A stretch of DNA of 64,000 nt from Gymnodinialimonas sp. 202GB13-11 (GTDB taxonomy: Bacteria; Pseudomonadota; Alphaproteobacteria; Rhodobacterales; Rhodobacteraceae). The stretch lies in the NCBI RefSeq assembly GCF_040932485.1, contig NZ_JBFRBH010000001.1, positions 62,001 through 126,000 of the forward strand, read 5' to 3'. The notes under the pieces are model-generated. The model was not told the origin of the DNA. It searched no databases and saw nothing but the letters and a program-made list of their open reading frames with translations. Shown here piece by piece: positions 1 to 64,000 of the stretch (position 1 is the stretch's first letter; each line of letters starts with the position of its first letter). The position numbers and the translations under genes were made by a program.

Positions 1-1
1 T

Positions 2-1447
2 GACGAAATTTCGATCCGGCTCTTTTCCGGCGAAATCCACGGCCTTCTGGGCGAAAACGGATGCGGGAAATCGACCCTCATCAAGATATTGTCAGGGGTT
101 CATCAACCCGATGCGGGATCCCTGAAACTGCGCGGTGAAGCCGTTTACTTGAACACTCCTATTCATGCTCGTTCCATGGGTGTGGCAACCGTGTTTCAGG
201 AGTTTTCATTGGCCCAGACGTTGACCGTCGCCGAAAACATCTTTCTTGGCCGGTATTTGCACCGCGGTCCGTTTGTTGATTGGGCAGGTATGAGGCGCGA
301 AGCGGCGCGGGTTCTGCATTCTCTAGACATCGAGATCGATCCAACGCGCCTAGTTTCAAACCTCTCGGTTGCGGAACAGCAATTGGTCGAAATCGCCAAG
401 GCCATTTCGATGGACGCGACTCTTCTTATTCTCGACGAGCCGTCAACAGCGCTGGGCGAACAGGAAATCATTGCCCTCCACGGCCTTCTGCGGCGAATGA
501 AAGAGCGTGGCGTTGCCATCCTCTATATCTCTCATCGTTTGGACGAAGTGGTTGATCTCGTGGATACGGCGACCATTTTGAAGGACGGCAAGGTTGTGTC
601 AACGGCGGGGGGGACCGCGTTGAACGTCCACGAGATTGTCTCAAAGATGGTCGGCGAGGACATCGACGAGCATTACCCAAAAGACCGGAATGCGACAGGC
701 GAGACGTTGCTGGATGTTCGGAACCTACGGTCCGAAAAGGGCGCAAACGGGGCCAGCTTCCAGGTCCGGAAGGGCGAGGTTTTTGGCCTCGGCGGTGTCA
801 TCGGCTCCGGGCGCACAGAGATCGCGCGCGCTATCTTTGGCGCGGACCCGGCTAGCGCAGGTGAGATTGAGGTCGATGGAAAGTCGTTCCGGCCAAGGCA
901 TACGCGTGATGCCATCGCAGCCGGGTTGGCCCTAGTGCCAGAGAACCGCAAATTTGACGGCCTGTTTTTCAATTTTAATGGCGGCCCCAACATGACCTCC
1001 GCGGCATTGGACAAGATCCGAAGCAAATTTCTGTTGAGCCATCGTCACGAAGCCACGGTCGCACAGGACTTCATTCGTGATCTGGAGATTTCGCCCGCCG
1101 CAGCCCAGAAATTCGTCAACTTGTTGTCCGGCGGCAATCAGCAAAAGATCGTCATCGCGCGGTGGCTGTTTGCCCAGTCTCGCGTGCTCTTGTTGGATGA
1201 GCCGACGCAAGGCATCGATATCGGGGCCAAAGTTGCCGTCTACAAATTGATCAATGAGCTCACTGCGCGCGGTTGCGCCGTGGTTCTGATCAGCTCTGAC
1301 CATAATGAACTGATCGCGATGAGCGATCGGATCGGCATCGTTCGTGATGGTGCCGTCGTTGAAACGCTGCCCGCCGGAGAGGTCACACCGGCCCATCTGG
1401 TGCAGGCGTCGGCCCATGTCGATGCCGCAGCCTACGCCGCCGCTTGA
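2..1447 (+). CDS. Sugar ABC transporter ATP-binding protein (RbsA/XylG/MglA type), 5' end outside window
   Basis: This is the ATPase of a CUT2-type sugar importer. It drives uptake of a monosaccharide or polyol delivered by a periplasmic binding protein, whose gene must lie outside the window. The reading frame is open from base 2, so the start codon is upstream. Two ABC domains are seen. The first has Walker A GENGCGKST near bases 44-70, signature LSVAEQQLVEIAK and Walker B LLILDEPS. The second has the degenerate Walker A GSGRTE typical of the family, signature LSGGNQQKIVIARWL and Walker B VLLLDEPTQGID. The permease follows 12 bp downstream, so the two are co-transcribed. The family is certain; the substrate is not shown by sequence. 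Confidence 0.95.
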   Translation, partial: DEISIRLFSGEIHGLLGENGCGKSTLIKILSGVHQPDAGSLKLRGEAVYLNTPIHARSMGVATVFQEFSLAQTLTVAENIFLGRYLHRGPFVDWAGMRREAARVLHSLDIEIDPTRLVSNLSVAEQQLVEIAKAISMDATLLILDEPSTALGEQEIIALHGLLRRMKERGVAILYISHRLDEVVDLVDTATILKDGKVVSTAGGTALNVHEIVSKMVGEDIDEHYPKDRNATGETLLDVRNLRSEKGANGASFQVRKGEVFGLGGVIGSGRTEIARAIFGADPASAGEIEVDGKSFRPRHTRDAIAAGLALVPENRKFDGLFFNFNGGPNMTSAALDKIRSKFLLSHRHEATVAQDFIRDLEISPAAAQKFVNLLSGGNQQKIVIARWLFAQSRVLLLDEPTQGIDIGAKVAVYKLINELTARGCAVVLISSDHNELIAMSDRIGIVRDGAVVETLPAGEVTPAHLVQASAHVDAAAYAAA

Positions 1448-1459
1448 GGAGGAAAGACC

Positions 1460-2455
1460 ATGCCGCAATCCAGTTTCGTTCGGCGCATTGCAGCACAGGA
1501 GTATTTTGGACCGTTGGTCGCGCTCCTTATCATTGTGGCGTTTGTCGCCCTAACCACCCCCAATTTCCTTGAGCCGCAAAACTTCCGCAATATTGCACTC
1601 CAGGTTTCGATCCTCTCAATCGTCGCCATTGGGTCGACGATTGTGATCATCACGGGCGGCATCGATCTGTCCCCCGGATCGATGATTGCGTTCCTATCGA
1701 TGTGTTTGGCCGTGTTTATCAAAAATCAGGGCCTTGATCTTTGGTTGGCGATCCCGCTGACGTTGCTGATCGGTTGCGGCCTCGGCGTCGTGAACGGCAT
1801 CTTGGTGGCCTATGTCGGCATCCCAGCCTTCATTGTAACGCTCGCGGGCTTATCAGCTTTCAAAGGTCTTGCGCTAACCCTCAATGGGGGCACCCCGGCC
1901 TTTTCCTTGTCTCCTCAATTGGGCGAGATCTTCTACGGCACATTCTTGGGGCTGCCGTTGCCATTCTTCTATGTGATTGGCGCCTATTTCTTGTTCACCA
2001 TCATAATGGAGCACACGCGATTGGGGCGCGAGATCTACGCGGTGGGCGGCAATGAATCTGCGGCACGCCTCTCGGGGATTAATGTCGCCAAAGTGCGTCT
2101 GATTGCATTCCTGTTTGCGGGCCTCTGCGCGGCGATTGGCGCGGTTCTTCTTTCCGCTCGCCTGAATTCCGGCTCTCCCAACTACGGTTCGCTGATTGAG
2201 TTACAGGCTATTGCCGCAGCCGTTGTCGGTGGGGCGAGCCTCGCCGGGGGGAGAGGGCGCGTGATCTCTACTTTGATCGGGGCTCTTATCATCGTCGTCG
2301 TGCAAAACGGTCTGAATCTGAATGCAGTGACAACGTCGATGCAAAGCCTCACCATCGGACTGATTATCCTGATTGCTGTTGGCCTCGATGTATGGCGTGC
2401 GCGCATCGGATCCGCCTTGGGCGGTTTCTTCACCAAACAACCAGCAGGGAGCTGA
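1460..2455 (+). CDS. Sugar ABC transporter permease (RbsC family)
   Basis: Inner-membrane permease of a CUT2 sugar importer, 331 aa, the usual length for RbsC/XylH proteins. The sequence is mostly hydrophobic, with about 8-10 membrane segments. It carries the family stretches ITGGIDLSPG near residues 70-80, YAVGGNESAARLSGI in the cytoplasmic loop, and AAVVGGASLAGGRG in the second half. The ATG follows an AGGAGG-like ribosome binding site 12 bp after the ATPase stop. It pairs with the upstream ATPase. With the SDR and the two epimerases downstream it forms one uptake and catabolism operon. Confidence 0.94.
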   Translation: MPQSSFVRRIAAQEYFGPLVALLIIVAFVALTTPNFLEPQNFRNIALQVSILSIVAIGSTIVIITGGIDLSPGSMIAFLSMCLAVFIKNQGLDLWLAIPLTLLIGCGLGVVNGILVAYVGIPAFIVTLAGLSAFKGLALTLNGGTPAFSLSPQLGEIFYGTFLGLPLPFFYVIGAYFLFTIIMEHTRLGREIYAVGGNESAARLSGINVAKVRLIAFLFAGLCAAIGAVLLSARLNSGSPNYGSLIELQAIAAAVVGGASLAGGRGRVISTLIGALIIVVVQNGLNLNAVTTSMQSLTIGLIILIAVGLDVWRARIGSALGGFFTKQPAGS

Positions 2456-2458
2456 CCA

Positions 2459-3241
2459 TTGGATTTCGGAATCAAGGGAAAAGTCGCCATTGTGACAGGC
2501 GGAGGCAGCGGGATTGGCAAAGCCATCGCGCAGGCTTTTCACGATGAAGGGGCTATCGTTATCATCAACGGGCGCACCCAATCGAAACTGGACACTGCGT
2601 GCCAGGACATTGGGCCCAATGCGCACGGGATCGTGGCGGATCTTCAGACGCCAGAGGGGGCAAAAGCGCTAGCGGATTTTGCCGCAGAGCGGGCGCCGGT
2701 CTCTTACTTAGTCAACAATATCGGGGTCTTCGATGTAAACGATTTCTTCGAAGTCACCGATGAACGCTGGCTTGAATACTTCGATGCGAACCTGATGACC
2801 GGCATTCGGATCACCCGACTGGTGATGAAAGACATGCTCGAACGTGGGGAGGGCAGTATCGTCTTTATCGCAAGCGAAGCCGCCGTGCGTTCCATCGGGA
2901 ATATGGTGCCTTATTCCACCACCAAATCGGCGATGCTTGGCCTGTCGCGGGCTCTATCCGAAAACACGCGGGGAACCGGCGTACGTGTTACCACTTACAT
3001 GCCAGGCACAACGGCCACTGAATCGGTTCAGGGATATTTTGAGGGGCTGGCAAAAGATCAGGGCAAGACCGTTGATGAGGCTCTGACGGATTTCTATCGT
3101 TACGTGCAGCCCGGAAATCTTTCACAGCAGTTGATCGATCCGGCCATGCATGGCCGCGGAGTTGTACAGCTTGCAACAAACACAGCGATGAATGGCGTCT
3201 GCCATCGAGCCGACGGTGGCACGATAAGGAGCATATTGTGA
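2459..3241 (+). CDS. SDR-family NAD(P)-dependent oxidoreductase
   Basis: Cytoplasmic classical short-chain dehydrogenase, 260 aa. It has the dinucleotide motif TGGGSGIG (residues 13-20), NNIG at 86-89, and the catalytic set Ser139, Tyr152 and Lys156 (YSTTK). The start is TTG at 2459, just after the permease stop and preceded by AGGGAG. No ATG fits, because the nearest in-frame ATG lies far inside the Rossmann fold. The last bases overlap the next gene. From context it probably oxidises a hydroxyl of the imported sugar or polyol; the substrate is inferred only. Confidence 0.88.
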   Translation: MDFGIKGKVAIVTGGGSGIGKAIAQAFHDEGAIVIINGRTQSKLDTACQDIGPNAHGIVADLQTPEGAKALADFAAERAPVSYLVNNIGVFDVNDFFEVTDERWLEYFDANLMTGIRITRLVMKDMLERGEGSIVFIASEAAVRSIGNMVPYSTTKSAMLGLSRALSENTRGTGVRVTTYMPGTTATESVQGYFEGLAKDQGKTVDEALTDFYRYVQPGNLSQQLIDPAMHGRGVVQLATNTAMNGVCHRADGGTIRSIL

Positions 3242-4143
3242 TGGCAGATTTCGGTATTCATGCTCTGGTGTGGGAAACAGTCTGGACCCCCGACGCGATC
3301 AAACGGGCGATGGCTCAAACGGCTGAGACCGGGTTCGGTATGATCGAGGTTGTGATTTTTGATCCTAGCGAAGCCCGCGCCGATCTGACCGCGAAGGCGT
3401 TAGCGGATAATGGCCTTTCCGGAGTTGTTGGTATGGCTCTGAACGCCAACGCTGACATCTCTAGCGCCGATCCTGCCATTGCCGATGCTGGCGAAACACT
3501 GATCTCGGACGCATTGGCCGCAACACGCGACATGGGCCTGACCAAACTGGGCGGCGTAACCCATTCTGCCATGCAGCGCTATCTAAGCGCGTGCGATTCG
3601 GATGCTCCAAAACGAATCCGAGATACCTATGGGCGTTTGGCCGAACGGGCGCGTCAACTTGGCGTCCAGCTTGGGGTCGAAGCCGTGAACCGCTACGAGA
3701 GCAACGTTGTGAACACAGTTGAAGACGCAGCAAGCATCGTGCGCGAGGTCGATCCCGCGGCCCTTTTTGCTCATATCGATACCTATCATATGAATATCGA
3801 AGAGCATGACGTCTCGGACGCGATCCGTCGCAACATCGATGTCATCGGCCATGTCCATATCGGCGAAAGCCATCGTGGCTATCTTGGCTCAGGTTCCGTC
3901 GATTTTGCTCAAACTTTCCGGGCGCTTGCAGCAGCGAACTACGACGGCCCAATTGTGTTTGAGGCCTTTTCACCCGGAATCTTGAATGCTGACGTTTCCG
4001 ACGCCCTTGCAGCCTGGACAACCCATTGGAGCGATAGTTCCAGTCTCGCGAAGAACGCGCTTGTCTTCATGCAAGGCCAGCACGCAGCGGCAGAGAAATC
4101 CCTGGTCAATCGATCCGTATTGGCGCGACGCACAGCGATCTGA
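3238..4143 (+). CDS. Sugar phosphate isomerase/epimerase, D-tagatose/D-psicose 3-epimerase-like
   Basis: TIM-barrel epimerase of the AP_endonuc_2 (xylose-isomerase-like) superfamily. The four metal ligands of ketose 3-epimerases are all present, numbering from the GTG at 3238: Glu148 (EAVNRYES), Asp181 (HIDTYHMNIEE), His207 (HVHIGESHRG) and Glu242 (VFEAFSP). It is therefore expected to act at C3 of a ketose. GTG 3238 overlaps the SDR stop; ATG at 3241 is an equally good start and would remove one residue. It is followed 11 bp later by a clear paralog, an unusual tandem arrangement. Confidence 0.9.
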   Translation: MMADFGIHALVWETVWTPDAIKRAMAQTAETGFGMIEVVIFDPSEARADLTAKALADNGLSGVVGMALNANADISSADPAIADAGETLISDALAATRDMGLTKLGGVTHSAMQRYLSACDSDAPKRIRDTYGRLAERARQLGVQLGVEAVNRYESNVVNTVEDAASIVREVDPAALFAHIDTYHMNIEEHDVSDAIRRNIDVIGHVHIGESHRGYLGSGSVDFAQTFRALAAANYDGPIVFEAFSPGILNADVSDALAAWTTHWSDSSSLAKNALVFMQGQHAAAEKSLVNRSVLARRTAI

Positions 4144-4154
4144 AGGAGATACAC

Positions 4155-5036
4155 ATGAAAGACGCGAAACTTGGCGTTCATAATCTGGTCTTCGGTGACG
4201 CTTGGACGGCTGACATCGCAGCATCGGCCACTCGCGCCGCCGCGGATATCGGGTTTGACCTGCTTGAAGTCTTGATTTTCGATCCGTCCGAGATTGATGT
4301 CGCAATGACGAGGCAGGCGATGGCCGGAACGGGCCTGGAATTGCGATTGGGCATGGCTTTGGGTCCTGAAACGGATATTTCCAGTAGCAACCCCGACATC
4401 GCTGCTGCCGGCGAAGTGACGGTCGAGCGATGCCTTGAGATTTCGTCAGACCTTGGCGCGCCTTCGGTCAGCGGGATTACCTATGCTGCTTTCAACAACT
4501 ATGATGTCGGCCCCACCACCGCTCAACGTGATCAAGTGCTCGCATCATTCAGCAGGCTAGATGACCGCGCGGGTGCGTTGGGGCTCCGTTTGGGTATAGA
4601 GCCGGTTAATCGGTATGAGTCCCACCTGATCAACACCATTGACCAGGCCACCGACGCGATCCGCGAAATCGGTGGCAAGAACCTGTTCGTGCATATGGAC
4701 ACGTTCCACATGAATATCGAAGAAGCGGATTTCACCGCTTCCATTGCGCGCGCGGGTTCCTTGCTTGGATACGCACATTTGGCAGACAATCATCGCGGAT
4801 TGCTGGGCGCAGGTACATTTGACTTCAAGACGTATTTCCGTGCACTGGCGGCCGCCGGATATACTGGAGACTTCACGGTCGAGAGCTTTTCACCGGCTGT
4901 ACTTGGTCCCGATCTCTCCGCGGCAGTCTCAATATGGCGCGAGCCTTGGAGCGATCCCACAAAAGCCGCGCGCCAAGCCTTGGCGTTCATGCGGTCGGGA
5001 ATTGAGGCTGCCACAGCCGCGAACACCGCACGGTAA
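4155..5036 (+). CDS. Second sugar 3-epimerase-like TIM-barrel protein (paralog)
   Basis: 293 aa, the same family as the preceding gene. All four expected metal ligands are kept: Glu149 (EPVNRYES), Asp182 (HMDTFHMNIEE), His208 (AHLADNHRG) and Glu243 (VESFSP). The ATG at 4155 has AAGGAG a few bases upstream. The two copies share long motifs but differ in helices and loops, so this is an old duplication and not a recent repeat. Both look catalytically competent. They may form a heteromer or act on two successive ketoses. Confidence 0.9.
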   Translation: MKDAKLGVHNLVFGDAWTADIAASATRAAADIGFDLLEVLIFDPSEIDVAMTRQAMAGTGLELRLGMALGPETDISSSNPDIAAAGEVTVERCLEISSDLGAPSVSGITYAAFNNYDVGPTTAQRDQVLASFSRLDDRAGALGLRLGIEPVNRYESHLINTIDQATDAIREIGGKNLFVHMDTFHMNIEEADFTASIARAGSLLGYAHLADNHRGLLGAGTFDFKTYFRALAAAGYTGDFTVESFSPAVLGPDLSAAVSIWREPWSDPTKAARQALAFMRSGIEAATAANTAR

Positions 5037-5128
5037 GGTCAATCAAAGAAAAAAATTCCTTCCACGCTTCATGCCGGGTACAACTGTTTCGAACCAATGC
5101 GACTTCTTCGAGTTATGGGCACATCGCA

Positions 5129-6025
5129 ATGAATTTAGAAACACAGCAGGGTATACTCAGTCGCATCCGTTGGATGTCAGCGTACATGAACCCCGCACTG
5201 CGGCGGATCGCTGACCGCGTTCTAGAGGCACCAGAGGACGTTAAGTCAATCTCGATCAAGGACTTGGCCGCCCAGTGTAAGGTCTCTGAATCGACGGTGA
5301 CGCGCTTTGTACGTGAGGTGAAAATTTCAAGCTTTCAGCAGCTCAAGATCCAAATCGCCGAGGAATTGTCGAAGTCGACCGCATCTGAAGGCGCCGCCTC
5401 ATCAGATCGTCTGGTCTACGAAGACATCGCAGAAGGTGACAATTCGGTTGATGTTGTCTCGAAGATTGCTGGTCGCTACTCCCTTACTGTCGAAGACACC
5501 CGGGCCCGATTGAACATACTACAGGTAGAAGCCGCCGTGGAAGCAATCGAGGCATCAAATATGCTGGCCTTTTTTGCGATGGGTTCATCGTTAATCTGTG
5601 TGGAAAACGCGCTGATGCGTTTCATGCGTGTTGGCAAGACGTGTCAGTTTTTTCGTGACGTTGGCGTTCGACAGATTTCCACCGCGACGCTGGGTCCCGG
5701 GACACTCGCCATCGGCATAAGCAATTCCGGCCGGACAATCCCTACCGTCGACGCCTTGAAGGCCGCCAAGGAACAAGGGGCCATGACGCTAGGCATCACG
5801 TCATTTTCCGACAGCCCGATCGTTCGCCATTCTGACATCAAACTGTTTACGCCAACCGTGACGGGCGTGACCGGGGATGCTGATTATCACGAGTCGATGG
5901 TGTCAAAGATCGCACAGCTTCAAGTCGTGGATGTCCTTTATTCTCTGTACGCGCTCCGCAACTTCGGAAACGCGGTTGAGCAACTTGAAAGGACGGCAGC
6001 CGTCACTTCGCTTACAAGGTATTAG
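5129..6025 (+). CDS. MurR/RpiR-family transcriptional regulator
   Basis: 298 aa with an N-terminal RpiR-type helix-turn-helix (about residues 15-80, including SIKDLAAQCKVSESTVTRFVRE). A C-terminal SIS sugar-phosphate-binding domain spans about residues 125-265, with GSS and SNSGRT phosphate-binding loops. Such proteins sense a phosphosugar and control the adjacent catabolic genes, so the preceding operon is the likely target. The 92-bp gap upstream leaves room for its own promoter. It is the last intact gene of the sugar locus before the mobile element. Confidence 0.93.
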   Translation: MNLETQQGILSRIRWMSAYMNPALRRIADRVLEAPEDVKSISIKDLAAQCKVSESTVTRFVREVKISSFQQLKIQIAEELSKSTASEGAASSDRLVYEDIAEGDNSVDVVSKIAGRYSLTVEDTRARLNILQVEAAVEAIEASNMLAFFAMGSSLICVENALMRFMRVGKTCQFFRDVGVRQISTATLGPGTLAIGISNSGRTIPTVDALKAAKEQGAMTLGITSFSDSPIVRHSDIKLFTPTVTGVTGDADYHESMVSKIAQLQVVDVLYSLYALRNFGNAVEQLERTAAVTSLTRY

Positions 6026-6438
6026 AGTAACCGGATGGCGTCATCACCAACGGGGCAGGCTAAGTCGGTTTGAAAGGCGAGAGTTTCTGGTACATCGTAA
6101 CTACCAAGGAGTGGAGATGAGACAGTAACCCCGAACGGGAAAAGGCCACTGTGAGAGAGTCGCTAACGACATTCGCTGCGCGACGCAAACAGTATTCAGC
6201 CGATGAGAAGATCAGGATCGTCGTTTGCTAACCGGTTCGTCGTCAGAGTTTGTGGGTTCAGGATAGCAGAATTTGTCAAGAGTGTTCTTAGCTCATCGTA
6301 GTTTCCGAAAAGTAGGACCTGAGACAGACAACTGGGACGTAAAAGAGCATAGGCGAGAAGATCGTCAAGGAAATCAAGCGGACCTCTTTGTTTTCATTGG
6401 CATTGAGCTGCTGGAGCTAAGTCCGAAGCCGCTGCCAA
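6026..6438. other. Junction between sugar locus and integrative element; no intact gene
   Basis: This stretch separates the RpiR gene from DUF2274, the last gene of the trb operon. In Tn4371-like elements trbI lies close to one end, so the element's left attachment site should fall here. The only recognisable content is a stub of an IS3-type transposase (6151-6231). No direct repeat could be assigned because the other end of the element is outside the window. Confidence 0.5.
6151..6231 (+). pseudogene. Remnant of IS3-family orfA
   Basis: A GTG-started frame encodes ARRKQYSADEKIRIVV and then stops. This is the conserved N-terminal region of IS3-family OrfA proteins (usual form RRATRKQYSAEEKIRIV). 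The preceding residues NDIRCAT are found one frame over, so the fragment is frameshifted. Only about 27 codons remain, with no orfB nearby. Confidence 0.6.
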
Positions 6439-6669
6439 TCACGAGCGAGGCGTGCGTAGGTCGCTCCGTGCTTTCGAAAACCCACGATCCGTGGCCATGA
6501 AACGTGCGATCATGGGGGCGATCAGTCGCGAGGGTTCAAGTTTTTGGTCGGTTTGGTTGCCAAGGACTCGTGCGTAGTCGATCAGATCCCGATGAACGCC
6601 TGCGGGCAATTCCACAGTAAGCTTGACGGGTTTGTCGTCAGGAATGGCACTCAACTTCAGTTTCGTCAT
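6439..6669 (-). CDS. DUF2274 family protein of the trb operon
   Basis: Small soluble protein, 76 aa, starting MTKLKLSAIPDDKPVKLTVE, a form typical of DUF2274. This family follows trbI in many conjugative elements of proteobacteria. Its ATG overlaps the trbI stop by four bases. The middle (LPAGVHRDLIDYARVL) resembles a ribbon-helix-helix half, so DNA or subunit binding is possible, but no function is established. Confidence 0.8.
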   Translation of the reverse strand: MTKLKLSAIPDDKPVKLTVELPAGVHRDLIDYARVLGNQTDQKLEPSRLIAPMIARFMATDRGFSKARSDLRTPRS

Positions 6670-7865
6670 CGCACTTCTCCCAACGGTTCAAGGATCAGGT
6701 CTCTGGTGGTCATCACGCGTACCGGGAAACCGGGGCGGATCGTGAGGGCTGGCGGGACGGAGATTTGTTGGCGGACGATCTCTTCGCCAGTGCGCCCGAT
6801 TGTACCCTGAGCAGCCTCGCGGATAGCCGTTGCGACGTCGTCCTCGCTTGCTGCTCCGCTTTCCAGACCGACGTTGAGGATCGTGGCGAGACCTGCGGCG
6901 AGGAGGACTCTACCCCAATGGTTGTTGACCCGATCCTGCAGGCCTGCGGTGCCTGCTCGGTCGGTGCCGGGTTCGCGATTGAGGTTCATGGACCGGCCAT
7001 CGGGAAGGATGAGACGGGTCCAAACCAGAAGGAGGCGGTTCTGACCCATGACGATATCGCTGTCGTATTCGCCAAGAAGCCGCGCGCCTTGAGGGATGAG
7101 CAGGTAGCGTCCGGAGGGGGTGTCATAGACGTTGGAGGTGACTTGCGCGGCGATCTGGCCTGGCAGATCCGAGCGGAGCGCGGTGATGAGCGCGGCGGGA
7201 ATTACTGTGCCGGCCTGAAGGATGTAGGGACTTGGTGGAGACACCAGCCGTTCTGAGCTAACGGGATCAGTAGCTGTTCCGCGTGTTAGGACGGTGTCCC
7301 GGCCTGCTGTAGTGTCTTGAGGCGCAGAAGAGCCCTGCGGCATGGGGAACATATTCGAACCCATGGGGGCAGGCCCAGGATCTGCACCGCTGCCTTGGAA
7401 CCCGGTTTGCGTCTCTGCAAAAAGGGCGCTCAATCTGGCGGCCTCGATCTCTTGCAGTCGAAGCTGTTCCGCTGGATCAACCCCGGGCGCTGAAAGCCCT
7501 GTGATGGGAGGAATGGGAACCGGATCACCCCGTTCCTGCGCACTGAGGATGGGCCGACCAAGCTCGCCTGGCAGTGGTGGCCCAAGACGGGGAACATCGC
7601 CATAGTTCGTTGGCAATCGGGAGAGACCTTCGGCCGCCTGAATGGCTTCGATCGAATACAACTCGGAAGGTGTGTCTCTGGCCTGGCGGCCCTGCAAAGC
7701 AACAATAAGGATGGCACCAAGACCGAGACCGCCGATTGCCAAGAGCGCCGCGATGGCTTTTCGGGAAAGGCGCATGACGCGCGGTGGGTCGGGGCGGAGC
7801 CGGAGGTCCTGAGCGATGTCCTGCTCAATTCGCGGGCCTTTGGGATCGCTGGTTGGAGTTGTCAT
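6666..7865 (-). CDS. trbI: Conjugal transfer protein TrbI (VirB10-like)
   Basis: 399 aa inner-membrane protein spanning the periplasm as part of the type IV secretion core. A short cytoplasmic N-terminus is followed by one membrane segment (about residues 37-55, AIAALLAIGGLGLGAILIVA), a Pro-rich linker, and the VirB10 beta-barrel domain with VIPAALITALRSDLPGQ and YLLIPQGARLLGEYDS. The start overlaps the trbG stop (ATGA). Length and order match TrbI of Tn4371-like elements. Confidence 0.96.
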   Translation of the reverse strand: MTTPTSDPKGPRIEQDIAQDLRLRPDPPRVMRLSRKAIAALLAIGGLGLGAILIVALQGRQARDTPSELYSIEAIQAAEGLSRLPTNYGDVPRLGPPLPGELGRPILSAQERGDPVPIPPITGLSAPGVDPAEQLRLQEIEAARLSALFAETQTGFQGSGADPGPAPMGSNMFPMPQGSSAPQDTTAGRDTVLTRGTATDPVSSERLVSPPSPYILQAGTVIPAALITALRSDLPGQIAAQVTSNVYDTPSGRYLLIPQGARLLGEYDSDIVMGQNRLLLVWTRLILPDGRSMNLNREPGTDRAGTAGLQDRVNNHWGRVLLAAGLATILNVGLESGAASEDDVATAIREAAQGTIGRTGEEIVRQQISVPPALTIRPGFPVRVMTTRDLILEPLGEVR

Positions 7866-8848
7866 CTCAACTGACCCTCCGCAACGCCAGGGTGTGCGCG
7901 ACGGTGCTCGATGCCGTCCATCCGCACGATCCGGACCACTTCCTGCCGGGTCTCACCCAATCTCAGTTCTGCGGCCCCAAAGAGCCGGTCAACGATCAGG
8001 ACATTGCCCGTAACGCGGGTGTTGACGATCTGGCCCTGGCCGTCCGGTCCGAGCACGAACAGAGGCGGCATTTCCCCTTGGGCGATGCCGATCGGGAAAA
8101 CGACAAATACCCGGCGACCATCGTCGAAGACCGCAACCGGACGCCAGGGTGGGCTGTCACCCTGCAGACCGTAGCGATAGTCCCGATCTGCCTCATGTGG
8201 GATGGTCGGGCGCAGCAAGGTTGGTAGTCGCGGGCGTGTCGGCTCTTCGGGATAGGCCCAGGCGACGGCGGGCATCCAGATCTCTTCGCTGGCGCGCAGC
8301 TCGATCAGGTAATTCCGCCGGTCGGTGCTAATGACGAGATTTGTGGTGATGTCCGGACGCGTCGGTTTGACGAGGACATGGACGCGGGCAGTGCGGCCTG
8401 CGCCGCTCACAGTGTCGCCGATGATCCAGCGCGCTGTATCGCCTGCCGCGATGGGCCCCGGGCCGGTCAGCTGTTCGCCCGCCTCCAGCGTGATCGTCGT
8501 GATCTGGCCGGGGGCGGCATAGACTTGGTAAAGCGCGCCTTCGCTCCAAGGGAAGACCTGCAGGGCGTTGTAAAAGCCCTCGGGGCGCGGCTCGATGCGT
8601 GCGGCTGCATTGGCGGCTGCGATCCGGGCCTCTGGCGTTTCGGCCTCGGGGTCGCCCCCTCGGGAAGGGGTCCATGACGGCGGGATGTGGACCGGGCGCA
8701 GAGGATCTTCCGCCGGTGGCGGTGACGGAGGAGGTGCGAGGGTCGGCACTATGTCGTCATAGGTGATCTGTGGCGGGGGCTCGTTGGCGCACGCCGTCAA
8801 GACGGCTGTTGCGAGAAGAAGGCAGGATAGGGTTCTGAGATGGGTCAT
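7862..8848 (-). CDS. trbG: Conjugal transfer protein TrbG (VirB9-like lipoprotein)
   Basis: 328 aa outer-membrane-associated component of the T4SS core. The start at 8848 overlaps the trbF stop by four bases. The frame stays open upstream, but that part overlaps trbF. The N-terminus is a lipoprotein signal with lipobox LTAC (Cys20). A Pro-rich linker is followed by the VirB9 (CagX) domain with LYQVYAAPGQITTITLEAGE, RNYLIELRAS and a C-terminal beta-rich part. It should pair with TrbI and TrbF. Confidence 0.95.
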   Translation of the reverse strand: MTHLRTLSCLLLATAVLTACANEPPPQITYDDIVPTLAPPPSPPPAEDPLRPVHIPPSWTPSRGGDPEAETPEARIAAANAAARIEPRPEGFYNALQVFPWSEGALYQVYAAPGQITTITLEAGEQLTGPGPIAAGDTARWIIGDTVSGAGRTARVHVLVKPTRPDITTNLVISTDRRNYLIELRASEEIWMPAVAWAYPEEPTRPRLPTLLRPTIPHEADRDYRYGLQGDSPPWRPVAVFDDGRRVFVVFPIGIAQGEMPPLFVLGPDGQGQIVNTRVTGNVLIVDRLFGAAELRLGETRQEVVRIVRMDGIEHRRAHPGVAEGQLR

Positions 8849-9528
8849 TGGGCACTCTCCCTCGACCAGTTGATGGCATGGACATAGACACCGAGCGGGT
8901 TCTGACGCAGGCGCTCGGCATCGCGGGGCGGTTGGATCACGATGGTGAGGATGGCGGTCCAGCGTTCGGTGGCGGACAGCTGGCCGTTTTCGTAGCGCCG
9001 CTCCACCCAGGCGACGCGGAAGCTGGTGTCGGAAGCGCGAATGACGCTGGAAATCTCGATGGCGATCTGAGTCTCGCCGACGGCCGCGAACGGGTCGTTC
9101 ACTCGTGCATGATCGTTGAGCGCAACAGCGCCGCGATTCGTGGTGAAATCGTAGGCGCGCAGCCAGCTTTGGCGCAGCACGATGGGGTCCGCGGGCACCT
9201 GCCGGACATTCTCGATGAAACGCGCCAGATGCCAAGCGATCTGCGGATCGGTGGGTTCGTAATCTGCGAGGGCGGGCGCAACTGCCTGAGCCGCGCCGAG
9301 ATTGTCGACCTCGACCACATACGGAACGACCGAACTTTGCGTCGATTGCCAGACAAGCGTGACGCTCAGACCGGCGACCAGCGTTAGGCAACCGAAAGCC
9401 ATGAGGCGCCAGTTGCGGGCCTGAACGCGGGCGGAACCGATGCGGTGATCCCAGGCTTGCGCCGCCCTCTGATAGGGCGTGACGGGTTCAGGAGTGGTGG
9501 AGTAGCGGACTGTTGGACGGCGGAACAT
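8845..9528 (-). CDS. trbF: Conjugal transfer protein TrbF (VirB8-like)
   Basis: 227 aa inner-membrane protein that nucleates the mating channel. ATG 9528 begins MFRRPTVRYSTTPEPVTPYQ, the standard TrbF N-terminus. The in-frame extension upstream of it overlaps trbL and is not expected to be translated. One membrane segment lies near residues 40-60 (LMAFGCLTLVAGLSVTLVW), and the periplasmic VirB8 domain contains ERRYENGQLSATERW. It ends INWSRESAQ, overlapping trbG. Confidence 0.95.
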   Translation of the reverse strand: MFRRPTVRYSTTPEPVTPYQRAAQAWDHRIGSARVQARNWRLMAFGCLTLVAGLSVTLVWQSTQSSVVPYVVEVDNLGAAQAVAPALADYEPTDPQIAWHLARFIENVRQVPADPIVLRQSWLRAYDFTTNRGAVALNDHARVNDPFAAVGETQIAIEISSVIRASDTSFRVAWVERRYENGQLSATERWTAILTIVIQPPRDAERLRQNPLGVYVHAINWSRESAQ

Positions 9529-9530
9529 GG

Positions 9531-10814
9531 TCAGGATCTCTCTGATAGGCTGACGGCTGATCCGCCACCGCCGTGATCGCCGGAGCGGATCACATGGGCA
9601 GCGGTACTTACGCCGTGATGGATGGATTGCTGCTGTTTCATGCGACGGGCCCAAGCGGGCGGGCCAGCGGTCGCGGTGGATGCGCGGGTATGCGCGGCAT
9701 GGCTGCCGCCGGTGGCAGCGTAGGCGGGGCGCGCGCCAGATTGGGCGTTCTCTGCAATCGAGCGTTGCAGGGGGCTCGTGGCGGCCGCAACTCCGGCTTT
9801 GCCGATTGCGGCAATGCCTCCCGCAGCCTTTCCGGCCATTGTGGATCGCGATGCTGACCCGAGCTGGTAGGCCGTTGACACTCCACCGGCCATCGCGCTT
9901 GCGCCACGGACGCTAGCACCGGCCGCTCCCAGAGCCATGCGTCCGGCGGCGGCACCACCGAGGGCCAGACCGCCCGCGGCCACAGCGGTCCCGACGGCGG
10001 TGCCAGCGCCAAGTTGCGGTCCGCCCGAGACGATCCCGTTGGCGATGCCCGGTCCGAAGATGCCTAACGCCAAAAGCGCCAAGGCACCCAGAACGACCGA
10101 CATGGCGTCTTCGATAGTAGGCTCCCCGGCAAAGCCGGAGGTGAAGTGCGCAAAGATGGTTGAGCCGATACCAACGATAACGGCGAGGACGAGAACCTTC
10201 ACGCCTGACGAGATGACGAGGCCGAGGACGCGTTCCGCCATGAAGGCCGTCTTGTTAAACAAGCCGAAGGGGACGAGGATGAAACCTGCGAGGGTAGCGA
10301 GTTTGAATTCGATCAGCGTGACGAAGAGCTGGATCGCGAGAATGAAGAAAGACAGCAAGACCACGAGCCAGGCAAAAAACAGGATCGTGATCTGCAGGAA
10401 GTTCTCGAAAAACGACACGTAGCCCATGAGGTCGGAGATCGATGCGAGGATCGGACGACCAGCGTCCATACCGACCTGCGCGATGCGTCCCGGTTGCAGC
10501 AACTCGTCGGCGCTAATCGTCCCGCCGGTGGCCACCAGCCCGAGGCCTGCGAAGCTGTCGAAGACGGTCCGCGCGAGCGTGTTCCAGTTGCCGATCAGGT
10601 AGGCGAAGACGCCTACGAACAAGGTCTTCTTCACTAGTCGGGCGATGATGTCATCGTCGGCACCCCACGCCCAGAACAGCGCCGCGAGTGTTATGTCGAT
10701 GACGATAAGGGTGGTCGCCAGAAAAGCGACATCGCCGCCCAAAAGGCCGAAGCCGGAATCGATGTAGGAAGCGAAGACCTCGAGAAATTGATCAATGACA
10801 CCGACGCCGCCCAT
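9531..10814 (-). CDS. trbL: P-type conjugative transfer protein TrbL (VirB6-like)
   Basis: 427 aa polytopic inner-membrane channel component. The first ~270 residues hold several membrane segments and a conserved loop region (LVTLIEFKLATLAGFILVPFGLF). The C-terminus is a Gly/Ala-rich low-complexity tail ending in a basic Gln/His stretch, as is usual for TrbL. It lies between the TrbK-like gene and trbF with gaps of 2-4 bp. Confidence 0.94.
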   Translation of the reverse strand: MGGVGVIDQFLEVFASYIDSGFGLLGGDVAFLATTLIVIDITLAALFWAWGADDDIIARLVKKTLFVGVFAYLIGNWNTLARTVFDSFAGLGLVATGGTISADELLQPGRIAQVGMDAGRPILASISDLMGYVSFFENFLQITILFFAWLVVLLSFFILAIQLFVTLIEFKLATLAGFILVPFGLFNKTAFMAERVLGLVISSGVKVLVLAVIVGIGSTIFAHFTSGFAGEPTIEDAMSVVLGALALLALGIFGPGIANGIVSGGPQLGAGTAVGTAVAAGGLALGGAAAGRMALGAAGASVRGASAMAGGVSTAYQLGSASRSTMAGKAAGGIAAIGKAGVAAATSPLQRSIAENAQSGARPAYAATGGSHAAHTRASTATAGPPAWARRMKQQQSIHHGVSTAAHVIRSGDHGGGGSAVSLSERS

Positions 10815-10818
10815 AGCC

Positions 10819-11088
10819 TCACTCCGTCCCGGCCGGATCGGACGGCAGACCGAAGAACCGGCGGCGCGACTGATCCCACGCAGTACGGCAATCCTCGTCG
10901 GTCGCGTAGTCTTCCGGCGAGAGGGCTCGGCATTGCTCGAGCGTCGACCAGCGCGGGCTTTCCGGCGCGACTTGCTCTACGCTTTCAGGGCGCACGGAGT
11001 GGCTCAACTCAAAGCCCGCAGTAAAGGCGGCCAAAACGCCCAAGCCAATGGCAATCCCGCGCAGGACGTGATGTGTGGCGAGCGGCAT
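10819..11088 (-). CDS. Putative entry exclusion protein TrbK-alt
   Basis: 89 aa. ATG 11088 begins MPLATHHVLRGIAIGLGVLA, a single N-terminal membrane anchor. The short periplasmic domain contains EQCRALSPEDYATDEDCRTAW and RRRFFGLP, a pattern of the small TrbK-like proteins found between trbJ and trbL. A role in blocking redundant mating is inferred from this position; the family is weakly conserved. Confidence 0.82.
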   Translation of the reverse strand: MPLATHHVLRGIAIGLGVLAAFTAGFELSHSVRPESVEQVAPESPRWSTLEQCRALSPEDYATDEDCRTAWDQSRRRFFGLPSDPAGTE

Positions 11089-11092
11089 CTGC

Positions 11093-11878
11093 TCAATCCC
11101 GGAACAAACGGGTCGCACTCGGTGCATAGCCCGACCCGTAGTCCAGAAAGCGGGTAAGGTTCTCGCGGCCCTGCGCTTCGGCGGAGGCGACGCGCGCCGC
11201 CTCAAGTGACACCGCGCTGTTCTGGGCAGCAATGGCGGCGGTCAGATCCGCGAGTTGTGCCGCTTGTAGGGCCATGAGTTGGTTGCCGGCCTGAGCAACC
11301 TGCAATGCTCCCACCGCACCCTGACTTTCGCGCACAAGCGCGTCCATCTGGGTGCGAGCACCGTCGATGTTGCCGACGACGCCGGCCTGGATGCGCAGCG
11401 CATCCTCGAAACCGGTGACCGAGGCCTGCCACCGGTCGCGCGCGCCGCCGATCATCGCATCGAATTCACCTTGCGCTGCGGCTATGCCGTATTCCTCCGC
11501 GAAGGCTGCCTCGATAGCGGCGACGTCGAAGGCGAGGCTTTCGGCTTCGGACAGCAGACGCTGGGTCTCACCAATGGCGCTTTGCAACTGCCCAAGGGAG
11601 GAGTGCGGCAGGGTGGCGAGATTCAGCGCCTCGTTCATCAGCATCTGAGCTTGATTTTGGAGCTGGGTGATCTGGTTGTTGATCTGCTCCAGTGACCGCG
11701 CAGCCGAAAGGATGTTTTCGGCATGGTTTTGTGGATCGTAGACGATCCGCCCTCCGGCCCCGAACAGAAAGGCCTGGGCTTGTGTGGTGAGAATGGGTGT
11801 CACGGCCAAAGTAGTGGCGAACAATGCAGCCGCGAGCTTGCGGGCTTTCGCCTGAGGATTAGGTTTGGAGGTCATCAT
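11093..11878 (-). CDS. trbJ: P-type conjugative transfer protein TrbJ (VirB5-like)
   Basis: 261 aa secreted protein (minor pilus/adhesin type). ATG 11878 (or 11875) starts a basic, hydrophobic signal peptide that ends near AQA. The mature part begins FLFGAGGRIVYDPQNHAENI, the family hallmark, followed by a long coiled-coil-like helix rich in Gln (INNQITQLQNQAQML). The start lies inside the 3' end of trbE (20-bp overlap), which implies coupled translation. Confidence 0.94.
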   Translation of the reverse strand: MMTSKPNPQAKARKLAAALFATTLAVTPILTTQAQAFLFGAGGRIVYDPQNHAENILSAARSLEQINNQITQLQNQAQMLMNEALNLATLPHSSLGQLQSAIGETQRLLSEAESLAFDVAAIEAAFAEEYGIAAAQGEFDAMIGGARDRWQASVTGFEDALRIQAGVVGNIDGARTQMDALVRESQGAVGALQVAQAGNQLMALQAAQLADLTAAIAAQNSAVSLEAARVASAEAQGRENLTRFLDYGSGYAPSATRLFRD

Positions 11879-14342
11879 CCGTCTCCTTTGGGGTTGGGTT
11901 TGGTTCATGTTCGGCGGAAGAGGCGGCTGGGGAATCGAGCAGGTCAATGGCCCAGTCCAGACCGCGATGGTGCAGCCAGGCTTTTGCGAACCCGTGTCGT
12001 CCATGTTTCGCGAGAAGGTCGCTGATCGCGGCCTGATCGGTTTTCGAAGAGGCTGCCGTGAAGGCCAGTGCGACGTCGCCGAGACCAAGCGAGAAGAGCC
12101 GGTTCCCGCGTCGGGACTGGCAATAGTAATCACGTTTCGGGAAAGCCCGCGCGACGATCTCGATCTGGCGATCGTTCAGCCCAAAACGGCGATAGGTGTC
12201 GGCGATCTGTGGTTCGAAGGCGCGTCCGTTGGGCAGGAAGATGCGGGTGGGGCAGCTTTCGATGATTGCGGGGGCAATCGGTGATGCATCGATGTCGGCC
12301 AGGGATTGGGTTGCGAAAACGACAGACGCATTCTTCTTGCGAAGGGTCTTGAGCCATTCTCGCAGTTGGCCGCCAAAACTGGCATCGTCCAGCGCGAGCC
12401 AGCCTTCGTCGATGATGAGCAGTGTGGGCCGCCCGTCGAGGCGGTCGCCAATGCGATGGAAGAGATAGGAGAGGACAGTGGGCGCCGCTGCAGCTCCGAC
12501 CAGCCCCTCGATCTCGAAGGCCTGAATAGGTGCCGCGCCTAGGTCCTCAATCTCGGCGTCGAGCAGCCGCCCATGGGGCCCGCCGAGGCAATAGGGCCTC
12601 AGGGCCTGTTTCAGATCGTTTGATTGCAGCAGGACAGCGAGGCCAGTGAAGGTGCGCTCCCCGATCGGGGCTGAAGCGAGCGAGGTCAGCGCGGCCCAGA
12701 GATGCTCCTTTACTTCCGGCGTGATTGCGATGCCTTCGCGAGCGAGGATCGCGCCGATCCAGTCCGCGGCCCAGGCCCTCTCTGCGGTCTCATCGACGCG
12801 CGAGAGTGGCTGGAGATTGACGGCCCCGTCATCGCTGTCAGAGAACACTGCGCCCAGATCATGCCAATCCCCGCCCATCGCGATTGTGGCGCAGCGAATG
12901 GAGCCGCCGAAATCGAAGGCGAAGACCTGTGCATCCGGATAGCGGCGGAACTGCAGCGCCATGAGAGCAAGCAGCACCGATTTGCCTGCGCCGGTCGGCC
13001 CGACAATCAGTGTGTGCCCGACATCGCCCACATGGGTTGAGAAGCGGAACGGCGTCGATCCGTCCGTGTCGGCGTAGAAGAGCGGTGGGCCGTCGAGATG
13101 GTCGGTGCGCTCGGGTCCCGCCCAGACCGCCGAGACCGGGATCACGTGTGCGAGGTTCAGCGTGGAGACAGGCGGTTGGCGGACGTTGGCATAGAGGTGA
13201 CCCGGCAGGGATCCAAGCCATGCCTCAAGCGCGTTGAGCGTTTCCGGAATGCAGGTAAAATCGCGACCCTGCACGATTTTCTCGACGGCCTTGAGTTTCG
13301 CCTCTGCGGTGCGCGGATCCTCATCCCAAACCGTGATCGTGGCCGTAACATAGGCGGCGCCCGAGATATCGGCACCTAATTCCTGCAGCGCCTCGTCGGC
13401 GTCCGCAGCCTTGTTGGCTGCATCGCTGTCCAGCAGCGTCGAGGCCTCGTTGGTCATGACCTCCTTCAGGATCGCGGCGATGGATTTGCGTTTGGCGAAC
13501 CATTGGCGGCGGATGCGGGTGAAGATTTTCGTGGCGTCGGGTTTGTCGAGGCAGATCGCCCGTGTGCACCAGCGATACTCCAGTGGCTGGCTGTTCAACT
13601 CGTCGAGCAGGCCAGGCCATGTCGCACTTGGGAGGCCAATGATGGTGAGCGTTCTCAGGTATTGGGAGCCGAGGCGCGGGGTCAGACCGCCGACAAGGGG
13701 TTCGTCCGCGAGCAAAGCGTCCAGATGCATCGGGGTGTCCGGGACACGCACCCGCTGCCTCCGGGTCGAAATCGTCGAGTGGAAGTAAGTCAGCGTTTCC
13801 TCGTCCGAGAGCCATGCGACCTCCGGCATGAAGCCATCAAGAAGATCGAGTAGACGATCTGTTCGGAGGACGAAGGCTTTAACCTGCTCGAGGAGATCGG
13901 CACCTCTGTCAGGCGCGTTCTCGAAAAGCCAACCGCCAACACGGCTGGCCTCTTCGGAAGGCGGCATCCAAACAAACGTCAGGAAATAAGCGTTTTCAAA
14001 ATGCGTTCCCGCCTCTTCGAATTGCGCGCGACGTTCCGCGTCCACGAGGGCCGAGACGGGGTCGGGAAAGGTCGAGGCAGGGTAGTCTCGCGCCGGAATC
14101 CGTTGCGCTTCGACAAAGAGGGCCCACCCTGAGCCAAGCCGACGCAGCGTGCTGTTGAGCCGGGCCGATATGGCGACCAGCTCGGCCGGTGTGGCGGAAT
14201 CGAGATCGGGGCCCCGAAACCGGGCGCTGCGTTGGAGGCTGCCATCCTTGTTGAGCACGACCCCTTGGGCGACGAGCGCGGCCCACGGCAGGAAATCAGC
14301 CAGAAGGGATGATTTGGAGCGATATTCGGCGAGGCGCATCAT
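11859..14342 (-). CDS. trbE: Conjugal transfer ATPase TrbE (VirB4-like)
   Basis: 827 aa cytoplasmic ATPase that powers pilus assembly and substrate transfer. ATG 14342 begins MMRLAEYRSKSSLLADFLPW. Walker A VGPTGAGKS is near residue 445 and Walker B LLIIDEGWLALDD near 645, followed by the conserved KNASVVFATQSL. The open frame upstream of 14342 overlaps trbD and is not used. The length is normal for TrbE. Confidence 0.97.
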   Translation of the reverse strand: MMRLAEYRSKSSLLADFLPWAALVAQGVVLNKDGSLQRSARFRGPDLDSATPAELVAISARLNSTLRRLGSGWALFVEAQRIPARDYPASTFPDPVSALVDAERRAQFEEAGTHFENAYFLTFVWMPPSEEASRVGGWLFENAPDRGADLLEQVKAFVLRTDRLLDLLDGFMPEVAWLSDEETLTYFHSTISTRRQRVRVPDTPMHLDALLADEPLVGGLTPRLGSQYLRTLTIIGLPSATWPGLLDELNSQPLEYRWCTRAICLDKPDATKIFTRIRRQWFAKRKSIAAILKEVMTNEASTLLDSDAANKAADADEALQELGADISGAAYVTATITVWDEDPRTAEAKLKAVEKIVQGRDFTCIPETLNALEAWLGSLPGHLYANVRQPPVSTLNLAHVIPVSAVWAGPERTDHLDGPPLFYADTDGSTPFRFSTHVGDVGHTLIVGPTGAGKSVLLALMALQFRRYPDAQVFAFDFGGSIRCATIAMGGDWHDLGAVFSDSDDGAVNLQPLSRVDETAERAWAADWIGAILAREGIAITPEVKEHLWAALTSLASAPIGERTFTGLAVLLQSNDLKQALRPYCLGGPHGRLLDAEIEDLGAAPIQAFEIEGLVGAAAAPTVLSYLFHRIGDRLDGRPTLLIIDEGWLALDDASFGGQLREWLKTLRKKNASVVFATQSLADIDASPIAPAIIESCPTRIFLPNGRAFEPQIADTYRRFGLNDRQIEIVARAFPKRDYYCQSRRGNRLFSLGLGDVALAFTAASSKTDQAAISDLLAKHGRHGFAKAWLHHRGLDWAIDLLDSPAASSAEHEPNPTPKETDDDLQT

Positions 14343-14346
14343 CAGA

Positions 14347-14619
14347 TCACACCCCGAACCAGGAGGGATAGCGCAGGTGCCGCCGCGCGACCTCGGCGAT
14401 TTGAGCGTCCCGCTTTGCAAGCCAGACCGCGAGGAGGTGTCCCACGAGCCAGAACAGCAGGCCGACGATCCAAAGGCGAAGCCCAAGGCCAACGGCTGCC
14501 GCGAGCGTGCCGTTTGCAATGGCGACAGCACGGGGCGCTCCTGCTAGCAAGATCGGCTCGGACAGAGCGCGATGCACGGGTGCGTAGAAGCCAAGAATGT
14601 CAGTGGAGGGGTCCTGCAT
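14347..14619 (-). CDS. trbD: Conjugal transfer protein TrbD (VirB3-like)
   Basis: 90 aa inner-membrane protein. ATG 14619 shares its first base with the trbC stop. The family N-terminus is visible (GFYAPVHRALSEPILLAGAP). Two adjacent membrane segments follow, and the C-terminus is basic, ending RRHLRYPSWFGV. It usually acts as an anchor or partner for TrbE, which starts 4 bp downstream. Confidence 0.93.
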   Translation of the reverse strand: MQDPSTDILGFYAPVHRALSEPILLAGAPRAVAIANGTLAAAVGLGLRLWIVGLLFWLVGHLLAVWLAKRDAQIAEVARRHLRYPSWFGV

Positions 14620-14942
14620 CAGATCAACGCCCCGCCGCCAAAGGAGAAGAACGACAGAAAGAAGCTTGAAGCGGCGAAGGCGATGGTGAGCCCAAAGACG
14701 ATCTGTATCAGTCGCCGAAACCCGCCGCCTGCATCGCCGAAGGCCAGAGTCAGTCCCGTTACGATAATGATGATCACGGCCACGATCTTGGCGACGGGCC
14801 CCTCGATCGACTCGAGGATCGATTGGAGCGGGGCCTCCCACGGCATGCCGGATCCGGCAGCCATAGCGGGGTCGGAGAGTGTAAGGGCGACGGTCGCCGT
14901 GAGAGCAATCAAGAGTTGGCGGGACACTGGCGAGATGGTCAT
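14619..14942 (-). CDS. trbC: TrbC/VirB2-family conjugative pilin
   Basis: 107 aa pilin precursor. A long signal region (about residues 1-28, ending AMAA) is followed by the mature pilin with two hydrophobic helices (KIVAVIIIIVTGLTLAFGD and LIQIVFGLTIAFAASSFF). The TraF-like S26 peptidase at 61540-62049 is the expected pilin-processing enzyme. The gene overlaps trbB by four bases and trbD by one. Confidence 0.93.
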   Translation of the reverse strand: MTISPVSRQLLIALTATVALTLSDPAMAAGSGMPWEAPLQSILESIEGPVAKIVAVIIIIVTGLTLAFGDAGGGFRRLIQIVFGLTIAFAASSFFLSFFSFGGGALI

Positions 14943-15922
14943 GGACGATCTCCATGAGGTTGGGCAAGAAGCTGTTCGACGGAGTAGTCCCCTGCGGCGG
15001 TCAAGCCGGTGACACGGGCGAGTTCAGACAAGCGCCGATCTACACCTCGACCTGTGAGCACCGCGATGAGATCAATGGTTTCCGCAATGAGTGCGCGGGG
15101 GACGGTAACGACCGCTTCTTGGATCAGCTGTTCGAGACGGCGGATTGCGCCCAAGGCAGATCCAGCGTGGATCGTTCCGATGCCCCCGGGATGCCCGGTG
15201 CCCCACGCCTTGAGAAGATCAAGGGCTTCAGCGCCGCGCACCTCCCCGATGGGAATGCGGTCGGGGCGAAGGCGAAGGGACGAACGCACGAGGTCGGACA
15301 GGGATGCGACGCCGTCCTTGGTGCGGAGGGCGACCAGATTGGGGGTGAGGCACTGAAGTTCTCGGGTGTCTTCGATCAAGACCACGCGATCTGTACTTTT
15401 GGCGACCTCGGCCAGCAACGCATTGGTCAGAGTTGTTTTTCCGGTCGACGTTCCACCGGCGACAAGAATGTTGGCGCGACCAACCACACCGTCTCGCAGC
15501 GATTGTGCTGCGTGCGATGTCATGATCCTGCTGACGACGTAGTCCTCAAGCGTGAACACCACAACGGCAGGCTTTCGGATCGCGAATGTCGGGGCCGCGA
15601 CGACGGGTGCCAGGAGTCCTTCGAACCGTTCTCCCGTCCCGGGCAGTTCAGCGGATATCCGGGGGGACGCGCCGTGGATCTCGGCGCCTACATGATGCGC
15701 AACGAGCCGAATAATCCGTTCGCCATCGGTCGGAGAAATTTGGGTGCCTGAGTCAGTCAGCCCATCCGAAAGGCGATCGAGCCAAATTCGACCGTCCGGG
15801 TTCAGCATCACCTCGACGACGGACGGGTCCTCAAGCCAAGTCGCGATATCCACGCCGAGCGCGGTTCGCAGCATCCGGGCACCACGAGTAGAGAATTCGG
15901 GTTTGATGGGTGTCACAGTCAT
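14939..15922 (-). CDS. trbB: P-type conjugative transfer ATPase TrbB (VirB11-like)
   Basis: 327 aa hexameric secretion ATPase. Walker A GGTSTGKTT spans residues 156-164; the Asp box (VVLIEDTREL) and the VirB11 stretch HPGGIGTIHAGSA are intact. It is the first gene of the trb operon. In related elements it follows copG and traG on the same strand; here those genes are about 40 kb away, with cargo in between. Confidence 0.96.
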   Translation of the reverse strand: MTVTPIKPEFSTRGARMLRTALGVDIATWLEDPSVVEVMLNPDGRIWLDRLSDGLTDSGTQISPTDGERIIRLVAHHVGAEIHGASPRISAELPGTGERFEGLLAPVVAAPTFAIRKPAVVVFTLEDYVVSRIMTSHAAQSLRDGVVGRANILVAGGTSTGKTTLTNALLAEVAKSTDRVVLIEDTRELQCLTPNLVALRTKDGVASLSDLVRSSLRLRPDRIPIGEVRGAEALDLLKAWGTGHPGGIGTIHAGSALGAIRRLEQLIQEAVVTVPRALIAETIDLIAVLTGRGVDRRLSELARVTGLTAAGDYSVEQLLAQPHGDRP

Positions 15923-16369
15923 CGGCGTTCCCGTGTTGGATTACGGGATCGATCAAGAAGACTGTTCTTTGCTTACGGGCAACAGTCGAGAGGGCGTAGT
16001 AGTAGTGCGGCGTACAGCGGCAGGCGAGAGTGTGAGTGCGCTGCCTTCACTTTAGTGTCGATGAGGTAGCGTGAACGGCCCATAGCGGACATTAGCCGCA
16101 GGAACTAATTGCTGTGCTGCAACCCTTCAAAGCCGACATTGAGCAAAGTCCGGCAGTCTTGCGATCATAGCCTGCGACCTCGTCGTTCGCTCCACGCGCA
16201 ACCCGAGACGTTTTGTTTCTAAAGAATTAGGCCTAGTATCGGAAAGAACCTGAGGTGCTCACGGGTCGACCTCAGGAGAAGAAATTTCTTCGAAGAACTT
16301 GAACATGCTTTGGCTCTCGACACGCTGCGTCTGTGCCTTAGCTTCCGGATTAATGATAAAGGATGACCG
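15923..16369. other. Intergenic junction between trbB and the cargo; no gene seen
   Basis: No supported coding frame. The segment must hold the present promoter for trbB (minus) and the promoter for the AraC gene (plus). It is the left boundary of the cargo separating trbB from copG. No terminal inverted repeat or target duplication was recognised here. Confidence 0.45.
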
Positions 16370-17254
16370 GTGCCGCGCCGTTACGAAGAGATCTATCCGT
16401 CTCTGCCGCTGCTCAACAGCGATGGGTTGGAGCATACGTCGGCGGCGAGTTTGTTGTCGGTTCGCTATTTCCAGGCAGAGCCCGACAGCATGCCGACGGA
16501 AGCTTTTGCGGAACACCATGTCCTTCTGAACCTGAAGGACGAACCCCACCGCGTGCAAAACACGCGCGATGGCGAGCTGCGCGATTTTACCTTCTCCAAG
16601 CACGACATCATCGTGACCACTGCAGGCATGCGTTCTGGCTGGCGGTGGTTCGCACAATCTGACGTGATCGTTGTGACGCTTGATCCCGCGCGGGTGCAGC
16701 GCTTTGCTGAAACGGAACTGGGCCTGCTTCTGGATTCGCGACAATTCAAGGACCTGCCTCTATTCTCCGACGCAGATCTCTGTGCTGCAGGGGTGATGTT
16801 GCGGGATGCGTTGGAAGCCGACGACATGACGTCGGCCGTGATGTTTGAGGCGCTCAGCCGGGTGTTTCTAGTCAAATTGCTACAACGCTATGGCAAACGC
16901 CGTCCTGAACAGGTGGCGCTTTCCGCGCGCTTTACATCCGCCCATTACAATCGCGTTCTTGCTTTCATCCGTGCCAATCTGGACCAGACCATCACTCTTG
17001 ATGAACTGGCAAGTGAAGCTGGGATGAGCCCGTCGCATTTCAGCCGTCTGTTCAAGGAAACGGTTGGCACCCCGCCGATGCAATATGTCATGGCCTACCG
17101 GATTGAGCAGTCGCTTGAGATGATGACAGAGCAGGGTCGGGCGCTTGGCGACATCGCCCTGGCCTGTGGCTTCGCCGATCAGGCGCATTTCAGCCGCAGC
17201 TTCAAGCAACTGATGGGTACCACTCCGCGGCAGTACCGGGCCAGCCTGAGCTAG
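16370..17254 (+). CDS. AraC-family transcriptional regulator
   Basis: 294 aa with an N-terminal cupin-like sensing region and a C-terminal double helix-turn-helix. The HTH motifs are ITLDELASEAGMSPSHFSRL and the AraC signature around DIALACGFADQAHFSRSFK, followed by GTTPRQYR. The start is GTG 16370 with AAAGGA 7 bp upstream. It lies just upstream of, and on the same strand as, the hydrolase/NTF2/SDR genes, so it probably activates them; no operator was identified. Confidence 0.92.
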   Translation: MPRRYEEIYPSLPLLNSDGLEHTSAASLLSVRYFQAEPDSMPTEAFAEHHVLLNLKDEPHRVQNTRDGELRDFTFSKHDIIVTTAGMRSGWRWFAQSDVIVVTLDPARVQRFAETELGLLLDSRQFKDLPLFSDADLCAAGVMLRDALEADDMTSAVMFEALSRVFLVKLLQRYGKRRPEQVALSARFTSAHYNRVLAFIRANLDQTITLDELASEAGMSPSHFSRLFKETVGTPPMQYVMAYRIEQSLEMMTEQGRALGDIALACGFADQAHFSRSFKQLMGTTPRQYRASLS

Positions 17255-17377
17255 TCGTTCAAAAAGCAAGATCATACAAAAGCAGATCAAGCCGCTTCAA
17301 TTAATTCGGGCCGGGGCGACGTATCTCCAATGTCATCAGGCAAACAGCCCACGACATTACAAACCGGAGTTACCAAG

Positions 17378-18328
17378 ATGAAACGCGCAACCCTGTCCAC
17401 TGCCGCCACCTTTCTGACTACCTCGGCCATGGCCGATATCACGACCCGCACCGTGACCTTTGAAAACGAAGGTGCCACGCTGAGCGGTACGCTTTACCTG
17501 CCAGCGGACCACGATGGGTCTGCGCTGCCGATCGTTGTCGTGACCGGTGCCTGGACCACCGTCCAGCAGCAGATGCCCGCCACTTATGCCGCCCAGATGG
17601 TGGAACGCGGCTTCGCCGCCTTCACCTTCGATTTCCGCGGCTGGGGCGCGTCGGGCGATCTTCCGCAGAATGTTCGCTTCGTGGAAAGCCCGGAGGCCAA
17701 AACCTCGGACATCCGCGCTGCCTTTGAGTTTGTTGCCACGCTGCCAGAGGTCGACGCAGGCCAGATCTACGGCCTCGGGATCTGTGCATCGGCGGGCTAC
17801 ATGGTAGATGCCGCTTCCGGGAACGATCTGGTGCATCGCGTGGGCCTTGTCGCCCCTTGGCTGCAAAACGAAGAGCTCGTGAACGCCGTCTACGGCGGTG
17901 AAGAGGGCGTAAGCGGCCTGATCGAGATGGGCCGCGCCGCGCACGCTGCTGGCGGCCAGATCATTTCAGCGGCCGGTCCTGAAGGGGCCGAAGGTGTGCT
18001 GATGCCCATCGGCGGCTATTACTTCGAGGCCGACCGTGGCGCGATCCCTGAGTACGACAACCAGTGGAACAACGCGTCGTGGGAAGGCTGGCTGACCTAT
18101 CACCCGGCCGATAATCCGCAGCGTCTGACACAGCCCTTGGCCATCGTCCATTCAGAGGCCGCCGCGATCCCGGATGGCGTGCGCGCCTTCCTCGATGGCT
18201 TCACCGGCGACGCGACGCAGCAATGGCTCGAAGATGTCACGCAGTTCGACTTCTACGACAATCCCGCCGACGTGACCCGCGCCGCCGATACCGTGGCCGA
18301 TCATTTCCGCACAGGCGCTGACGCCTGA
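17378..18328 (+). CDS. Exported alpha/beta hydrolase (dienelactone-hydrolase-like)
   Basis: 316 aa. ATG 17378 has GGAG 8 bp upstream and opens a signal peptide cut near AMA-D (residue 20). The alpha/beta-hydrolase fold shows an oxyanion region VVVTGAW and the turn FDFRGWGASG. The nucleophile elbow GICAS places Cys136 where related proteins have GICAGG or GxSxG. The Cys nucleophile suggests dienelactone-hydrolase-like chemistry. The last elbow residue is Ser instead of the usual Gly. The substrate is unknown. Confidence 0.85.
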   Translation: MKRATLSTAATFLTTSAMADITTRTVTFENEGATLSGTLYLPADHDGSALPIVVVTGAWTTVQQQMPATYAAQMVERGFAAFTFDFRGWGASGDLPQNVRFVESPEAKTSDIRAAFEFVATLPEVDAGQIYGLGICASAGYMVDAASGNDLVHRVGLVAPWLQNEELVNAVYGGEEGVSGLIEMGRAAHAAGGQIISAAGPEGAEGVLMPIGGYYFEADRGAIPEYDNQWNNASWEGWLTYHPADNPQRLTQPLAIVHSEAAAIPDGVRAFLDGFTGDATQQWLEDVTQFDFYDNPADVTRAADTVADHFRTGADA

Positions 18329-18416
18329 TCCAACAAACTTCGCGCGGCGAGACGCATATCGCTGCGCATCCCTGCACCTCTCAATCACCCACAACATCAG
18401 ACCAAAGGAATACACC

Positions 18417-18962
18417 ATGATCCGCTCAACCCTGACCGCAGCCAGCCTTCTCGCAACTCCTGCTTCGGCTGACATCGCAGGCGACCCTGTCACTGCAGAA
18501 ACCTTACTGGACCGGGCCGAAATGATCCGCATTGCGGACGCCATCGACGCCGCTGTCGATGCACAGGACTGGCTCGCCGCCCGCGCTCTGTTCACTGACG
18601 AAATCTACGTCGACTTCACGTCGTTGGTGGGCGGGGAGCCCGCGACAATCCCTGCCGATGGCTTGATCGCCGGCTGGTCAGCAAATCTGACGGGTGAGAA
18701 GTCGAGCTTCCACCTGCGCGGCAACCATCGCATTACGTTTGACGGCCCCGACGCAGCTCTGATGCAAAGCCACGGCTATGCCTGGAACCAGATGCCGTCA
18801 GGCGCGCTGGAGGAGAACGGCAGCAATCCGATTTGGGAAGTCTGGGGCACCTATACCCACAGTTTCACGCGCACGTCAGAGGGCTGGCTTGTCTCCGGCA
18901 TGAGCTTCACCGCCACGGCTGAGCGCGGAAATGACTACGTCCGCAACACGCCAGGCAGCTGA
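18417..18962 (+). CDS. Exported NTF2-like/SnoaL-like protein
   Basis: 181 aa with a short signal peptide (MIRSTLTAASLLATPASA) followed by a SnoaL_4-type cone fold (ADAIDAAVDAQDWLAARALF, ending in EGWLVSGMSF). Members may be small hydrolases, isomerases or binding proteins. It lies between an exported hydrolase and two SDRs on the same strand, so it probably works in the same periplasm-to-cytoplasm pathway. No catalytic residues can be assigned. Confidence 0.78.
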   Translation: MIRSTLTAASLLATPASADIAGDPVTAETLLDRAEMIRIADAIDAAVDAQDWLAARALFTDEIYVDFTSLVGGEPATIPADGLIAGWSANLTGEKSSFHLRGNHRITFDGPDAALMQSHGYAWNQMPSGALEENGSNPIWEVWGTYTHSFTRTSEGWLVSGMSFTATAERGNDYVRNTPGS

Positions 18963-19034
18963 TCGGCACAGGACGCGGGCGCGCCAGCCGCGCCCGCCTC
19001 TTTCCAACTAAATTCAAGATGAAGGAACAGACAC

Positions 19035-19940
19035 ATGGCACACACATGGTTCATAACTGGCGCGTCCTCCGGCTTCGGAGCCGCCTTCGCCCACCACGCG
19101 CTGTCCCAAGGCCACAACGTCGTGGTCACGGCTCGCCGCCTCGGCAAGCTTCAGCAGATCGCGGCCCTCGCGCCTGACAGGGTCTTGGCGCACACAATGG
19201 ACGTCACGGACACCGCGCAGATCATTAAAGCGATCAAGGCTGCGGAAGACAGGTTTGGCGGTATCGATGTGCTGGTCAACAATGCGGGCTACGGCATTGT
19301 CGGCGCAGTCGAGGAAACGCCGAAGGCCGAGCTGCGCGCGATGATGGAGACAAACTTCTTCGGCGCGGTCGCAGTCACACAAGCCGCATTACCAATGATG
19401 CGAAAGCGGCGCAAAGGCGCCATTGTGATGATGTCGTCGCTTGGTGGGCAATTGTCCTTCGGTGGCTTCGGGCCTAACTCTGCAACCAAGTTTGCGCTGG
19501 AAGGCATGACTGAGGCTCTGTCCCAGGAAATCGCGCCCTTCGGTCTGAAGGCGATGATCGTTGAGCCGGGCGCGTTCCGGACCGAATTCGCCGATACCGC
19601 TCTGCGCCACATGCCCAAGATCGACGCCTATGACGAGATCGTCGGCGGCACGCGGGACTTCGCCCGCGGCATGCACGGCACCCAGGCCGGTGATCCCGCG
19701 AAAGCCGCCGCCGCGATTGAGACGGCACTCAACAGCCAGACCACGCCGATGCGCCTGGCCCTGGGCGACGATGCGGTGGACGCAATCCGCGACCATGGTG
19801 AAGCCCTGCTGGCTGAGTTGACCCAGTGGGAGCCGTCGCCCGTGCGGTCAACCACGCCGATGCCGTGCAAAGCGCCGCGTAAACTGTCCGGGTGGCCCCA
19901 TTTTGGGGGCCACCCATCACTCGATACTCAAAGGAGATGA
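19035..19940 (+). CDS. SDR-family protein with catalytic Tyr replaced by Asn
   Basis: 301 aa cytoplasmic SDR close to the 17beta-HSD-like group. The cofactor motif TGASSGFG (residues 8-15), NNAG (82-85) and the Ser of MMSS are present. The active-site stretch reads FGPNSATKFALEG, so Asn148 stands where Tyr of YxxxK is expected, with Lys152 retained. The codon is aac, one base from tac. It may be catalytically crippled or a regulatory or binding SDR. The stop overlaps a possible start of the next SDR. Confidence 0.87.
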   Translation: MAHTWFITGASSGFGAAFAHHALSQGHNVVVTARRLGKLQQIAALAPDRVLAHTMDVTDTAQIIKAIKAAEDRFGGIDVLVNNAGYGIVGAVEETPKAELRAMMETNFFGAVAVTQAALPMMRKRRKGAIVMMSSLGGQLSFGGFGPNSATKFALEGMTEALSQEIAPFGLKAMIVEPGAFRTEFADTALRHMPKIDAYDEIVGGTRDFARGMHGTQAGDPAKAAAAIETALNSQTTPMRLALGDDAVDAIRDHGEALLAELTQWEPSPVRSTTPMPCKAPRKLSGWPHFGGHPSLDTQRR

Positions 19941-19942
19941 CC

Positions 19943-20632
19943 ATGACCCGTCCCCGTCTCGCCCTGATCACCGGCGCAAATCGTGGCATTGGCCGCGAAG
20001 TGGCTCGGCAATTGTCTCAGGATCACGGCCTGCACGTTCTGCTCGGCTCGCGTGACCTCAACAAAGGAACGAAGGCTGCGCGCGGGCTTTCCAACGCCAG
20101 CGCCATCGAATTGGACGTGGCCGACCCCACATCCGTGGCGCGTGCATTCGAGCAGATCCGACAAGATTTCGGGCATCTCGATGTGTTGGTGAACAACGCA
20201 GGCGTCGACTACGACACCAATCAACGCGCCAGCACCGCCGATCTTGCCCGCGTTCGGCGCGCCTTCGACACTAACCTCTTCGGCGCGTGGGAGGTGGCGA
20301 TTGCCGCCGCACCTCTGCTGAAAAAGGGCACGTCTCCCCGTATTGTCAATGTGTCCTCCGGCGCAGGGGCGCTGACCGGCATGGGTGGGGGAATGCCTGG
20401 CTACGGCATCTCAAAGGCGGCGCTCAACGCGCTGACGATCAAGCTGGCCGCAGAGTTGCAAAGCGACGGCGTCCTTGTGAACGCCGTCTGCCCCGGTTGG
20501 GTCGCCACAGACATGGGCGGCGGAGGAAGACCGATCCCGGAAGGCGCGGCTGGCGTGACATGGGCGGCAACCCTGCCTGATAACGGCCCGACGGGTGGAT
20601 TTTTCCGAGACGCGCGTCCAATCGACTGGTGA
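19943..20632 (+). CDS. SDR-family NAD(P)-dependent oxidoreductase
   Basis: 229 aa SDR with TGANRGIG (residues 10-17), NNAG (84-87), Ser139, Tyr154 and Lys158 (YGISK). It resembles carbonyl-reductase-like SDRs. AAGGAG at 19931-19936 favours ATG 19943; the ATG at 19937 sits directly against it but overlaps the previous stop. Unlike its neighbour it keeps the full catalytic set, so it may provide the active subunit of a pair. Confidence 0.9.
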   Translation: MTRPRLALITGANRGIGREVARQLSQDHGLHVLLGSRDLNKGTKAARGLSNASAIELDVADPTSVARAFEQIRQDFGHLDVLVNNAGVDYDTNQRASTADLARVRRAFDTNLFGAWEVAIAAAPLLKKGTSPRIVNVSSGAGALTGMGGGMPGYGISKAALNALTIKLAAELQSDGVLVNAVCPGWVATDMGGGGRPIPEGAAGVTWAATLPDNGPTGGFFRDARPIDW

Positions 20633-20902
20633 GAAAACGGCAGAGTATTGGATCGCCGAATGTGTGAATATTCGAGGCCGGACAAAAACTTTTACCAGCA
20701 GGTCAGCCTAAAGCGACGGTTCGGGAGATCACGGTTAAGCCGCCGCTTAAGCTCGCAAAAAAGTATCTTTGCTGTGAATACTCAACAGCAGATTTCTTTC
20801 AGAACACTCTACCAATGATGAGCCCTAATCAAGGTAGCGCTGCGCTAAACTACCTTGCCAATTTTTCACACTCTTTTGGCTTTTTCTTTTCGAGAAGATA
20901 TT

Positions 20903-20920
20903 ATTGACTCTTGGGTCAAT
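20903..20920. promoter_or_regulatory. Probable operator of the adjacent TetR gene
   Basis: Inverted repeat ATTGAC-N6-GTCAAT about 40 bp upstream of the TetR start at 20961. It is AT-rich and well placed for autoregulation. It differs from the TAATGACAT operators near 22.8 and 28.9 kb, so this regulator probably has a separate target. Confidence 0.5.
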
Positions 20921-20960
20921 AAAGAGTTAGGAGTTCGTATTACTGTTCCATGGAGCACCC

Positions 20961-21566
20961 ATGCCAACTGTCAGAAAACGCAGAAAAGACCACAGGCCGG
21001 CTGAGATTACGCGTGCTGCGATAGAAGCCTTCGCCGACAAGGGATACATCGGCACCAAAGTGACGGATGTGGCCCATCGCGCTAACGTTTCAAAAGGGAC
21101 AGTCTATCATTACTTCGGCGACAAAAATGCCCTATTCCGAGCGGCATTTCACACCTGTTTCGTCGACAGCCTCCAACCTGTCACGCTGCCTCCCATTGAC
21201 GGTAGTGCCAACATGACATCCTTGCTGGAATACCTTCTGCGGGAGGCCTTTCTTGGCCTGCAAGGGTCTGAAGCTTCTAGCCTGCTCAAGGTAATCCTGA
21301 TTGAGGGTGATCGGTTTCCTGACCTTGTCTTGCAATGTCAGAGCGATCTTCTCAACAAGATCGAAGCCCCTCTCATGCAACTGATAGATGCGGGCATTTT
21401 GTCGGGCGAGTTTGGACCAGGTGCCTATCGTGACATGCCGTCGATCATGCTGCTGCCGGGGGTTATGTTGTCCTTGCTCGGTCATTTCTTCTCGGACGAC
21501 CGAGACATCGATGTCTTCGACGCGTTCCTGGATTTGATCATAAACGGCCTCTTAAAACGACCCTAG
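20961..21566 (+). CDS. TetR/AcrR-family transcriptional regulator
   Basis: 201 aa. The N-terminal helix-turn-helix contains TKVTDVAHRANVSKGTVYHYF, and the all-helical ligand domain includes LLKVILIEGDRFPDLV. It is related to the TetR protein at 28945, which shares the RRKD-RP-EI N-terminus and the LLK-I-IAEG motif. Three same-strand genes follow it closely. It probably controls the small secreted protein and the desaturase genes. Confidence 0.92.
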   Translation: MPTVRKRRKDHRPAEITRAAIEAFADKGYIGTKVTDVAHRANVSKGTVYHYFGDKNALFRAAFHTCFVDSLQPVTLPPIDGSANMTSLLEYLLREAFLGLQGSEASSLLKVILIEGDRFPDLVLQCQSDLLNKIEAPLMQLIDAGILSGEFGPGAYRDMPSIMLLPGVMLSLLGHFFSDDRDIDVFDAFLDLIINGLLKRP

Positions 21567-21596
21567 TAGCTGGGTCCCGAAAACGGAGCACTTGAA

Positions 21597-21932
21597 ATGA
21601 CTGTTTTGAAACACCGCCCCAGGGCGCTGGTCCTTTGCTGCCTCATGGCTACGACGACCGCGATCGCCGAAAGCCCTGCTAGTCAGCTTGTCACTGGTGA
21701 ATTCTGGAGCGCAACGCTCAATCGAGGTCAGCAGGTCCGGTTAAAGTTCAATGCGGACGGCACAATTGATGTTCGCGCGTTGTTTGCGCCGCGCCTGACT
21801 TGGACTGCGACCGATGATGGACTTTGCCTGACGGGCGGGCCGGGTGGGACAATGTGTGCAACGCTCTTTCCAACCGAGACCGGTTTTATTGGTCTGGATG
21901 GCGAAACCCTGATCTTACGACTCGATAGATAG
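21597..21932 (+). CDS. Small secreted protein of unknown function
   Basis: 111 aa with a signal peptide cut near AIAES and a short beta-rich domain. It carries the pattern W-x3-DDGLCLTGGPGG-x-MCATL, then DGETLILRL. The protein at 25387-25740 shows the same pattern (GDALCVT, GRECLTI, DGGVLTLVR), so the two form a small family with a likely Cys pair. The stop lies 9 bp before the desaturase gene, with a shared ribosome binding site region. The function is not known. Confidence 0.75.
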   Translation: MTVLKHRPRALVLCCLMATTTAIAESPASQLVTGEFWSATLNRGQQVRLKFNADGTIDVRALFAPRLTWTATDDGLCLTGGPGGTMCATLFPTETGFIGLDGETLILRLDR

Positions 21933-21941
21933 GAGCCCAAC

Positions 21942-22742
21942 ATGTTGGACGTCCTCGCGCTTTTCGCGCAAAGTTACATAACCGCCATCATGACGACGGG
22001 GCTTGCATGTGTCCTTGCGTACTTACTGTTTTGGAAGGCCCTGTCTCAAAGGCTGGTTCATTGGCGCATCCAATTGAACCGGCGAGCCGACAGCAAGCAA
22101 ATCAAACGAGAGCTGAAGAATTCGCTCTTTGTCTTCGCGGTTTCAGCATGCTTCAGCGTTTTTGTAATATCATTGGGCAGCCTTGGTCTAACCAACATAT
22201 ATTTCAATTTGAACGACTATCCGATTTGGGTCGGCTTGCTCGGGTTCCCGCTGCTGCTTATCATAGATGATACATGGTTTTACTGGGTTCATCGCGCTTT
22301 GCACCATCCCAAAATCTACCGCCATGTTCACCATGAGCATCACCGCAGCCTCGATGTAAATCCGATCACATCAATCTCGTTTCACTGGATTGAGCCGCTT
22401 TTGTTGACGGCTTGGGTCCTGCCAGCCGCGATGTTTCTTCCGCTTTGGGCACCCGCACTTCTTCTTCTTCAGTTGTACGGGTTGTTAGACAATATCAAAT
22501 CACATCTGGGGTATGAGATATTCCCGGCGTGGTGGAACAAATCGCCATTGGGGCTTCTCACGTCAAGCACATACCACAATCTTCACCATACGAAGTTCAA
22601 AGGCAACTACGGTGTCCACTTCCGCTTCTGGGACAGGCTGATGGGCACAGAGCTCAAGGTTTACGATGAAGTTTTCGATGAAATCCAGAGCCGCAAGGCA
22701 GCGGGCGGCATGACCCAAGCAAAAAAGGATCAAATCACGTAA
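21942..22742 (+). CDS. Sterol desaturase / fatty acid hydroxylase family membrane protein
   Basis: 266 aa integral membrane di-iron enzyme family. Several membrane segments occupy the first ~100 residues. The histidine clusters HRALHHPKIYRHVHHEHHRS and YHNLHHTKFKGNYG provide the metal ligands. Family members hydroxylate or desaturate sterols, fatty acids or other lipids. AGGAG precedes the ATG. Its position inside a lipid-type export module suggests it modifies the lipid to be moved. Confidence 0.9.
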   Translation: MLDVLALFAQSYITAIMTTGLACVLAYLLFWKALSQRLVHWRIQLNRRADSKQIKRELKNSLFVFAVSACFSVFVISLGSLGLTNIYFNLNDYPIWVGLLGFPLLLIIDDTWFYWVHRALHHPKIYRHVHHEHHRSLDVNPITSISFHWIEPLLLTAWVLPAAMFLPLWAPALLLLQLYGLLDNIKSHLGYEIFPAWWNKSPLGLLTSSTYHNLHHTKFKGNYGVHFRFWDRLMGTELKVYDEVFDEIQSRKAAGGMTQAKKDQIT

Positions 22743-22788
22743 AGCCGTTGAGCCGTCGAGCGATTGCTTTCTCCTTCCCGCAGCTCTT

Positions 22789-22838
22789 GCGCTCCCCCCG
22801 CACTAATGACATTAATGTCATTAGTGCGGGGGGAGCGC
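22789..22838. repeat. Perfect 50-bp palindrome enclosing a TetR-type operator
   Basis: 25 bases followed by their exact reverse complement. The outer arms are GC-rich (GCGCTCCCCCCGCAC) and the inner part is the TAATGACAT/ATGTCATTA operator. It lies 46 bp after the desaturase stop and 33 bp before the outer-membrane factor start. It could act as operator, transcript hairpin or both. No T-run follows, so it is not a standard terminator. Confidence 0.9.
22804..22823. promoter_or_regulatory. Operator TAATGACAT-TA-ATGTCATTA before the outer-membrane factor
   Basis: 9-bp arms with a 2-bp spacer. The arms are identical to those of the site at 28896-28915 in front of the membrane fusion protein and the second TetR gene. 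It is therefore the likely binding site of the TetR at 28945, linking the separately transcribed outer-membrane factor to the exporter. Confidence 0.75.
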
Positions 22839-22870
22839 CAATTGATTGGCTGGAACTGGAGACATGAACT

Positions 22871-24250
22871 GTGAACTACAAACCGATCAATCTGGTCCTA
22901 CTAGCAGGTTTTCTTGTGTCCGGATGTGCTGTTGTTGGCCCCAACTATGAACCTCCCACAATAGATCTTGCGGCGGAATTCGTCGAAGGATCGTCCGCCT
23001 CCGCTGATCAAACTGCCCACCTTGAATGGTGGTTGCAATTCAACGACCCGTTGCTTACCGAGCTTGTTGAGCGAGGCTTGCAGCAAAACCTCGACATTCA
23101 GGCTGCGATCGAACGCATAAACGCGGCCGCGGCACAGCTTGGTTCGACAGGATTAGCCTCTCAGGCATCCGGCTCACTCACCTCTCAAACGCAACGCACC
23201 GGAGTCGAAGGATTTGAAGCCGACACGGCGTCCTCAACATCGGTCAATTCCAGCTTTGTAATTGATCTATTTGGAGGTATTGCGCGTGAGCAGGAACAGG
23301 CGCTGGCCAATGCAGATGCTGCGCACCTTGATGTGGGGGCGGCGCAACTTGCGTATTTGTCCAGCATGGTCGATCACTATATTTCGGCGCGCTACTATCA
23401 GGAAGCGTTGGAACTAACGCGTCAGAATGTCGCCAGCCAAGCACGCACCCTGTCTATTGTGGAAAGCCAACGAGAACTTGGTGTTACAACTGATCTGAAC
23501 GTGGCCCAAGCGCGTGCGCAACTAGACCAGGCCCGCGCGTCGATCCCGGGTCTAGAGATTGGGTTCCATACTTCGGTTTACCGAATCGCTACCCTTCTCG
23601 CAGAGCCGGCTGCGCCCCTTCTCGGCTCCATGCAATCCGGTGCGCCGCAACCCCACAGCCGGTCAAATACGGGCGCTGGAATTCCCGCAAATCTTCTGCG
23701 CAACCGACCGGATTTGTGGGCCGCTGAGCGGCGGTATGCCTCTGCATTGGCCGCTGTTGGAGTGGCGGAAGCCGCGCTCTACCCTTCGCTTACACTTTCA
23801 GGTTCGGTGACTATTGCGTCGCCAGACAGTTGGTCCTTTGGGCCGTCTATTCAATTGCCCATACTGGGACGTGGGGCTCTGGCGTCTCAACGTGACGTCC
23901 AGATTTCGAACGCGCAACAGGCCGAGATTGAATGGCGAACCCTCGTTCTCGAAGCTGTCGAGGACGTTCAAATCGCTCAAGCAAGCTATCTGCGCCGCCA
24001 GCGCGAGGTGAGCAGCCTTCGCAACGCTGTCGCGTCCAATCGAGTCGTTCTAGACTTGACGCGATCCAGCTTTGAAAGTGGCGATCAGGACGTTCTCGAT
24101 TTGCTCGACACGGAGCGAAACTACGCTGATAGCCGTTTATCACTCGCTGCTGCGGTGCGTGACCTGAGCTCAGCCTGGGTGACGTTGCAGATCGCGTCCG
24201 GTAGGGGCTGGAATACACGTAGACCTGTTTCGGCCGAACCTTCCAATTGA
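22871..24250 (+). CDS. Outer-membrane efflux lipoprotein (TolC/NodT family)
   Basis: 459 aa outer-membrane factor for a tripartite exporter. The start is GTG 22871; the ATG at 22864 is in another frame and soon stops. The N-terminal lipobox LVSGC (Cys19) precedes AVVGPNYEPP, the NodT-family opening. Two OEP repeats follow, with long coiled-coil helices (residues about 60-230 and 270-450). The ABC exporter genes on the opposite strand converge on it and share its operator sequence. Confidence 0.94.
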   Translation: MNYKPINLVLLAGFLVSGCAVVGPNYEPPTIDLAAEFVEGSSASADQTAHLEWWLQFNDPLLTELVERGLQQNLDIQAAIERINAAAAQLGSTGLASQASGSLTSQTQRTGVEGFEADTASSTSVNSSFVIDLFGGIAREQEQALANADAAHLDVGAAQLAYLSSMVDHYISARYYQEALELTRQNVASQARTLSIVESQRELGVTTDLNVAQARAQLDQARASIPGLEIGFHTSVYRIATLLAEPAAPLLGSMQSGAPQPHSRSNTGAGIPANLLRNRPDLWAAERRYASALAAVGVAEAALYPSLTLSGSVTIASPDSWSFGPSIQLPILGRGALASQRDVQISNAQQAEIEWRTLVLEAVEDVQIAQASYLRRQREVSSLRNAVASNRVVLDLTRSSFESGDQDVLDLLDTERNYADSRLSLAAAVRDLSSAWVTLQIASGRGWNTRRPVSAEPSN

Positions 24251-24255
24251 CTGGC

Positions 24256-25380
24256 CTATATCTGCCACAGTGCCTCACTGACCGCTCTGTCATACCCATG
24301 CCTGAACAAAGCCTGCATATAGCTTTGAGAGAACCGCTCGGTTGGATCAAAAATTATGCCGGAGTCCGGATCGACGGCAGTGTAGGACAACGTCAGCCGA
24401 CTTGTCCTTGCAAAGAGTTGCGCAGTTGCAAGGCCGTTTGCAGCACTTGATCTGACCATCGTGGTCAGCGCCTGTTGTGAGATGCCAAGCACAGTGCGTG
24501 GGACAGCTTGCGGCCGTGGATCAATAGTGTTGTTGATTACGATATACAAATGACCATTGCCGTCGGTAATCGTAGACCGGTCAAATGCAGCCTCTGGAAC
24601 CGCCAGAAACTGCATATGCAGTCCGCCATCCACATGGGTTTCCGAAACCGTTTGACCGCCATGCTGATACCGGAGCGTAACCGGGGGAAAGAGACCTGGC
24701 AATGCGGACGATGCCGCCATGATTGCGCGAAACAACGTGGTATTTCCTGCCACAGCGATCCGGCCCATATTCCAGACAATCGCTCTGCCCTGATCCAGAT
24801 TTGATGTAACAATGAAAAGCCGGGCGCCAGAGCGATGGCGTTCGGCAATAGCTGAAAGAAGCTGGGGTGTCACGTAGATGTCGAGCAACGCCAGAAATCC
24901 ATCGGTGTTGAATAGTGAATTGCCAAGCAATCCACGTAGCCCGCGCAGAGTAAGCACGTCGTCGCCGTCGAATTGAGTGAATACCTCCTCCAGATCACGG
25001 TCATATGCAGAACCAGCGAAGGCAAATGGCGCGATCAACGCCCCGGCCGATATCCCGGTAACAAGGTCAAATTCGGGCCGTGAGCCGAATTGTGTCCAAC
25101 CCACCAGTGCGCCCGCGCCGAAAGCGCCATCCTCGCCACCGCTCGACAACGCCAGAATTTTCGGACGGGCCGACATGTGCGCGACGGATAGATGATGTCG
25201 CCAAACGTCCGCCTCGGCATCCGCACGAAATCTGATCTGTCCAAGCGCAGTGCTGTTCGGAGGATCAATTAGCAGAAGATCGTCCGGCACAGCTCCGGAG
25301 CATCCGGTTACGCAAAGGCATGCGGTAACTCCCGTCAAGAACCGTCGACGGTTCGAGCTGTCGGCGGCAGAATATACCAC
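24256..25380 (-). CDS. Patatin-like phospholipase, Tat-type lipoprotein
   Basis: 374 aa. GTG 25380 opens a signal with twin arginines (SNRRRFLTG, residues 9-17) and a lipobox ending at Cys27 (CVTGC), so it should be an exported lipoprotein. The patatin fold shows the Gly-rich oxyanion loop SSGGEDGAFGAG (79-90), nucleophile elbow GISAG (Ser111) and the dyad Asp in HVDGGL. Lipid acyl hydrolase activity is expected. It is the last gene of the exporter operon. Confidence 0.9.
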   Translation of the reverse strand: MVYSAADSSNRRRFLTGVTACLCVTGCSGAVPDDLLLIDPPNSTALGQIRFRADAEADVWRHHLSVAHMSARPKILALSSGGEDGAFGAGALVGWTQFGSRPEFDLVTGISAGALIAPFAFAGSAYDRDLEEVFTQFDGDDVLTLRGLRGLLGNSLFNTDGFLALLDIYVTPQLLSAIAERHRSGARLFIVTSNLDQGRAIVWNMGRIAVAGNTTLFRAIMAASSALPGLFPPVTLRYQHGGQTVSETHVDGGLHMQFLAVPEAAFDRSTITDGNGHLYIVINNTIDPRPQAVPRTVLGISQQALTTMVRSSAANGLATAQLFARTSRLTLSYTAVDPDSGIIFDPTERFSQSYMQALFRHGYDRAVSEALWQI

Positions 25381-25386
25381 GGCGAC

Positions 25387-25740
25387 TTACCTCACCAAAG
25401 TCAGCACGCCCCCGTCGGAAGTCCGATATCTTCCACCTCCGATGCTCTCGATCGTAAGACATTCGCGTCCTGCTCGTGGGCCGGATAGCATAGTGACGCA
25501 CAAGGCATCGCCCTCGGTTTCCCAGCTACCTTCTCCATTCATCAAGGCTGACTCGAAGCGAACAAGTCCGGACGCCATGTACGTCACTCGGACATTCATT
25601 CCCATCCTGCGGATTTGAAACGTTTCATTGCTGAAGGCAGCGTGAATTTCGTCACCCGAAAGGGTGCCTGCTTGTGCAGACAGATTGCAGCCCAATACAA
25701 TACAGACCGCCAATGTGGTTGATTTGATGGCATCTTTCAT
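25387..25740 (-). CDS. Small secreted protein, related to the one at 21597
   Basis: 117 aa from ATG 25740, with GGAG about 8 bp before it; the signal peptide ends near AQAG. The mature part is beta-rich with SWETEGDALCVT, a second Cys in GRECL and a DGGVLTLV ending, matching the 111-aa protein at 21597. It lies one base after the ABC ATPase stop and 6 bp before the patatin gene, firmly inside the operon. It may be a periplasmic accessory protein; the function is unknown. Confidence 0.78.
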   Translation of the reverse strand: MKDAIKSTTLAVCIVLGCNLSAQAGTLSGDEIHAAFSNETFQIRRMGMNVRVTYMASGLVRFESALMNGEGSWETEGDALCVTMLSGPRAGRECLTIESIGGGRYRTSDGGVLTLVR

Positions 25741-25741
25741 C

Positions 25742-26473
25742 TCAAGTCTCCTGTTGTTTGACAACACGCAGCGGCTCGGGGGTTGGTGTGACGTCTTTGA
25801 TCACCCGCCCTTCTTCGAGAGTGATGATCCGATCTGCGAGTTCAAGAATACGGTTGTCGTGGGTTACCATTACGGTCGTCGTGCCCCGACTCGTTCCAAG
25901 CGCTTTCAGCATCTCGACGACAGTCTTCCCGGAGTCCTTGTCGAGGGCAGCTGTTGGCTCATCCGCAAAGATAACCTCCGGGTTGGAAACGAGCGCTCTC
26001 GCGACCGCTACACGTTGCTTCTGGCCGCCTGATAGGGATCCCGGCAAATAATCCAGACGATCCGCAAGGCCAAGTGTTCCTAAAAGGTGATGGGCCGCTG
26101 CCTTTTGCTTTTTCGGATCGCCCTTGCCGTGGACTTGCAACCCCATCAGAACATTCTGTGTCGCTGTTAGACTTTCGTGCAAGTTGTGCGCCTGAAAAAT
26201 GAAGCCCAACCTGCGCCGTGCAGCGACCTGTTGAGCATTGCTCGCTCCGTTCAATTCGGTGTCCAACAAGCGAACACTGCCTTCTTGGACGTCCCTGAGA
26301 CACCCCATCAGTGTCAGCACGGTTGTCTTTCCAGATCCTGACGGCCCCATCAGGATCGTTAGCTTGCCGCGCTCGATCTCAAGACTCACATCCCAGATCG
26401 CCTGTTTGCGCGCCTCACCTGTTCCAAAAAAGTGATTGAGGCCTTGAACGCTGATCGCAATACTCTCGGCCAT
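25742..26473 (-). CDS. ABC exporter ATP-binding protein, DevA/MacB-like
   Basis: 243 aa ATPase with Walker A GPSGSGKT (43-50), signature LSGGQKQRVAVARAL and Walker B VIFADEPTAALD. The opening ISVQGLNHFFGTGEARKQ and HNLHESLTATQNV closely follow the DevA family, whose cyanobacterial members energise glycolipid export. ATG 26473 overlaps the permease stop by one base. It works with the FtsX-like permease and the membrane fusion protein. Confidence 0.94.
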   Translation of the reverse strand: MAESIAISVQGLNHFFGTGEARKQAIWDVSLEIERGKLTILMGPSGSGKTTVLTLMGCLRDVQEGSVRLLDTELNGASNAQQVAARRRLGFIFQAHNLHESLTATQNVLMGLQVHGKGDPKKQKAAAHHLLGTLGLADRLDYLPGSLSGGQKQRVAVARALVSNPEVIFADEPTAALDKDSGKTVVEMLKALGTSRGTTTVMVTHDNRILELADRIITLEEGRVIKDVTPTPEPLRVVKQQET

Positions 26474-27648
26474 TAGAACAAATCCGCTGGATCAGCGCTG
26501 GTTAAGCGCCGCGTCGCGATTGCGCCCGAAACAGAACAGGCAAACAGCGTTCCGACGAAAACGAGAATGATACGCTCTGCGTTCATTTCGACCGGGAGAC
26601 CAGTCGCGGCACTCATACCTAGATACAATCCAAGCGAAACAACTAGGCCAGGTATGAACCCACAGACCGCAAGGATCGTCGACTCTTCAAAGACGATACC
26701 AAGGAAGAACCGCGGTCCGTAGCCCATAGCTTTGAAGGTTGCATATTCACGCAGATGGTTTGCCACATCGGTTGAAAGGACCTGATAGACGATCACGATG
26801 CCGACGATCACACCGATCACAACCCCAAACCCAAAGATTACGCCGGTTGGGCGCTCCGTTGTCTGATAAGCCAAGTCGGCCGCGGCTGCGGCAGCAAGTG
26901 TCTGGACCTTCACAGCATCTTCGGGAAGCAGCGCTTGCAATCGCATAACGACGGTAGTCACGTCAGCCCCCTCGACAACATGGATCAGAATATGGTTAGG
27001 CGCCCCGCTGCTCCGGCTGCCGAAAAAGCGAAGAAAGGTTTGGTCGGACACAAACATTGTTCCGTCTGCTGTGAAGCCGCCCCCGGCTTGAATAGTGCCG
27101 ACAGCGTTCAAAGTTCGCCCGTTGACTTCGAATGAGAATGAAGTGCCACCTGCCAACTGCTCAAATACTTCGGGCGAAATACCGCGCGTTGCCGTGTCAA
27201 TAAGAGCGGCGTTTTCCTCGCGCAATAAGTCCAGTTGGCTTGCAACCGATGCTGTCACAAACTGCGCATCTTCGACATTCACGCCAAAGGTCTGCAGAGT
27301 AGCGGTATCACCGTTTGCCAGTTGCAACGACATATTACCAATGTAGAGCGGCGTTGCCTCGGCCACGTCTGGATCGCCTAACGCCTGAAACATCCGTACT
27401 CTAGCCACATTGCTGCCATCGGCGAGAGTGTGGGCATCTTGGGCCGATATGATGATATCCGCTTCGAAGAAGTCATAAGGCGCAACCGTCGATGCGTTCA
27501 GGGCGCCCAGAATGCCAAGTTGAAGAAAAACGAGAAGATTCGCGAAAGATACACCAGCCAGCGCGGCAAAAAACCGCCCTCTGCTGTGCGTGAGTTGCAA
27601 CCATCCTATCGGCAGGCGCCCCAACACCCGGGTCAGAAAAGGCGTCAT
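26473..27648 (-). CDS. ABC exporter permease, DevC type (FtsX/MacB fold)
   Basis: 391 aa. One N-terminal membrane helix, a large periplasmic domain (about residues 50-260) and three C-terminal helices give the four-segment MacB/FtsX layout. The cytoplasmic stretch REYATFKAMGYGPRFFLGIV and the following GFIPG are DevC hallmarks. It overlaps the fusion-protein gene upstream by four bases. It probably acts as a mechanotransmission pump for a substrate taken from the periplasm or outer leaflet. Confidence 0.93.
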   Translation of the reverse strand: MTPFLTRVLGRLPIGWLQLTHSRGRFFAALAGVSFANLLVFLQLGILGALNASTVAPYDFFEADIIISAQDAHTLADGSNVARVRMFQALGDPDVAEATPLYIGNMSLQLANGDTATLQTFGVNVEDAQFVTASVASQLDLLREENAALIDTATRGISPEVFEQLAGGTSFSFEVNGRTLNAVGTIQAGGGFTADGTMFVSDQTFLRFFGSRSSGAPNHILIHVVEGADVTTVVMRLQALLPEDAVKVQTLAAAAAADLAYQTTERPTGVIFGFGVVIGVIVGIVIVYQVLSTDVANHLREYATFKAMGYGPRFFLGIVFEESTILAVCGFIPGLVVSLGLYLGMSAATGLPVEMNAERIILVFVGTLFACSVSGAIATRRLTSADPADLF

Positions 27649-28874
27649 TGATAATCCTCGCCTTCAATGCGGACGATAACTTCCAGGTTGGTGAAACCGG
27701 ATGCTAATGCAGCCGATTCAGGATCTAGTTCGATGACGACGTTCACGACACGAGCGTCGGTATTGGCGGCAGGGTCGTCCGACGTAATAGACTGTCTATT
27801 GATTTCCAGGCCGATAGAGACAACGGTTCCATTTAATGTCTGTTCTATTGCTTGTGTGGTAATCGTCACGGGATCGCCCAAAGCGACGCGTCGAACCATC
27901 GTTTGGTAGACTTCAGCCTCGACCTTCATTTGGCTCGTATCGCCCATATCGAGGATACCTTCAGATCCTGGTTGCTCGCCTTCGCGACTATGAATTTCAA
28001 AAATTGTTCCTGAGGTCGGTGCCGCAACGATGGACTGCTCAAGGTTGCGTTCCGCCCGTTCTACAGAGATACGCGCTGCTTCTAGGTTTGCTTGCGCGAC
28101 CGCAATATCAGCTTGCACCTCGCCTTCTGACACGCGGTAGCGGGAAAGCGTTGCGAGATCGCGCTGTACGTCGAGCGCGGCCTCTTCGGCGCGCGCGACC
28201 GCACTGTCAAAATCTGCACGCGCTGCGATCCCGCGGTCGAGCAATGATTGTGAACGGACGCGCTCTGAAGTCGCCTCAATTAAAGTGGCTTGCGATCGTT
28301 CATACGCTGCTTCCGCTTCCGCCCGACTGGCATTTATCGTGATGATTGTCTGTTCAAGCGTCGCTTCAGAAATCGCAAGATCAGCTAGCGATGACGCAAG
28401 GGCGCTTTCAAGATCGGTCCGATTGTCCAAGACTGCCAATATGTCGCCCGCCTCAACCTGATCTCCGACGTTGACTCTTAACTCTGCGATCCTTGCGTCA
28501 CCGGCGCCGTAGGGGGTCGCGATGCTGATAACGTCGTCCATTGGGAGAATACGTCCTAACGCGACAACATCACCTTCGCTGACAACGGCGACCTGTTGCT
28601 GCGACATGACTTGTTCAGTTGCGACGGCGATAGGGGTATCCGTGCCCGCGCCGGGTTCAAGTCCAGTCACTCCGAAAAAGGCTTGCAGGCCAGGAGGCTG
28701 GAAATAGAGCCCTGCGACCGCTCCAGTGAACGAAGAGACCAGAATGATGAGCGGAAGCCGTAGGCGCGACGACCGAGCCGCGAAACTCGACTTCACAGTA
28801 TCGCCTGACGACGACGACGCGCCGTTGTCTTCCAATGGCAAAGCAGGGGCTTGGGCTTGAGCACTCTCGGGCAT
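27645..28874 (-). CDS. Membrane fusion protein, HlyD/DevB family
   Basis: 409 aa adaptor linking the DevC-like permease to the outer-membrane factor. ATG 28874 has GGAGAG 4 bp upstream; the open frame further upstream runs through the operator and promoter. The layout is a cytoplasmic N-tail, one membrane helix near residues 38-56, a lipoyl half-motif (GVGDQ-EAGDILAVL), a long coiled coil rich in Ala/Glu (about 160-290) and a beta-barrel end. First gene of a five-gene operon. Confidence 0.92.
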   Translation of the reverse strand: MPESAQAQAPALPLEDNGASSSSGDTVKSSFAARSSRLRLPLIILVSSFTGAVAGLYFQPPGLQAFFGVTGLEPGAGTDTPIAVATEQVMSQQQVAVVSEGDVVALGRILPMDDVISIATPYGAGDARIAELRVNVGDQVEAGDILAVLDNRTDLESALASSLADLAISEATLEQTIITINASRAEAEAAYERSQATLIEATSERVRSQSLLDRGIAARADFDSAVARAEEAALDVQRDLATLSRYRVSEGEVQADIAVAQANLEAARISVERAERNLEQSIVAAPTSGTIFEIHSREGEQPGSEGILDMGDTSQMKVEAEVYQTMVRRVALGDPVTITTQAIEQTLNGTVVSIGLEINRQSITSDDPAANTDARVVNVVIELDPESAALASGFTNLEVIVRIEGEDYQ

Positions 28875-28895
28875 AAACTCTCCATAGATCACTAC

Positions 28896-28915
28896 TAATG
28901 ACATAGATGTCATTA
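28896..28915. promoter_or_regulatory. TetR operator TAATGACAT-AG-ATGTCATTA between exporter operon and TetR gene
   Basis: Perfect 9-bp arms with a 2-bp spacer in the 70-bp gap between two divergent starts (28874 and 28945). It can therefore repress both the exporter operon and the regulator itself. The same arms occur at 22804-22823 before the outer-membrane factor. Confidence 0.8.
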
Positions 28916-28944
28916 ACGTCGAAACAATCAAGTGGGAATCGCTG

Positions 28945-29562
28945 ATGGCACCTCGAAAAAGGCAACGACGAAAGGACGCCCGACCAGAGGAGATTGTCAG
29001 CGCCGCATTGGAACTATTTGGAAATAAAGGATATTCGAACACTACACTGAGCACCATCGCCGATGCGGCCGATATATCCCGCACAACCATTTATCTCTAC
29101 TTCGAAGACAAGGAGGCAATCCTTCGCCAAGCATTTGAGGATCGCGTTGCCCCGATTTTTCAGGATGGACATGCGCAAGTCGCACAAGTTGAAATGCCGT
29201 TCGAGCAGCTCTTTAGGATGGTCATTGGCAGGATGTATGACCGGTTGACCGACAAGACGACGCTGATCCTACTCAAGATTATCATCGCGGAAGGGCACCA
29301 AATACCAGATCTCGTGCGGTTCCATCATGAGAACATATTGAGCATCGCCGAGCGTCTCGTCGAAGGCCTTCTCAAAACCGGCATTGCTGAAGGAGCCGTG
29401 CGCCCTTCGATTGCTGACATGGATCCAAAGCTCTTGATTGCACCGATCATTGTCGCCGCAATGTGGCGTCTGACCTTTGAACACCTTTCCCCGATCGACA
29501 TCGACGAATACATCGCGGGGCATCTAGACATCCTGATGAAGGGTATTCTGGTGAAAAACTAG
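28945..29562 (+). CDS. TetR/AcrR-family repressor of the exporter module
   Basis: 205 aa. HTH at about residues 17-60 (TTLSTIADAADISRTTIYLYF) and a helical ligand domain. It is divergent from the membrane fusion protein gene, with a palindromic operator between them, the standard arrangement for a self-regulated exporter repressor. It is related to the TetR at 20961. The ligand is probably the exported compound or a precursor; this is inferred from arrangement only. Confidence 0.92.
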   Translation: MAPRKRQRRKDARPEEIVSAALELFGNKGYSNTTLSTIADAADISRTTIYLYFEDKEAILRQAFEDRVAPIFQDGHAQVAQVEMPFEQLFRMVIGRMYDRLTDKTTLILLKIIIAEGHQIPDLVRFHHENILSIAERLVEGLLKTGIAEGAVRPSIADMDPKLLIAPIIVAAMWRLTFEHLSPIDIDEYIAGHLDILMKGILVKN

Positions 29563-29746
29563 GAGTAAGACTTGGTCGCGATGTTGGCGCAAAGGGACGC
29601 CGCTGATGCTTTCCAAAACTATCTTGACGTCCCATGAGATCATAGCCCACAGGCACTTTTCGACCTGTGCTGTACGCCGTGTACCATGCGCGCTGGCGTT
29701 CAATTTTGGTGAACTTCTTTGGAGCGGCTATGTCTAGTTATACAGT

Positions 29747-30625
29747 TCATTCGGCCAAAAATGCCTGAGCCATTGCGTCAAAGACGACTCTTACGCGGCT
29801 AATCTTTGATAGGTCTTCATGCATCGCAACCCAGATAGGCGCGGCGAACCGCCAATCAGGGGCCAATCTTCGCAAGCCTAGCTTGTTTGCAATCTTAATT
29901 TGACAAAACCCTGCACCGACACCGGCCTGGATGCAGGCGATTTGTGCCGTCTGATCGTCGGTTCTCATGGCTATGTTTGTTGGCACAGAAAGTTTGGATT
30001 GGCGTGCGCCTCGACCCAGCATGTCGTCGCGGTCTTCCCAGACAAAAGGCGTTGCGTTTAGATGGTCTGTAATCGGTGCGTCATCCGACACAGGGCTTTT
30101 AAGGCCAGTGGCCGCAAAAAGCCCTAACTGCCGAGGCAAGAGTTTCTTCACGACAAGCGCGTTCTGATCAGGTGCACTGAATCGAATGCCGATGTCCGCT
30201 TCCCGCTGCAGCAAGTTGACCACACGATCTTCTGGCGCAAGCTCCACGCAAAGGTCTGGATAAGCTACAACAAGAGTTTTTATGACGTCCGGCATCAAAA
30301 AATTTGCGAATACCCTACTACATGACAGGCGCACCCGTCCTGTAAGAGCTTTCGCCTCAGTTATTGCCGTGCGGTTGAAAACATGCACGCCAGAGACGAT
30401 GCTTTGGGCCTGCGGTAGCAGCGATGCGGCAAGTTCAGTTGGGTCAAGACGATTGCCACTGCGCGTAAACAACACAACGCCCAGCTCGGCCTCGAGAGAC
30501 TCAATCTGGCGGCGTACGGTCGGTTGTGACCGTGTGAGCTGGCGCGCAGCTGCAGACAGACTACCAGTGACCATAACCGACTCGAATGCAGCAATAAGGT
30601 CAATTGAAGAAATCGCTTTACTCAT
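29747..30625 (-). CDS. LysR-family transcriptional regulator
   Basis: 292 aa. An N-terminal winged HTH (SLSAAARQLTRSQPTVRRQIESLE) is followed by a LysR substrate-binding domain from about residue 90. It is divergent from the DUF4260 gene with about 90 bp between them, so DUF4260 is the likely target. No convincing T-N11-A box could be picked out. The 184 bp between the TetR gene and this stop contain nothing recognisable. Confidence 0.93.
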   Translation of the reverse strand: MSKAISSIDLIAAFESVMVTGSLSAAARQLTRSQPTVRRQIESLEAELGVVLFTRSGNRLDPTELAASLLPQAQSIVSGVHVFNRTAITEAKALTGRVRLSCSRVFANFLMPDVIKTLVVAYPDLCVELAPEDRVVNLLQREADIGIRFSAPDQNALVVKKLLPRQLGLFAATGLKSPVSDDAPITDHLNATPFVWEDRDDMLGRGARQSKLSVPTNIAMRTDDQTAQIACIQAGVGAGFCQIKIANKLGLRRLAPDWRFAAPIWVAMHEDLSKISRVRVVFDAMAQAFLAE

Positions 30626-30715
30626 AAAATATGTATAGGTGAGTTGGCAAGGTTAGACAATTTTTTTTCAGGTCTGACGAAGATATGAGGGTGCTACGAA
30701 TGGATGGAGACTACA

Positions 30716-31102
30716 ATGCACGCACTATCTTCGACCCCCACCGACCCTGTGATTTTCCTTTTGCGGCTAGAAGGTCTGGCAGTAGGCCTTGCAGCAATCG
30801 GAATTTTTAAAATCTCGGGCGCAAGTTGGCTGCTTTTTGCTCTTTTGATCCTGGTGCCTGATCTTGCGATGGTGGGTTATCTGTGGGGCAGCCGGATCGG
30901 TGCCATCTGTTACAACTTCACGCACACCTACATAACACCAATTGTCTTGGCAGGTGCGGGGTGGTCGTTTGGAGCACCGTTGCTCGTTCACATTGCTGTT
31001 ATTTGGGTGATCCACATTGGACTAGATCGCGCTATTGGATACGGCCTCAAGAGGAAATCGGGTTTCATGTCGACGCATCTAGCAAGCAAAGAAGTTGCTT
31101 AA
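30716..31102 (+). CDS. DUF4260 family membrane protein
   Basis: 128 aa, about four membrane segments. It has the family features LLRLEGLAVGLAAI, PDLAMVGYLWG, YNFTHTYITPI and HIGLDRAIGYGLK. ATG 30716 is chosen because GGAGA ends 5 bp upstream; an in-frame ATG at 30704 lacks this spacing. It is the single gene opposite the LysR regulator. The function of the family is unknown. Confidence 0.87.
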   Translation: MHALSSTPTDPVIFLLRLEGLAVGLAAIGIFKISGASWLLFALLILVPDLAMVGYLWGSRIGAICYNFTHTYITPIVLAGAGWSFGAPLLVHIAVIWVIHIGLDRAIGYGLKRKSGFMSTHLASKEVA

Positions 31103-31525
31103 TCTGCGCATGGCGCTTCAGAAGCGTGTGCATGTACTCCTCACAGGCTGAATTGTCACAGATGTGGTTGCTCAATTAATACTTAGCCCTGCTCAAAAAT
31201 AATTTTAGTGAAGAAGAAGCGAATTAGAACTTGAACTAGTGTATTGGTACAATCAAGGGCATCGTCAACATTTCGTCCTAGGGACCGTTTTTGTAAGAAG
31301 GTGGAAACGGTTCAGCGCAAATAGTCTTGCTGGACTTAGCATACCCTCAAAGAAGGTTTTCAAAGACATTCTCCCAATTTTGCCATCCCCGAAATCCACG
31401 TCAGCTTTGCTGACATTTTCATTAACTCGGAGTTGTGGACGCTGATGCAATCTATTTCTACGTCTGATGATCCGCGAAGCGAAGTAGATCAGATAGGGTG
31501 TAACTGAGCGACCACATGCCACTAA
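31103..31525. other. AT-richer intergenic stretch, no gene recognised
   Basis: Short open frames occur on both strands but none has a ribosome binding site, family motif or convincing codon use. It leads into the IS3 remnant at 31526. Confidence 0.4.
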
Positions 31526-31744
31526 ATGGCCCAAATTGCGCTTGAGGCATTCAAGGACGAGTGCAGGGTTCCGGGCATGCCGAGTTGGTTTTGCGTTCAT
31601 CCGACAATAGTTCACAAATGGCAGAGAGACTTACTGGAAGGCTCAACCGGATTGTTCAAACTCGGCGGAAAGAGAGCCTCTAGAGTTCGCGAAGTCCAGA
31701 TCACGGAGCCTCTTGCCAAGACGGGAGTGCTTGATCGTCGCTAA
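31526..31744 (+). pseudogene. Degenerate IS3-family orfA
   Basis: The frame reads AQIALEAFKDE, then FCVHPTIVHKWQRDLLEGST and GLFKLGGKR. It matches IS3-type OrfA proteins of the form ALEALKGE, GVHPTMIHQWKRALLEGA and FERGGRK. The segment between the two conserved parts is altered, and the frame stops where OrfA should continue. No intact orfB follows, so the copy is dead. Confidence 0.65.
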
Positions 31745-32528
31745 TTTCTTTGGTCACCGAGGCCAACGCCTCTGATAGGCACTTGATGCGAATCATGGTG
31801 AAATGTCTGGCCCGACCAGTGCAAATCGGCCAGTTGGCGTTCTGTGCATGGCTCCATCGATCTGTAGGTCACCGCACTGCTATCGACTTAAGGGTCAAAT
31901 CGCGCCGAACTTGATATCGATGCGCAAGATTGACAGGCAGCTTTCAAAGCCCCGCTATTCGGTGTCCTGCAGATGAACATACATGCGCGCAAGGAAGGAC
32001 GTCTCCCGGACGGAATCGTATCCGTCGGTTGGTGCGCGCGATGGTTCTCATGCCAACCGTGACGTAAATAAAAGCGGCTGCTTCGCTCAGGCGCTTCACA
32101 TTTTGGAATAATGTGCTGTTTGGCCATAAGGCAACATGAGCTACGCCGTTTGGCAATGCAAAACAGTTGATCACGATGATCCAACCTAGGACACATTGAT
32201 CATTAACACGCGACTTCCCGCGCGTCTTCGAACCGCAGATCATGCTCGCACTTAGAAATTGAGTGGACGTGTAGCACAGGGTGCTTGGCCTCTTGAATTG
32301 TTCCGGCCCTATACTTAGCGATAAATGTGTAGATCTCACTTTACATCTGCTCACATAGCCCGGACGTTGTGCTGTGTGTAAACAAGAAGCTGTAGGTGCT
32401 TGGCGATTTTGGAACGGCGAAGACATGACGGGTAAGTCATTTTTGACCCAAATGGCCTCTAAGGATTGACGGGGCTTTCGTGACTAGCCAAATTCCGAAA
32501 GAGGCCGGTACGAGGAGGAGGACAAACA
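31745..32528. other. Non-coding or decayed stretch
   Basis: Two overlapping minus-strand frames (about 31888-32426) have no recognisable domain and biased, Cys/Arg-rich translations typical of chance ORFs. It is probably leftover IS or flanking debris. The last 15-20 bases carry the strong GAGGAGGA ribosome binding site of the next gene. Confidence 0.35.
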
Positions 32529-33020
32529 TTGGACATGATTGAACATAGGGTCGCCCAGTACTTAGAAGAGGAAAAAATCCGTGGCCTCGCATCTTTGTTT
32601 GCCGATGCAGCCAATCGGGTTGACGCAGATCAATTTGCATCTTTGTGGTTAGAGGACTCTGTTTGGCAGATCGGGCCTCCTATAGACAAGACTTTTGAAG
32701 GTCGCTCGGAAATTGTCCAGGCATTTAAGGGCCTCTTATTGAAGCAGTGGGAATTTTTCGTACAGATGCCAAATGCCCACGTCATCAATATTGAGGCAAA
32801 CCAAGCGACGGCGCGTAGCTACGTAAACGAGATCGCACGGGCGAAAGATGGTACGACAAATTTCAATCTGGCAGTGTATTTTGACGAACTTGTTCGAGAT
32901 GAAGAGAAATGGAAATTCAAGCGAAGAGACTACAGGGTTCTCTACCAAGACAGCTCCCCGATAAAGGGTATCGCGTATCAGCGTGACGTTCTTCCCCCTC
33001 TATCATCCTTAACAGAATAG
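32529..33020 (+). CDS. SnoaL/NTF2-like protein
   Basis: 163 aa cytoplasmic protein of the SnoaL_4 type. It has an N-terminal helix pair (IRGLASLFADAANRVDADQFASLWLEDSVWQI), a central beta-sheet and a C-terminal strand YRVLYQDSSP. The start is TTG 32529, 6 bp after GGAGGA; ATG 32535 is possible but spaced 12 bp. Ring-hydroxylating dioxygenase small subunits and hydroxysteroid isomerases share this fold. No partner enzyme is adjacent, so the role is open. Confidence 0.75.
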   Translation: MDMIEHRVAQYLEEEKIRGLASLFADAANRVDADQFASLWLEDSVWQIGPPIDKTFEGRSEIVQAFKGLLLKQWEFFVQMPNAHVINIEANQATARSYVNEIARAKDGTTNFNLAVYFDELVRDEEKWKFKRRDYRVLYQDSSPIKGIAYQRDVLPPLSSLTE

Positions 33021-33689
33021 TACCCCTAATGTGATAGTCGCCGTTGATCAAGTTCGGCGCAGATTAGTTCGCCGTAATTTGTCTTAGTCGGTTTCCCTGA
33101 TCCATCCGGTGTTTAGAGTTGGCATTTTGACCCAAAAAGAGACAGAGGATTTGGGGCAGCTCGTCGAGTAATAGCAATTAAATAGGATGCGGAAAGAAAC
33201 TCAACTAGATCTATTCTGAAGAATTTGGCCGTCAGAGCTGACTCAAGGACGCTATTTTTTGCTTCTATGGATTTCTCTTCAGTTGCAATCATCCATGGTT
33301 AGGGCTCGTTCTTATTGATTGCCCGAATATGACGTTCGTAGCTACGCGATGGCTGAGAGAAATGCCTTCGGACAACGGTTCTCTCGCGTTTTATCGCGGG
33401 GCCAATCCTTAGGCCCGCCGAACATGGTTTTGATGTGACTGCGAACTATTTTTTACCTACCGTGCGTAGCGCACAGCTGCCTTGTGTTGCTTGGGACCGG
33501 GGACGCATACCCCTATCATTTGTTCTTTCAACGCTCCCCGGAACCAAACGGCATCAAAACCACGACCCTCAAGGAGCCACTCCACTTTTGGTAAGCTGCT
33601 TAGGGCCAACCGCGCTCCGCTGTAGTTACTGACTTGTACAGCGGTCGCGAAGAGATCGCGCAGTTGTCCTTGGAAATGGCAGTTAGCGT
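33021..33689. other. Decayed stretch, possibly IS3 orfB debris
   Basis: No intact gene. Short plus-strand matches such as PSDNGS near 33370 and RSPEPNGI near 33530 recall the DDE region of IS3-type OrfB, but stops and spacing errors make this uncertain. Confidence 0.3.
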
Positions 33690-34003
33690 TCGACTTAGTA
33701 GTCGTTCCGCCCTTCGCTTGGCCCAGCAGGTGTACAGGCCGCTGTCTGTCCCCAAAACCTGAAAGCCTTGCGGTTTATCTTGATATAGCCTGCGTCGATC
33801 ACTACAGATTGCTCCTCACCGTGCTAGGTGGCGAGCGCCGCTTTCATCTCTCGAACACACTCCTGTCGCTCCAGCGCTGCCAGCGATTGTAGTTCGTTTT
33901 GTTCGAAACAATTCCTTTGGGTGCATCGATCAACCGCAGGCCGTCACGATCAATGAAGACAATGCACCCAAAAAACGCCGATCATGGACGCGGTGATTTC
34001 AGT
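33690..34003 (-). pseudogene. Degenerate IS5-family transposase
   Basis: Read on the minus strand in pieces: CIVFIDRDGLRLIDAPKG, then NKTNYNRWQRWSDRSVFER, and in another frame EEQSVVIDAGYIK. These are the N-terminal and first DDE-Asp regions of IS5-family (IS427-like) transposases. Frameshifts and stop codons interrupt it, and the catalytic C-terminus is missing. Confidence 0.7.
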
Positions 34004-34087
34004 GGGCATTCGCAAATAGGACTCAAGCCGCGTTACCTGCGCAACGATCAATCTGAAAAATATCACAAAAGTCACCCTTTAGTTTTT

Positions 34088-34318
34088 TTAGCGCCACCGA
34101 TCACACCCTAACCGTAAATCAATGGGTCTTGAATCCAGAGCCCGGTAATACGACCCATTGAGCACGCAGACCAACGTTGCGCATAACAGAAATACTGCGA
34201 CAGATCCGACAGGGTCTCCGGCGTATTTCCACATCGCAAAGCTTGCAGCGTAAGGCGCGAAAGCGCACAGAAGAATTTTGTATAGCATCATGTTGCCTTT
34301 CATGAAATGAATTTTCAT
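34088..34318 (-). CDS. Small hypothetical membrane protein
   Basis: 76 aa with two predicted membrane segments (LYKILLCAFAPYAASFAMW and VGSVAVFLLCATLVCVLNG) and a basic tail. GGAAG lies about 10 bp before ATG 34318, while AAAGG 5 bp before the internal ATG at 34291 is as good. No family is recognised. It lies between IS debris and the fasciclin-like gene, so it could be a chance or decaying frame. Confidence 0.4.
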   Translation of the reverse strand: MKIHFMKGNMMLYKILLCAFAPYAASFAMWKYAGDPVGSVAVFLLCATLVCVLNGSYYRALDSRPIDLRLGCDRWR

Positions 34319-34605
34319 TATCTTTCTCTTCCTATATAGATCAATTTAAATTTTTCTATTTCAGAAAAACATGAATCCGTTTTCAGTTTCGCGGAAAATG
34401 GAGCTCAATCGGCAATGTTGAAACGCAGAACTGAATGCCGATGCTGACGACATGTGCTGACCGAGTGTGTAGTCCCTCATTTTCTAGAATAACATCCACC
34501 AATTTCAAAATACGCGAGCGTAGCTGTCTGTCACTCAGTGCTCAGCAAAGCAAGCTGCGCAGCATATAGAAACACGTGCCGCAAAGCCCGGACTGAGAGA
34601 GACAG

Positions 34606-35064
34606 ATGTATATTGACTCACTGAACACATGGACAGACAGCACGCGGCCCGTCGATCGGCGAGCGATTTCCGAGGCCGGGGATTGCATCGAGTTCTTGTC
34701 GATGAACCATCGTTACTCGACGTTTCTGACTGTGCTGCTTACCGGCGGCTTCGAGTCTGATTTGTCAGGTTTTCGTGACGTGACCGTGTTCGCTTTGGAC
34801 AATGACGCATGCATCCAAGCGTTGGAAGCGTGTGGCTTCAATGAAGCACGGGAACTGACTGCAGAGGCCGCTTCGAAGTTTGCGGCACCATTTGTCGTGC
34901 CGGGGCGCTGGTTTCCACGCGAATTGGCAAGGCAAGACATCATCCTGACGGATGCGAGCGGAGAGCTTCAGATCCTCGAAGCAGGACCTGACTGTCGGTA
35001 CCTCGGCTGGTCGATCACTAAAAATGGAACCAGCGTCAAGAATTCGGTCGTGCACTTGCTTTGA
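34606..35064 (+). CDS. Divergent fasciclin-like (FAS1) protein
   Basis: 152 aa without a clear signal peptide. The pattern YSTFLTVLLTGGFESDL, then DVTVFALDNDACIQAL and the ending KNSVVHLL matches the FAS1 boxes (F-xx-L...GL...FTVFAPTNEAF...NGVIHVI). FAS1 domains mediate adhesion. The gene ends 48 bp before the RTX-Hint gene and probably shares its transcript. Assignment rests on spaced motifs only. Confidence 0.6.
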   Translation: MYIDSLNTWTDSTRPVDRRAISEAGDCIEFLSMNHRYSTFLTVLLTGGFESDLSGFRDVTVFALDNDACIQALEACGFNEARELTAEAASKFAAPFVVPGRWFPRELARQDIILTDASGELQILEAGPDCRYLGWSITKNGTSVKNSVVHLL

Positions 35065-35112
35065 GAGCAAGCGACGTACCCCACCTTCAAGTCCAGAAAA
35101 AGAAGAAATCTC

Positions 35113-36768
35113 ATGGCTGACATCAACGGAACCAATGGCAACGACAGCATCAATGGCACTGTCGATGACGACATCATCAACGGGAATGGCGGGGATGATA
35201 TGATCATCGCCAGCTCCGGCAATGACGTCATTGACGGCGGCGCTTCACGCAATGACGTGTTGGATTATTCTGGTTCAACCACTGGAGTGACGGTAACGAT
35301 ACCAAGCAGTGGTCAGACGGGTTACGTAGTTGGCGGCGACACAGGCTCAGACAGTTTCACAAACGTGGAAATCCTCGAGTTATCGGATCAAGATGACGTA
35401 TTCAAGTCTCTTTCGGGCGTCACGGTTTACCGTCCTTACGTCAACCTAGGTGCCGGTGATGACGAGGTAATTCTGAATAACAATGCCGGGGACTACGACG
35501 GTGGGGACGGTATAGATACGCTGATCAGCCAAGCTGAACTGAACCAGGTCATTGATCTTGAGTCTGGCACAATAGCCAGTTATTTCGGCGCAGGATCGAT
35601 CTCGAACATCGAAAATGTTGTGGCATCAAATGGTGATGTCGAGATCATCGGTTCCTCTGTGGACAATGTTCTCCAAGGTGTCGGCCCAAATAACTTCACT
35701 ATAGGTGGCGGCGACGGCAACGACACGCTCGAAACTCAGACCGGGCGCGATCATTTGGATGGCGGAGACGGGGATGATGTTCTGTCAGCCAACAGTGGAG
35801 ATGACACCCTGATTGGTGGCAGTGGAAATGACTGGCTGCAAGGCGGTGCTGGTCAAGATACCATGTCAGGAGGTCTTGGAGATGATACGTTTTATTTCGT
35901 CGGAGGATCTGGGAACGATGTCATCCAAGATTTCGATCTGGGCGATCATGATGGCGACGGATTTACCAACGATCAACTGGATGTGTCCGGTCTGCTGGAC
36001 GATCAAGGAGATCCCGTCGACGTCTGGGATGTGTCCGTTTCCGGCGCAAGCTCAGATCCTGATGCCGACGCGATCCTCACCTTCACCAATGGCGAGAGCA
36101 TTCGTCTCGTCGGTGTCCACGTTGACGATGTGGACACAGTTCAAGAGCTGAACTCAATCGGCATCCCTTGCTATCTCCGCGGCACCTTCATTCTTACGGA
36201 GAGGGGAGAGGTTGCTGTTGAAGACCTGAAAATCGGTGACCGAGTTGTCGTCGAGAACGGCAACAGTGCTCCAATTCTCTGGCTGGAGTCCACGAAGCTG
36301 ACGGACGATCAATTGGCAGAAAACTCCGATCTCAGGCCCATCAGGATCAAACCGATGGCATTGGGAAACACCAGACCTCTTTTGGTGTCCTCGCAGCATT
36401 GCATCGTTTTGGACTGCAACGGAGAACGTCACTTCGCACGCGCGAAGCATATCGCGCAGCAAAGCTCAATGGCGCATGTTGCATTTGGGAGGTCAGAAGT
36501 TGAGTACTTCCACCTGCTTCTTCCTGAGCACTCGATGATTTGGGCAAATGGGGTCTTGTCCGAGAGCTTTTACCCGGGCCCTTGCGCTCTGCAGATGATA
36601 TCGGCCCAATCGAAACTGAGCTTGCTGGCAGCAACTGGCGCTCAATCGGAACGCGCATTGCAGGAGAGCTACGGTGAACGAGCTTTGCCAGTCATGAAGC
36701 GCGCGCAGATCGGCGCTCATGTGGGCGATAGTTATCAAGCCCACCAACCCCACCAGAGAGTCGCTTGA
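35113..36768 (+). CDS. RTX calcium-binding repeat protein with Hint domain
   Basis: 551 aa, no N-terminal signal, as expected for type I secretion. Ca-binding GGxGxDxL repeats occur at about residues 5-40 (NGNGGDDMI) and 195-260 (GGDGDDVL, GGSGNDWLQGGAGQD, GGLGDDTF). A Hint_2 domain follows from Cys in IPCYLRGTF (about 353) through VEDLKIGDRV to SSQHCIVL. Hint domains can autoprocess. This architecture is common in Rhodobacterales. A second Hint protein lies at 37976 with an AraC regulator between. Confidence 0.92.
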   Translation: MADINGTNGNDSINGTVDDDIINGNGGDDMIIASSGNDVIDGGASRNDVLDYSGSTTGVTVTIPSSGQTGYVVGGDTGSDSFTNVEILELSDQDDVFKSLSGVTVYRPYVNLGAGDDEVILNNNAGDYDGGDGIDTLISQAELNQVIDLESGTIASYFGAGSISNIENVVASNGDVEIIGSSVDNVLQGVGPNNFTIGGGDGNDTLETQTGRDHLDGGDGDDVLSANSGDDTLIGGSGNDWLQGGAGQDTMSGGLGDDTFYFVGGSGNDVIQDFDLGDHDGDGFTNDQLDVSGLLDDQGDPVDVWDVSVSGASSDPDADAILTFTNGESIRLVGVHVDDVDTVQELNSIGIPCYLRGTFILTERGEVAVEDLKIGDRVVVENGNSAPILWLESTKLTDDQLAENSDLRPIRIKPMALGNTRPLLVSSQHCIVLDCNGERHFARAKHIAQQSSMAHVAFGRSEVEYFHLLLPEHSMIWANGVLSESFYPGPCALQMISAQSKLSLLAATGAQSERALQESYGERALPVMKRAQIGAHVGDSYQAHQPHQRVA

Positions 36769-36901
36769 AGACCGTACATGCGGGGCTTCGAACTAGCACA
36801 TATGGTGCGAAGCATACAAATTTCTGAAAGTTGTTCCAGATTTTTCACATTTGTGCCTTAAAGTTGAGCAATAGGCTCGTCCCAAATTAAGGGGCAGGCT
36901 T

Positions 36902-37789
36902 GTGGGTTACGTCATTAAAGGTAAGCAATTTGGACCACCACCACTGGAGCTTTCTGTTTCTAGTGGCGGCGCCACCTTGTTTTATTTGCCGCCGGGCAAC
37001 ATCGATGCTCAAATTGCGGTTGATGATGCGGTTGTGGATTTCAACCAGGCGCGTTGCGAAGCCGTCCGCGCCTGCAACTCCGATCGACCTTCGCGTATTG
37101 TCATGCCGACAGACTCGATGTCCTTTTATCCGGCGGGCACACAGCTATATCTAAATCTCAAAAACCCGCTTCCCGGTCTTATCATGTCGGTAAATGCAGA
37201 GACGCTAGCTAACTGGATTGAACCGCTCAACGTTGATGCGACCTGCGAAACATTTCATGAGTATCGACAAGACTTCGCGGCGGGGCGATTTGCTCAAGCG
37301 GCGATTGAGGAGATCTCGAACTGTTATCATTTCTCTTCAGCGGTAGACACCTTAACGCTGGAAGCTCTTTTGCTAGGGTTCTCTGCGCGGCTATTCTGTC
37401 ATTTCAAGACTATAGCTACGACGAACACCAACGGTCGGGGCAGTATCACTGATCGAAAACGCGACCTGACAGACGAAAAGTTAAAGAAAGCCTGCGACTT
37501 CATTCGCGACAACGTTTCTGATCAAGAATTGAAGGTTGCCCGAGTTGCGGATGCTATTGGGTGGTCCCCGCCTCACTTTGCCGACGTTTTTCGCTCCAGG
37601 CTAGGAAAGTCTCCTTATAAGTTTATCCTGAGCGAGCGCGTAAACTATGCAAAGCAACTTTTGACGTCCACCAATTCATCGCTCAGCGAGGTGGCATATA
37701 TGAGTGGCTTTTCAAATCAAGCGCATATGACGACGACGTTCTCGAAGGTTTTATCCTGTACCCCAGCGAAGATCAGAGCAGATTGCTAG
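36902..37789 (+). CDS. AraC-family transcriptional regulator
   Basis: 295 aa. The N-terminal region is AraC_binding_2-like, and the C-terminal HTH pair spans about residues 195-293 (VARVADAIGWSPPHFADVF; SLSEVAYMSGFSNQAHMTTTF). The start GTG 36902 has AAGGGGC nearby; no better in-frame start fits. It lies between two Hint-domain genes on the same strand and is a candidate regulator of them. Confidence 0.88.
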   Translation: MGYVIKGKQFGPPPLELSVSSGGATLFYLPPGNIDAQIAVDDAVVDFNQARCEAVRACNSDRPSRIVMPTDSMSFYPAGTQLYLNLKNPLPGLIMSVNAETLANWIEPLNVDATCETFHEYRQDFAAGRFAQAAIEEISNCYHFSSAVDTLTLEALLLGFSARLFCHFKTIATTNTNGRGSITDRKRDLTDEKLKKACDFIRDNVSDQELKVARVADAIGWSPPHFADVFRSRLGKSPYKFILSERVNYAKQLLTSTNSSLSEVAYMSGFSNQAHMTTTFSKVLSCTPAKIRADC

Positions 37790-37975
37790 CATCTTTTGTC
37801 TGGCCCAGTGGTGCGCGGCATAGAGGTCGTGACAAGTCCTTCTTGTGTGCCCTTTCTCATAGATGTCATTGACGTCGGCTTCACAGCTTTTTCATTTTTT
37901 CGAACCTATGTTGTCAAAATACAGTGGGATTGTGAGGCAACGGCGGATTTCAGCTGCCGGTTCGCGAGGCAAAGA

Positions 37976-39025
37976 ATGACCAATCTGATCGTAAACGGGT
38001 CCTTTGAGGATACCACCGGACTCACGGAGACTGCCTACGGCTTCACAGGGCAACCGAATGGTTGGACTGACGCAAACGGCAGTGATTTCGAGATCGTGCG
38101 GTCCGGTCATGTCGGGCAAAACGCATCAGATGGTCAGTTCTGGCTGGATTCCGATCAGGTCGGTATGAACATGGACATCTCTCAGGTTGTTGCCGGTGTC
38201 CAAGATGGTCAAAGTTATGATCTCTCATATGATCTTTCTGAGTGGCGGGACAACGGGTCCAATCAGCTGAATGTTTACTGGAATAACACGCTTATTCACA
38301 CGTATTCCGGAGGATCGGGCGATCAGAATTCCTTTGATAGCTTCGAATTCGTCGTTGTCGGCGAGCCCGGTGACAACGTGATCAGGTTCGAGGAGGTAGG
38401 CCCCGTAGACAGTGCTGGTATCGTAATAGACAACGTATCTCTGGTTGCGTCATCCGTTCCTTGCTTCTTGAAAGGTACATTGATCAACACGCCAAGCGGT
38501 CAGCGTTTAGTCGAAGATTTAAGGCCGGGTGATATGGTTTGTACGGCCGACAATGGGTTTCAGTCGATCCAATGGGTCGGTGCGAAGGTACTGAGCAGCC
38601 AGGTTTTGAGGGTTGCAAGCCACTTATTGCCAATAAGAGTCCGAAAAGGTGCAGTAGGAAATGAAGCTGACTTGTTCGTGTCACCTCAACACCGATTGCT
38701 AATGCCAACTTCGAGTTATGATGGCTCAGGAAGGGAGGTCTTGGTAAGCGCTAAGAACCTCTACAAGCAGTTCGGCGGACCGTTCCGCGTAGCGAGAGGG
38801 CGGCGAGAAGTGTCTTACCACCATATTCTTCTCGATAATCACGAAATTATTTGGGCTAATGGTGCAAGAGTTGAAACGATGCTTTTGGGGGAGTGGACAA
38901 TGCGTAGTCTTTTTCACTTTGATATACGGCTAAACGGTCTCCTTAAACTACAAAAAAAACCGATGCATCCTTGTCGGCAGATAGTAAAGCGCCTCCCAAT
39001 CTCATCATTTAGCGTAGCTGCCTAA
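37976..39025 (+). CDS. Hint-domain protein with N-terminal carbohydrate-binding-like domain
   Basis: 349 aa from ATG 37976 (GAGG a few bases upstream); the frame extends further upstream but without a start signal. The N-terminal ~155 residues (NLIVNGSFEDT, PNGWTDANG, IVIDNVSLVA) look like a jelly-roll DUF642/CBM type domain. The Hint_2 domain runs from Cys in SVPCFLKGTL through VEDLRPGDMV and SPQHRLL to EIIWANG. No RTX repeats and no signal are seen. Confidence 0.87.
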   Translation: MTNLIVNGSFEDTTGLTETAYGFTGQPNGWTDANGSDFEIVRSGHVGQNASDGQFWLDSDQVGMNMDISQVVAGVQDGQSYDLSYDLSEWRDNGSNQLNVYWNNTLIHTYSGGSGDQNSFDSFEFVVVGEPGDNVIRFEEVGPVDSAGIVIDNVSLVASSVPCFLKGTLINTPSGQRLVEDLRPGDMVCTADNGFQSIQWVGAKVLSSQVLRVASHLLPIRVRKGAVGNEADLFVSPQHRLLMPTSSYDGSGREVLVSAKNLYKQFGGPFRVARGRREVSYHHILLDNHEIIWANGARVETMLLGEWTMRSLFHFDIRLNGLLKLQKKPMHPCRQIVKRLPISSFSVAA

Positions 39026-39159
39026 AATCAGCGGCTACCAACTCGCGCGGTAGCGCATTGGTGCAGACTTGTATGGACGCGCAGGGCACCTACTGTAAAT
39101 TTCAGAATTTGGGACAGCGGTAGAGTAGATGTCGAAAGATTGGCGCAAGATCCTACGCA

Positions 39160-39839
39160 AACAAAATGACCCTCAAAAGACACGATGGCTGGCGATGTAC
39201 AAAAGGCATGTCGATGCTTTGGGTTTGGCAAATCCAATTTCCATCGCCGGCTCAGAGGTTTTCGAGAACATGGCGACGTCAGGCTAATCAATGCCAATAC
39301 GGTTCCAAAAAAACCGGCAAATCAAATACCGGCTGAGTTCGTTGAGATGGTCCCATACCCTTCGCCGCAATTTCGCAAATGGGTTGATCAAGGTCGTTAT
39401 ATACCTGCTACGTTACCACAACCAAAATTTTGGAAATTGGATAATGCATTCTTACGCGCAATGGCTTCAACCGGCTCCCGAGGACCTGCGGATGCTCAAG
39501 CTTCAAACCAACCAGTCTCAGAAGCGGCTGCCAAGACACCACATTCCGGTCGACGTTAAGCAGCTGACATTGAAAGGCAGAGTTGGCCATCACGTGCGTT
39601 AGTTTAAGTGCACTGTGATTAACGACGCAACCAGAGTTCGCGCTCTTTAGGTTTGCAAAGCGATGCACTCACGCCAGCACGATTGACTTCATTAACCATT
39701 CATCCAAACATTCGTGAGATCCGAACCCATTGGACCGTGAGTTTCGGACGAAGTCCCATTTTCATGTCGAGGTTAAGGTCGTCAGGCATGCCCAAATGAG
39801 GCCCGGCAAGCCATAATTGAAGGGCGGGGTAGAGCGATC
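39160..39839 (+). pseudogene. IS481-family transposase remnant, 5' part
   Basis: Pieces in successive frames give ACRCFGFGKSNFHRRLRGF, then HHIPVDVKQLTLKG, VINDATRVRAL, ASTIDFIN and EFRTKSHFHVE. These are, in order, the HTH and DDE-core segments of IS481 transposases. Several frameshifts and stops make it inactive. The last codons, VERS, are cut exactly by the IS3 element that follows and resume after it. Confidence 0.8.
39835..39839. repeat. Target-site duplication, left copy (CGATC)
   Basis: CGATC directly before the left inverted repeat of the IS3 element, repeated at 40996-41000. Confidence 0.8.
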
Positions 39840-39865
39840 TGACCTGCTCCCCTCAGGGTCCGCGT

Positions 39866-40641
39866 TTATAAGTTGGCTCTGTTTAGGGTCTGGTCCTCTT
39901 CTGACCGATTAACATATTCGAATGGCGTCAGACCAGCGAGGCTGGAGTGAGGCCGGTGGCGCACAAATGGGAACAGGTGTTCGTTTAGGCATTCTTCGCG
40001 CATCCTGCCGTTGAAGCTTTCGACGAGGCCATTCTGCATGGGCTTTCCGGGCGCGAGATAATGCGAGCCGACTTTACGGTCTTCCTGCCATTTCAGCATC
40101 GCGTTGCTTGTCAGTTCGGTGCCCTTGTCCGAGACCACCAGGCAGGGATAGCCACGCAGTTTGCGATCCGATCTAGTTCGCGGGCGACACGCGCGCCACC
40201 AATGGATGTATCGACCACAGCGGCCAGACATTCTCGACTGAAGTCGTTGATGACGTTCAGCACACGGAACCGCCTTCCGTCTTCCAGCGCATCAGACATG
40301 AAGTCGAGCGACCATCGCTGGTTCGGTCCCTGCAGGATCGCCATAGGCGTCCTGGTGCCCACTGCGCACTTGCGTCCGCCTCGTTTACGAACGGTTAACC
40401 CTTCTTCGCGGTAGAGCTGGTACAGATTATTCCAGTTCACCTCCTAGCCTTCACGCTTCAGCAGCATGTGCAGGCGGCGATAACCGAACCGACGCCGCTC
40501 GGACGCTAGTTCCTTCATCCTGGCGCGCAGCTCCGTGTTCGCTGGACGCTTCGACCTGCGCCGGTAGACCCGCGGATCGATCCCGGCCAACGCACAGGCG
40601 CGGCGTTGATTGTAACCTTTGGTCTTCATGGCCCAGTTCAC
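39866..40641 (-). pseudogene. IS3-family orfB (integrase) with stop, frameshift and deletion
   Basis: HTH_21 and rve domains are recognisable: [51 protein letters not shown] and [21 protein letters not shown] stop codon follows KREG (40442-40444), and a frameshift lies near 40160-40180 (RIAN-versus-KLRGYP). A deletion joins NEHLFPF directly to RPHSSLAGL. The transposase is therefore dead. Confidence 0.85.
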
Positions 40642-40930
40642 AGCATTCCTCCTTGAACCAGGTCTCAGAAGTTTTTCCGAGCATGTCTTTCAGTGTCGCC
40701 ACATCCATCATCTGCTCGGCCAGCATTCTCTTCAGCTTGGCGTTCTCGCTTTCCAGCGTCTTCAACCGACGCGCGTCGGACACTTCCATGCCGCCATACT
40801 TCGACCGCCGCTTGTAGAAAGTCGCATTGCTGATCCCGCGCTTACGGCACAGCTCTTTCGCACCAAGCCCAGCCTGATACTCCTTCAGAATGCCAATGAT
40901 CTGTTCTTCGCTGAAACGGCTTCTCTTCAA
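40451..40930 (-). pseudogene. IS3-family orfA, abnormal 3' end
   Basis: Begins MKRSRFSEEQIIGILKEYQA with the HTH GAKELCRKRGISNATFYKRR and the leucine-zipper-like ESENAKLKRMLAEQMMDV. After DMLGK the normal stop is missed and the frame runs on over orfB to 159 aa, against about 90 usual. This suggests a one-base loss in the A-run at the overlap. Confidence 0.75.
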
Positions 40931-40995
40931 TGTCTGTCTCCTTCGTTGGAGAACAGGCTAACTCTAAATGCCGGACTTTTCAGGGGAGCAGGTCA

Positions 40996-41000
40996 CGATC
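40996..41000. repeat. Target-site duplication, right copy (CGATC)
   Basis: CGATC directly after the right inverted repeat, matching 39835-39839. Confidence 0.8.
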
Positions 41001-41190
41001 ACACCGCGCAGATAAACAGGAGTTCTACCGGCTGCCTGCATACAAAGACGACGTCGGTCTCGAAGCAAAACTGGAACAAGCAAGGGGAAGGCCTTTACCA
41101 ATTCGACTGGCCAGAACGTTCACAACAGACTTACGCCTTACGAGGCCCTACGACAATGGACATCGTAATACCAAAGGTATCCTGCCGGTT
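41001..41190 (+). pseudogene. IS481-family transposase remnant, 3' part
   Basis: Continues the interrupted transposase: HRADKQEFYRLPAYKDDV and then, one frame over, LTPYEALRQW near 41129-41158. This is the conserved C-terminal TPYEAL motif of the family. Together with 39160-39839 nearly the whole ancestral gene is accounted for. Confidence 0.78.
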
Positions 41191-41234
41191 TGTCTAAGGT
41201 GCATTTGAATAGTGTATTCGCGCCGAATGGATTA

Positions 41235-42653
41235 TTAGCCTCGATCCATAGAGAAAAAAATTGTCACCGCGCTTAGGCAAGCCAATGCCACACCGACCCA
41301 AGCTGACAGTGCAAAACCCACGGCAAGATTATCGGCATATGCGATGAGGACCAGTCCAAGTAACGCAGTAGCGATCAGCCCCGCAATTCGTGAAATAGCA
41401 TTGTTGATGCCAGACGCTACCCCCGAGTACCTATCACCAGCGCTTTCGAGGACGGCTGTTGTAAGTGGGGCAACCGATGCCGCCATCCCAAGTGCCAAGA
41501 TGACGAGCGCGGGTAGAATGTCCCTCCAATAGCTGACAGTGTCGGCTGGAACCTGCGCGAACAGCAAGAAACCTGCTCCGACGAGCAGGGATCCTAAAAC
41601 CAGAAGCGCTTTAGTGCCAAATCTCTCAGTCATTACACCGCCAACGCTGCGAGAGAGTAGCCCTAGGATCAGCGGAAATGGGAGGATCGCGGCACCCGCC
41701 GCCGTGGCGCTATACCCCAAGTCTTCGATCAGCACGTAGGGTAGCAAAACCATCAGCCCGCCCAAGGCAGCGTACAGGCAGAACGTCAAGACTGAGAGGC
41801 CTGAAAAGGTCGCATTGGCGAATAGCGCAAGTGGTGTCATGGCACGATCACCCTTGTCCGCTTCGACCTTTAAAAAGGTTAGAAGCGCTGTGATGCCGAA
41901 GCCAAGGGCCGCAATAACGCCAGTGGTCATGCCTCTTTCGGGAGCCGCGATCAGACCCCAGATCAGGGCAAACAGCCCTGCGCACGACAAGGCTGCCCCG
42001 AGCCAATCGAGGGGTGCGGTCTGGTTCTTGCTGGCCAAACTTTCCCTCACAGAACGGTGGGCGACAAGCATGGCATAGAGCGAGATCGGGAATACCGCGA
42101 CAAATGCCCATCGCCAACCTGCGAGATCGACGATAACGCCGCCTGCCAAGGGGGCGACTGCTCCTGCTGCAGCCCCGGCAGCGGCCCAGGTTCCGACTGC
42201 CTGCCCGCGCTCTTTGCCTGAAAAGCCGTCCGCGATGATGGCCAGTGATGTGGGAGCTATCATCGCCGCCCCGATCCCTTCGAGTACGCGACCGGCAAGC
42301 AAAACCGGAAAAGACCACGCTACTGCGCAGAGCATACAAGCGATTGCAAAAACGCCCAGACCGAGCTGAAACACACGTTTTCGACCGTAGTGATCACCCA
42401 GAGCACCACCGATCAGAACGAATGCGCCGAGCGGCAGAAGATAGGCGTTTACGATCCACTGGGCTCCTGTCGGACCAACTTCGAAGTCTGCTTGCATCTG
42501 TGGCAAGGCGACGTTGATGATAGAGCCGACGATAAAGGCGAGACTGGAACCCAAAATTGTGGCGACTAGCGTGCCACGCTTGTCGATATTGTCGCTTACG
42601 TTTTCCGTGGCAATGCCCAGACCCGTGCAGGGTAAGGGAAGTGAACTGCTCAT
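41235..42653 (-). CDS. MFS exporter, DHA2 (EmrB/QacA-like) family
   Basis: 472 aa with about 14 membrane segments. Motif A is GGALGDHYGRKRVF, and motif C in the export helix is AAGAAAGAVAPLAGG. Drug or toxic-compound export is expected. The start ATG 42653 lies 28 bp after a truncated MarR-like gene on the same strand, which probably was its repressor. The gene itself is intact. Confidence 0.93.
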   Translation of the reverse strand: MSSSLPLPCTGLGIATENVSDNIDKRGTLVATILGSSLAFIVGSIINVALPQMQADFEVGPTGAQWIVNAYLLPLGAFVLIGGALGDHYGRKRVFQLGLGVFAIACMLCAVAWSFPVLLAGRVLEGIGAAMIAPTSLAIIADGFSGKERGQAVGTWAAAGAAAGAVAPLAGGVIVDLAGWRWAFVAVFPISLYAMLVAHRSVRESLASKNQTAPLDWLGAALSCAGLFALIWGLIAAPERGMTTGVIAALGFGITALLTFLKVEADKGDRAMTPLALFANATFSGLSVLTFCLYAALGGLMVLLPYVLIEDLGYSATAAGAAILPFPLILGLLSRSVGGVMTERFGTKALLVLGSLLVGAGFLLFAQVPADTVSYWRDILPALVILALGMAASVAPLTTAVLESAGDRYSGVASGINNAISRIAGLIATALLGLVLIAYADNLAVGFALSAWVGVALACLSAVTIFFSMDRG

Positions 42654-42681
42654 GTGCCTATTGCTTTCATCTCGTACGTCA

Positions 42682-42981
42682 TCAGCGTGTCACGGTTCCT
42701 GCATTACCATCAAGACCATTCGGTAATTTCGCCAAAAGTCTTGTCAGCTCAAGTTGTTTATCTTTTGTGACGTCGGCCAGACGCCTCGCAAAGTTTTCGC
42801 TATGCGTCTCGCTATCAATTCGGTAAGGGCGAAGCCGTTGCGCGTCAGAGACCATTGTCTCGCGACGGTCTTTGGCGTCAAGCTCACGCAAAACAGCCCC
42901 GGAAATTTTGAGGCGATCAAGATGTGTTTTCATCCTGCGCGACACAATCTCTGTAACCAAATAGAAGACTGTGGGGTTCAT
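42682..42981 (-). pseudogene. N-terminally truncated MarR-family regulator
   Basis: 99 aa from ATG 42981. The remaining part shows the MarR wing and following helix (SRRMKTHLDRLKISGAVLREL, DAKDRRETMV) and a C-terminal dimer helix (LELTRLLAKLPNGLDG). The first dimerisation helix and part of the HTH are missing or replaced. Its position immediately before the MFS gene fits a marR-exporter operon whose repressor has been damaged. Confidence 0.5.
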
Positions 42982-44470
42982 TGTGCGGGGACCTTCGTAG
43001 CGACTCGGCGTTACCAGCGCGGCAGAGTGACCCCAAAAGTCCGTGACGTGCGCCGTTTTCTGGAGGTAGCCCAAATAAGACAGAGGCTGGGAGAACTTGC
43101 GGGTTGCCTCCGCTGGAGTTGCTGGCGCATCCAATTTTCCGTGTCGGAATTGTATTGTGGTAGATAGCGTCGGTACGGGGTGGGATATGGCCGATGATAG
43201 ACCCGACGGTTCGCTATTCTTTTGTAGGGGTATTTATCACTGCGGCGGCTTCCAAGCTGATCGTTCTCTACACCGCCTAACGATTTGGTGCGTGCTTTCT
43301 CGTGCTGACAATCGCATTTCGTCCGTTTTCTGCCTAAGTGGAAGAGCTTCTCTTGGGAGTTAACGTTACGATGCCTTGTGGGCGAGTGAGGTAGCATCGA
43401 CTTTGACTCGGACAGTTTTCTTAGCCGTGTTTCAGCTTTCTCTGCTGGACGTGTCGGAGTTCCAGATTCTTTTGTTGCACTGCGAGCCGGTATTATTGGC
43501 AATCGGCAACCTGTCTGAACCCTACACAGGTCTGAAGATCTCAGCCCTGACGCCCTTAAGCCTGGAGTATTCACGGCAGCGGCCATCGGCATGCTGGCCA
43601 GGATCTTATTTCCACAATTCTCACCTACAGTTCCATCGGGATCTGGCTCTTTCGCTCTGATCGTTGTTCGAAGTTCCGTCTGTGCGGGCCAACGGCTATT
43701 TTGTTCTTCTTGCAAGAGCAGCGCGGTCCTTTACTATCCAGTTTTCTCGGGTCTATTGGGCTTTTTCAGACGTACCGGTGGCGACTCTTCCGCTTGACGA
43801 AGGTGTGCACTTGGTAGGAAAATCGTGGTCGCATTCTTTATTACTAGGATCGCCCCTGCGGCCTGGAACGGTCTGCAGAGTGAGCACTGATCGCTGCACC
43901 CTTCACTATACCATTTAGTACGCGCCGGCCTGATGCATTAGCGTTACCTTTGAGGGAAATCCGGATGACAATGAGCACCTCGATACCCGATTCGAAACTG
44001 GAACTTCCTCGTTCGGATTGGCGACGCGGTAAAACGGCGCGGCGAAATTGAATTTCGCACGCGCTGCGCGAACGCTGCTACCTGGCAAATCTGTGGAACT
44101 CACGCCTTGCATGTCTACTGTGCAAGAAACCATGTTGGAGACTTAGCAGAATAAAACAGATAACACCAAGTGGCTCGCTTTTGGCAGTTTTGTCAGTGTC
44201 GTTTAGACTGACAGCGATGCCACAACAGAGTGCGGTCTTTGCATTGAGACCGAGACCATGGCGGACGAGACAGGTTACGACAACTGGCCGAATATGAAGA
44301 CAGCAAAGTATGCTAGGATGGAAGATGGGTTTTTTGGCACCGGCTCATTCACTAACTCTGGCTGTCCGACGACGAAATTCGCGGTGACGCCATCCACTAT
44401 GGGGCGGAATTGAAGGCCGATGACCACCAAAGATAGACATCTTCCAAAGCCCAAACAAAAGGAAAAAACG
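42982..44470. other. Long stretch without a supported gene
   Basis: Several short frames exist on both strands (for example minus 43011-43715 and plus 43376-43800), but their translations lack family motifs and start signals. Some plus-strand pieces near 43560-43640 (FTAAAIGMLARILFPQFSP) look like old coding sequence with a shifted frame; the family was not recognised. The end carries AAGGA for the GST gene. Confidence 0.35.
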
Positions 44471-45100
44471 ATGCCAACACTCTATACGATGCCGGGAACC
44501 TGTTCGCTTGCCCCGAACATCGCGGTGGCGTGGGAAGGGGCAGATATCAAAATCCATAATCTGAAGCGTGGAGAGCATAAAGAGGCTGACTACCTCGCCA
44601 TTAATCCGCGCGGTCAGGTCCCGGCCGTCAAATTCAATGACGGTGATGTGCTGACCGAAGCGGTGGCCATCCTCCATTGGATCGGCGGTTTGAATGCCGA
44701 CGATGGATTCGAGGCTGACTCGGCGTTGGCTCGAAAGGAACTGGAGGCGCTGTCTTACATGTCCAGCGAAGTGCATGCCACTTATGGCCCACATTTCGCA
44801 CCGCAAGGATTTGCGGAAAGCGATCCTGCGCAGGATGAGGTGAAGGAAAAAACCTACGCGAAACTTGCCGATCATTACACCAGGATGGATGAGACATTGG
44901 CCGCCAGCGATGGTGACTGGTATCTGGGACACCGTAGTTTTGCGGATGCCTATCTCTATGTTCTGACCCGTTGGATCGACATGACGCCATTGTCGATCAG
45001 CAATTTTCCGTCGCTGGAAGCGCATCGCGACATGATGGACAGGGACGAAGGCGTTCAGACGGCGTTGAGCCGCCAGAACATGAAGCCGATCAACCCATAG
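44471..45100 (+). CDS. Glutathione S-transferase
   Basis: 209 aa. ATG 44471 follows AAGGA and begins the thioredoxin-like domain (MPTLYTMPGTCSLAPNIAV, RGQVPAVKFNDGDVLTEAVA), then the helical domain (WYLGHRSFADAYLYV). This matches bacterial beta-like GSTs. It conjugates glutathione to electrophiles and lies convergent with the quinone-detoxification genes, which fits a shared stress role. The extra codons upstream of 44471 lack a ribosome binding site. Confidence 0.92.
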   Translation: MPTLYTMPGTCSLAPNIAVAWEGADIKIHNLKRGEHKEADYLAINPRGQVPAVKFNDGDVLTEAVAILHWIGGLNADDGFEADSALARKELEALSYMSSEVHATYGPHFAPQGFAESDPAQDEVKEKTYAKLADHYTRMDETLAASDGDWYLGHRSFADAYLYVLTRWIDMTPLSISNFPSLEAHRDMMDRDEGVQTALSRQNMKPINP

Positions 45101-45127
45101 GCTGATTTCACGCGAAGGCCGCCATCC

Positions 45128-45802
45128 TCATGTGTTGAAGATGGCGCGCAAGGCCGCGATTTCCTCCGCGACGATGCCATGGCCCTGACCGGGATAGATT
45201 TGAGTCGTGACATTCGCTCCGAGGCTGGCAAAAACTTTGTCAGTGGTTTTGACCCGCGCCAAAGGGATGTGGGGATCCTGTTCATGACATCCGAGCAGCA
45301 CCGGCGTGCCGTTCATCGCCCCGTCATAGTCGAACGTTTTTTCGATCTGGTGATAAAGGTCCAGCTCCGGCTTCCCATTCCCATCGCCGGTTCCCATCAG
45401 TCCGCCAGACAATCCCGCGACGCAGGCGAAGGGTGTGCCCGCTCGGGCCGCATATTCCAGTGCGAGGCAGGCTCCCTGGCTGAACCCGAGGATGACAGTC
45501 TTTTCCGGTCCAAATCCTTCACTCTCTAGTTCGTTTGAAATTTTCTCGATCACATTTAGACCAGACGAGAGGCCCGGCTCATTGTAGGAAAGTGGCGCCA
45601 GAAAACTGTCTGGCCACCAGGAGTTTCCAGCCGCCGCGGGCGCGCGCACGGCAATATCGGGCAAGCTAAGGTGTTCGGCCAGCCCCAGCATGTCGCTTGG
45701 GCCAGCACCGCGACCGTGCAGCATGATCATCGCCAGACGCGCCCGGGTCAAAGGAGCGCCAGCGCTCAGCACCTGTCCACCGCCATGGGGATCATTGTTC
45801 AT
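45128..45802 (-). CDS. Phospholipase/carboxylesterase-family hydrolase, MhqD-like
   Basis: 224 aa alpha/beta hydrolase with HGRGAGPSDM oxyanion loop, nucleophile elbow GFSQG (Ser109), Asp in HEQDPHIP and His in GQGHGI. It overlaps the dioxygenase gene by four bases. In Bacillus, MhqO and MhqD act together in defence against methylhydroquinone; the same pair here points to quinone-adduct or ring-cleavage-product hydrolysis. Confidence 0.9.
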   Translation of the reverse strand: MNNDPHGGGQVLSAGAPLTRARLAMIMLHGRGAGPSDMLGLAEHLSLPDIAVRAPAAAGNSWWPDSFLAPLSYNEPGLSSGLNVIEKISNELESEGFGPEKTVILGFSQGACLALEYAARAGTPFACVAGLSGGLMGTGDGNGKPELDLYHQIEKTFDYDGAMNGTPVLLGCHEQDPHIPLARVKTTDKVFASLGANVTTQIYPGQGHGIVAEEIAALRAIFNT

Positions 45803-46755
45803 TGGGCCGCACCCTTCGGAATAGTGATCGGCGGCAGGACGCGCTCGATCTGGTCGCGCAGACGCTCGTGTTGGTCGGGGAGCTTCAACTCTTCACCCAG
45901 CTTGTCCATCGGTTCATCTGTGGCAAATCCTGGCGGATCGGTCGCAATCTCAAACAGAACGCCGCCGGGTTCGCGGAAGTAGATTGCGTTGAAGTATTGG
46001 CGATCAATCTGAGGTGTTACGTCGAAGCCCTTGCTGCGCAGTGTTTCCCGCCAGGCCATTTGCACGTCGTCGTTCTTTGCGCGAAACGCAACGTGATGGA
46101 TTGATCCGGCGCCCTGTCTGCCTATGGATGCGACATTTGAAGTTATCAGATCCACGGCTGATCCACGACCATGGCCTTCGGCCAAAAAACGGTAACGGCT
46201 CTCGTCTCCACTTTTTTCCTCACCCGAAGCGCTGTAACCAAAAACATCCGTCAAGAGCGCTGCGGTTCGGTCGGGATTGTCCAGCCACAGCGTGACAGAA
46301 TGGAACCCACTGTCGACGGGGCCGTCTTCGGGTATCTTGGTCTCGGCTGTCCCGCGTTCAGTTTCAATCAATTCGATCCGCAACCCGTCTGGGTCGGTCA
46401 GGGCGATCATTTGCTCACCGAACCGTTCTGCGGGTCCATCAAAGTCTATTGCGGCTTCGGCAAACGCCATCATCCAGGCGTTCAGGCCGCCCTTAGGGAT
46501 GCTATAGGCGACGGCACTTGCCATGCCCGGACCGGCGCGTCCTGGACCGGCGTCTGCAAAGGGAAAGAACGTCAAGATACTTCCAGGTTCCGCCCGCTGA
46601 TTTCCGTAGTAGAGGTGATAAGTGTCGGGCGCGTCGAAATTGACGGTTTTTTTGACCAGCCTCTGCAACAGCGTTCCGACATAGAAATCGACATTTGTCT
46701 GAGGTGGGCCAGAGATGGCAGTGACGTGGTGCAGTCCGGGGATGGTCTGTGTCAT
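45799..46755 (-). CDS. Ring-cleaving dioxygenase of the VOC superfamily, MhqO-like
   Basis: 318 aa with two glyoxalase-fold halves. Metal-site regions are LHHVTAISG at the N-terminus, SIHHVAFRAKND and GGVLFEIATDPPGF. It is expected to open hydroquinone or catechol rings with Fe(II) and oxygen. It lies between pirin and the MhqD-like hydrolase in one minus-strand operon, 18 bp after pirin. Confidence 0.92.
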   Translation of the reverse strand: MTQTIPGLHHVTAISGPPQTNVDFYVGTLLQRLVKKTVNFDAPDTYHLYYGNQRAEPGSILTFFPFADAGPGRAGPGMASAVAYSIPKGGLNAWMMAFAEAAIDFDGPAERFGEQMIALTDPDGLRIELIETERGTAETKIPEDGPVDSGFHSVTLWLDNPDRTAALLTDVFGYSASGEEKSGDESRYRFLAEGHGRGSAVDLITSNVASIGRQGAGSIHHVAFRAKNDDVQMAWRETLRSKGFDVTPQIDRQYFNAIYFREPGGVLFEIATDPPGFATDEPMDKLGEELKLPDQHERLRDQIERVLPPITIPKGAAQ

Positions 46756-46773
46756 GGAAATGACCTTTCAAAG

Positions 46774-47739
46774 TCAGGGATAGACGACGCCGCCCGTGGC
46801 GCGGCGAGGGCGTTCGTTCTTGCTTTCTGGCAAGGGGATGAAGTCTTCTTCATCGCCTGGAACCGTATCAAATTGACCTTTGGCCCATTCTTCTTTGGCG
46901 GCCTCTATGCGTTCGGCACGTGAAGAGACGAAATTCCACCAGATATAACGGGGGCCGTCCATCGGTGCACCGCCAAAGAGCATGAACCGCGCTGTCGTAT
47001 TTGCTTTCACCGTAATCGCATCGCTGGGTCGAAGGACGAGAAGCTGACCTTTCTCGAACGTATCACCTGCAATCTCGATTTCGCCGGAAATCGTATAAAG
47101 CGCCCGTTCCTCATAAGACGGATCAATAGGTATCTGGCTTCCGGCCTGAAGCTCCACATCGCCATAGAGCGTTTCGGATGCGGTTTTGAGTGCCGATGTC
47201 TCCCCGAACGCGGTGCCCGCGATGATGCGGGCCTTGATGCCGTCCCCGTCGAAAATTGGTAAATCGTTTTTGCTGTGATGTATGAACGCGGGGTCGGACT
47301 CTTCCTGATCTTCGGGCAAGGCCATCCAGGTCTGCAAACCAAACAACCGCTGGCCGTTGCGCTTCTTTTCTTCCGAGGTACGCTCGGAATGCACAATGCC
47401 CTTGCCAGCCTGCATCCAGTTGACCGCACCGGGCTTGATCGTCTTCTCGGTGCCCAGCGAATCCCGATGGAGGATTTCACCTTCGAAGAGATAGGTCAGG
47501 GTGGCGAGGTTGATATGTGGATGTGGACGCACGTCGATGCCCTGATCGGTCAGGAACTCCGCCGGCCCCATTTGGTCAAAAAAAATGAAAGGACCGATCA
47601 TCTGACGTTTGGTCGAGGGGAGCGCGCGGCGGACCGTCATCTCTCCTAGATCGACGGCGCGCGGCACGATCAGCGTTTCGACAGCGTTCACGCTCTCGCG
47701 GTCGCCAAGTGTCGGGTCGGGGCAGGGGCTCCAACTCAT
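46774..47739 (-). CDS. Pirin-family protein
   Basis: 321 aa bicupin. The metal ligands of pirin are in place: His73 and His75 (RPHPH), His117 and Glu119 (VHSER). Pirins can act as quercetinases, redox sensors or cofactors. It is the first gene of the pirin-MhqO-MhqD operon and is divergent from an HxlR regulator, with an inverted repeat between them. Confidence 0.93.
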   Translation of the reverse strand: MSWSPCPDPTLGDRESVNAVETLIVPRAVDLGEMTVRRALPSTKRQMIGPFIFFDQMGPAEFLTDQGIDVRPHPHINLATLTYLFEGEILHRDSLGTEKTIKPGAVNWMQAGKGIVHSERTSEEKKRNGQRLFGLQTWMALPEDQEESDPAFIHHSKNDLPIFDGDGIKARIIAGTAFGETSALKTASETLYGDVELQAGSQIPIDPSYEERALYTISGEIEIAGDTFEKGQLLVLRPSDAITVKANTTARFMLFGGAPMDGPRYIWWNFVSSRAERIEAAKEEWAKGQFDTVPGDEEDFIPLPESKNERPRRATGGVVYP

Positions 47740-47798
47740 ATTGCCAGCATCCTTCTCTCGTCTCGCTTTTAATCCTAATGTAGCTCTTATTACTGAAT

Positions 47799-47833
47799 TG
47801 GTAAGTCGTTACCTTTTGGATAGTGACTTACCA
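47799..47833. promoter_or_regulatory. Probable HxlR operator (TGGTAAGTC-N17-GACTTACCA)
   Basis: Perfect 9-bp inverted arms at 47799-47807 and 47825-47833, in the 119-bp gap between the divergent pirin and HxlR starts. The spacing suits a winged-helix dimer such as the DUF24/HxlR proteins. It would control both directions. Confidence 0.65.
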
Positions 47834-47858
47834 GATTTTTTCCGCCGTGGGGAAATCC

Positions 47859-48200
47859 ATGACACCAGATGAATTAGCCAAGGCATGTCCAGCAGACCCC
47901 GTCCTAAGGGCAATCGCAGGACGTTGGAAAACCCATGTTCTCTACTTCCTAGGTGAAAACGGCCCTGCGCGCTTTACAATGCTTCAGCGCCGTCTCGCCC
48001 CAGTATCTCCCAAGGTTCTGTCGAGCCGACTCAAAGAGTTAGCGGAGGACGGCATGATCTGGCGCAAACAGGAAGCGACGATCCCGCCTAAGGTCACCTA
48101 CGGCTTAACCGATCTTGGAGGTGAGGTTCATACCGTCCTGAAGTCATTTGACCCATTGGGAAAAAAGATTGAATCAGAGGCTGCAAAAGACCCATCATAG
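47859..48200 (+). CDS. HxlR (DUF24)-family redox-type regulator
   Basis: 113 aa winged HTH. ATG 47859 has GGGGA 6 bp upstream. Cys10 in KACPADPVLRAIAGRWKTHV occupies the position of the sensing Cys of YodB/HypR-type members, and the wing reads RRLAPVSPKVLSSRLKELAEDG. It is divergent from pirin-MhqO-MhqD, so it is likely a quinone/electrophile-responsive repressor. Its stop codon abuts the DUF5996 stop with no gap. Confidence 0.9.
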   Translation: MTPDELAKACPADPVLRAIAGRWKTHVLYFLGENGPARFTMLQRRLAPVSPKVLSSRLKELAEDGMIWRKQEATIPPKVTYGLTDLGGEVHTVLKSFDPLGKKIESEAAKDPS

Positions 48201-49157
48201 TCAACTCCTTTCAATTGCACGGGGAAAGCCTGGCTTTCCCAAATCACATTCCAACGCAGCGCGATCCCATTTGCCCGAGTTGGCGGCCGCCTCGTATGTA
48301 GTTTTCAGAAATTCCAACAAGGTCGCGTCCGGGTCGTCGCTGTCACTTACGGCTGCATAAGGAAGCAAAAATTCACCGAGCCTTCTGTCGAACCAAGCTT
48401 CTGCAGGCTTGATCTTTTGATCGGCGAAGCGGTCCGGCGTAGGATAGGCGTAGGAATAGAACATCGCTTCATTAACCCCGCCACCGCCCGGCCAGAATCC
48501 GGCGGAAGAGACTTCGTGGCTATAGGCCTCCCGGGCGACTTCATCTGGCAGATTAGGTATCCCTGCAGGATGCAGAGGGGCAGATCGCCCGGAAAACCGT
48601 GTCGTGGCGAGATCGAACGACCCCCAGAACAGATGGGAGGGCGAGACCTTGCCAAGAAATCCGGTACGGAAATGTGAAAATACCCGGTCGATTTGACACA
48701 AGGCACCATGGAAGCGTGCCGCCGCATCGGCATCATAAGGACGGGTCGTTGTATCCACAGCAAAAGGTGTCGCGTCGTCTAATTCGTTAGGCGCGCCGTG
48801 AATGTCGAATTCTCCACCCATACTTTCGATCAAGTCTTTGGTTTGCCTGTAGAAATCTGCAACGCTCATGTCTTTCAAAGCGAACTGCTTGCGCGCTCCA
48901 TCATCCGAAAGCGCTTCCATCTTATGGTCGCAGAAATCGAAGGATAGCGTGTGGCAGCGGGTTCCGTCAGGGATCGGCCCCGTTGAGAGACCGCGTGGCG
49001 TCACATAGAGGGTCGCGTGCCAAGCGTGGTTGATCCAAGGAGCATGTGCTAGGCGGTACTTGCCGACGATCTGACAGCATCGATGCAACAGGTCCGAAGT
49101 GTCCCTCCAACTGTCATAGGGTATGTCGGGCCAGTTATTGTTCGTTGTACGCATCAC
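48201..49157 (-). CDS. DUF5996 family protein
   Basis: 318 aa soluble protein starting NNNWPDIPYDSWRDTSDLLH and containing HAWHATLYVTPRGLSTGPIP, HLFWGSFDLATTRFSGR and SHEVSSAGFWPGG, a set typical of DUF5996. The function is unknown. It follows the antiporter gene by 23 bp on the same strand, and its 3' end touches the HxlR gene tail-to-tail. Confidence 0.88.
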   Translation of the reverse strand: MMRTTNNNWPDIPYDSWRDTSDLLHRCCQIVGKYRLAHAPWINHAWHATLYVTPRGLSTGPIPDGTRCHTLSFDFCDHKMEALSDDGARKQFALKDMSVADFYRQTKDLIESMGGEFDIHGAPNELDDATPFAVDTTTRPYDADAAARFHGALCQIDRVFSHFRTGFLGKVSPSHLFWGSFDLATTRFSGRSAPLHPAGIPNLPDEVAREAYSHEVSSAGFWPGGGGVNEAMFYSYAYPTPDRFADQKIKPAEAWFDRRLGEFLLPYAAVSDSDDPDATLLEFLKTTYEAAANSGKWDRAALECDLGKPGFPRAIERS

Positions 49158-49180
49158 GTCTTCTTTTCAATGTGTGCCAC

Positions 49181-50497
49181 TCAGGAAGATCTTGCCACGC
49201 CCGGTTCGCGGTCATCGCCAGCCTGGGCGGCTTTACGTCGCAATCTCAGTTGCTCCATGACAAGAGGAGCCAGCATGCCGTGTATCAGGATAGATATAAG
49301 GACGGTCAGGATCGCTACGCGCCAGACCGATTCGATTTGCGGAAATTCGCCGTGGCCCTGCGCAAAGGCGATATAGAAAAAGCTGCCCATGCCGCGGATG
49401 CCGAACATGGCGATTGCACCTTTTTCGAGCAAGCTGCCGCGCGTGGGCCACAGGGTGATGATACCAATCAGCGGGCGAATGACAAAAATCAAGAGCACGG
49501 CAAGCATAACTTCTGCCCAAGTTGTCTCGTCCAGAATGCCGGAGACGGCATATATGCCCAGCCAGAGAAGCAGGATGGCTAATAGAATTTTCTCGATTTG
49601 ATCCGAGAACCGGTGCGGTTGAGTCACATACTCGTCAGAGTCGTCGCCGCGCGACAGGCCTCGTGCCGTTCGCGCCGCGACAAAGACCGCCAGAAACCCG
49701 TAGCCCTCGAAGGCTTCGGTGAGACCATAGGCCATGAATGTGCTGGCGATCATGACCAGACCGGCATTCTCCCCACCGGTCGCTGAATCGCCCCAACGGC
49801 TCAGGACGATCTTTCCGAATGCCCAGCCTGCGGCCCACCCAACGGCCGCGCCCACAGTGAGCCTGTAGAAGACATCGAGCGTAAGCCAGCCTACGAACCA
49901 ATCGCTCGTGATCCAGCGATCGGTCGTGACAGTAACCCCTGCTAGAACGACAGCGAGCCAGATCACCGGAAACGCCAATCCGTCATTGATGCCTGCCTCG
50001 GTGGTAAGCGACACGCGTACGTCGTCTTCTTCGCCTTCGTTGGGACCATCGACCTGCACAGACCGTGCGAGCACCGGATCGGTTGGTGCCAGACATCCGC
50101 CCAACAGTACGGCAGCTGCTAAAGACAGGCCGAGAAAGCTCATAGCGATCCAGGCAACGATGACGACAGTGATCGGCATTACAACGCCCAGCAAAACCCA
50201 TGTATGCTGCCACTCGCTGCGTCCCGCCACCCGATCCACGGCCAACCCGGCTCCTGCGAGGGCCACGATCACGATCAGTTCGGTCATATGCTCCAGCAAA
50301 ACCCGCGGACCTTCCCCTGCCATCGGATCAATGAAGTCCATGGCAGGGGCAAGCAGTCCGATCACCATCCCAACCGCCACATACAGAGTGGGTACGCTGA
50401 TCAATCTGATCCCGCACATCATCGGCAGCACAGTAAGGCCGAAGAATGCCATGCCGGCAATGAGATAGAAGATGTCCTTAGGATCGAAAATCAGCAT
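49181..50497 (-). CDS. Cation/proton antiporter, CPA1 (NhaP-like)
   Basis: 438 aa from ATG 50497 (AAGGGG 6 bp upstream; the GTG at 50500 is a close alternative). About 12 membrane segments. Conserved LGGCLAPTDPVLARSVQ and TEAGINDGLAFPVIWLAVVL mark the CPA1 transport core, including the Asp of NDG. It may lower cytoplasmic pH or expel Na+/K+. Co-location with electrophile-defence genes recalls the protective role of Kef-type antiporters, but no glutathione-binding domain is present. Confidence 0.92.
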   Translation of the reverse strand: MLIFDPKDIFYLIAGMAFFGLTVLPMMCGIRLISVPTLYVAVGMVIGLLAPAMDFIDPMAGEGPRVLLEHMTELIVIVALAGAGLAVDRVAGRSEWQHTWVLLGVVMPITVVIVAWIAMSFLGLSLAAAVLLGGCLAPTDPVLARSVQVDGPNEGEEDDVRVSLTTEAGINDGLAFPVIWLAVVLAGVTVTTDRWITSDWFVGWLTLDVFYRLTVGAAVGWAAGWAFGKIVLSRWGDSATGGENAGLVMIASTFMAYGLTEAFEGYGFLAVFVAARTARGLSRGDDSDEYVTQPHRFSDQIEKILLAILLLWLGIYAVSGILDETTWAEVMLAVLLIFVIRPLIGIITLWPTRGSLLEKGAIAMFGIRGMGSFFYIAFAQGHGEFPQIESVWRVAILTVLISILIHGMLAPLVMEQLRLRRKAAQAGDDREPGVARSS

Positions 50498-50646
50498 CAC
50501 GTTCCCCTTGGCACGATCTGACGTGGCGCTTCATTTTCATTCTGTGCGGAAAAATTTCGTGGTTTGCACCAAAATTGACTATAAGAACACTGTCGGCGTG
50601 GCGCTCTACAACATTGAAAATCAAAACAACGAAACGGAATTATGGT

Positions 50647-50919
50647 ATGAAACTGGAAGAAATACAGCGCGAATGGCAGGTCTTTGGTAAGGAAGGGGCA
50701 GTTGGCATCGGCGCCGTTCGAGAAACAGCCTCGGATCATATTACGATTTACATTGAGGGTTTCGGTGAACAGCGCATTACCGCGGAGCAGATAAAATCCG
50801 TTCATGACGGTAAAGTAGTGTTGAATTTGGCAGAAATTCCAAAAGATGTACAATCAGCGATTGCCCATGCACATGATGCGGAAGATCGGATTCCGCGAGA
50901 CCACCCGCCGCTGCCATGA
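50647..50919 (+). CDS. Small hypothetical protein, PRC-barrel-like
   Basis: 90 aa from ATG 50647. The pattern GKEGAVGIGAVRETASDHI, ITAEQIKSVHDGKVVL, then an acidic/His tail resembles small PRC-barrel or DUF2171-like beta proteins, though the match is loose. It lies between the divergent antiporter and the convergent RidA gene and has no operon partner. The function is unknown. Confidence 0.55.
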   Translation: MKLEEIQREWQVFGKEGAVGIGAVRETASDHITIYIEGFGEQRITAEQIKSVHDGKVVLNLAEIPKDVQSAIAHAHDAEDRIPRDHPPLP

Positions 50920-51031
50920 TCGGGATTCTGCTCCATCAAAGCAGTTTCCTATAGCAATCCCTGCCTATCGCAGGGCTAGCTTTGCAGTCGGTATTTTCGA
51001 ACTTTTGCGCGGACCTCTGGTTCTCCATCTG

Positions 51032-51466
51032 CTAGGTTTCCGACTTTCGCGGCGGAACAATCCCAAATGCTTCGATCTCAACCAGCATCTTTGGATCAGT
51101 GCCAAGCTGCTGGAGAGGCACGATGGTGCATGCAGGTGCCAGCCGATTTTTGAATACGGCTTTCACGGCTTTGATCAGAACGCGGTGTTTTTCCCTGTTG
51201 TGATCTACGATATACACGGTGATCTTCGCGACCCCATTGATGTCACCTCCTGCGGCCTGCATCGCTGTAGCTATGCTCGAGAGTGCCACGCGTGTCTGAT
51301 CTGCAAAGTCACCTTTGTCGGCTCCACCACTTTGCCCTGCCACCCAGACTGCTTGTGCACCAGGAGGCGCGACGGCAAGGTGCGAGAAAGCCAGCGGTGC
51401 AGGATCGAACATGTCGCTGGGGTTATGGATGACGAGACCAGTTTTCGGATCGACACTCTTGCTCAT
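51032..51466 (-). CDS. RidA/YjgF-family protein lacking the catalytic Arg
   Basis: 144 aa with the RidA fold (VAGQSGGADKGDFADQTRVA; INGVAKITVYIVD). The usual P-A-R-T active-site stretch reads LAPACTIV, with Cys113 in place of the Arg needed for imine deamination, so classic RidA activity is unlikely. The start overlaps the EamA stop by four bases. It may bind a small metabolite that the transporter exports. Confidence 0.88.
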   Translation of the reverse strand: MSKSVDPKTGLVIHNPSDMFDPAPLAFSHLAVAPPGAQAVWVAGQSGGADKGDFADQTRVALSSIATAMQAAGGDINGVAKITVYIVDHNREKHRVLIKAVKAVFKNRLAPACTIVPLQQLGTDPKMLVEIEAFGIVPPRKSET

Positions 51467-52398
51467 TGCGTTGCCTTTTTGAGATCAGGAGTTTTCTTCT
51501 GGCTGGTGGCGACAAAGACGATGCCAAGGCCGATGAGGACAGAACCGATGATTAGACCGTCTGGTGGCTTCTCGCCCAGAAGTAGGATGGCAACTGGAAC
51601 ACCCACTACCGCACCGACGGCGCCTAGCAGGCTCAAAAGCACCGGCCCGCCGGCTTTTTGAAGAATAAACATCAGTTGAAATTGCGCGGCGAAGATGATG
51701 GCTTGGACCATGATCAAGAAAATCGGCCAAGCGGCAACAAGAGGAACCTTCGCTGAAAATCCCGGCAATAACGCTACGGCGAAAAGCATAGCCGCAGCGG
51801 CCAGTAACATGCCTGGGGCTAGCGCATCCGCACGTTCGCCATCCGGCCAACGTATAGTTCTATAGATGTTGCCGATCGCCAACAGGACAGGACCAAGGAG
51901 CGTAAGCATAACCCAGAAGACAGGTGCATTTGGGGTATTGAGTTGCTTTATGGCAAGGAAGCCGGCCCCTATTAGTGCTGCCACGACGCCGGCCGCTCGT
52001 CGCCAATCAAATGCTTCCATTCGCAAAAGCAAAGCACCAACGTAGGTCAGCAGCGGTGGTAGAGTGATTACTAGTGTCACGAAGCTAACACCGACCAGTG
52101 GAACCGCTGAGAAAAAGATCATGTTGGAACCTGCAACTGTGACGAACGCCGCAACGGTGAAATACTCTAAGGTCCTGAGATTAATCGCCGGCAAATGACC
52201 CTTCGCGGCGCCAACAGCGAAAAGAACTACAGCGGCACCAGATATCGACCATGTAAGAAACGCCAGTGGCGTTAGATCAGCTTCACCCGCCAATTTGGCC
52301 ATGTTGGTGGACAGGCCAAGCAGTGCACCAGCGGCAAGAAGGCTTGCTATCGCAACAACCCAGTCGCGTTGTGCTCGTGAAGCTTTTGTCGCGATCAT
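51463..52398 (-). CDS. DMT-superfamily (EamA) exporter
   Basis: 311 aa with ten membrane segments in two EamA repeats. Typical features are FLTWSISGAAVVLFAVG, PPLLTYVGALLLRMEAF and the C-terminal LLGEKPPDGLIIGSVLIG. It probably exports an amino acid, metabolite or drug. It is translationally coupled to the RidA-like gene and divergent from a MarR regulator. Confidence 0.9.
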   Translation of the reverse strand: MIATKASRAQRDWVVAIASLLAAGALLGLSTNMAKLAGEADLTPLAFLTWSISGAAVVLFAVGAAKGHLPAINLRTLEYFTVAAFVTVAGSNMIFFSAVPLVGVSFVTLVITLPPLLTYVGALLLRMEAFDWRRAAGVVAALIGAGFLAIKQLNTPNAPVFWVMLTLLGPVLLAIGNIYRTIRWPDGERADALAPGMLLAAAAMLFAVALLPGFSAKVPLVAAWPIFLIMVQAIIFAAQFQLMFILQKAGGPVLLSLLGAVGAVVGVPVAILLLGEKPPDGLIIGSVLIGLGIVFVATSQKKTPDLKKATQ

Positions 52399-52449
52399 TG
52401 CCTTGCTCCAGATATCGATGGTAAGCGGCGCATTGTGTCAACACGTCAA

Positions 52450-52469
52450 ATATTTCCATATCGAAATAT
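52450..52469. promoter_or_regulatory. Probable MarR operator (ATATTTC-N6-GAAATAT)
   Basis: Inverted repeat in the 88-bp gap between the divergent EamA and MarR genes. A nearby second ATATCGA copy (52473-52479) overlaps the MarR ribosome binding region. Position and symmetry fit a MarR dimer site controlling both genes. Confidence 0.6.
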
Positions 52470-52486
52470 AAAATATCGAGGTACAA

Positions 52487-52975
52487 ATGAAAAAGCAAGG
52501 GGCGGACTTGAGTCAGATCCTGGGCCAGTGGAAGCGCGAGCGCCCGGACATTGATCCGAGTTGCATGGTTGTTTGCGGGGCTGTTTGGCGGGCTGGAAAA
52601 CGGCTAAATGCAGGGGTCAGCGAAAACTTGAAGCAGTACGATCTTGATTTTGCGGCCATGGATGTGCTGCTGACCCTGCGGCGCAATGGTTGCAATAACC
52701 CCATGAAGCCGTCCCAAATGGCGCAGGACATGATGCTTTCAACAGCTGCAATGACGGCTAGACTAGACCGTTTGGAAGCGCGCGGATTGCTCATTAGAGA
52801 AAATCTAAAGACAGATCGGCGATCCGTTGCAATTTCGTTGTCAGATGAAGGACGGCATCTTGCTGATAAGATGGTTGTAACACATGTGGCGACCGAACAG
52901 AAAATGCTTGAGAAGTTAAACGAGGCGGATCAGAAGACACTTCTTTTACTGTTGGAGAAGTTAGCTGTCGATTAA
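52487..52975 (+). CDS. MarR-family transcriptional regulator
   Basis: 162 aa. A dimerisation helix, then wHTH (MKPSQMAQDMMLSTAAMTARLDRLEARGLL) and wing with TDRRSVAISLSDEGR. It is divergent from the EamA-RidA pair and probably represses it through the ATATTTC palindrome. The start ATG 52487 lies directly after the AT-rich operator region. Confidence 0.92.
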   Translation: MKKQGADLSQILGQWKRERPDIDPSCMVVCGAVWRAGKRLNAGVSENLKQYDLDFAAMDVLLTLRRNGCNNPMKPSQMAQDMMLSTAAMTARLDRLEARGLLIRENLKTDRRSVAISLSDEGRHLADKMVVTHVATEQKMLEKLNEADQKTLLLLLEKLAVD

Positions 52976-53099
52976 GTCAGGGTAACTTTTATTGAAACTT
53001 CACAATCCGCGGCTTGAGTCGGTAGCTTGGCATTGCGAACTACGAGCTAGATCACTCGAAGCCGCCTACCGCCTGACCTGCCCTCCAAGACTCCCTCTT

Positions 53100-54060
53100 T
53101 CATAACGAGAGGCTTCGGGTTTTGTCGTCCTGTTCGCCGTCGTCGGTTTGGGCAAGCGTGTCGGGCTCGGCGCGCTCGAATTGCTCAAGCATACGGCGCG
53201 CTTGTGTCAGCGTTTGGAAGCCGAGCGCTGAATGCGGTCCGACCTTGTTGTAGTCGTATCGCCAAATTGCCAGCCTTCGCCGGGAGTCATCCAGACTGTC
53301 GAACAGCTGTTCGTTCACCAGCTTGTCCCGTAGGCTACCGTTGAATGACTCGATTAAGGCGTTCTGCTGTGGCTTGCCCGGATCAACGTGATGCCACTCA
53401 ACGTCATACTCACTGGTCCATTTTAGGATTGCCCGGCTAGTGAACTCGGTGCCGTTGTCAGAGGCAATGCTAGCGGGCTCTCCATAGACCCGAACCAATG
53501 CGTTTAGCTCCCGCGCCACACGGGCACCCGAGATGCCGGTGTCAGCCATCAGGCAGAGGTTCTCTCGGCAGCAATCATCGTTCACCGCCAAAATGCGGAA
53601 CTTGCGAGACGCGCCAAAGGTGTCAGACAGAAAGTCCAAAGACCAACGTTCACCCGGTTTTGGGGCCTCGGGCATTGGCGTCCGCGAAACTCGGGCTCGC
53701 TTGCGATCTCGTTGTTGCACGACGCTCAGCCTTTCGTCGGCGCACAGCCGATATAGCTACTTGTGGTTCAAGACGTACCCTTCGCGCTCCAAAACCACGC
53801 CGATCCGGTGGTAGTCAAACAGACGCTGCTTTGCAGCGATCTTCCTCATCTCCTTGCGTATGTCAGTGCTGTCCGGTGGACGATCATACCGTACAGTCTT
53901 CGGATCGACACTAACGAGCCCGCACGCCTCACGCTGTGAGATATCATGATCCCGCATCCTTCAGAGCGCTGCATTCCGTCGGTCTGTTGATGTCGACTGC
54001 TCTTTCCCAGCAAATCTTTCATACCATGTTATTTGGCGCTGATCAGCAAGCAGACGTTTG
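53100..54060 (-). pseudogene. IS3-family transposase remnant (orfB with nonsense codon, orfA trace)
   Basis: The orfB part is well preserved: [56 protein letters not shown] and [15 protein letters not shown] codon after VLNHK (near 53759) splits it. Upstream only traces of orfA remain (LKRLLAD, RRNAALKD). A possible left terminal repeat TGACCTGCCC begins at 53074; the right end was not found. Confidence 0.85.
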
Positions 54061-54100
54061 AGCTTATGCTGAATCATCGGATGAGCTAAGGGAGAAGTTG

Positions 54101-54286
54101 ATGCCGCTGCTAGAGGTATTCGTATGCAAAAGGTTTAGAACCGAGGCAGGGCAGCCAATTGAAGACATCTTAGAAAGAAAGGAACGTGAGCGCCGTGCGA
54201 ACGGCGGGCTGTTTCTTTCGGAGATAGGTAACAACATCGCTCCTTCGCTACCTACGCTCAGGGCGGACCCCAATGGTAGCGTTTAG
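54101..54286 (+). CDS. Short hypothetical protein
   Basis: 61 aa: MPLLEVFVCKRF, ERKERERRANGG and LFLSEIGNNIAPSLPTLRA. GGGAG lies 7 bp before ATG 54101 and the composition is protein-like, but no family is recognised and it lies in IS debris. It could be the leftover start of a longer gene. Confidence 0.3.
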   Translation: MPLLEVFVCKRFRTEAGQPIEDILERKERERRANGGLFLSEIGNNIAPSLPTLRADPNGSV

Positions 54287-54899
54287 CTTAATCGCATCGA
54301 TGCCACGTGCAGTCGATCAAAGCCCTGAACCAGTCGCCGTTTCGCGTTGAGTGACCACTTCAACCGGAGATACTTTCGATCGGCCATCGGCGTCGGTGGT
54401 GACTAGCAGATATGCACGCGGAAAATCGTGGCACGTCGCCTTGGTTTGCAGGTTGGATCAACCTCTAACGCTTAGTTCTAAATTCGAAGCGTTTAACTTC
54501 GAAAGCTTGGTCAATGTGAAATCTGGGTCTAGCTTACGCTTCTCGCAAGTTACAGCAGTGATGAGGTTGGGCAGCAATTCAACCTAAAAACAACGCGGTT
54601 ACGATGTTGCAATAAGGTGTGAACTTACCGCGCCTTTCGTTGCAACACTCCATGATCCGATCATCATTGCTAACCCTGAGCAAAAGAGGATTCACGACGC
54701 CCTTCAGTCCAGATAGTGCAATGAGGAGCCACACAGCCACACGGGTCAGCTTTCACTTCAACTAGGCTGAAAATTCTCGTCCAGACATTATAGGTTTGTG
54801 AGTGCAGCGAGCGGTTGCTTCGAGCCAATTCTTTGGAAAGACAACGTGTTGCGAGCGCAGAAAGCAGCGGCTTGAACTGAGCGCAAACAACTTTCTGAT
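54287..54899. other. Stretch without a recognised gene
   Basis: Only short frames with no motifs on either strand. It lies between a short hypothetical frame and the IS1182 remnant, and probably consists of decayed insertion material. Confidence 0.35.
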
Positions 54900-56280
54900 C
54901 AAGCTTTGCGCATTTGCTGCGATGCAGAAACGATCTTTGCTAGTTTGCGGAGGTTTTGGGCGGCGGCGGCGAGGAGGAATTCGTCGTTTACGCAACATCG
55001 TCCGCGTAATCGGAGGCGACCCAGTCCCAGAATGCGATTGAGGTGGGCGAAGATCATCTTGACCTTCTTGCGCAGCCCTGATGAGATCTTGTACGGGCGC
55101 GTTTATATGATGGCGCGGGCGACATCGCGAGCATCTTCATGCTCGTCGCGCGTCAACTTGCAGACATCTGCTTTGGAAGAGCACTTCATCTTTGATGGGC
55201 ACGCTCGACAGGTGTGTTTGAAGGCCTCGTACTTGGCCACACCTTTGCCAGCAGGACTACGGTTGGGACCGGAGTAATGCCAGCGGAACTGCTTAAGGGC
55301 TCGACCTTGATGGTAGATATGCTGGCTTTCTCGGCATCCGATTCAAAGTCGGCGCAGGACCATGTTCCATCCGCTTGCGCTGCTTTGTCGACCACCGGGA
55401 TGCGGGGCGCGATCTTACGATACAACGGCTAATCGTATGTCGGGCAAGATCCATAGGCAATATCGGCGGTCAGACGCCCGGGATCCAGATCAAGCTTGTC
55501 TTTGGCGCGCGTCTGCATGGTCTTGGTCTAGCCGAGTTCAGCCTGCCGCATCGATCTAGTCGCTTCGATGGCAACGATGACGCCGTAATCCGTATTGATC
55601 AGATAGCGGTCGGAACAGCTAAAGAATGCGGGCGCCTTACGCGCTGCCGTCCATTCACTGGCGGGGTCAGAAAAGTACATGAACTTACGCTTTACTTCAC
55701 TCGTGATACCAAAGGCCGCTTCATCCAACGCGTCGAGATACACCCTAGTGGCACGCTTTGCAGCGTCGACATCAACCCATGCCGGATCCCATTCTTCTCA
55801 GGGAGCAGAATACTGGCTGTTTGCATCAGCCTCAATTAAGCAGGCATCAATTGCTATGCGTTGACGACTAACGAAGCCTTCCGTGTTGCAGCGCGCAACA
55901 GTTGTTTCGAGCAGATAGCGCAGCGGTTTGCTATTCTGGAGACGACCATGCCGGTTCCTTTGGACGTGAAATGGTCAGGCATACGGTCGCTTAAATCGAG
56001 CCGGCAAAACCAGCGGTGTGACTGATTCAGATGCGCTTTTTCGCAAATCCGCCGTTCGGATGTAATACTAAATCAATGGCCCACCAGAAGCCTTAGGAGC
56101 AGCAACTCCAGATCAATAGATGGGCGGCCTGTGTGCCTATAGAGATCGGCCGGATGACCACGAATGCTGCTCAGATCGAAAAACCCGATCAATGGATCGC
56201 TGAGGGTAATCTTGGCGATCGCGATCATCCAACGAGAACTCGCAAACCAAAGCCGCTTGCGCTTCTTATCTCGGCCCCAA
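54900..56280 (-). pseudogene. Degenerate IS1182-family transposase
   Basis: Read on the minus strand through several frames: GFFDLSSIRGHPADLYRHTG and RPSIDLELLLLRLLVGH at the N-terminus, SERRICEKAHLNQSHRWFCR, then DPASEWTAA, NTDYGVIVAIEATRS, IPVVDKAAQADGTW, MIFAHLNRILGLGRLRLRG and FLLAAAAQNLRKLAKIV at the C-terminus. The whole length of the family is represented, but stops and frameshifts occur throughout. It lies about 100 bp from copG, at the right boundary of the cargo. Confidence 0.85.
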
Positions 56281-56381
56281 CATCACCAAACCCCGCACTC
56301 ATAGGTCAAATTGAATCAGCAGTTCATACACTGATCAACAAAGACTTTTCCACAGTATACGATCTCGATTGACGCTCGTCG

Positions 56382-56816
56382 TCAGAGACCGCCCCCTGTA
56401 GTAGTCTTATTCCGTCTCACGTCGCGGCTCAGCTCCTTTGCCAGCGATGACCCCTTCGCCAACCTCCGCGCCAGTGTCTCTACAAATCCTGCATAGCGCT
56501 CCTTTCCTTGGGCCATTGCAGCCTCTCGAAGGTCGTCCTGGACGGGAGGTATGGCGGACAGCCAAAAGCGGATGAAGAGCGCCAGCGCCTCGCCTGCGAT
56601 TTCCTGATCGCGCTCGAACCGTTCGATTGCCCTCGTCATTCGATCTAGGCGGCGGACGAGGGCCGCCTCGCGCTGATCTGCCTCATCGGGCGTCAGAAAG
56701 GAGGCCAGCGCCGTCTCGACAATGTGGGTCATTGGGACACGTCGGCTGGTCGCTGTGGCCTCAAGCTGGTCGAAGAGGTCGGGATCAAAGTAAACGTTAA
56801 GGCGGATTTTTGCCAT
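56382..56816 (-). CDS. CopG-family protein of the transfer operon
   Basis: 144 aa with an N-terminal ribbon-helix-helix (KIRLNVYFDPDLFDQLEATA) and a helical remainder (ERFERDQEIAGEALALFIRF). In Tn4371-like elements a protein of this size sits between traG and trbB. It may regulate transfer or assist the coupling protein. Its stop now faces transposase debris, with trbB about 40 kb away. Confidence 0.9.
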   Translation of the reverse strand: MAKIRLNVYFDPDLFDQLEATATSRRVPMTHIVETALASFLTPDEADQREAALVRRLDRMTRAIERFERDQEIAGEALALFIRFWLSAIPPVQDDLREAAMAQGKERYAGFVETLARRLAKGSSLAKELSRDVRRNKTTTGGGL

Positions 56817-56821
56817 CGGTT

Positions 56822-58819
56822 CTAATCCGACATGCCCAGGTCGTCACTCGGGTCCATCGCTGCCATCCGTGCTACAGAGCGATCACGTTCGAGAACTGTT
56901 TGGGCGGAAGCCGTTTTGTCTTGTGTGTCATCATCCAAGCCTTCGAATTCCGTCTCATGCGCAGGACGAACCGGCGCGTTTTTCTCCTTGCCAGACAGCT
57001 CGTGCGCTCGACCGATGCCGCCTTCCTCATCTTCGGCACTTGCGGCATCAGAGTCTTTCTCTGGGGAGGCTATCGGTGCCATCCCGCTCCATTCGTCCAT
57101 CGGTGATTTGAGTGGGGACCGCGCAATGTCAATCGGCGGTGCAATCACGCGCGTCTTGAGTTGAGCATCAGCAAAGTATCTAACCTTTCGGGCGCGAACT
57201 GGCGGGGCGCCGGAGACCAAAACAATCTCATCGTCGGATGGCAGTTGCATGATCTCGCCGGGGGTCAGCAACGCACGCGCCGTTTCCTGCCGTGAAACCA
57301 TCAGATGCCCGAGCCAAGGCGAAAGCCGATGACCTGCGTAGTTCTTCATGGCGCGCAATTCGGTCGTGGTTCCTAGAGCATCGGACAGACGTTTCGCGGT
57401 CCGTTCATCATTCGTCGCGAAGGCGACGCGGACGTGGCAATTGTCGAGGATGGCGTTGTTCTGTCCGTAAGCCTTCTCGATCTGGTTCAGGGATTGTGCG
57501 ATCAGAAACGCCTTCAGACCATAGCCTGCCATGAACGCAAGTTGCGTCTCAAAAAAGTCGAGGCGGCCCAAGGCCGGGAATTCGTCGAGCATGATCAGGA
57601 GCCGGTGTTGCTGCCTGGTTGCTGCCAGCTGTTCGGTCAGTCGTCGGCCGATCTGGTTCAGGATCAGCCGGACCAGTGGTTTGGTGCGCGAGATATCGGA
57701 GGGCGGCACCACGATGTAGAGCGTCACCGGCCGCTCACTGGTGACCAGATCGGCAATCCGCCAATCGCAGCGCGACGTCACGGTTGCAACCACAGGGTCA
57801 CGGTAGAGGCCGAGGAAGGACATCGCGGTTGAGAGAACACCCGAACACTCGTTCGGGGACTTGTTCAAAAGCTCGCGGGCTGCCTGGGCCACGACCGGAT
57901 GCGACCGGTCTCCCAGATGCGGCGTATTAAGCATTGCGTTGAGCGTCGCCTTGATGCCGCGGGTTGGATCGGAGAGGAAGGTGGCAACCCCGGCCAGTGT
58001 CTTGTCTTCGCCGGCATAGAGGACATGCAGGATTGCGCCGACCAGTAGGGAGTGGCTGGTCTTCTCCCAATGACTGCGACGGTCGAGGTGCCCATCGGGA
58101 TCGACGAGGATGTCGGCGATGTTCTGCACATCCCGCACCTCCCGGACGCCGCGTCGGACCTCGAGGAGGGGATTGTAGGCGGCACTGGCCTCGTTTGTCG
58201 GATCGAAACGTAGCACGGGTCCGATTCGTGCGCGCCATCCAGCGGTCAGCTGCCAGTTCTCACCCTTGATGTCGTGGACGATGGCAGACCCGGACCAGGT
58301 CAGCAGGCTGGGGATGACAAGGCCCACGCCCTTGCCGGACCGGGTCGGTGCGAAACACAGCACATGCTCGGGGCCGTCATGGCGGAGGTAGCGCCGGTCA
58401 AGCCTTCCGAGGACCACCCCATCCTCACCGAGCAGCCCGGCTGCAGCGGCATCCGCAGCAGTCGCCCATTTGGCCGAGCCGTAGGTGCTGACATCGCTCG
58501 CTTCGCGGGCGCGCAGCACCGACAGGAGGATAGCGACCAGGATCGCTGCGATCCCACCGGCGCCCGCAATCGCCGCGCCTTCGATGAAGACGCGGGGTGT
58601 GTAGGCGTCGTACCAATACCACCAGAGGAAGAAGTCCCACGGTCGGTAGATGGGCCAGCCAAAGAGATCGGTCAGGGGCGGACCGAGTGCCGCTTGATGT
58701 CCGAGGCGGAAGGCAACCCATTGCGTGGAGGCCCAAAGAAATGCGAGGACAACGAGGCTGACAATCACGACTTGTCCCCAGAGGATGGCGGTGGCAGGCG
58801 AAGTATCAGTGCGGCGCAT
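56822..58819 (-). CDS. traG: Type IV coupling protein TraG (VirD4-like)
   Basis: 665 aa inner-membrane ATPase that brings the relaxosome to the T4SS. ATG 58819 has AAAGGA 6 bp upstream; the in-frame TTG at 58834 lies before that site. Two N-terminal membrane segments are followed by Walker A PTRSGKG near residue 160 (CFAPTRSGKGVGLVIPS) and Walker B RLLIMLDEFPALG near 410. It starts 15 bp after the relaxase stop. Confidence 0.96.
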   Translation of the reverse strand: MRRTDTSPATAILWGQVVIVSLVVLAFLWASTQWVAFRLGHQAALGPPLTDLFGWPIYRPWDFFLWWYWYDAYTPRVFIEGAAIAGAGGIAAILVAILLSVLRAREASDVSTYGSAKWATAADAAAAGLLGEDGVVLGRLDRRYLRHDGPEHVLCFAPTRSGKGVGLVIPSLLTWSGSAIVHDIKGENWQLTAGWRARIGPVLRFDPTNEASAAYNPLLEVRRGVREVRDVQNIADILVDPDGHLDRRSHWEKTSHSLLVGAILHVLYAGEDKTLAGVATFLSDPTRGIKATLNAMLNTPHLGDRSHPVVAQAARELLNKSPNECSGVLSTAMSFLGLYRDPVVATVTSRCDWRIADLVTSERPVTLYIVVPPSDISRTKPLVRLILNQIGRRLTEQLAATRQQHRLLIMLDEFPALGRLDFFETQLAFMAGYGLKAFLIAQSLNQIEKAYGQNNAILDNCHVRVAFATNDERTAKRLSDALGTTTELRAMKNYAGHRLSPWLGHLMVSRQETARALLTPGEIMQLPSDDEIVLVSGAPPVRARKVRYFADAQLKTRVIAPPIDIARSPLKSPMDEWSGMAPIASPEKDSDAASAEDEEGGIGRAHELSGKEKNAPVRPAHETEFEGLDDDTQDKTASAQTVLERDRSVARMAAMDPSDDLGMSD

Positions 58820-58834
58820 GGGCGTTCCTTTCAA

Positions 58835-60583
58835 TCAACGGCTGAGGCCTCGATTGCGACCGAGGGTCCAGTCGATGCCACCACCAGAGCAGACCATTCC
58901 AGAAACGGAGCGCCCGAGTTGCCGGTCCAGTTGCGGTGTCCAAGGCACGAGGGAGAACCCAAGTCCGTCATCGATCATGGCGAAGCGGCCTGAGGCGAGA
59001 CAAAGGCGTTGGCGGTAGGTCCCTTCGACAGCGTCACCCTCGTGGGGCCGATAGCGGATCAGACCGGTCCCCGCTACGAGCTTGGCTGATTGCGCGTCCA
59101 GTTCGCGAGCGCGCAGCGTGGAGAGGAGATCGCGGGAGAATACCACCCGTTGGCCTTGCTTTTGGGCCAGCCCGATATCGACGAGGTGGTCTGCGCGCCG
59201 ATCAAGGGCCGCCCGCACTTCCGCCCCGAAACCTGATCCACCGAGCGGCACGCGGTCACGGGCCAGCTGCAATCGGTCGAGCCAGGTCGCGCCCTCGGCC
59301 CCGATCTGAGCGGACAGGTCCAGATCGGACCTGCCAACCAGTGCCAGCCGCGCTCGACCGCCCGCTTTCGGGGTCCACAGCCGCGTCTCGGCGATGCCGC
59401 CATGGGCCGTGTCGCCGGTGGCCGCGATGTCTTGAAACCGCAGGTGATGAACGCGTCCGTCGACTCCGTCGATGATCGCATAGGCCGTGCCGTGATGCTC
59501 GTCTTGCAGGCCCCGCTCGACGAGACGACCGAGAATCGGGGCCGTGGGCGTGCCTTCGATAGCGATTTCGAAATCCGCGCGGTCGGGGCCATTGGCCAGC
59601 GCCCGATGCATGGTCTTGATGATGTCGCCGCGCAAGCCAAGTTCGCTAAGTGTTTTCTCCACACCCGGCTTCAACTCCCAGACAGCCGGCAGGATAGGCG
59701 TCGCCAATCCCAATCGTTCCAGTTTTTGCGTGCGCCCGATCATTAGGCGGCGCAGCTCCGGGTCGCGTGGTTCTGGAGTGCCCCGGCGCAGATCGACAAT
59801 GCCTGCATGGTCGTCGGCTAAGGCGCGCAGGCCGCGGTCAAGGTCGGTCCAGCGCTCAGTGGTGACTTGGCGCTCCAAGTCGCTGGTGATCTCGCGCGCG
59901 CTTCGAGGACCGAGTTCGAGCTGCACTAGATCTTCGGCGCGCGCGCGTAGACCTTGGGAGATGTAGTCCCGCGAGATGACCAAATCGCGGCCGTCGTCTG
60001 CCTTGCCGCGCAGGAGGATGTGGACATGCGGGTTGTCGGTGTTCCAGTGATCGACCGCCACCCAGTCGAGTTTCGTGCCGAGGTCGCGCTCGGCGCAGGC
60101 CATCAGGTCACGGGAGAAGGCGCGCAGGTCTTCGAGTTGATGGGCATCCTCGGGCGATACGATGAAGCGGAAGTGGTGGCGATCTTCCTCCCAAGTCGCC
60201 GAGAGTGTACGACCTTCAAGCGTGTCGTTGTCTTGGCCAAAAAGATCGGCGCGTTGCCCGTCCTTGCCGACCCCGTCGCGCTGCAAATACCCGATGTGTT
60301 GGGTGAGCGGAGCCGAGCGGCGGCGCGCCCCAACGTGCCGAACCACGCGGGCATTGACGACGACGCGGCGCGAGGCACTGGTGAACTTTGCGGTGGTACG
60401 AGCAAAACGTCCTCGCCCTCCCGTGGCGCCGCTTCTATGTGACCGGTTGAAGGTTTGACCTGAGTGTCCTGCTTTGCGGGCGGCGCGCATGACTTCGCCG
60501 ACGAAACGGGTCGCTCTGCGAGACGAGGGGTCGCTGCTACGGATGCGGCCAAGGCGCGGTCGGAAGTTGTCGTCCCGGCTCAT
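58835..60583 (-). CDS. Relaxase RlxS / DUF3363 family (VirD2-like)
   Basis: 582 aa nickase that cuts oriT and leads the strand into the recipient. ATG 60583 begins MSRDDNFRPRLGRIRSSD. The N-terminal relaxase domain contains APLTQHIGYLQRDGV and the metal-binding His motif DNPHVHILLRGK. The DUF3363 region follows (ERLGLATPILPAVWELKPG) and the C-terminus ends SGGGIDWTLGRNRGLSR. The putative oriT lies in the 247 bp upstream. Confidence 0.94.
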   Translation of the reverse strand: MSRDDNFRPRLGRIRSSDPSSRRATRFVGEVMRAARKAGHSGQTFNRSHRSGATGGRGRFARTTAKFTSASRRVVVNARVVRHVGARRRSAPLTQHIGYLQRDGVGKDGQRADLFGQDNDTLEGRTLSATWEEDRHHFRFIVSPEDAHQLEDLRAFSRDLMACAERDLGTKLDWVAVDHWNTDNPHVHILLRGKADDGRDLVISRDYISQGLRARAEDLVQLELGPRSAREITSDLERQVTTERWTDLDRGLRALADDHAGIVDLRRGTPEPRDPELRRLMIGRTQKLERLGLATPILPAVWELKPGVEKTLSELGLRGDIIKTMHRALANGPDRADFEIAIEGTPTAPILGRLVERGLQDEHHGTAYAIIDGVDGRVHHLRFQDIAATGDTAHGGIAETRLWTPKAGGRARLALVGRSDLDLSAQIGAEGATWLDRLQLARDRVPLGGSGFGAEVRAALDRRADHLVDIGLAQKQGQRVVFSRDLLSTLRARELDAQSAKLVAGTGLIRYRPHEGDAVEGTYRQRLCLASGRFAMIDDGLGFSLVPWTPQLDRQLGRSVSGMVCSGGGIDWTLGRNRGLSR

Positions 60584-60830
60584 AGTGCTGATCCTCGCCA
60601 AAAGGCGCAGGCACCACAAAAATGATTTTTGATCAGTTGCTTGTCGAAAAAGCCGGCACGGTTGGTGCTGAGCCGGCACGGTAAATTGGTCCAAGAAACA
60701 ACCGCATGCCTGGCCCGTGTGCCAGGCCTTTTATCTTGCAATACTTTTGTTGTGATCCCGTGCTTCGGTCCATTCAGGCACAACTGCCCGACGGAGCAAG
60801 CGAGGCTACGCCACAATGCGAACTCTGTGC
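60584..60830. other. Candidate origin of transfer (oriT) upstream of the relaxase gene
   Basis: Three elements occur in order. Two direct copies of AGCCGGCACGGT lie at 60651-60662 and 60671-60682, spaced by 20 bp. A hairpin GCCTGGC-CCGTGT-GCCAGGC spans 60708-60727. Then TATCTTGC at 60732-60739 fits the IncP/MOBP-type nic consensus YATCYTGY. Hairpin followed within a few bases by nic is the RP4-type oriT layout. A terminator is less likely because no plus-strand gene lies upstream. Confidence 0.5.
60651..60682. repeat. Two direct 12-bp repeats (AGCCGGCACGGT)
   Basis: Identical copies at 60651-60662 and 60671-60682, 20 bp apart (about two helical turns), next to the proposed oriT hairpin. They suit a relaxosome accessory protein or a regulator of rlxS. 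Confidence 0.7.
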
Positions 60831-61535
60831 TCATGGCATTTCTTGCTCGGTAGGAGACACGAATATACCACGCGGACCCTCTTGGTCACTAGATTGGAGG
60901 TTGCTTTCACCTGCGTCCATTCTCCCAATCGGAGTTGCGGCAAACAGCGGTGCCTCTCGCCAGTCCTGCGATCGCAGCGGCAGTTCGTCAGCAAGGGAAC
61001 CATCCTCCTGCGCACCAATGATCGGCTCTAGAACAGAAAGGTAATTGCGCGTTTCGGCGGGTAGGGGGCGTTCTGAAGTGAGGAAATCTTCGTATCGCGC
61101 AGGTCCTGCATTGTAAGCTGCAAGGAAGCCCGGCGACCCGAAGCGGTCGTACATAGCGCGCAGATAAGCCGTTCCGGCGAGGATATTTTCGCGCGGATCA
61201 AAAGGGTCATCTCCTAAGCCGTGGGCTCGGCGCAACCCGGCCCAGGTGGCGGGCATGATCTGCATCAGGCCCATGGCGCCTGCACTACTGATCGCGCGCG
61301 GATCGCCCGCACTTTCCACCTCGATAACGGCGCTGATCCAGGTGTCTGGAATGCCAAACCTGTTGGAGGCTTCTGCTATCTGGGCGTCAAACGACGGTCC
61401 TCCGTTCGCGCCAAGGAAGTGATCTTGGGCCACCACTATCGTCGGTGCCAATGCAAACGGAGCGCACATAGTTAGCACGAGCGCGACGGTACAAGCAGAG
61501 CGATTGATGTCGGATGAAGACGCAAAACGGGTCAT
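60831..61535 (-). CDS. Lytic transglycosylase (VirB1-like)
   Basis: 234 aa exported muramidase. ATG 61535 starts a signal peptide that ends near VVAQ. The SLT domain shows VIEVESAGDPRAISSAGAMG with catalytic Glu74, then LMQIMPATW and AAYNAGPARYEDF. It opens the cell wall for the mating channel and supplies the VirB1 function missing from the trb block. It lies 4 bp after the TraF-like peptidase. Confidence 0.93.
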   Translation of the reverse strand: MTRFASSSDINRSACTVALVLTMCAPFALAPTIVVAQDHFLGANGGPSFDAQIAEASNRFGIPDTWISAVIEVESAGDPRAISSAGAMGLMQIMPATWAGLRRAHGLGDDPFDPRENILAGTAYLRAMYDRFGSPGFLAAYNAGPARYEDFLTSERPLPAETRNYLSVLEPIIGAQEDGSLADELPLRSQDWREAPLFAATPIGRMDAGESNLQSSDQEGPRGIFVSPTEQEMP

Positions 61536-61539
61536 GGGC

Positions 61540-62049
61540 TCACCCTCCTCGCGTCCAAATGGGGAGCGCTTGGCCAACAATCCGGCTTGCATTGATCGTG
61601 CCGAAATATCGCCCGTCTAGGCTGTCATCGACATCCGCATTGAGGAGGAAAAACTCGTCCGGGCCGAGTGTGACGCACCCCGCCCAACTGGGAAGAGCGC
61701 GTCCGTTCCGATCAGTCTCAGCAGCCGTTGTTACAATGGTGTTGTTGATCGACACGGAAAGGCCGTCTCGACAGACCGACATTTCGGCGGTCGCCGCAAC
61801 ACGTTTAATAAGCAGGGTTTCCGCGCCCAGGTAGCCACGCTCTATCGCCCATCCAGACAAGTCTGATGGCAGTTGGACGGCTGCAAGATTGCCAAGCGTT
61901 GGCGTGATCGACGGACGCAGGACGTAGAGGCCAACAGGCACGCTTTCGGACTGATTCCACACAAAAAGCGGTGTTTGGTCCATCTCCGAGGCTGCAATCA
62001 GACCGATAGAAAGACAGACCGCGATGAAAGGAAAAGCGGCGATGGTCAT
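61540..62049 (-). CDS. traF: Conjugative transfer signal peptidase TraF (S26 family)
   Basis: 169 aa membrane-anchored serine peptidase that processes the TrbC pilin. One N-terminal hydrophobic segment, then Ser36 in ESVPVGLY and Lys82 in LLIKRVAA, the S26 catalytic dyad, and a C-terminal FLLNADVDDSLDGRYFG box. The ATG overlaps the DUF2840 stop by four bases. Confidence 0.94.
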   Translation of the reverse strand: MTIAAFPFIAVCLSIGLIAASEMDQTPLFVWNQSESVPVGLYVLRPSITPTLGNLAAVQLPSDLSGWAIERGYLGAETLLIKRVAATAEMSVCRDGLSVSINNTIVTTAAETDRNGRALPSWAGCVTLGPDEFFLLNADVDDSLDGRYFGTINASRIVGQALPIWTRGG

Positions 62050-62504
62050 TGAAACACCTCGCGTCGCTTGACCCAGGCGGCGTGCCGAGCTGGTGTGTAC
62101 GGTCGGGGCTCAAATCCTGCAGTCAGACGGTTATGAACGTGCCGCCAGTGGTCGGGGCACACTTCCTCCGGCGCGATGCCGTAGCTCTCCACGATGTCGA
62201 CCGCGATCAATGCCGCCTCGACCTTCGGCCAGCCGGAGAGACGCAAGAGGACGTCTCCACCTGGCAAGACGTAGGGAATGGTTGAACAGCATTGGCCCGC
62301 ATTGACGGCGCGCAGAATGTCGAACCGGCTTTCTACGGTGCCGTACTCATTCGACGACCAGCGCACCATTGCGAAGATTGCCCCCGGTTCGAAGGCTACC
62401 CGCTTGTCCGTGGCCGTCAGATTGCTTTTCTCGGCAATACGCCCAAAGCGGATCCACCGCTCAACGCGCCCTTCAATCCAGGTCAGATCGACGGTCGTCC
62501 GCAT
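62046..62504 (-). CDS. DUF2840 domain-containing protein
   Basis: 152 aa from ATG 62504. It includes RTTVDLTWIEGRVERWIRFG, FEPGAIFAMVRWSSNEYGTV and a C-terminal PDHWRHVHNRLTAGFEPRPY, the usual features of DUF2840. Found between the AlpA-type regulator and traF in elements of this kind. The function is unknown. The in-frame sequence upstream overlaps the AlpA gene and is not used. Confidence 0.9.
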   Translation of the reverse strand: MRTTVDLTWIEGRVERWIRFGRIAEKSNLTATDKRVAFEPGAIFAMVRWSSNEYGTVESRFDILRAVNAGQCCSTIPYVLPGGDVLLRLSGWPKVEAALIAVDIVESYGIAPEEVCPDHWRHVHNRLTAGFEPRPYTPARHAAWVKRREVFQ

Positions 62505-62508
62505 TGTC

Positions 62509-62790
62509 TCAGCGGTCCCGACGCAGATAGGCGGGCGAAATCGCGGCGTGGCGTTTGGCAGGAAGCACGCAGTCGCCAGTCTCATCGGAGGTCGAGGTTT
62601 TTTCGCCGCGGGTGACCCAGGCTTGCAGGTCATCGACCGCATAGACGACGCGCCCACCGATCTTGGAGTAGCGTGGCCCTGTCCCGTAAGTGCGGTGTTT
62701 TTCCAGAGTCCGTCCAGAGAGGCCGAGCAAGCGCGCGGCTTCCGGGGTTCTGAGGTAACGAGGAGGTATTCCTGGATCGGGATCGGGCAT
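62509..62790 (-). CDS. AlpA-type helix-turn-helix DNA-binding protein
   Basis: 93 aa MerR-like/AlpA HTH: YLRTPEAARLLGLSGRTLEKH followed by GRVVYAVDDLQAWVT. It probably regulates transfer or excision genes. It is separated from DUF2840 by 4 bp and preceded by a ~180-bp gap that should contain the operon promoter. Confidence 0.9.
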   Translation of the reverse strand: MPDPDPGIPPRYLRTPEAARLLGLSGRTLEKHRTYGTGPRYSKIGGRVVYAVDDLQAWVTRGEKTSTSDETGDCVLPAKRHAAISPAYLRRDR

Positions 62791-62974
62791 TTGGGCATCT
62801 CCGGTTGGTGCGCGCCGCAGTGGCGCGCCGCGAACTGTCGGAGGTCATCAAAGCGAAGAAGGGACCTTGAAGGGGATGACGAAGATGGCGCGAGAATTTC
62901 GTCACCCCGTCATTTGTCGTGAGGTAAGACTGCAAGGACGATCCTCATTGCTGTGATTTGGGATTTTGCAGGGC

Positions 62975-63511
62975 TCAAGACCGCCCGACAGTCGGGCTTT
63001 GACCGAGAAGAAGGGAGCGGTATCCGCTGTCGATCAAATGCGTTCCATGGGCGGAAAGGCGGGCAATTCGCGCCTTGATCGAACTGGTTTTCCAAGATTC
63101 TTGGTCGACGTGGGATTGCCCGAAGACATGTTGGGCAATTGTTCGGTAGCTGGCCTTTGACGCCCGCGCATCCAGCAATCGGCATGCCGATAGAATGCGC
63201 GCCCTTTGCTGTCGGGTCAGTGGGTTTTCCATTGGACGACGCCCGAGAAGGTGCTCCCGGACACGATGCGCGGCGGCGACGCGTGTCCGCCAATGCTCAT
63301 CGAGAGGCAGCAGAATGCCGACGGCACGGTCCAGGATCTTCGCATCAAAGGTAAGTGAGGGGCCTGAATTGAGCCGGAGAACGACGACATTCTCATCGAC
63401 GCGCAAAGCGCCCGAAGCAACGTGTTCAGGGTCGAGGCTGGGGGCAGTTTCTCCGGGCACTTCAGCAAGATAGCAGACTGCCGCTGGCGCAACATGGGGC
63501 AGCCAAAACAC
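62975..63511 (-). CDS. DUF2285 domain protein (C-terminal part of a frameshifted regulator?)
   Basis: 178 aa if started at GTG 63511. It includes VVVLRLNSGPSLTFDAKILD, LPLDEHWRTRVAAAHRVREH and a C-terminal DUF2285-like helical region (ARILSACRLLDARASKASYR). Its natural N-terminus lies in another frame at 63540-63710: WGLRFP there continues as VDPDIEAPEASVFWLP here. Either two overlapping genes or one gene broken by a single inserted base near 63545-63548. Confidence 0.75.
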   Translation of the reverse strand: MFWLPHVAPAAVCYLAEVPGETAPSLDPEHVASGALRVDENVVVLRLNSGPSLTFDAKILDRAVGILLPLDEHWRTRVAAAHRVREHLLGRRPMENPLTRQQRARILSACRLLDARASKASYRTIAQHVFGQSHVDQESWKTSSIKARIARLSAHGTHLIDSGYRSLLLGQSPTVGRS

Positions 63512-63539
63512 CGATGCCTCGGGCGCTTCAATATCTGGA

Positions 63540-63710
63540 TCAACCGGGAAATCGCAACCCCCAGGATGCGGGAGACGAAAGGCCGTCTCGCATCAGAGGG
63601 TATTGCGCGCAGTATTCTGGGTTTCGGCGCAGGCATTCCCAAGCCAAGCCAGAGACATCGAGCGTTTCGATGTAGGCGTAGTCGGCTTCGTTCCGCCAGT
63701 TCCTGACCAT
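63540..63710 (-). CDS. DUF6499-like N-terminal fragment of the DUF2285 regulator
   Basis: 56 aa from ATG 63710: NWRNEADYAYIETLDVSGLA, WECLRRNPEYC, then SWGLRFPG and stop. This is the typical N-terminal module (W-x-FLRRNPEYR...WGLRFP) that is fused to or precedes DUF2285 regions in ICE regulators. It ends exactly where the next frame takes over. Confidence 0.65.
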   Translation of the reverse strand: MVRNWRNEADYAYIETLDVSGLAWECLRRNPEYCAQYPLMRDGLSSPASWGLRFPG

Positions 63711-63810
63711 CGACCTTCCCCCCGCAAGAAATCACATCTGGCGTTGGTTGTGGGGTGTCCGACTGCCGATGCCGAGTGTCAGATATGACACCTGACAAGG
63801 CGTTTTGACG

Positions 63811-64000
63811 TCAGGTTGAGGTCGAACGAACGAGACCAAAATAGCCATGATCCCGCAGCCAGTGCGCTTGTTTGAGTAATTTTTCAAATACTGCACGGGA
63901 CCCTTGCGGGTCCCTATCGACGTCGAGGTCTAAGATGATTGCCGCAGCCTCTCGCCAATCGGCCTGGTCCCGGTCGGCGTCCAGAAGTCGGAGGTAGGTC
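63811..64000 (-). CDS. DUF2285-family protein, C-terminal part only
   Basis: The frame is open to the window edge: TYLRLLDADRDQADWREAAA, VDRDPQGSRAVFEKLLKQAH and WLRDHGYFGLV, ending at TGA 63811-63813. This is the C-terminal DUF2285 pattern. The start lies beyond 64000. It is a second copy of the ICE regulator family next to the frameshifted one. Confidence 0.75.
   Translation of the reverse strand, partial: TYLRLLDADRDQADWREAAAIILDLDVDRDPQGSRAVFEKLLKQAHWLRDHGYFGLVRSTST

Follow-up and report, generated by a model that had tools for sequence, protein, structure and literature searches.

A candidate TetR-controlled DevBCA-type exporter accompanied by small secreted proteins and a patatin lipoprotein in Gymnodinialimonas sp. 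202GB13-11

A 64,000-nucleotide stretch of the Gymnodinialimonas sp. 202GB13-11 genome, hereafter the window, carries genes for a DevBCA-type ABC transporter beside an outer-membrane factor, a patatin, a lipid hydroxylase-like enzyme and two small secreted proteins. Do these genes form one module, and what would it export? An initial annotation proposed that a modified lipid is made, trimmed and exported. The genes that it named were all found where it placed them, both in the sequence and with family models (Table 1). It listed a TetR regulator, which is present, but two TetR genes exist rather than one. TetR1, SSP1, FAH, the NodT-type factor and TetR2 lie on the plus strand, and devB, devC, devA, SSP2 and the patatin gene on the minus strand. 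The end coordinate given in that annotation is the 3′ end of TetR2, which is divergent from devB and has a promoter gap in common with it.

Table 1. Genes and candidate regulatory sites of the locus, in window coordinates
Feature	Position	Strand	Remarks
TetR1 operator candidate	20902..20921		TATTGAC-N6-GTCAATA; sole exact match in 4.0 Mb
TetR1, TetR-family regulator	20961..21566	+	PF00440 7.1e-16; 32% identical to TetR2 over length
SSP1, small secreted protein	21597..21932	+	Signal peptide seen by eye; modelled as a small beta barrel
FAH, fatty-acid hydroxylase / sterol desaturase superfamily enzyme	21942..22742	+	PF04116 2.5e-26
Perfect 50-bp palindrome enclosing the operator before nodT	22789..22838		25-nt arms, 100% complementary
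TetR2 operator candidate, copy 1, before nodT	22804..22823		TAATGACATTAATGTCATTA
NodT-type outer-membrane factor	22871..24250	+	TIGR01845 3.1e-84, above cut-off
Patatin-like phospholipase	24256..25380	-	PF01734 5.1e-17; probable twin-Arg lipoprotein
SSP2, small secreted protein, SSP1 relative	25387..25740	-	AlphaFold2 model
DevA, ABC ATPase	25742..26473	-	TIGR02982 above cut-off
DevC, FtsX/MacB-type permease	26473..27648	-	TIGR01185 just above cut-off; PF02687
DevB, periplasmic adaptor	27645..28874	-	TIGR02971 above cut-off
TetR2 operator candidate, copy 2, between devB and tetR2	28896..28915		TAATGACATAGATGTCATTA; kept in other genera
TetR2, TetR-family regulator divergent from the DevBCA operon	28945..29562	+	PF00440 5.7e-16

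Two gene models were corrected. The open reading frame at 27645-29090 overlaps TetR2, and the ATG at 28874 is the likely start of devB, giving 409 amino acids. The more likely SSP2 start is the ATG at 25740, which follows the devA stop and gives 117 amino acids. Promoter and terminator predictions were no more numerous than in shuffled sequences.

All three pump subunits exceed the curated cut-offs of the NCBIfam models for the DevBCA exporter family: DevA with 308.7 bits (cut-off 295.8), DevB with 209.2 (cut-off 129) and DevC with 290.6 (cut-off 290.35, a margin of only 0.25 bits). The NodT-type protein scores 283.4 bits against 210.05 and has a lipobox-like LVSGC, seen by eye; the genome yielded just one other OEP-family protein. 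The nodT gene lies close to the DevBCA genes and has the same operator as devB, and DevB may pair with NodT. Elsewhere, a phmmer search with this NodT gave only weak matches (E 3e-4 and 5e-4), some 8 kb off, at 2 of 80 DevC loci, a survey that misses TolC-type factors and in which 13 of the 80 stretches are shorter than 12 kb.

The clearest sign of common control is a palindrome, TAATGACATnnATGTCATTA, with exactly two copies in the 4.0-Mb genome, one in the gap between TetR2 and devB and one before nodT. Since it stands at both places and nowhere else, the pump operon and its channel probably answer to one repressor. A genome scan gave these two sites at zero mismatches and one elsewhere at three mismatches, with none in the reversed control, and 100 shuffles of the window gave no site. 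RNA folding of positions 22780-22870, around the copy before nodT, gave -53.7 kcal/mol (z -7.8). Like TetR-repressed efflux pumps, the locus has a divergent TetR gene whose promoter gap with the pump operon contains a palindrome.

The arrangement recurs in other genera. By a rule-based call, a TetR2 homologue is divergent from devB at 22 of 78 DevB-bearing loci; the rule is wrong for two loci, L101 and L093, where the open reading frames are too long, and L101 does have a palindrome site. Counting a palindrome as present when at least 14 of 18 letters agree, the TetR2-type palindrome was found at 15 of these 22 loci compared with 1 of the 56 other DevB loci. Whole-genome scans placed it in the devB gap of 12 of 14 genomes. 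Extra three-mismatch matches in G267 and, next to a further TetR/HlyD pair, in G263 were taken as chance, as was the sole site of G271, which has three mismatches and lies outside the devB gap; the scan of G171 gave no palindrome site and one reversed-control match. The places examined in the 14 other genomes gave no case of an operator ahead of an outer-membrane factor gene. Two related genomes, G268 and G270, have a second TetR2-type operator, which precedes a small secreted Pro-rich protein.

Judged from sequence, TetR1 and SSP1 are a second unit with a candidate operator of their own. At two mismatches the TetR1 operator occurs at six places in the 4.0-Mb genome, two of them TetR2 sites, compared with one for the reversed control, and a similar palindrome, CTATTGAC-N6-GTCAATAG, precedes the TetR1 homologue at locus L210. 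TetR1-SSP1-FAH may be a second, related switch adjoining the TetR2-controlled set.

The patatin has the features of its phospholipase family, a Patatin domain with the GxSxG serine (GISAG at 109) and the DG[GA] aspartate (DGG at 251); RRRFL at 11 is followed by a lipobox-like VTGC, seen by eye. Patatin genes lie near DevBCA at 2 of 80 loci, the other 78 having none, compared with 0.036 expected under a rough uniform model (P 6e-4). Roseobacter sp. WL0113 has the same order, DevA-SSP2-patatin, and an uncultured Tateyamaria has DevA-patatin; in a tree of 13 patatins the window protein groups with that of WL0113 (90/94, not starred). The nearest stand-alone patatins (47-51%) come from five genomes, none of which has DevC, and no adaptor was found at the patatin loci of the control set. 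Sequence searches for solved structures of the patatin and FAH gave nothing useful.

It could be supposed that DevBCA and TetR2 came to stand beside an unrelated patatin, SSPs, FAH and NodT in an acquired stretch. The DevBCA operon was probably acquired, because within the genus DevC occurs in only 1 of 13 genomes, and within the family in 21 of the 248 genera sampled. The complete gene set was not seen elsewhere. Mere neighbourhood is nevertheless very unlikely, given an operator that nodT and devB share and that occurs nowhere else in the genome, the gene orders kept in Roseobacter and Tateyamaria, and the enrichment of SSP and patatin genes near DevBCA. The idea of a module is supported: the two operator copies tie nodT to devBCA-SSP2-patatin, and SSP and patatin genes recur beside DevBCA in other genera.

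FAH fares differently. Its three histidine clusters (HRALHH, HVHHEHH and HNLHH) are intact and place it in the fatty acid hydroxylase superfamily (PF04116). A gene of this family was found at 1 of 80 DevC loci (L132), near chance level by a rough guess of about 0.35 expected, and the best matches to FAH itself were 40% identical among 248 genomes of the family, 36% among 385 of the class and 40% among plasmids. FAH is ruled out as a core component by these figures. The predicted co-occurrence beyond this genome thus held for DevC with a patatin, and failed for DevC with this FAH, which among the loci examined was seen only here.

These results bear on lipid export, in which FAH would hydroxylate a lipid, the patatin trim it, and DevBCA-NodT export it as DevBCA-HgdD exports heterocyst glycolipids. 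The family models, the intact motifs of FAH and the patatin, and the predicted lipocalin-like barrels of the SSPs fit such a route, and glycolipids are exported by the cyanobacterial DevBCA-HgdD system (PMC8277102, PMC6161253). Anabaena PCC 7120, according to PMC8277102, also has DevBCA relatives that are drug or ethidium pumps, among them the drug-efflux paralogues Alr4280-2 and Alr3647-9, and the pumps seem to use one HgdD in common. The notion that DevBCA means lipid export is ruled out by this. Moreover, FAH was not found to be conserved with the pump and lies behind another operator, that of TetR1, and no glycolipid synthase was detected among 20 window proteins scanned. A plasmid of Hoeflea sp. 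IMCC20628 (NZ_CP011480.1) weakens the case further: genes for TetR, an SSP2-type protein, a small hypothetical protein, HlyD, an RND permease and a patatin lie in one stretch, as here, except that an RND engine replaces DevCA and the hypothetical protein is extra. No FAH-type or outer-membrane factor gene is annotated in 24 kb there, although the annotation may be incomplete. Since the DevBCA family has drug pumps and the accessory genes also occur with other engines, the lipid route first proposed was not borne out and appears unlikely, a lipid being just one candidate for the exported compound.

The two small secreted proteins are related (BLASTP E 2e-4 in a single comparison). Neither matches a Pfam family. 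G55, W69, C77 and C87 (SSP1 numbering) are invariant in all 16 aligned members, across which Pfam gave nothing convincing; nor did NCBIfam, searched with SSP1 and SSP2, and the best PDB sequence match had E 0.29. AlphaFold2 predicts a helix and eight strands for SSP1 (mean pLDDT 85) and for SSP2 (mean pLDDT 82, modelled from the longer open reading frame), with the two invariant cysteines in neighbouring strands. The SSPs thus form one family, and the models suggest small lipocalin-like barrels of about 90 residues, resembling lipocalin-like BT_0869, LupI-type metalloprotease inhibitors and Tp0435, which we take to be a barrel of the small eight-stranded kind; sequence matches to these are lacking and the Foldseek matches are weak, with none at or below 1e-3 (SSP2 best E 2.2e-3; SSP1 E 0.021, to a carboxylase chain). 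The SSP family, unnamed in the libraries searched, is the novel part of the module.

SSP genes lie near DevBCA at 4 of 80 loci, compared with 0.035 expected under the rough uniform model (P 6e-8). Among loci anchored on SSP genes, 5 of 11 have an adaptor gene compared with 0 of 16 control loci (P 0.006), counting one at L210 that is not HlyD by Pfam and one at L216 about 8 kb off. SSP genes also adjoin RND or RbbA-like pumps, or a PhaC, FadL-like or GntR gene with no neighbouring pump.

Might the SSPs themselves be the cargo, delivered by Sec to the periplasm, disulfide-bonded and expelled by DevBCA-NodT? The MacAB protein cargo known to us is smaller than a folded 90-residue barrel, which counts against this. 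Their small size, signal peptides seen by eye and paired cysteines are suitable, the pump operon includes SSP2, and the second operator in G268 and G270 precedes another small secreted protein; the model would be STII, a small Sec-delivered disulfide protein exported by MacAB-TolC (PMC5985334). SSPs that adjoin other pumps or none, and the 76 of 80 DevC loci at which no SSP was seen, make it improbable.

The known systems help to place the module. It resembles Anabaena DevBCA-HgdD and its paralogues in its three subunits (NCBIfam) and in the order B-C-A; the Anabaena system works with a TolC-type outer-membrane factor, as this one may with NodT. The module differs in having a TetR with operator, a NodT-type factor with the same operator, and SSP and patatin genes in the operon. 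With MacAB-TolC it has in common an FtsX/MacB-type permease, an HlyD-type adaptor and an outer-membrane factor, but here the ATPase and permease are on separate genes and the accessory genes are others. Narrow searches with all module terms combined yielded no fitting publication, which does not show absence in print.

Taken together, the genes probably encode a tripartite pump of the MacB/DevBCA type that is inducible and exports an amphiphilic or stress compound; SSP and patatin would be its accessories. TetR2, bound to two copies of one palindrome, would repress tetR2, devB-devC-devA-SSP2-patatin and nodT; a ligand would release it, and pump, channel and accessories would be produced together. 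The MacB-type engine DevC/DevA, with the DevB adaptor, would take up the compound and pass it out through NodT. Uptake would most likely be from the periplasm or the inner membrane's outer leaflet; MacB is thought to acquire substrates in the periplasm (PMC5985334). SSP2, and SSP1, would be small periplasmic lipocalin-like barrels that carry, buffer or sense the compound, and the patatin lipoprotein, at the membrane, would cleave acyl esters.

A bolder reading is offered tentatively: tripartite exporters might have a fourth component of a new kind that is independent of the engine, the SSPs, acting as secreted mini-lipocalins with an acyl-ester-cleaving patatin lipoprotein as partner. In the periplasm they might take up the substrate, or be the cargo, and deliver it to ABC (DevBCA), RND or RbbA-like pumps, and here they might be switched by two paralogous TetRs with related operators. 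If this were true, a periplasmic carrier serving tripartite pumps would be relevant to how greasy substrates get to the adaptor; if the SSPs were cargo, MacB-type protein export would be extended. If the favoured account of an inducible pump is right, one repressor in some alphaproteobacteria switches both a DevBCA-type pump and a separate outer-membrane channel, and these bacteria carry a small-barrel family that accompanies pumps with different engines. The regulon would offer a direct handle, in that the inducer of TetR2 may point to the substrate class.

The module (window 20961-29562) comprises ten genes, and family models are in line with the assignments, the score of DevC barely exceeding its cut-off. 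The genes named in the initial annotation were recovered, but it lacked the second TetR gene (tetR2), and the listed open reading frames of devB and SSP2 were too long. Elsewhere in the window, two Hint-domain proteins (35113-36768 and 37796-39025), one with RTX repeats, lie around an AraC-type regulator in the part with the lowest G+C (0.50-0.51).

Genes of the module, with window coordinates (SSP, small secreted protein; FAH, fatty-acid-hydroxylase-family enzyme)
Gene	Position	Strand
TetR1	20961-21566	+
SSP1	21597-21932	+
FAH	21942-22742	+
NodT-type outer-membrane factor	22871-24250	+
Patatin, probable lipoprotein	24256-25380	-
SSP2	25387-25740	-
DevA, DevC	between SSP2 and DevB	-
DevB	27645-28874	-
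TetR2	28945-29562	divergent from devB

Two candidate operators for TetR2 were found, TAATGACATAGATGTCATTA in the 70 bp that separate devB from tetR2, and TAATGACATTAATGTCATTA upstream of nodT, within a perfect 50-bp palindrome. These were the only sites with at most two mismatches in the 4.0-Mb genome; one more appeared at three, and the reversed control gave none. The candidate TetR1 site, TATTGACTCTTGGGTCAATA, is the sole exact match in the genome; at two mismatches it occurs in six places, including both TetR2 sites (reversed control, one). The two regulators are 32% identical, and TGAC-N6-GTCA is common to their candidate operators, the palindromes to which they would bind. The TetR1-site scan also returned TTGACCATTTGGTCAA at G000:C1:985051-985070 in this genome, which resembles the RutR site. 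Since a TetR2-type site precedes nodT and TetR1 has a separate site, nodT appears to belong with TetR2 and the pump, despite its position behind the FAH gene; judged by sequence, TetR1, SSP1 and FAH are a second unit with a candidate operator of their own. The 50-bp palindrome (window 22789-22838) far exceeds the 20-bp operator it contains. As RNA it is predicted to be a very stable hairpin (z -7.8) without a T run, and may shield nodT from transcripts of FAH. The genome has two OEP-type factors, the NodT of the module and one other, so the pump would seem to come with a channel of its own; relatives without one may use another outer-membrane factor.

A scan of GTDB genomes by DevC alignment, made in one pass over named genomes with the remaining genomes sampled, gave 217 relatives, the best 80 of which were retained as loci (13 stretches shorter than 12 kb). 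Genes in the relatives were called as simple open reading frames, and neighbours were identified by single-sequence searches, with Pfam on chosen genes. Among these best 80 of 217, DevB is present in 78 and DevA in 79, every stretch having one or the other. TetR2 is divergent from devB in 22 of the 78 DevB-bearing loci by a rule that misjudged L093 and L101, where reading frames were too long. A gap palindrome (at least 14 of 18 letters) is present in 15 of these 22, compared with 1 of the 56 other DevB loci. The exception, from a Tateyamaria genome (L127), has kept the palindrome though it shows no TetR2; its SSP2 is interrupted by a stop codon (L127:11922-12122). In Pseudovibrio sp. Ad37, devB is in two pieces (L147:8775-10004). 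Whole-genome scans of 14 further genomes, allowing up to three mismatches, located a site within the gap beside devB in 12; G271 has one three-mismatch site outside that gap, and G171 has no site and one reversed-control match. Roseobacter sp. WL0113 and an uncultured Tateyamaria (2-1260) carry DevBCA-SSP2 and have a second site; in each it precedes a small secreted proline-rich protein, alike in the two. Small cationic proline-rich secreted proteins carrying ILKAKK or LLKAKK and, close to the end, RPGPP are encoded downstream of a TetR2-type operator on the minus strand at about 9400-9750 of L190 and about 9010-9330 of L191, in two genomes that have DevBCA-SSP2. No operator was seen upstream of any other outer-membrane factor at the places inspected in the further genomes.

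The pump operon was probably acquired, since DevC (E <1e-50) is present in 21 of the 248 genera sampled in the family, its own included, and one of 13 genomes in the genus carries it. Of the co-occurrences that the initial annotation proposed to survey, DevC with patatin was seen beyond this genome: among the best 80 of 217 loci, a patatin is near DevBCA in 2 others, where a rough model of uniform placement gives 0.036 expected (P 6e-4). An SSP is near DevBCA in 4 of the 80, one of them interrupted by a stop codon; the model gives 0.035 expected (P 6e-8). FAH, which the initial annotation grouped with the pump, shows no comparable association: it accompanies DevC in 1 of these 80 loci, where a guessed background would give about 0.35, and the best FAH matches elsewhere are 36-40% identical. 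The order DevA-SSP2-patatin is retained in Roseobacter sp. WL0113 (L135), and the Tateyamaria locus L094 has DevA-patatin, flanked by SSPs, together with a two-component system. Of the patatins compared, the two nearest to that of the window lie beside DevBCA (57 and 58% identical); the five nearest stand-alone patatins (47-51%) come from genomes without true DevC. Across the 248 genera, nine genomes other than this one gave a strong SSP match, and 3 of them have DevC (P 0.03); when all SSP matches are counted, DevC is in 7 of 28 (P 0.003).

Loci chosen by SSP instead of DevC gave several kinds of neighbour. L210 has a TetR1-like gene with a similar operator; L211 has DevB and the end of a DevC at a contig end, together with a histidine kinase and a response regulator; L212 has a NodT-HlyD-RND set with kinase and regulator; in L214 an RND permease lies immediately upstream; and L213 and L217 have RbbA-like ABC transporters, L217 also a HlyD protein by Pfam. 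In other loci the SSP is found with PhaC (L215, L216), a FadL-like protein (L219), a GntR gene (L209) or a TPP enzyme (L218). By one rule, an adaptor gene is present in 5 of 11 SSP-anchored loci and 0 of 16 patatin- or FAH-anchored controls (P 0.006); the five include L210, whose adaptor is not HlyD by Pfam, and L216, whose adaptor is some 8 kb away; L212 and L214, which have HlyD by Pfam, went uncounted. On a Hoeflea plasmid a TetR gene adjoins the run SSP, small hypothetical protein, HlyD, RND permease and patatin. Judged by the different pumps among SSP neighbours and by this Hoeflea run, SSP and patatin appear to be accessory genes that pair with more than one type of engine. Small, probably membrane-spanning proteins without a Pfam match, similar by eye, are encoded near the Hoeflea RND pump (L231:8701-9093) and directly behind DevA in L050 (2073-2504). 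On a Sulfitobacter sp. SK012 plasmid (L232), DevBCA and a HlyD-RbbA-type set lie within a few kb of each other, separated by an IS5 transposase; RbbA-type sets recur beside SSPs too. A third, weak SSP relative in this genome (G000:C1:3721257-3721538, E 0.003) has no pump parts in its locus map (L220).

One glycine, one tryptophan and two cysteines are common to 16 aligned SSP members. No convincing match was found in Pfam for the 16, in NCBIfam for SSP1 and SSP2, or among PDB sequences. AlphaFold2, with six sequences each, predicted a short helix and eight strands for SSP1 and SSP2, with pLDDT >90 across most of the mature part. Foldseek matches were weak: SSP2 matched Tp0435 best (E 2.2e-3, TM 0.54/0.67), and SSP1 matched 3-methylcrotonyl-CoA carboxylase chains best (E 0.02), followed by LupI-type protease inhibitors and lipocalin-like Bacteroides proteins (E 0.035-0.08). 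A lipocalin-like nature of the SSPs is taken as a lead. Judging by PMC5985334, MacB probably acquires its substrates in the periplasm; one of them is STII, a disulfide protein exported by Sec. We regard it as unlikely that the SSPs are themselves cargo of the pump.

In the initial annotation the module was held to make, trim and export a modified lipid or lipid-like compound. PMC8277102 and PMC6161253 describe export of heterocyst glycolipids by DevBCA-family pumps, and other Anabaena paralogues that are drug pumps. We regard a lipid exporter as unlikely. Because DevBCA paralogues include drug pumps, MacB probably takes up substrates in the periplasm, and inducible efflux pumps are commonly built with a TetR whose operator lies in a divergent gap, the module is reasonably likely to be an inducible exporter whose substrate is an amphiphilic or stress compound.
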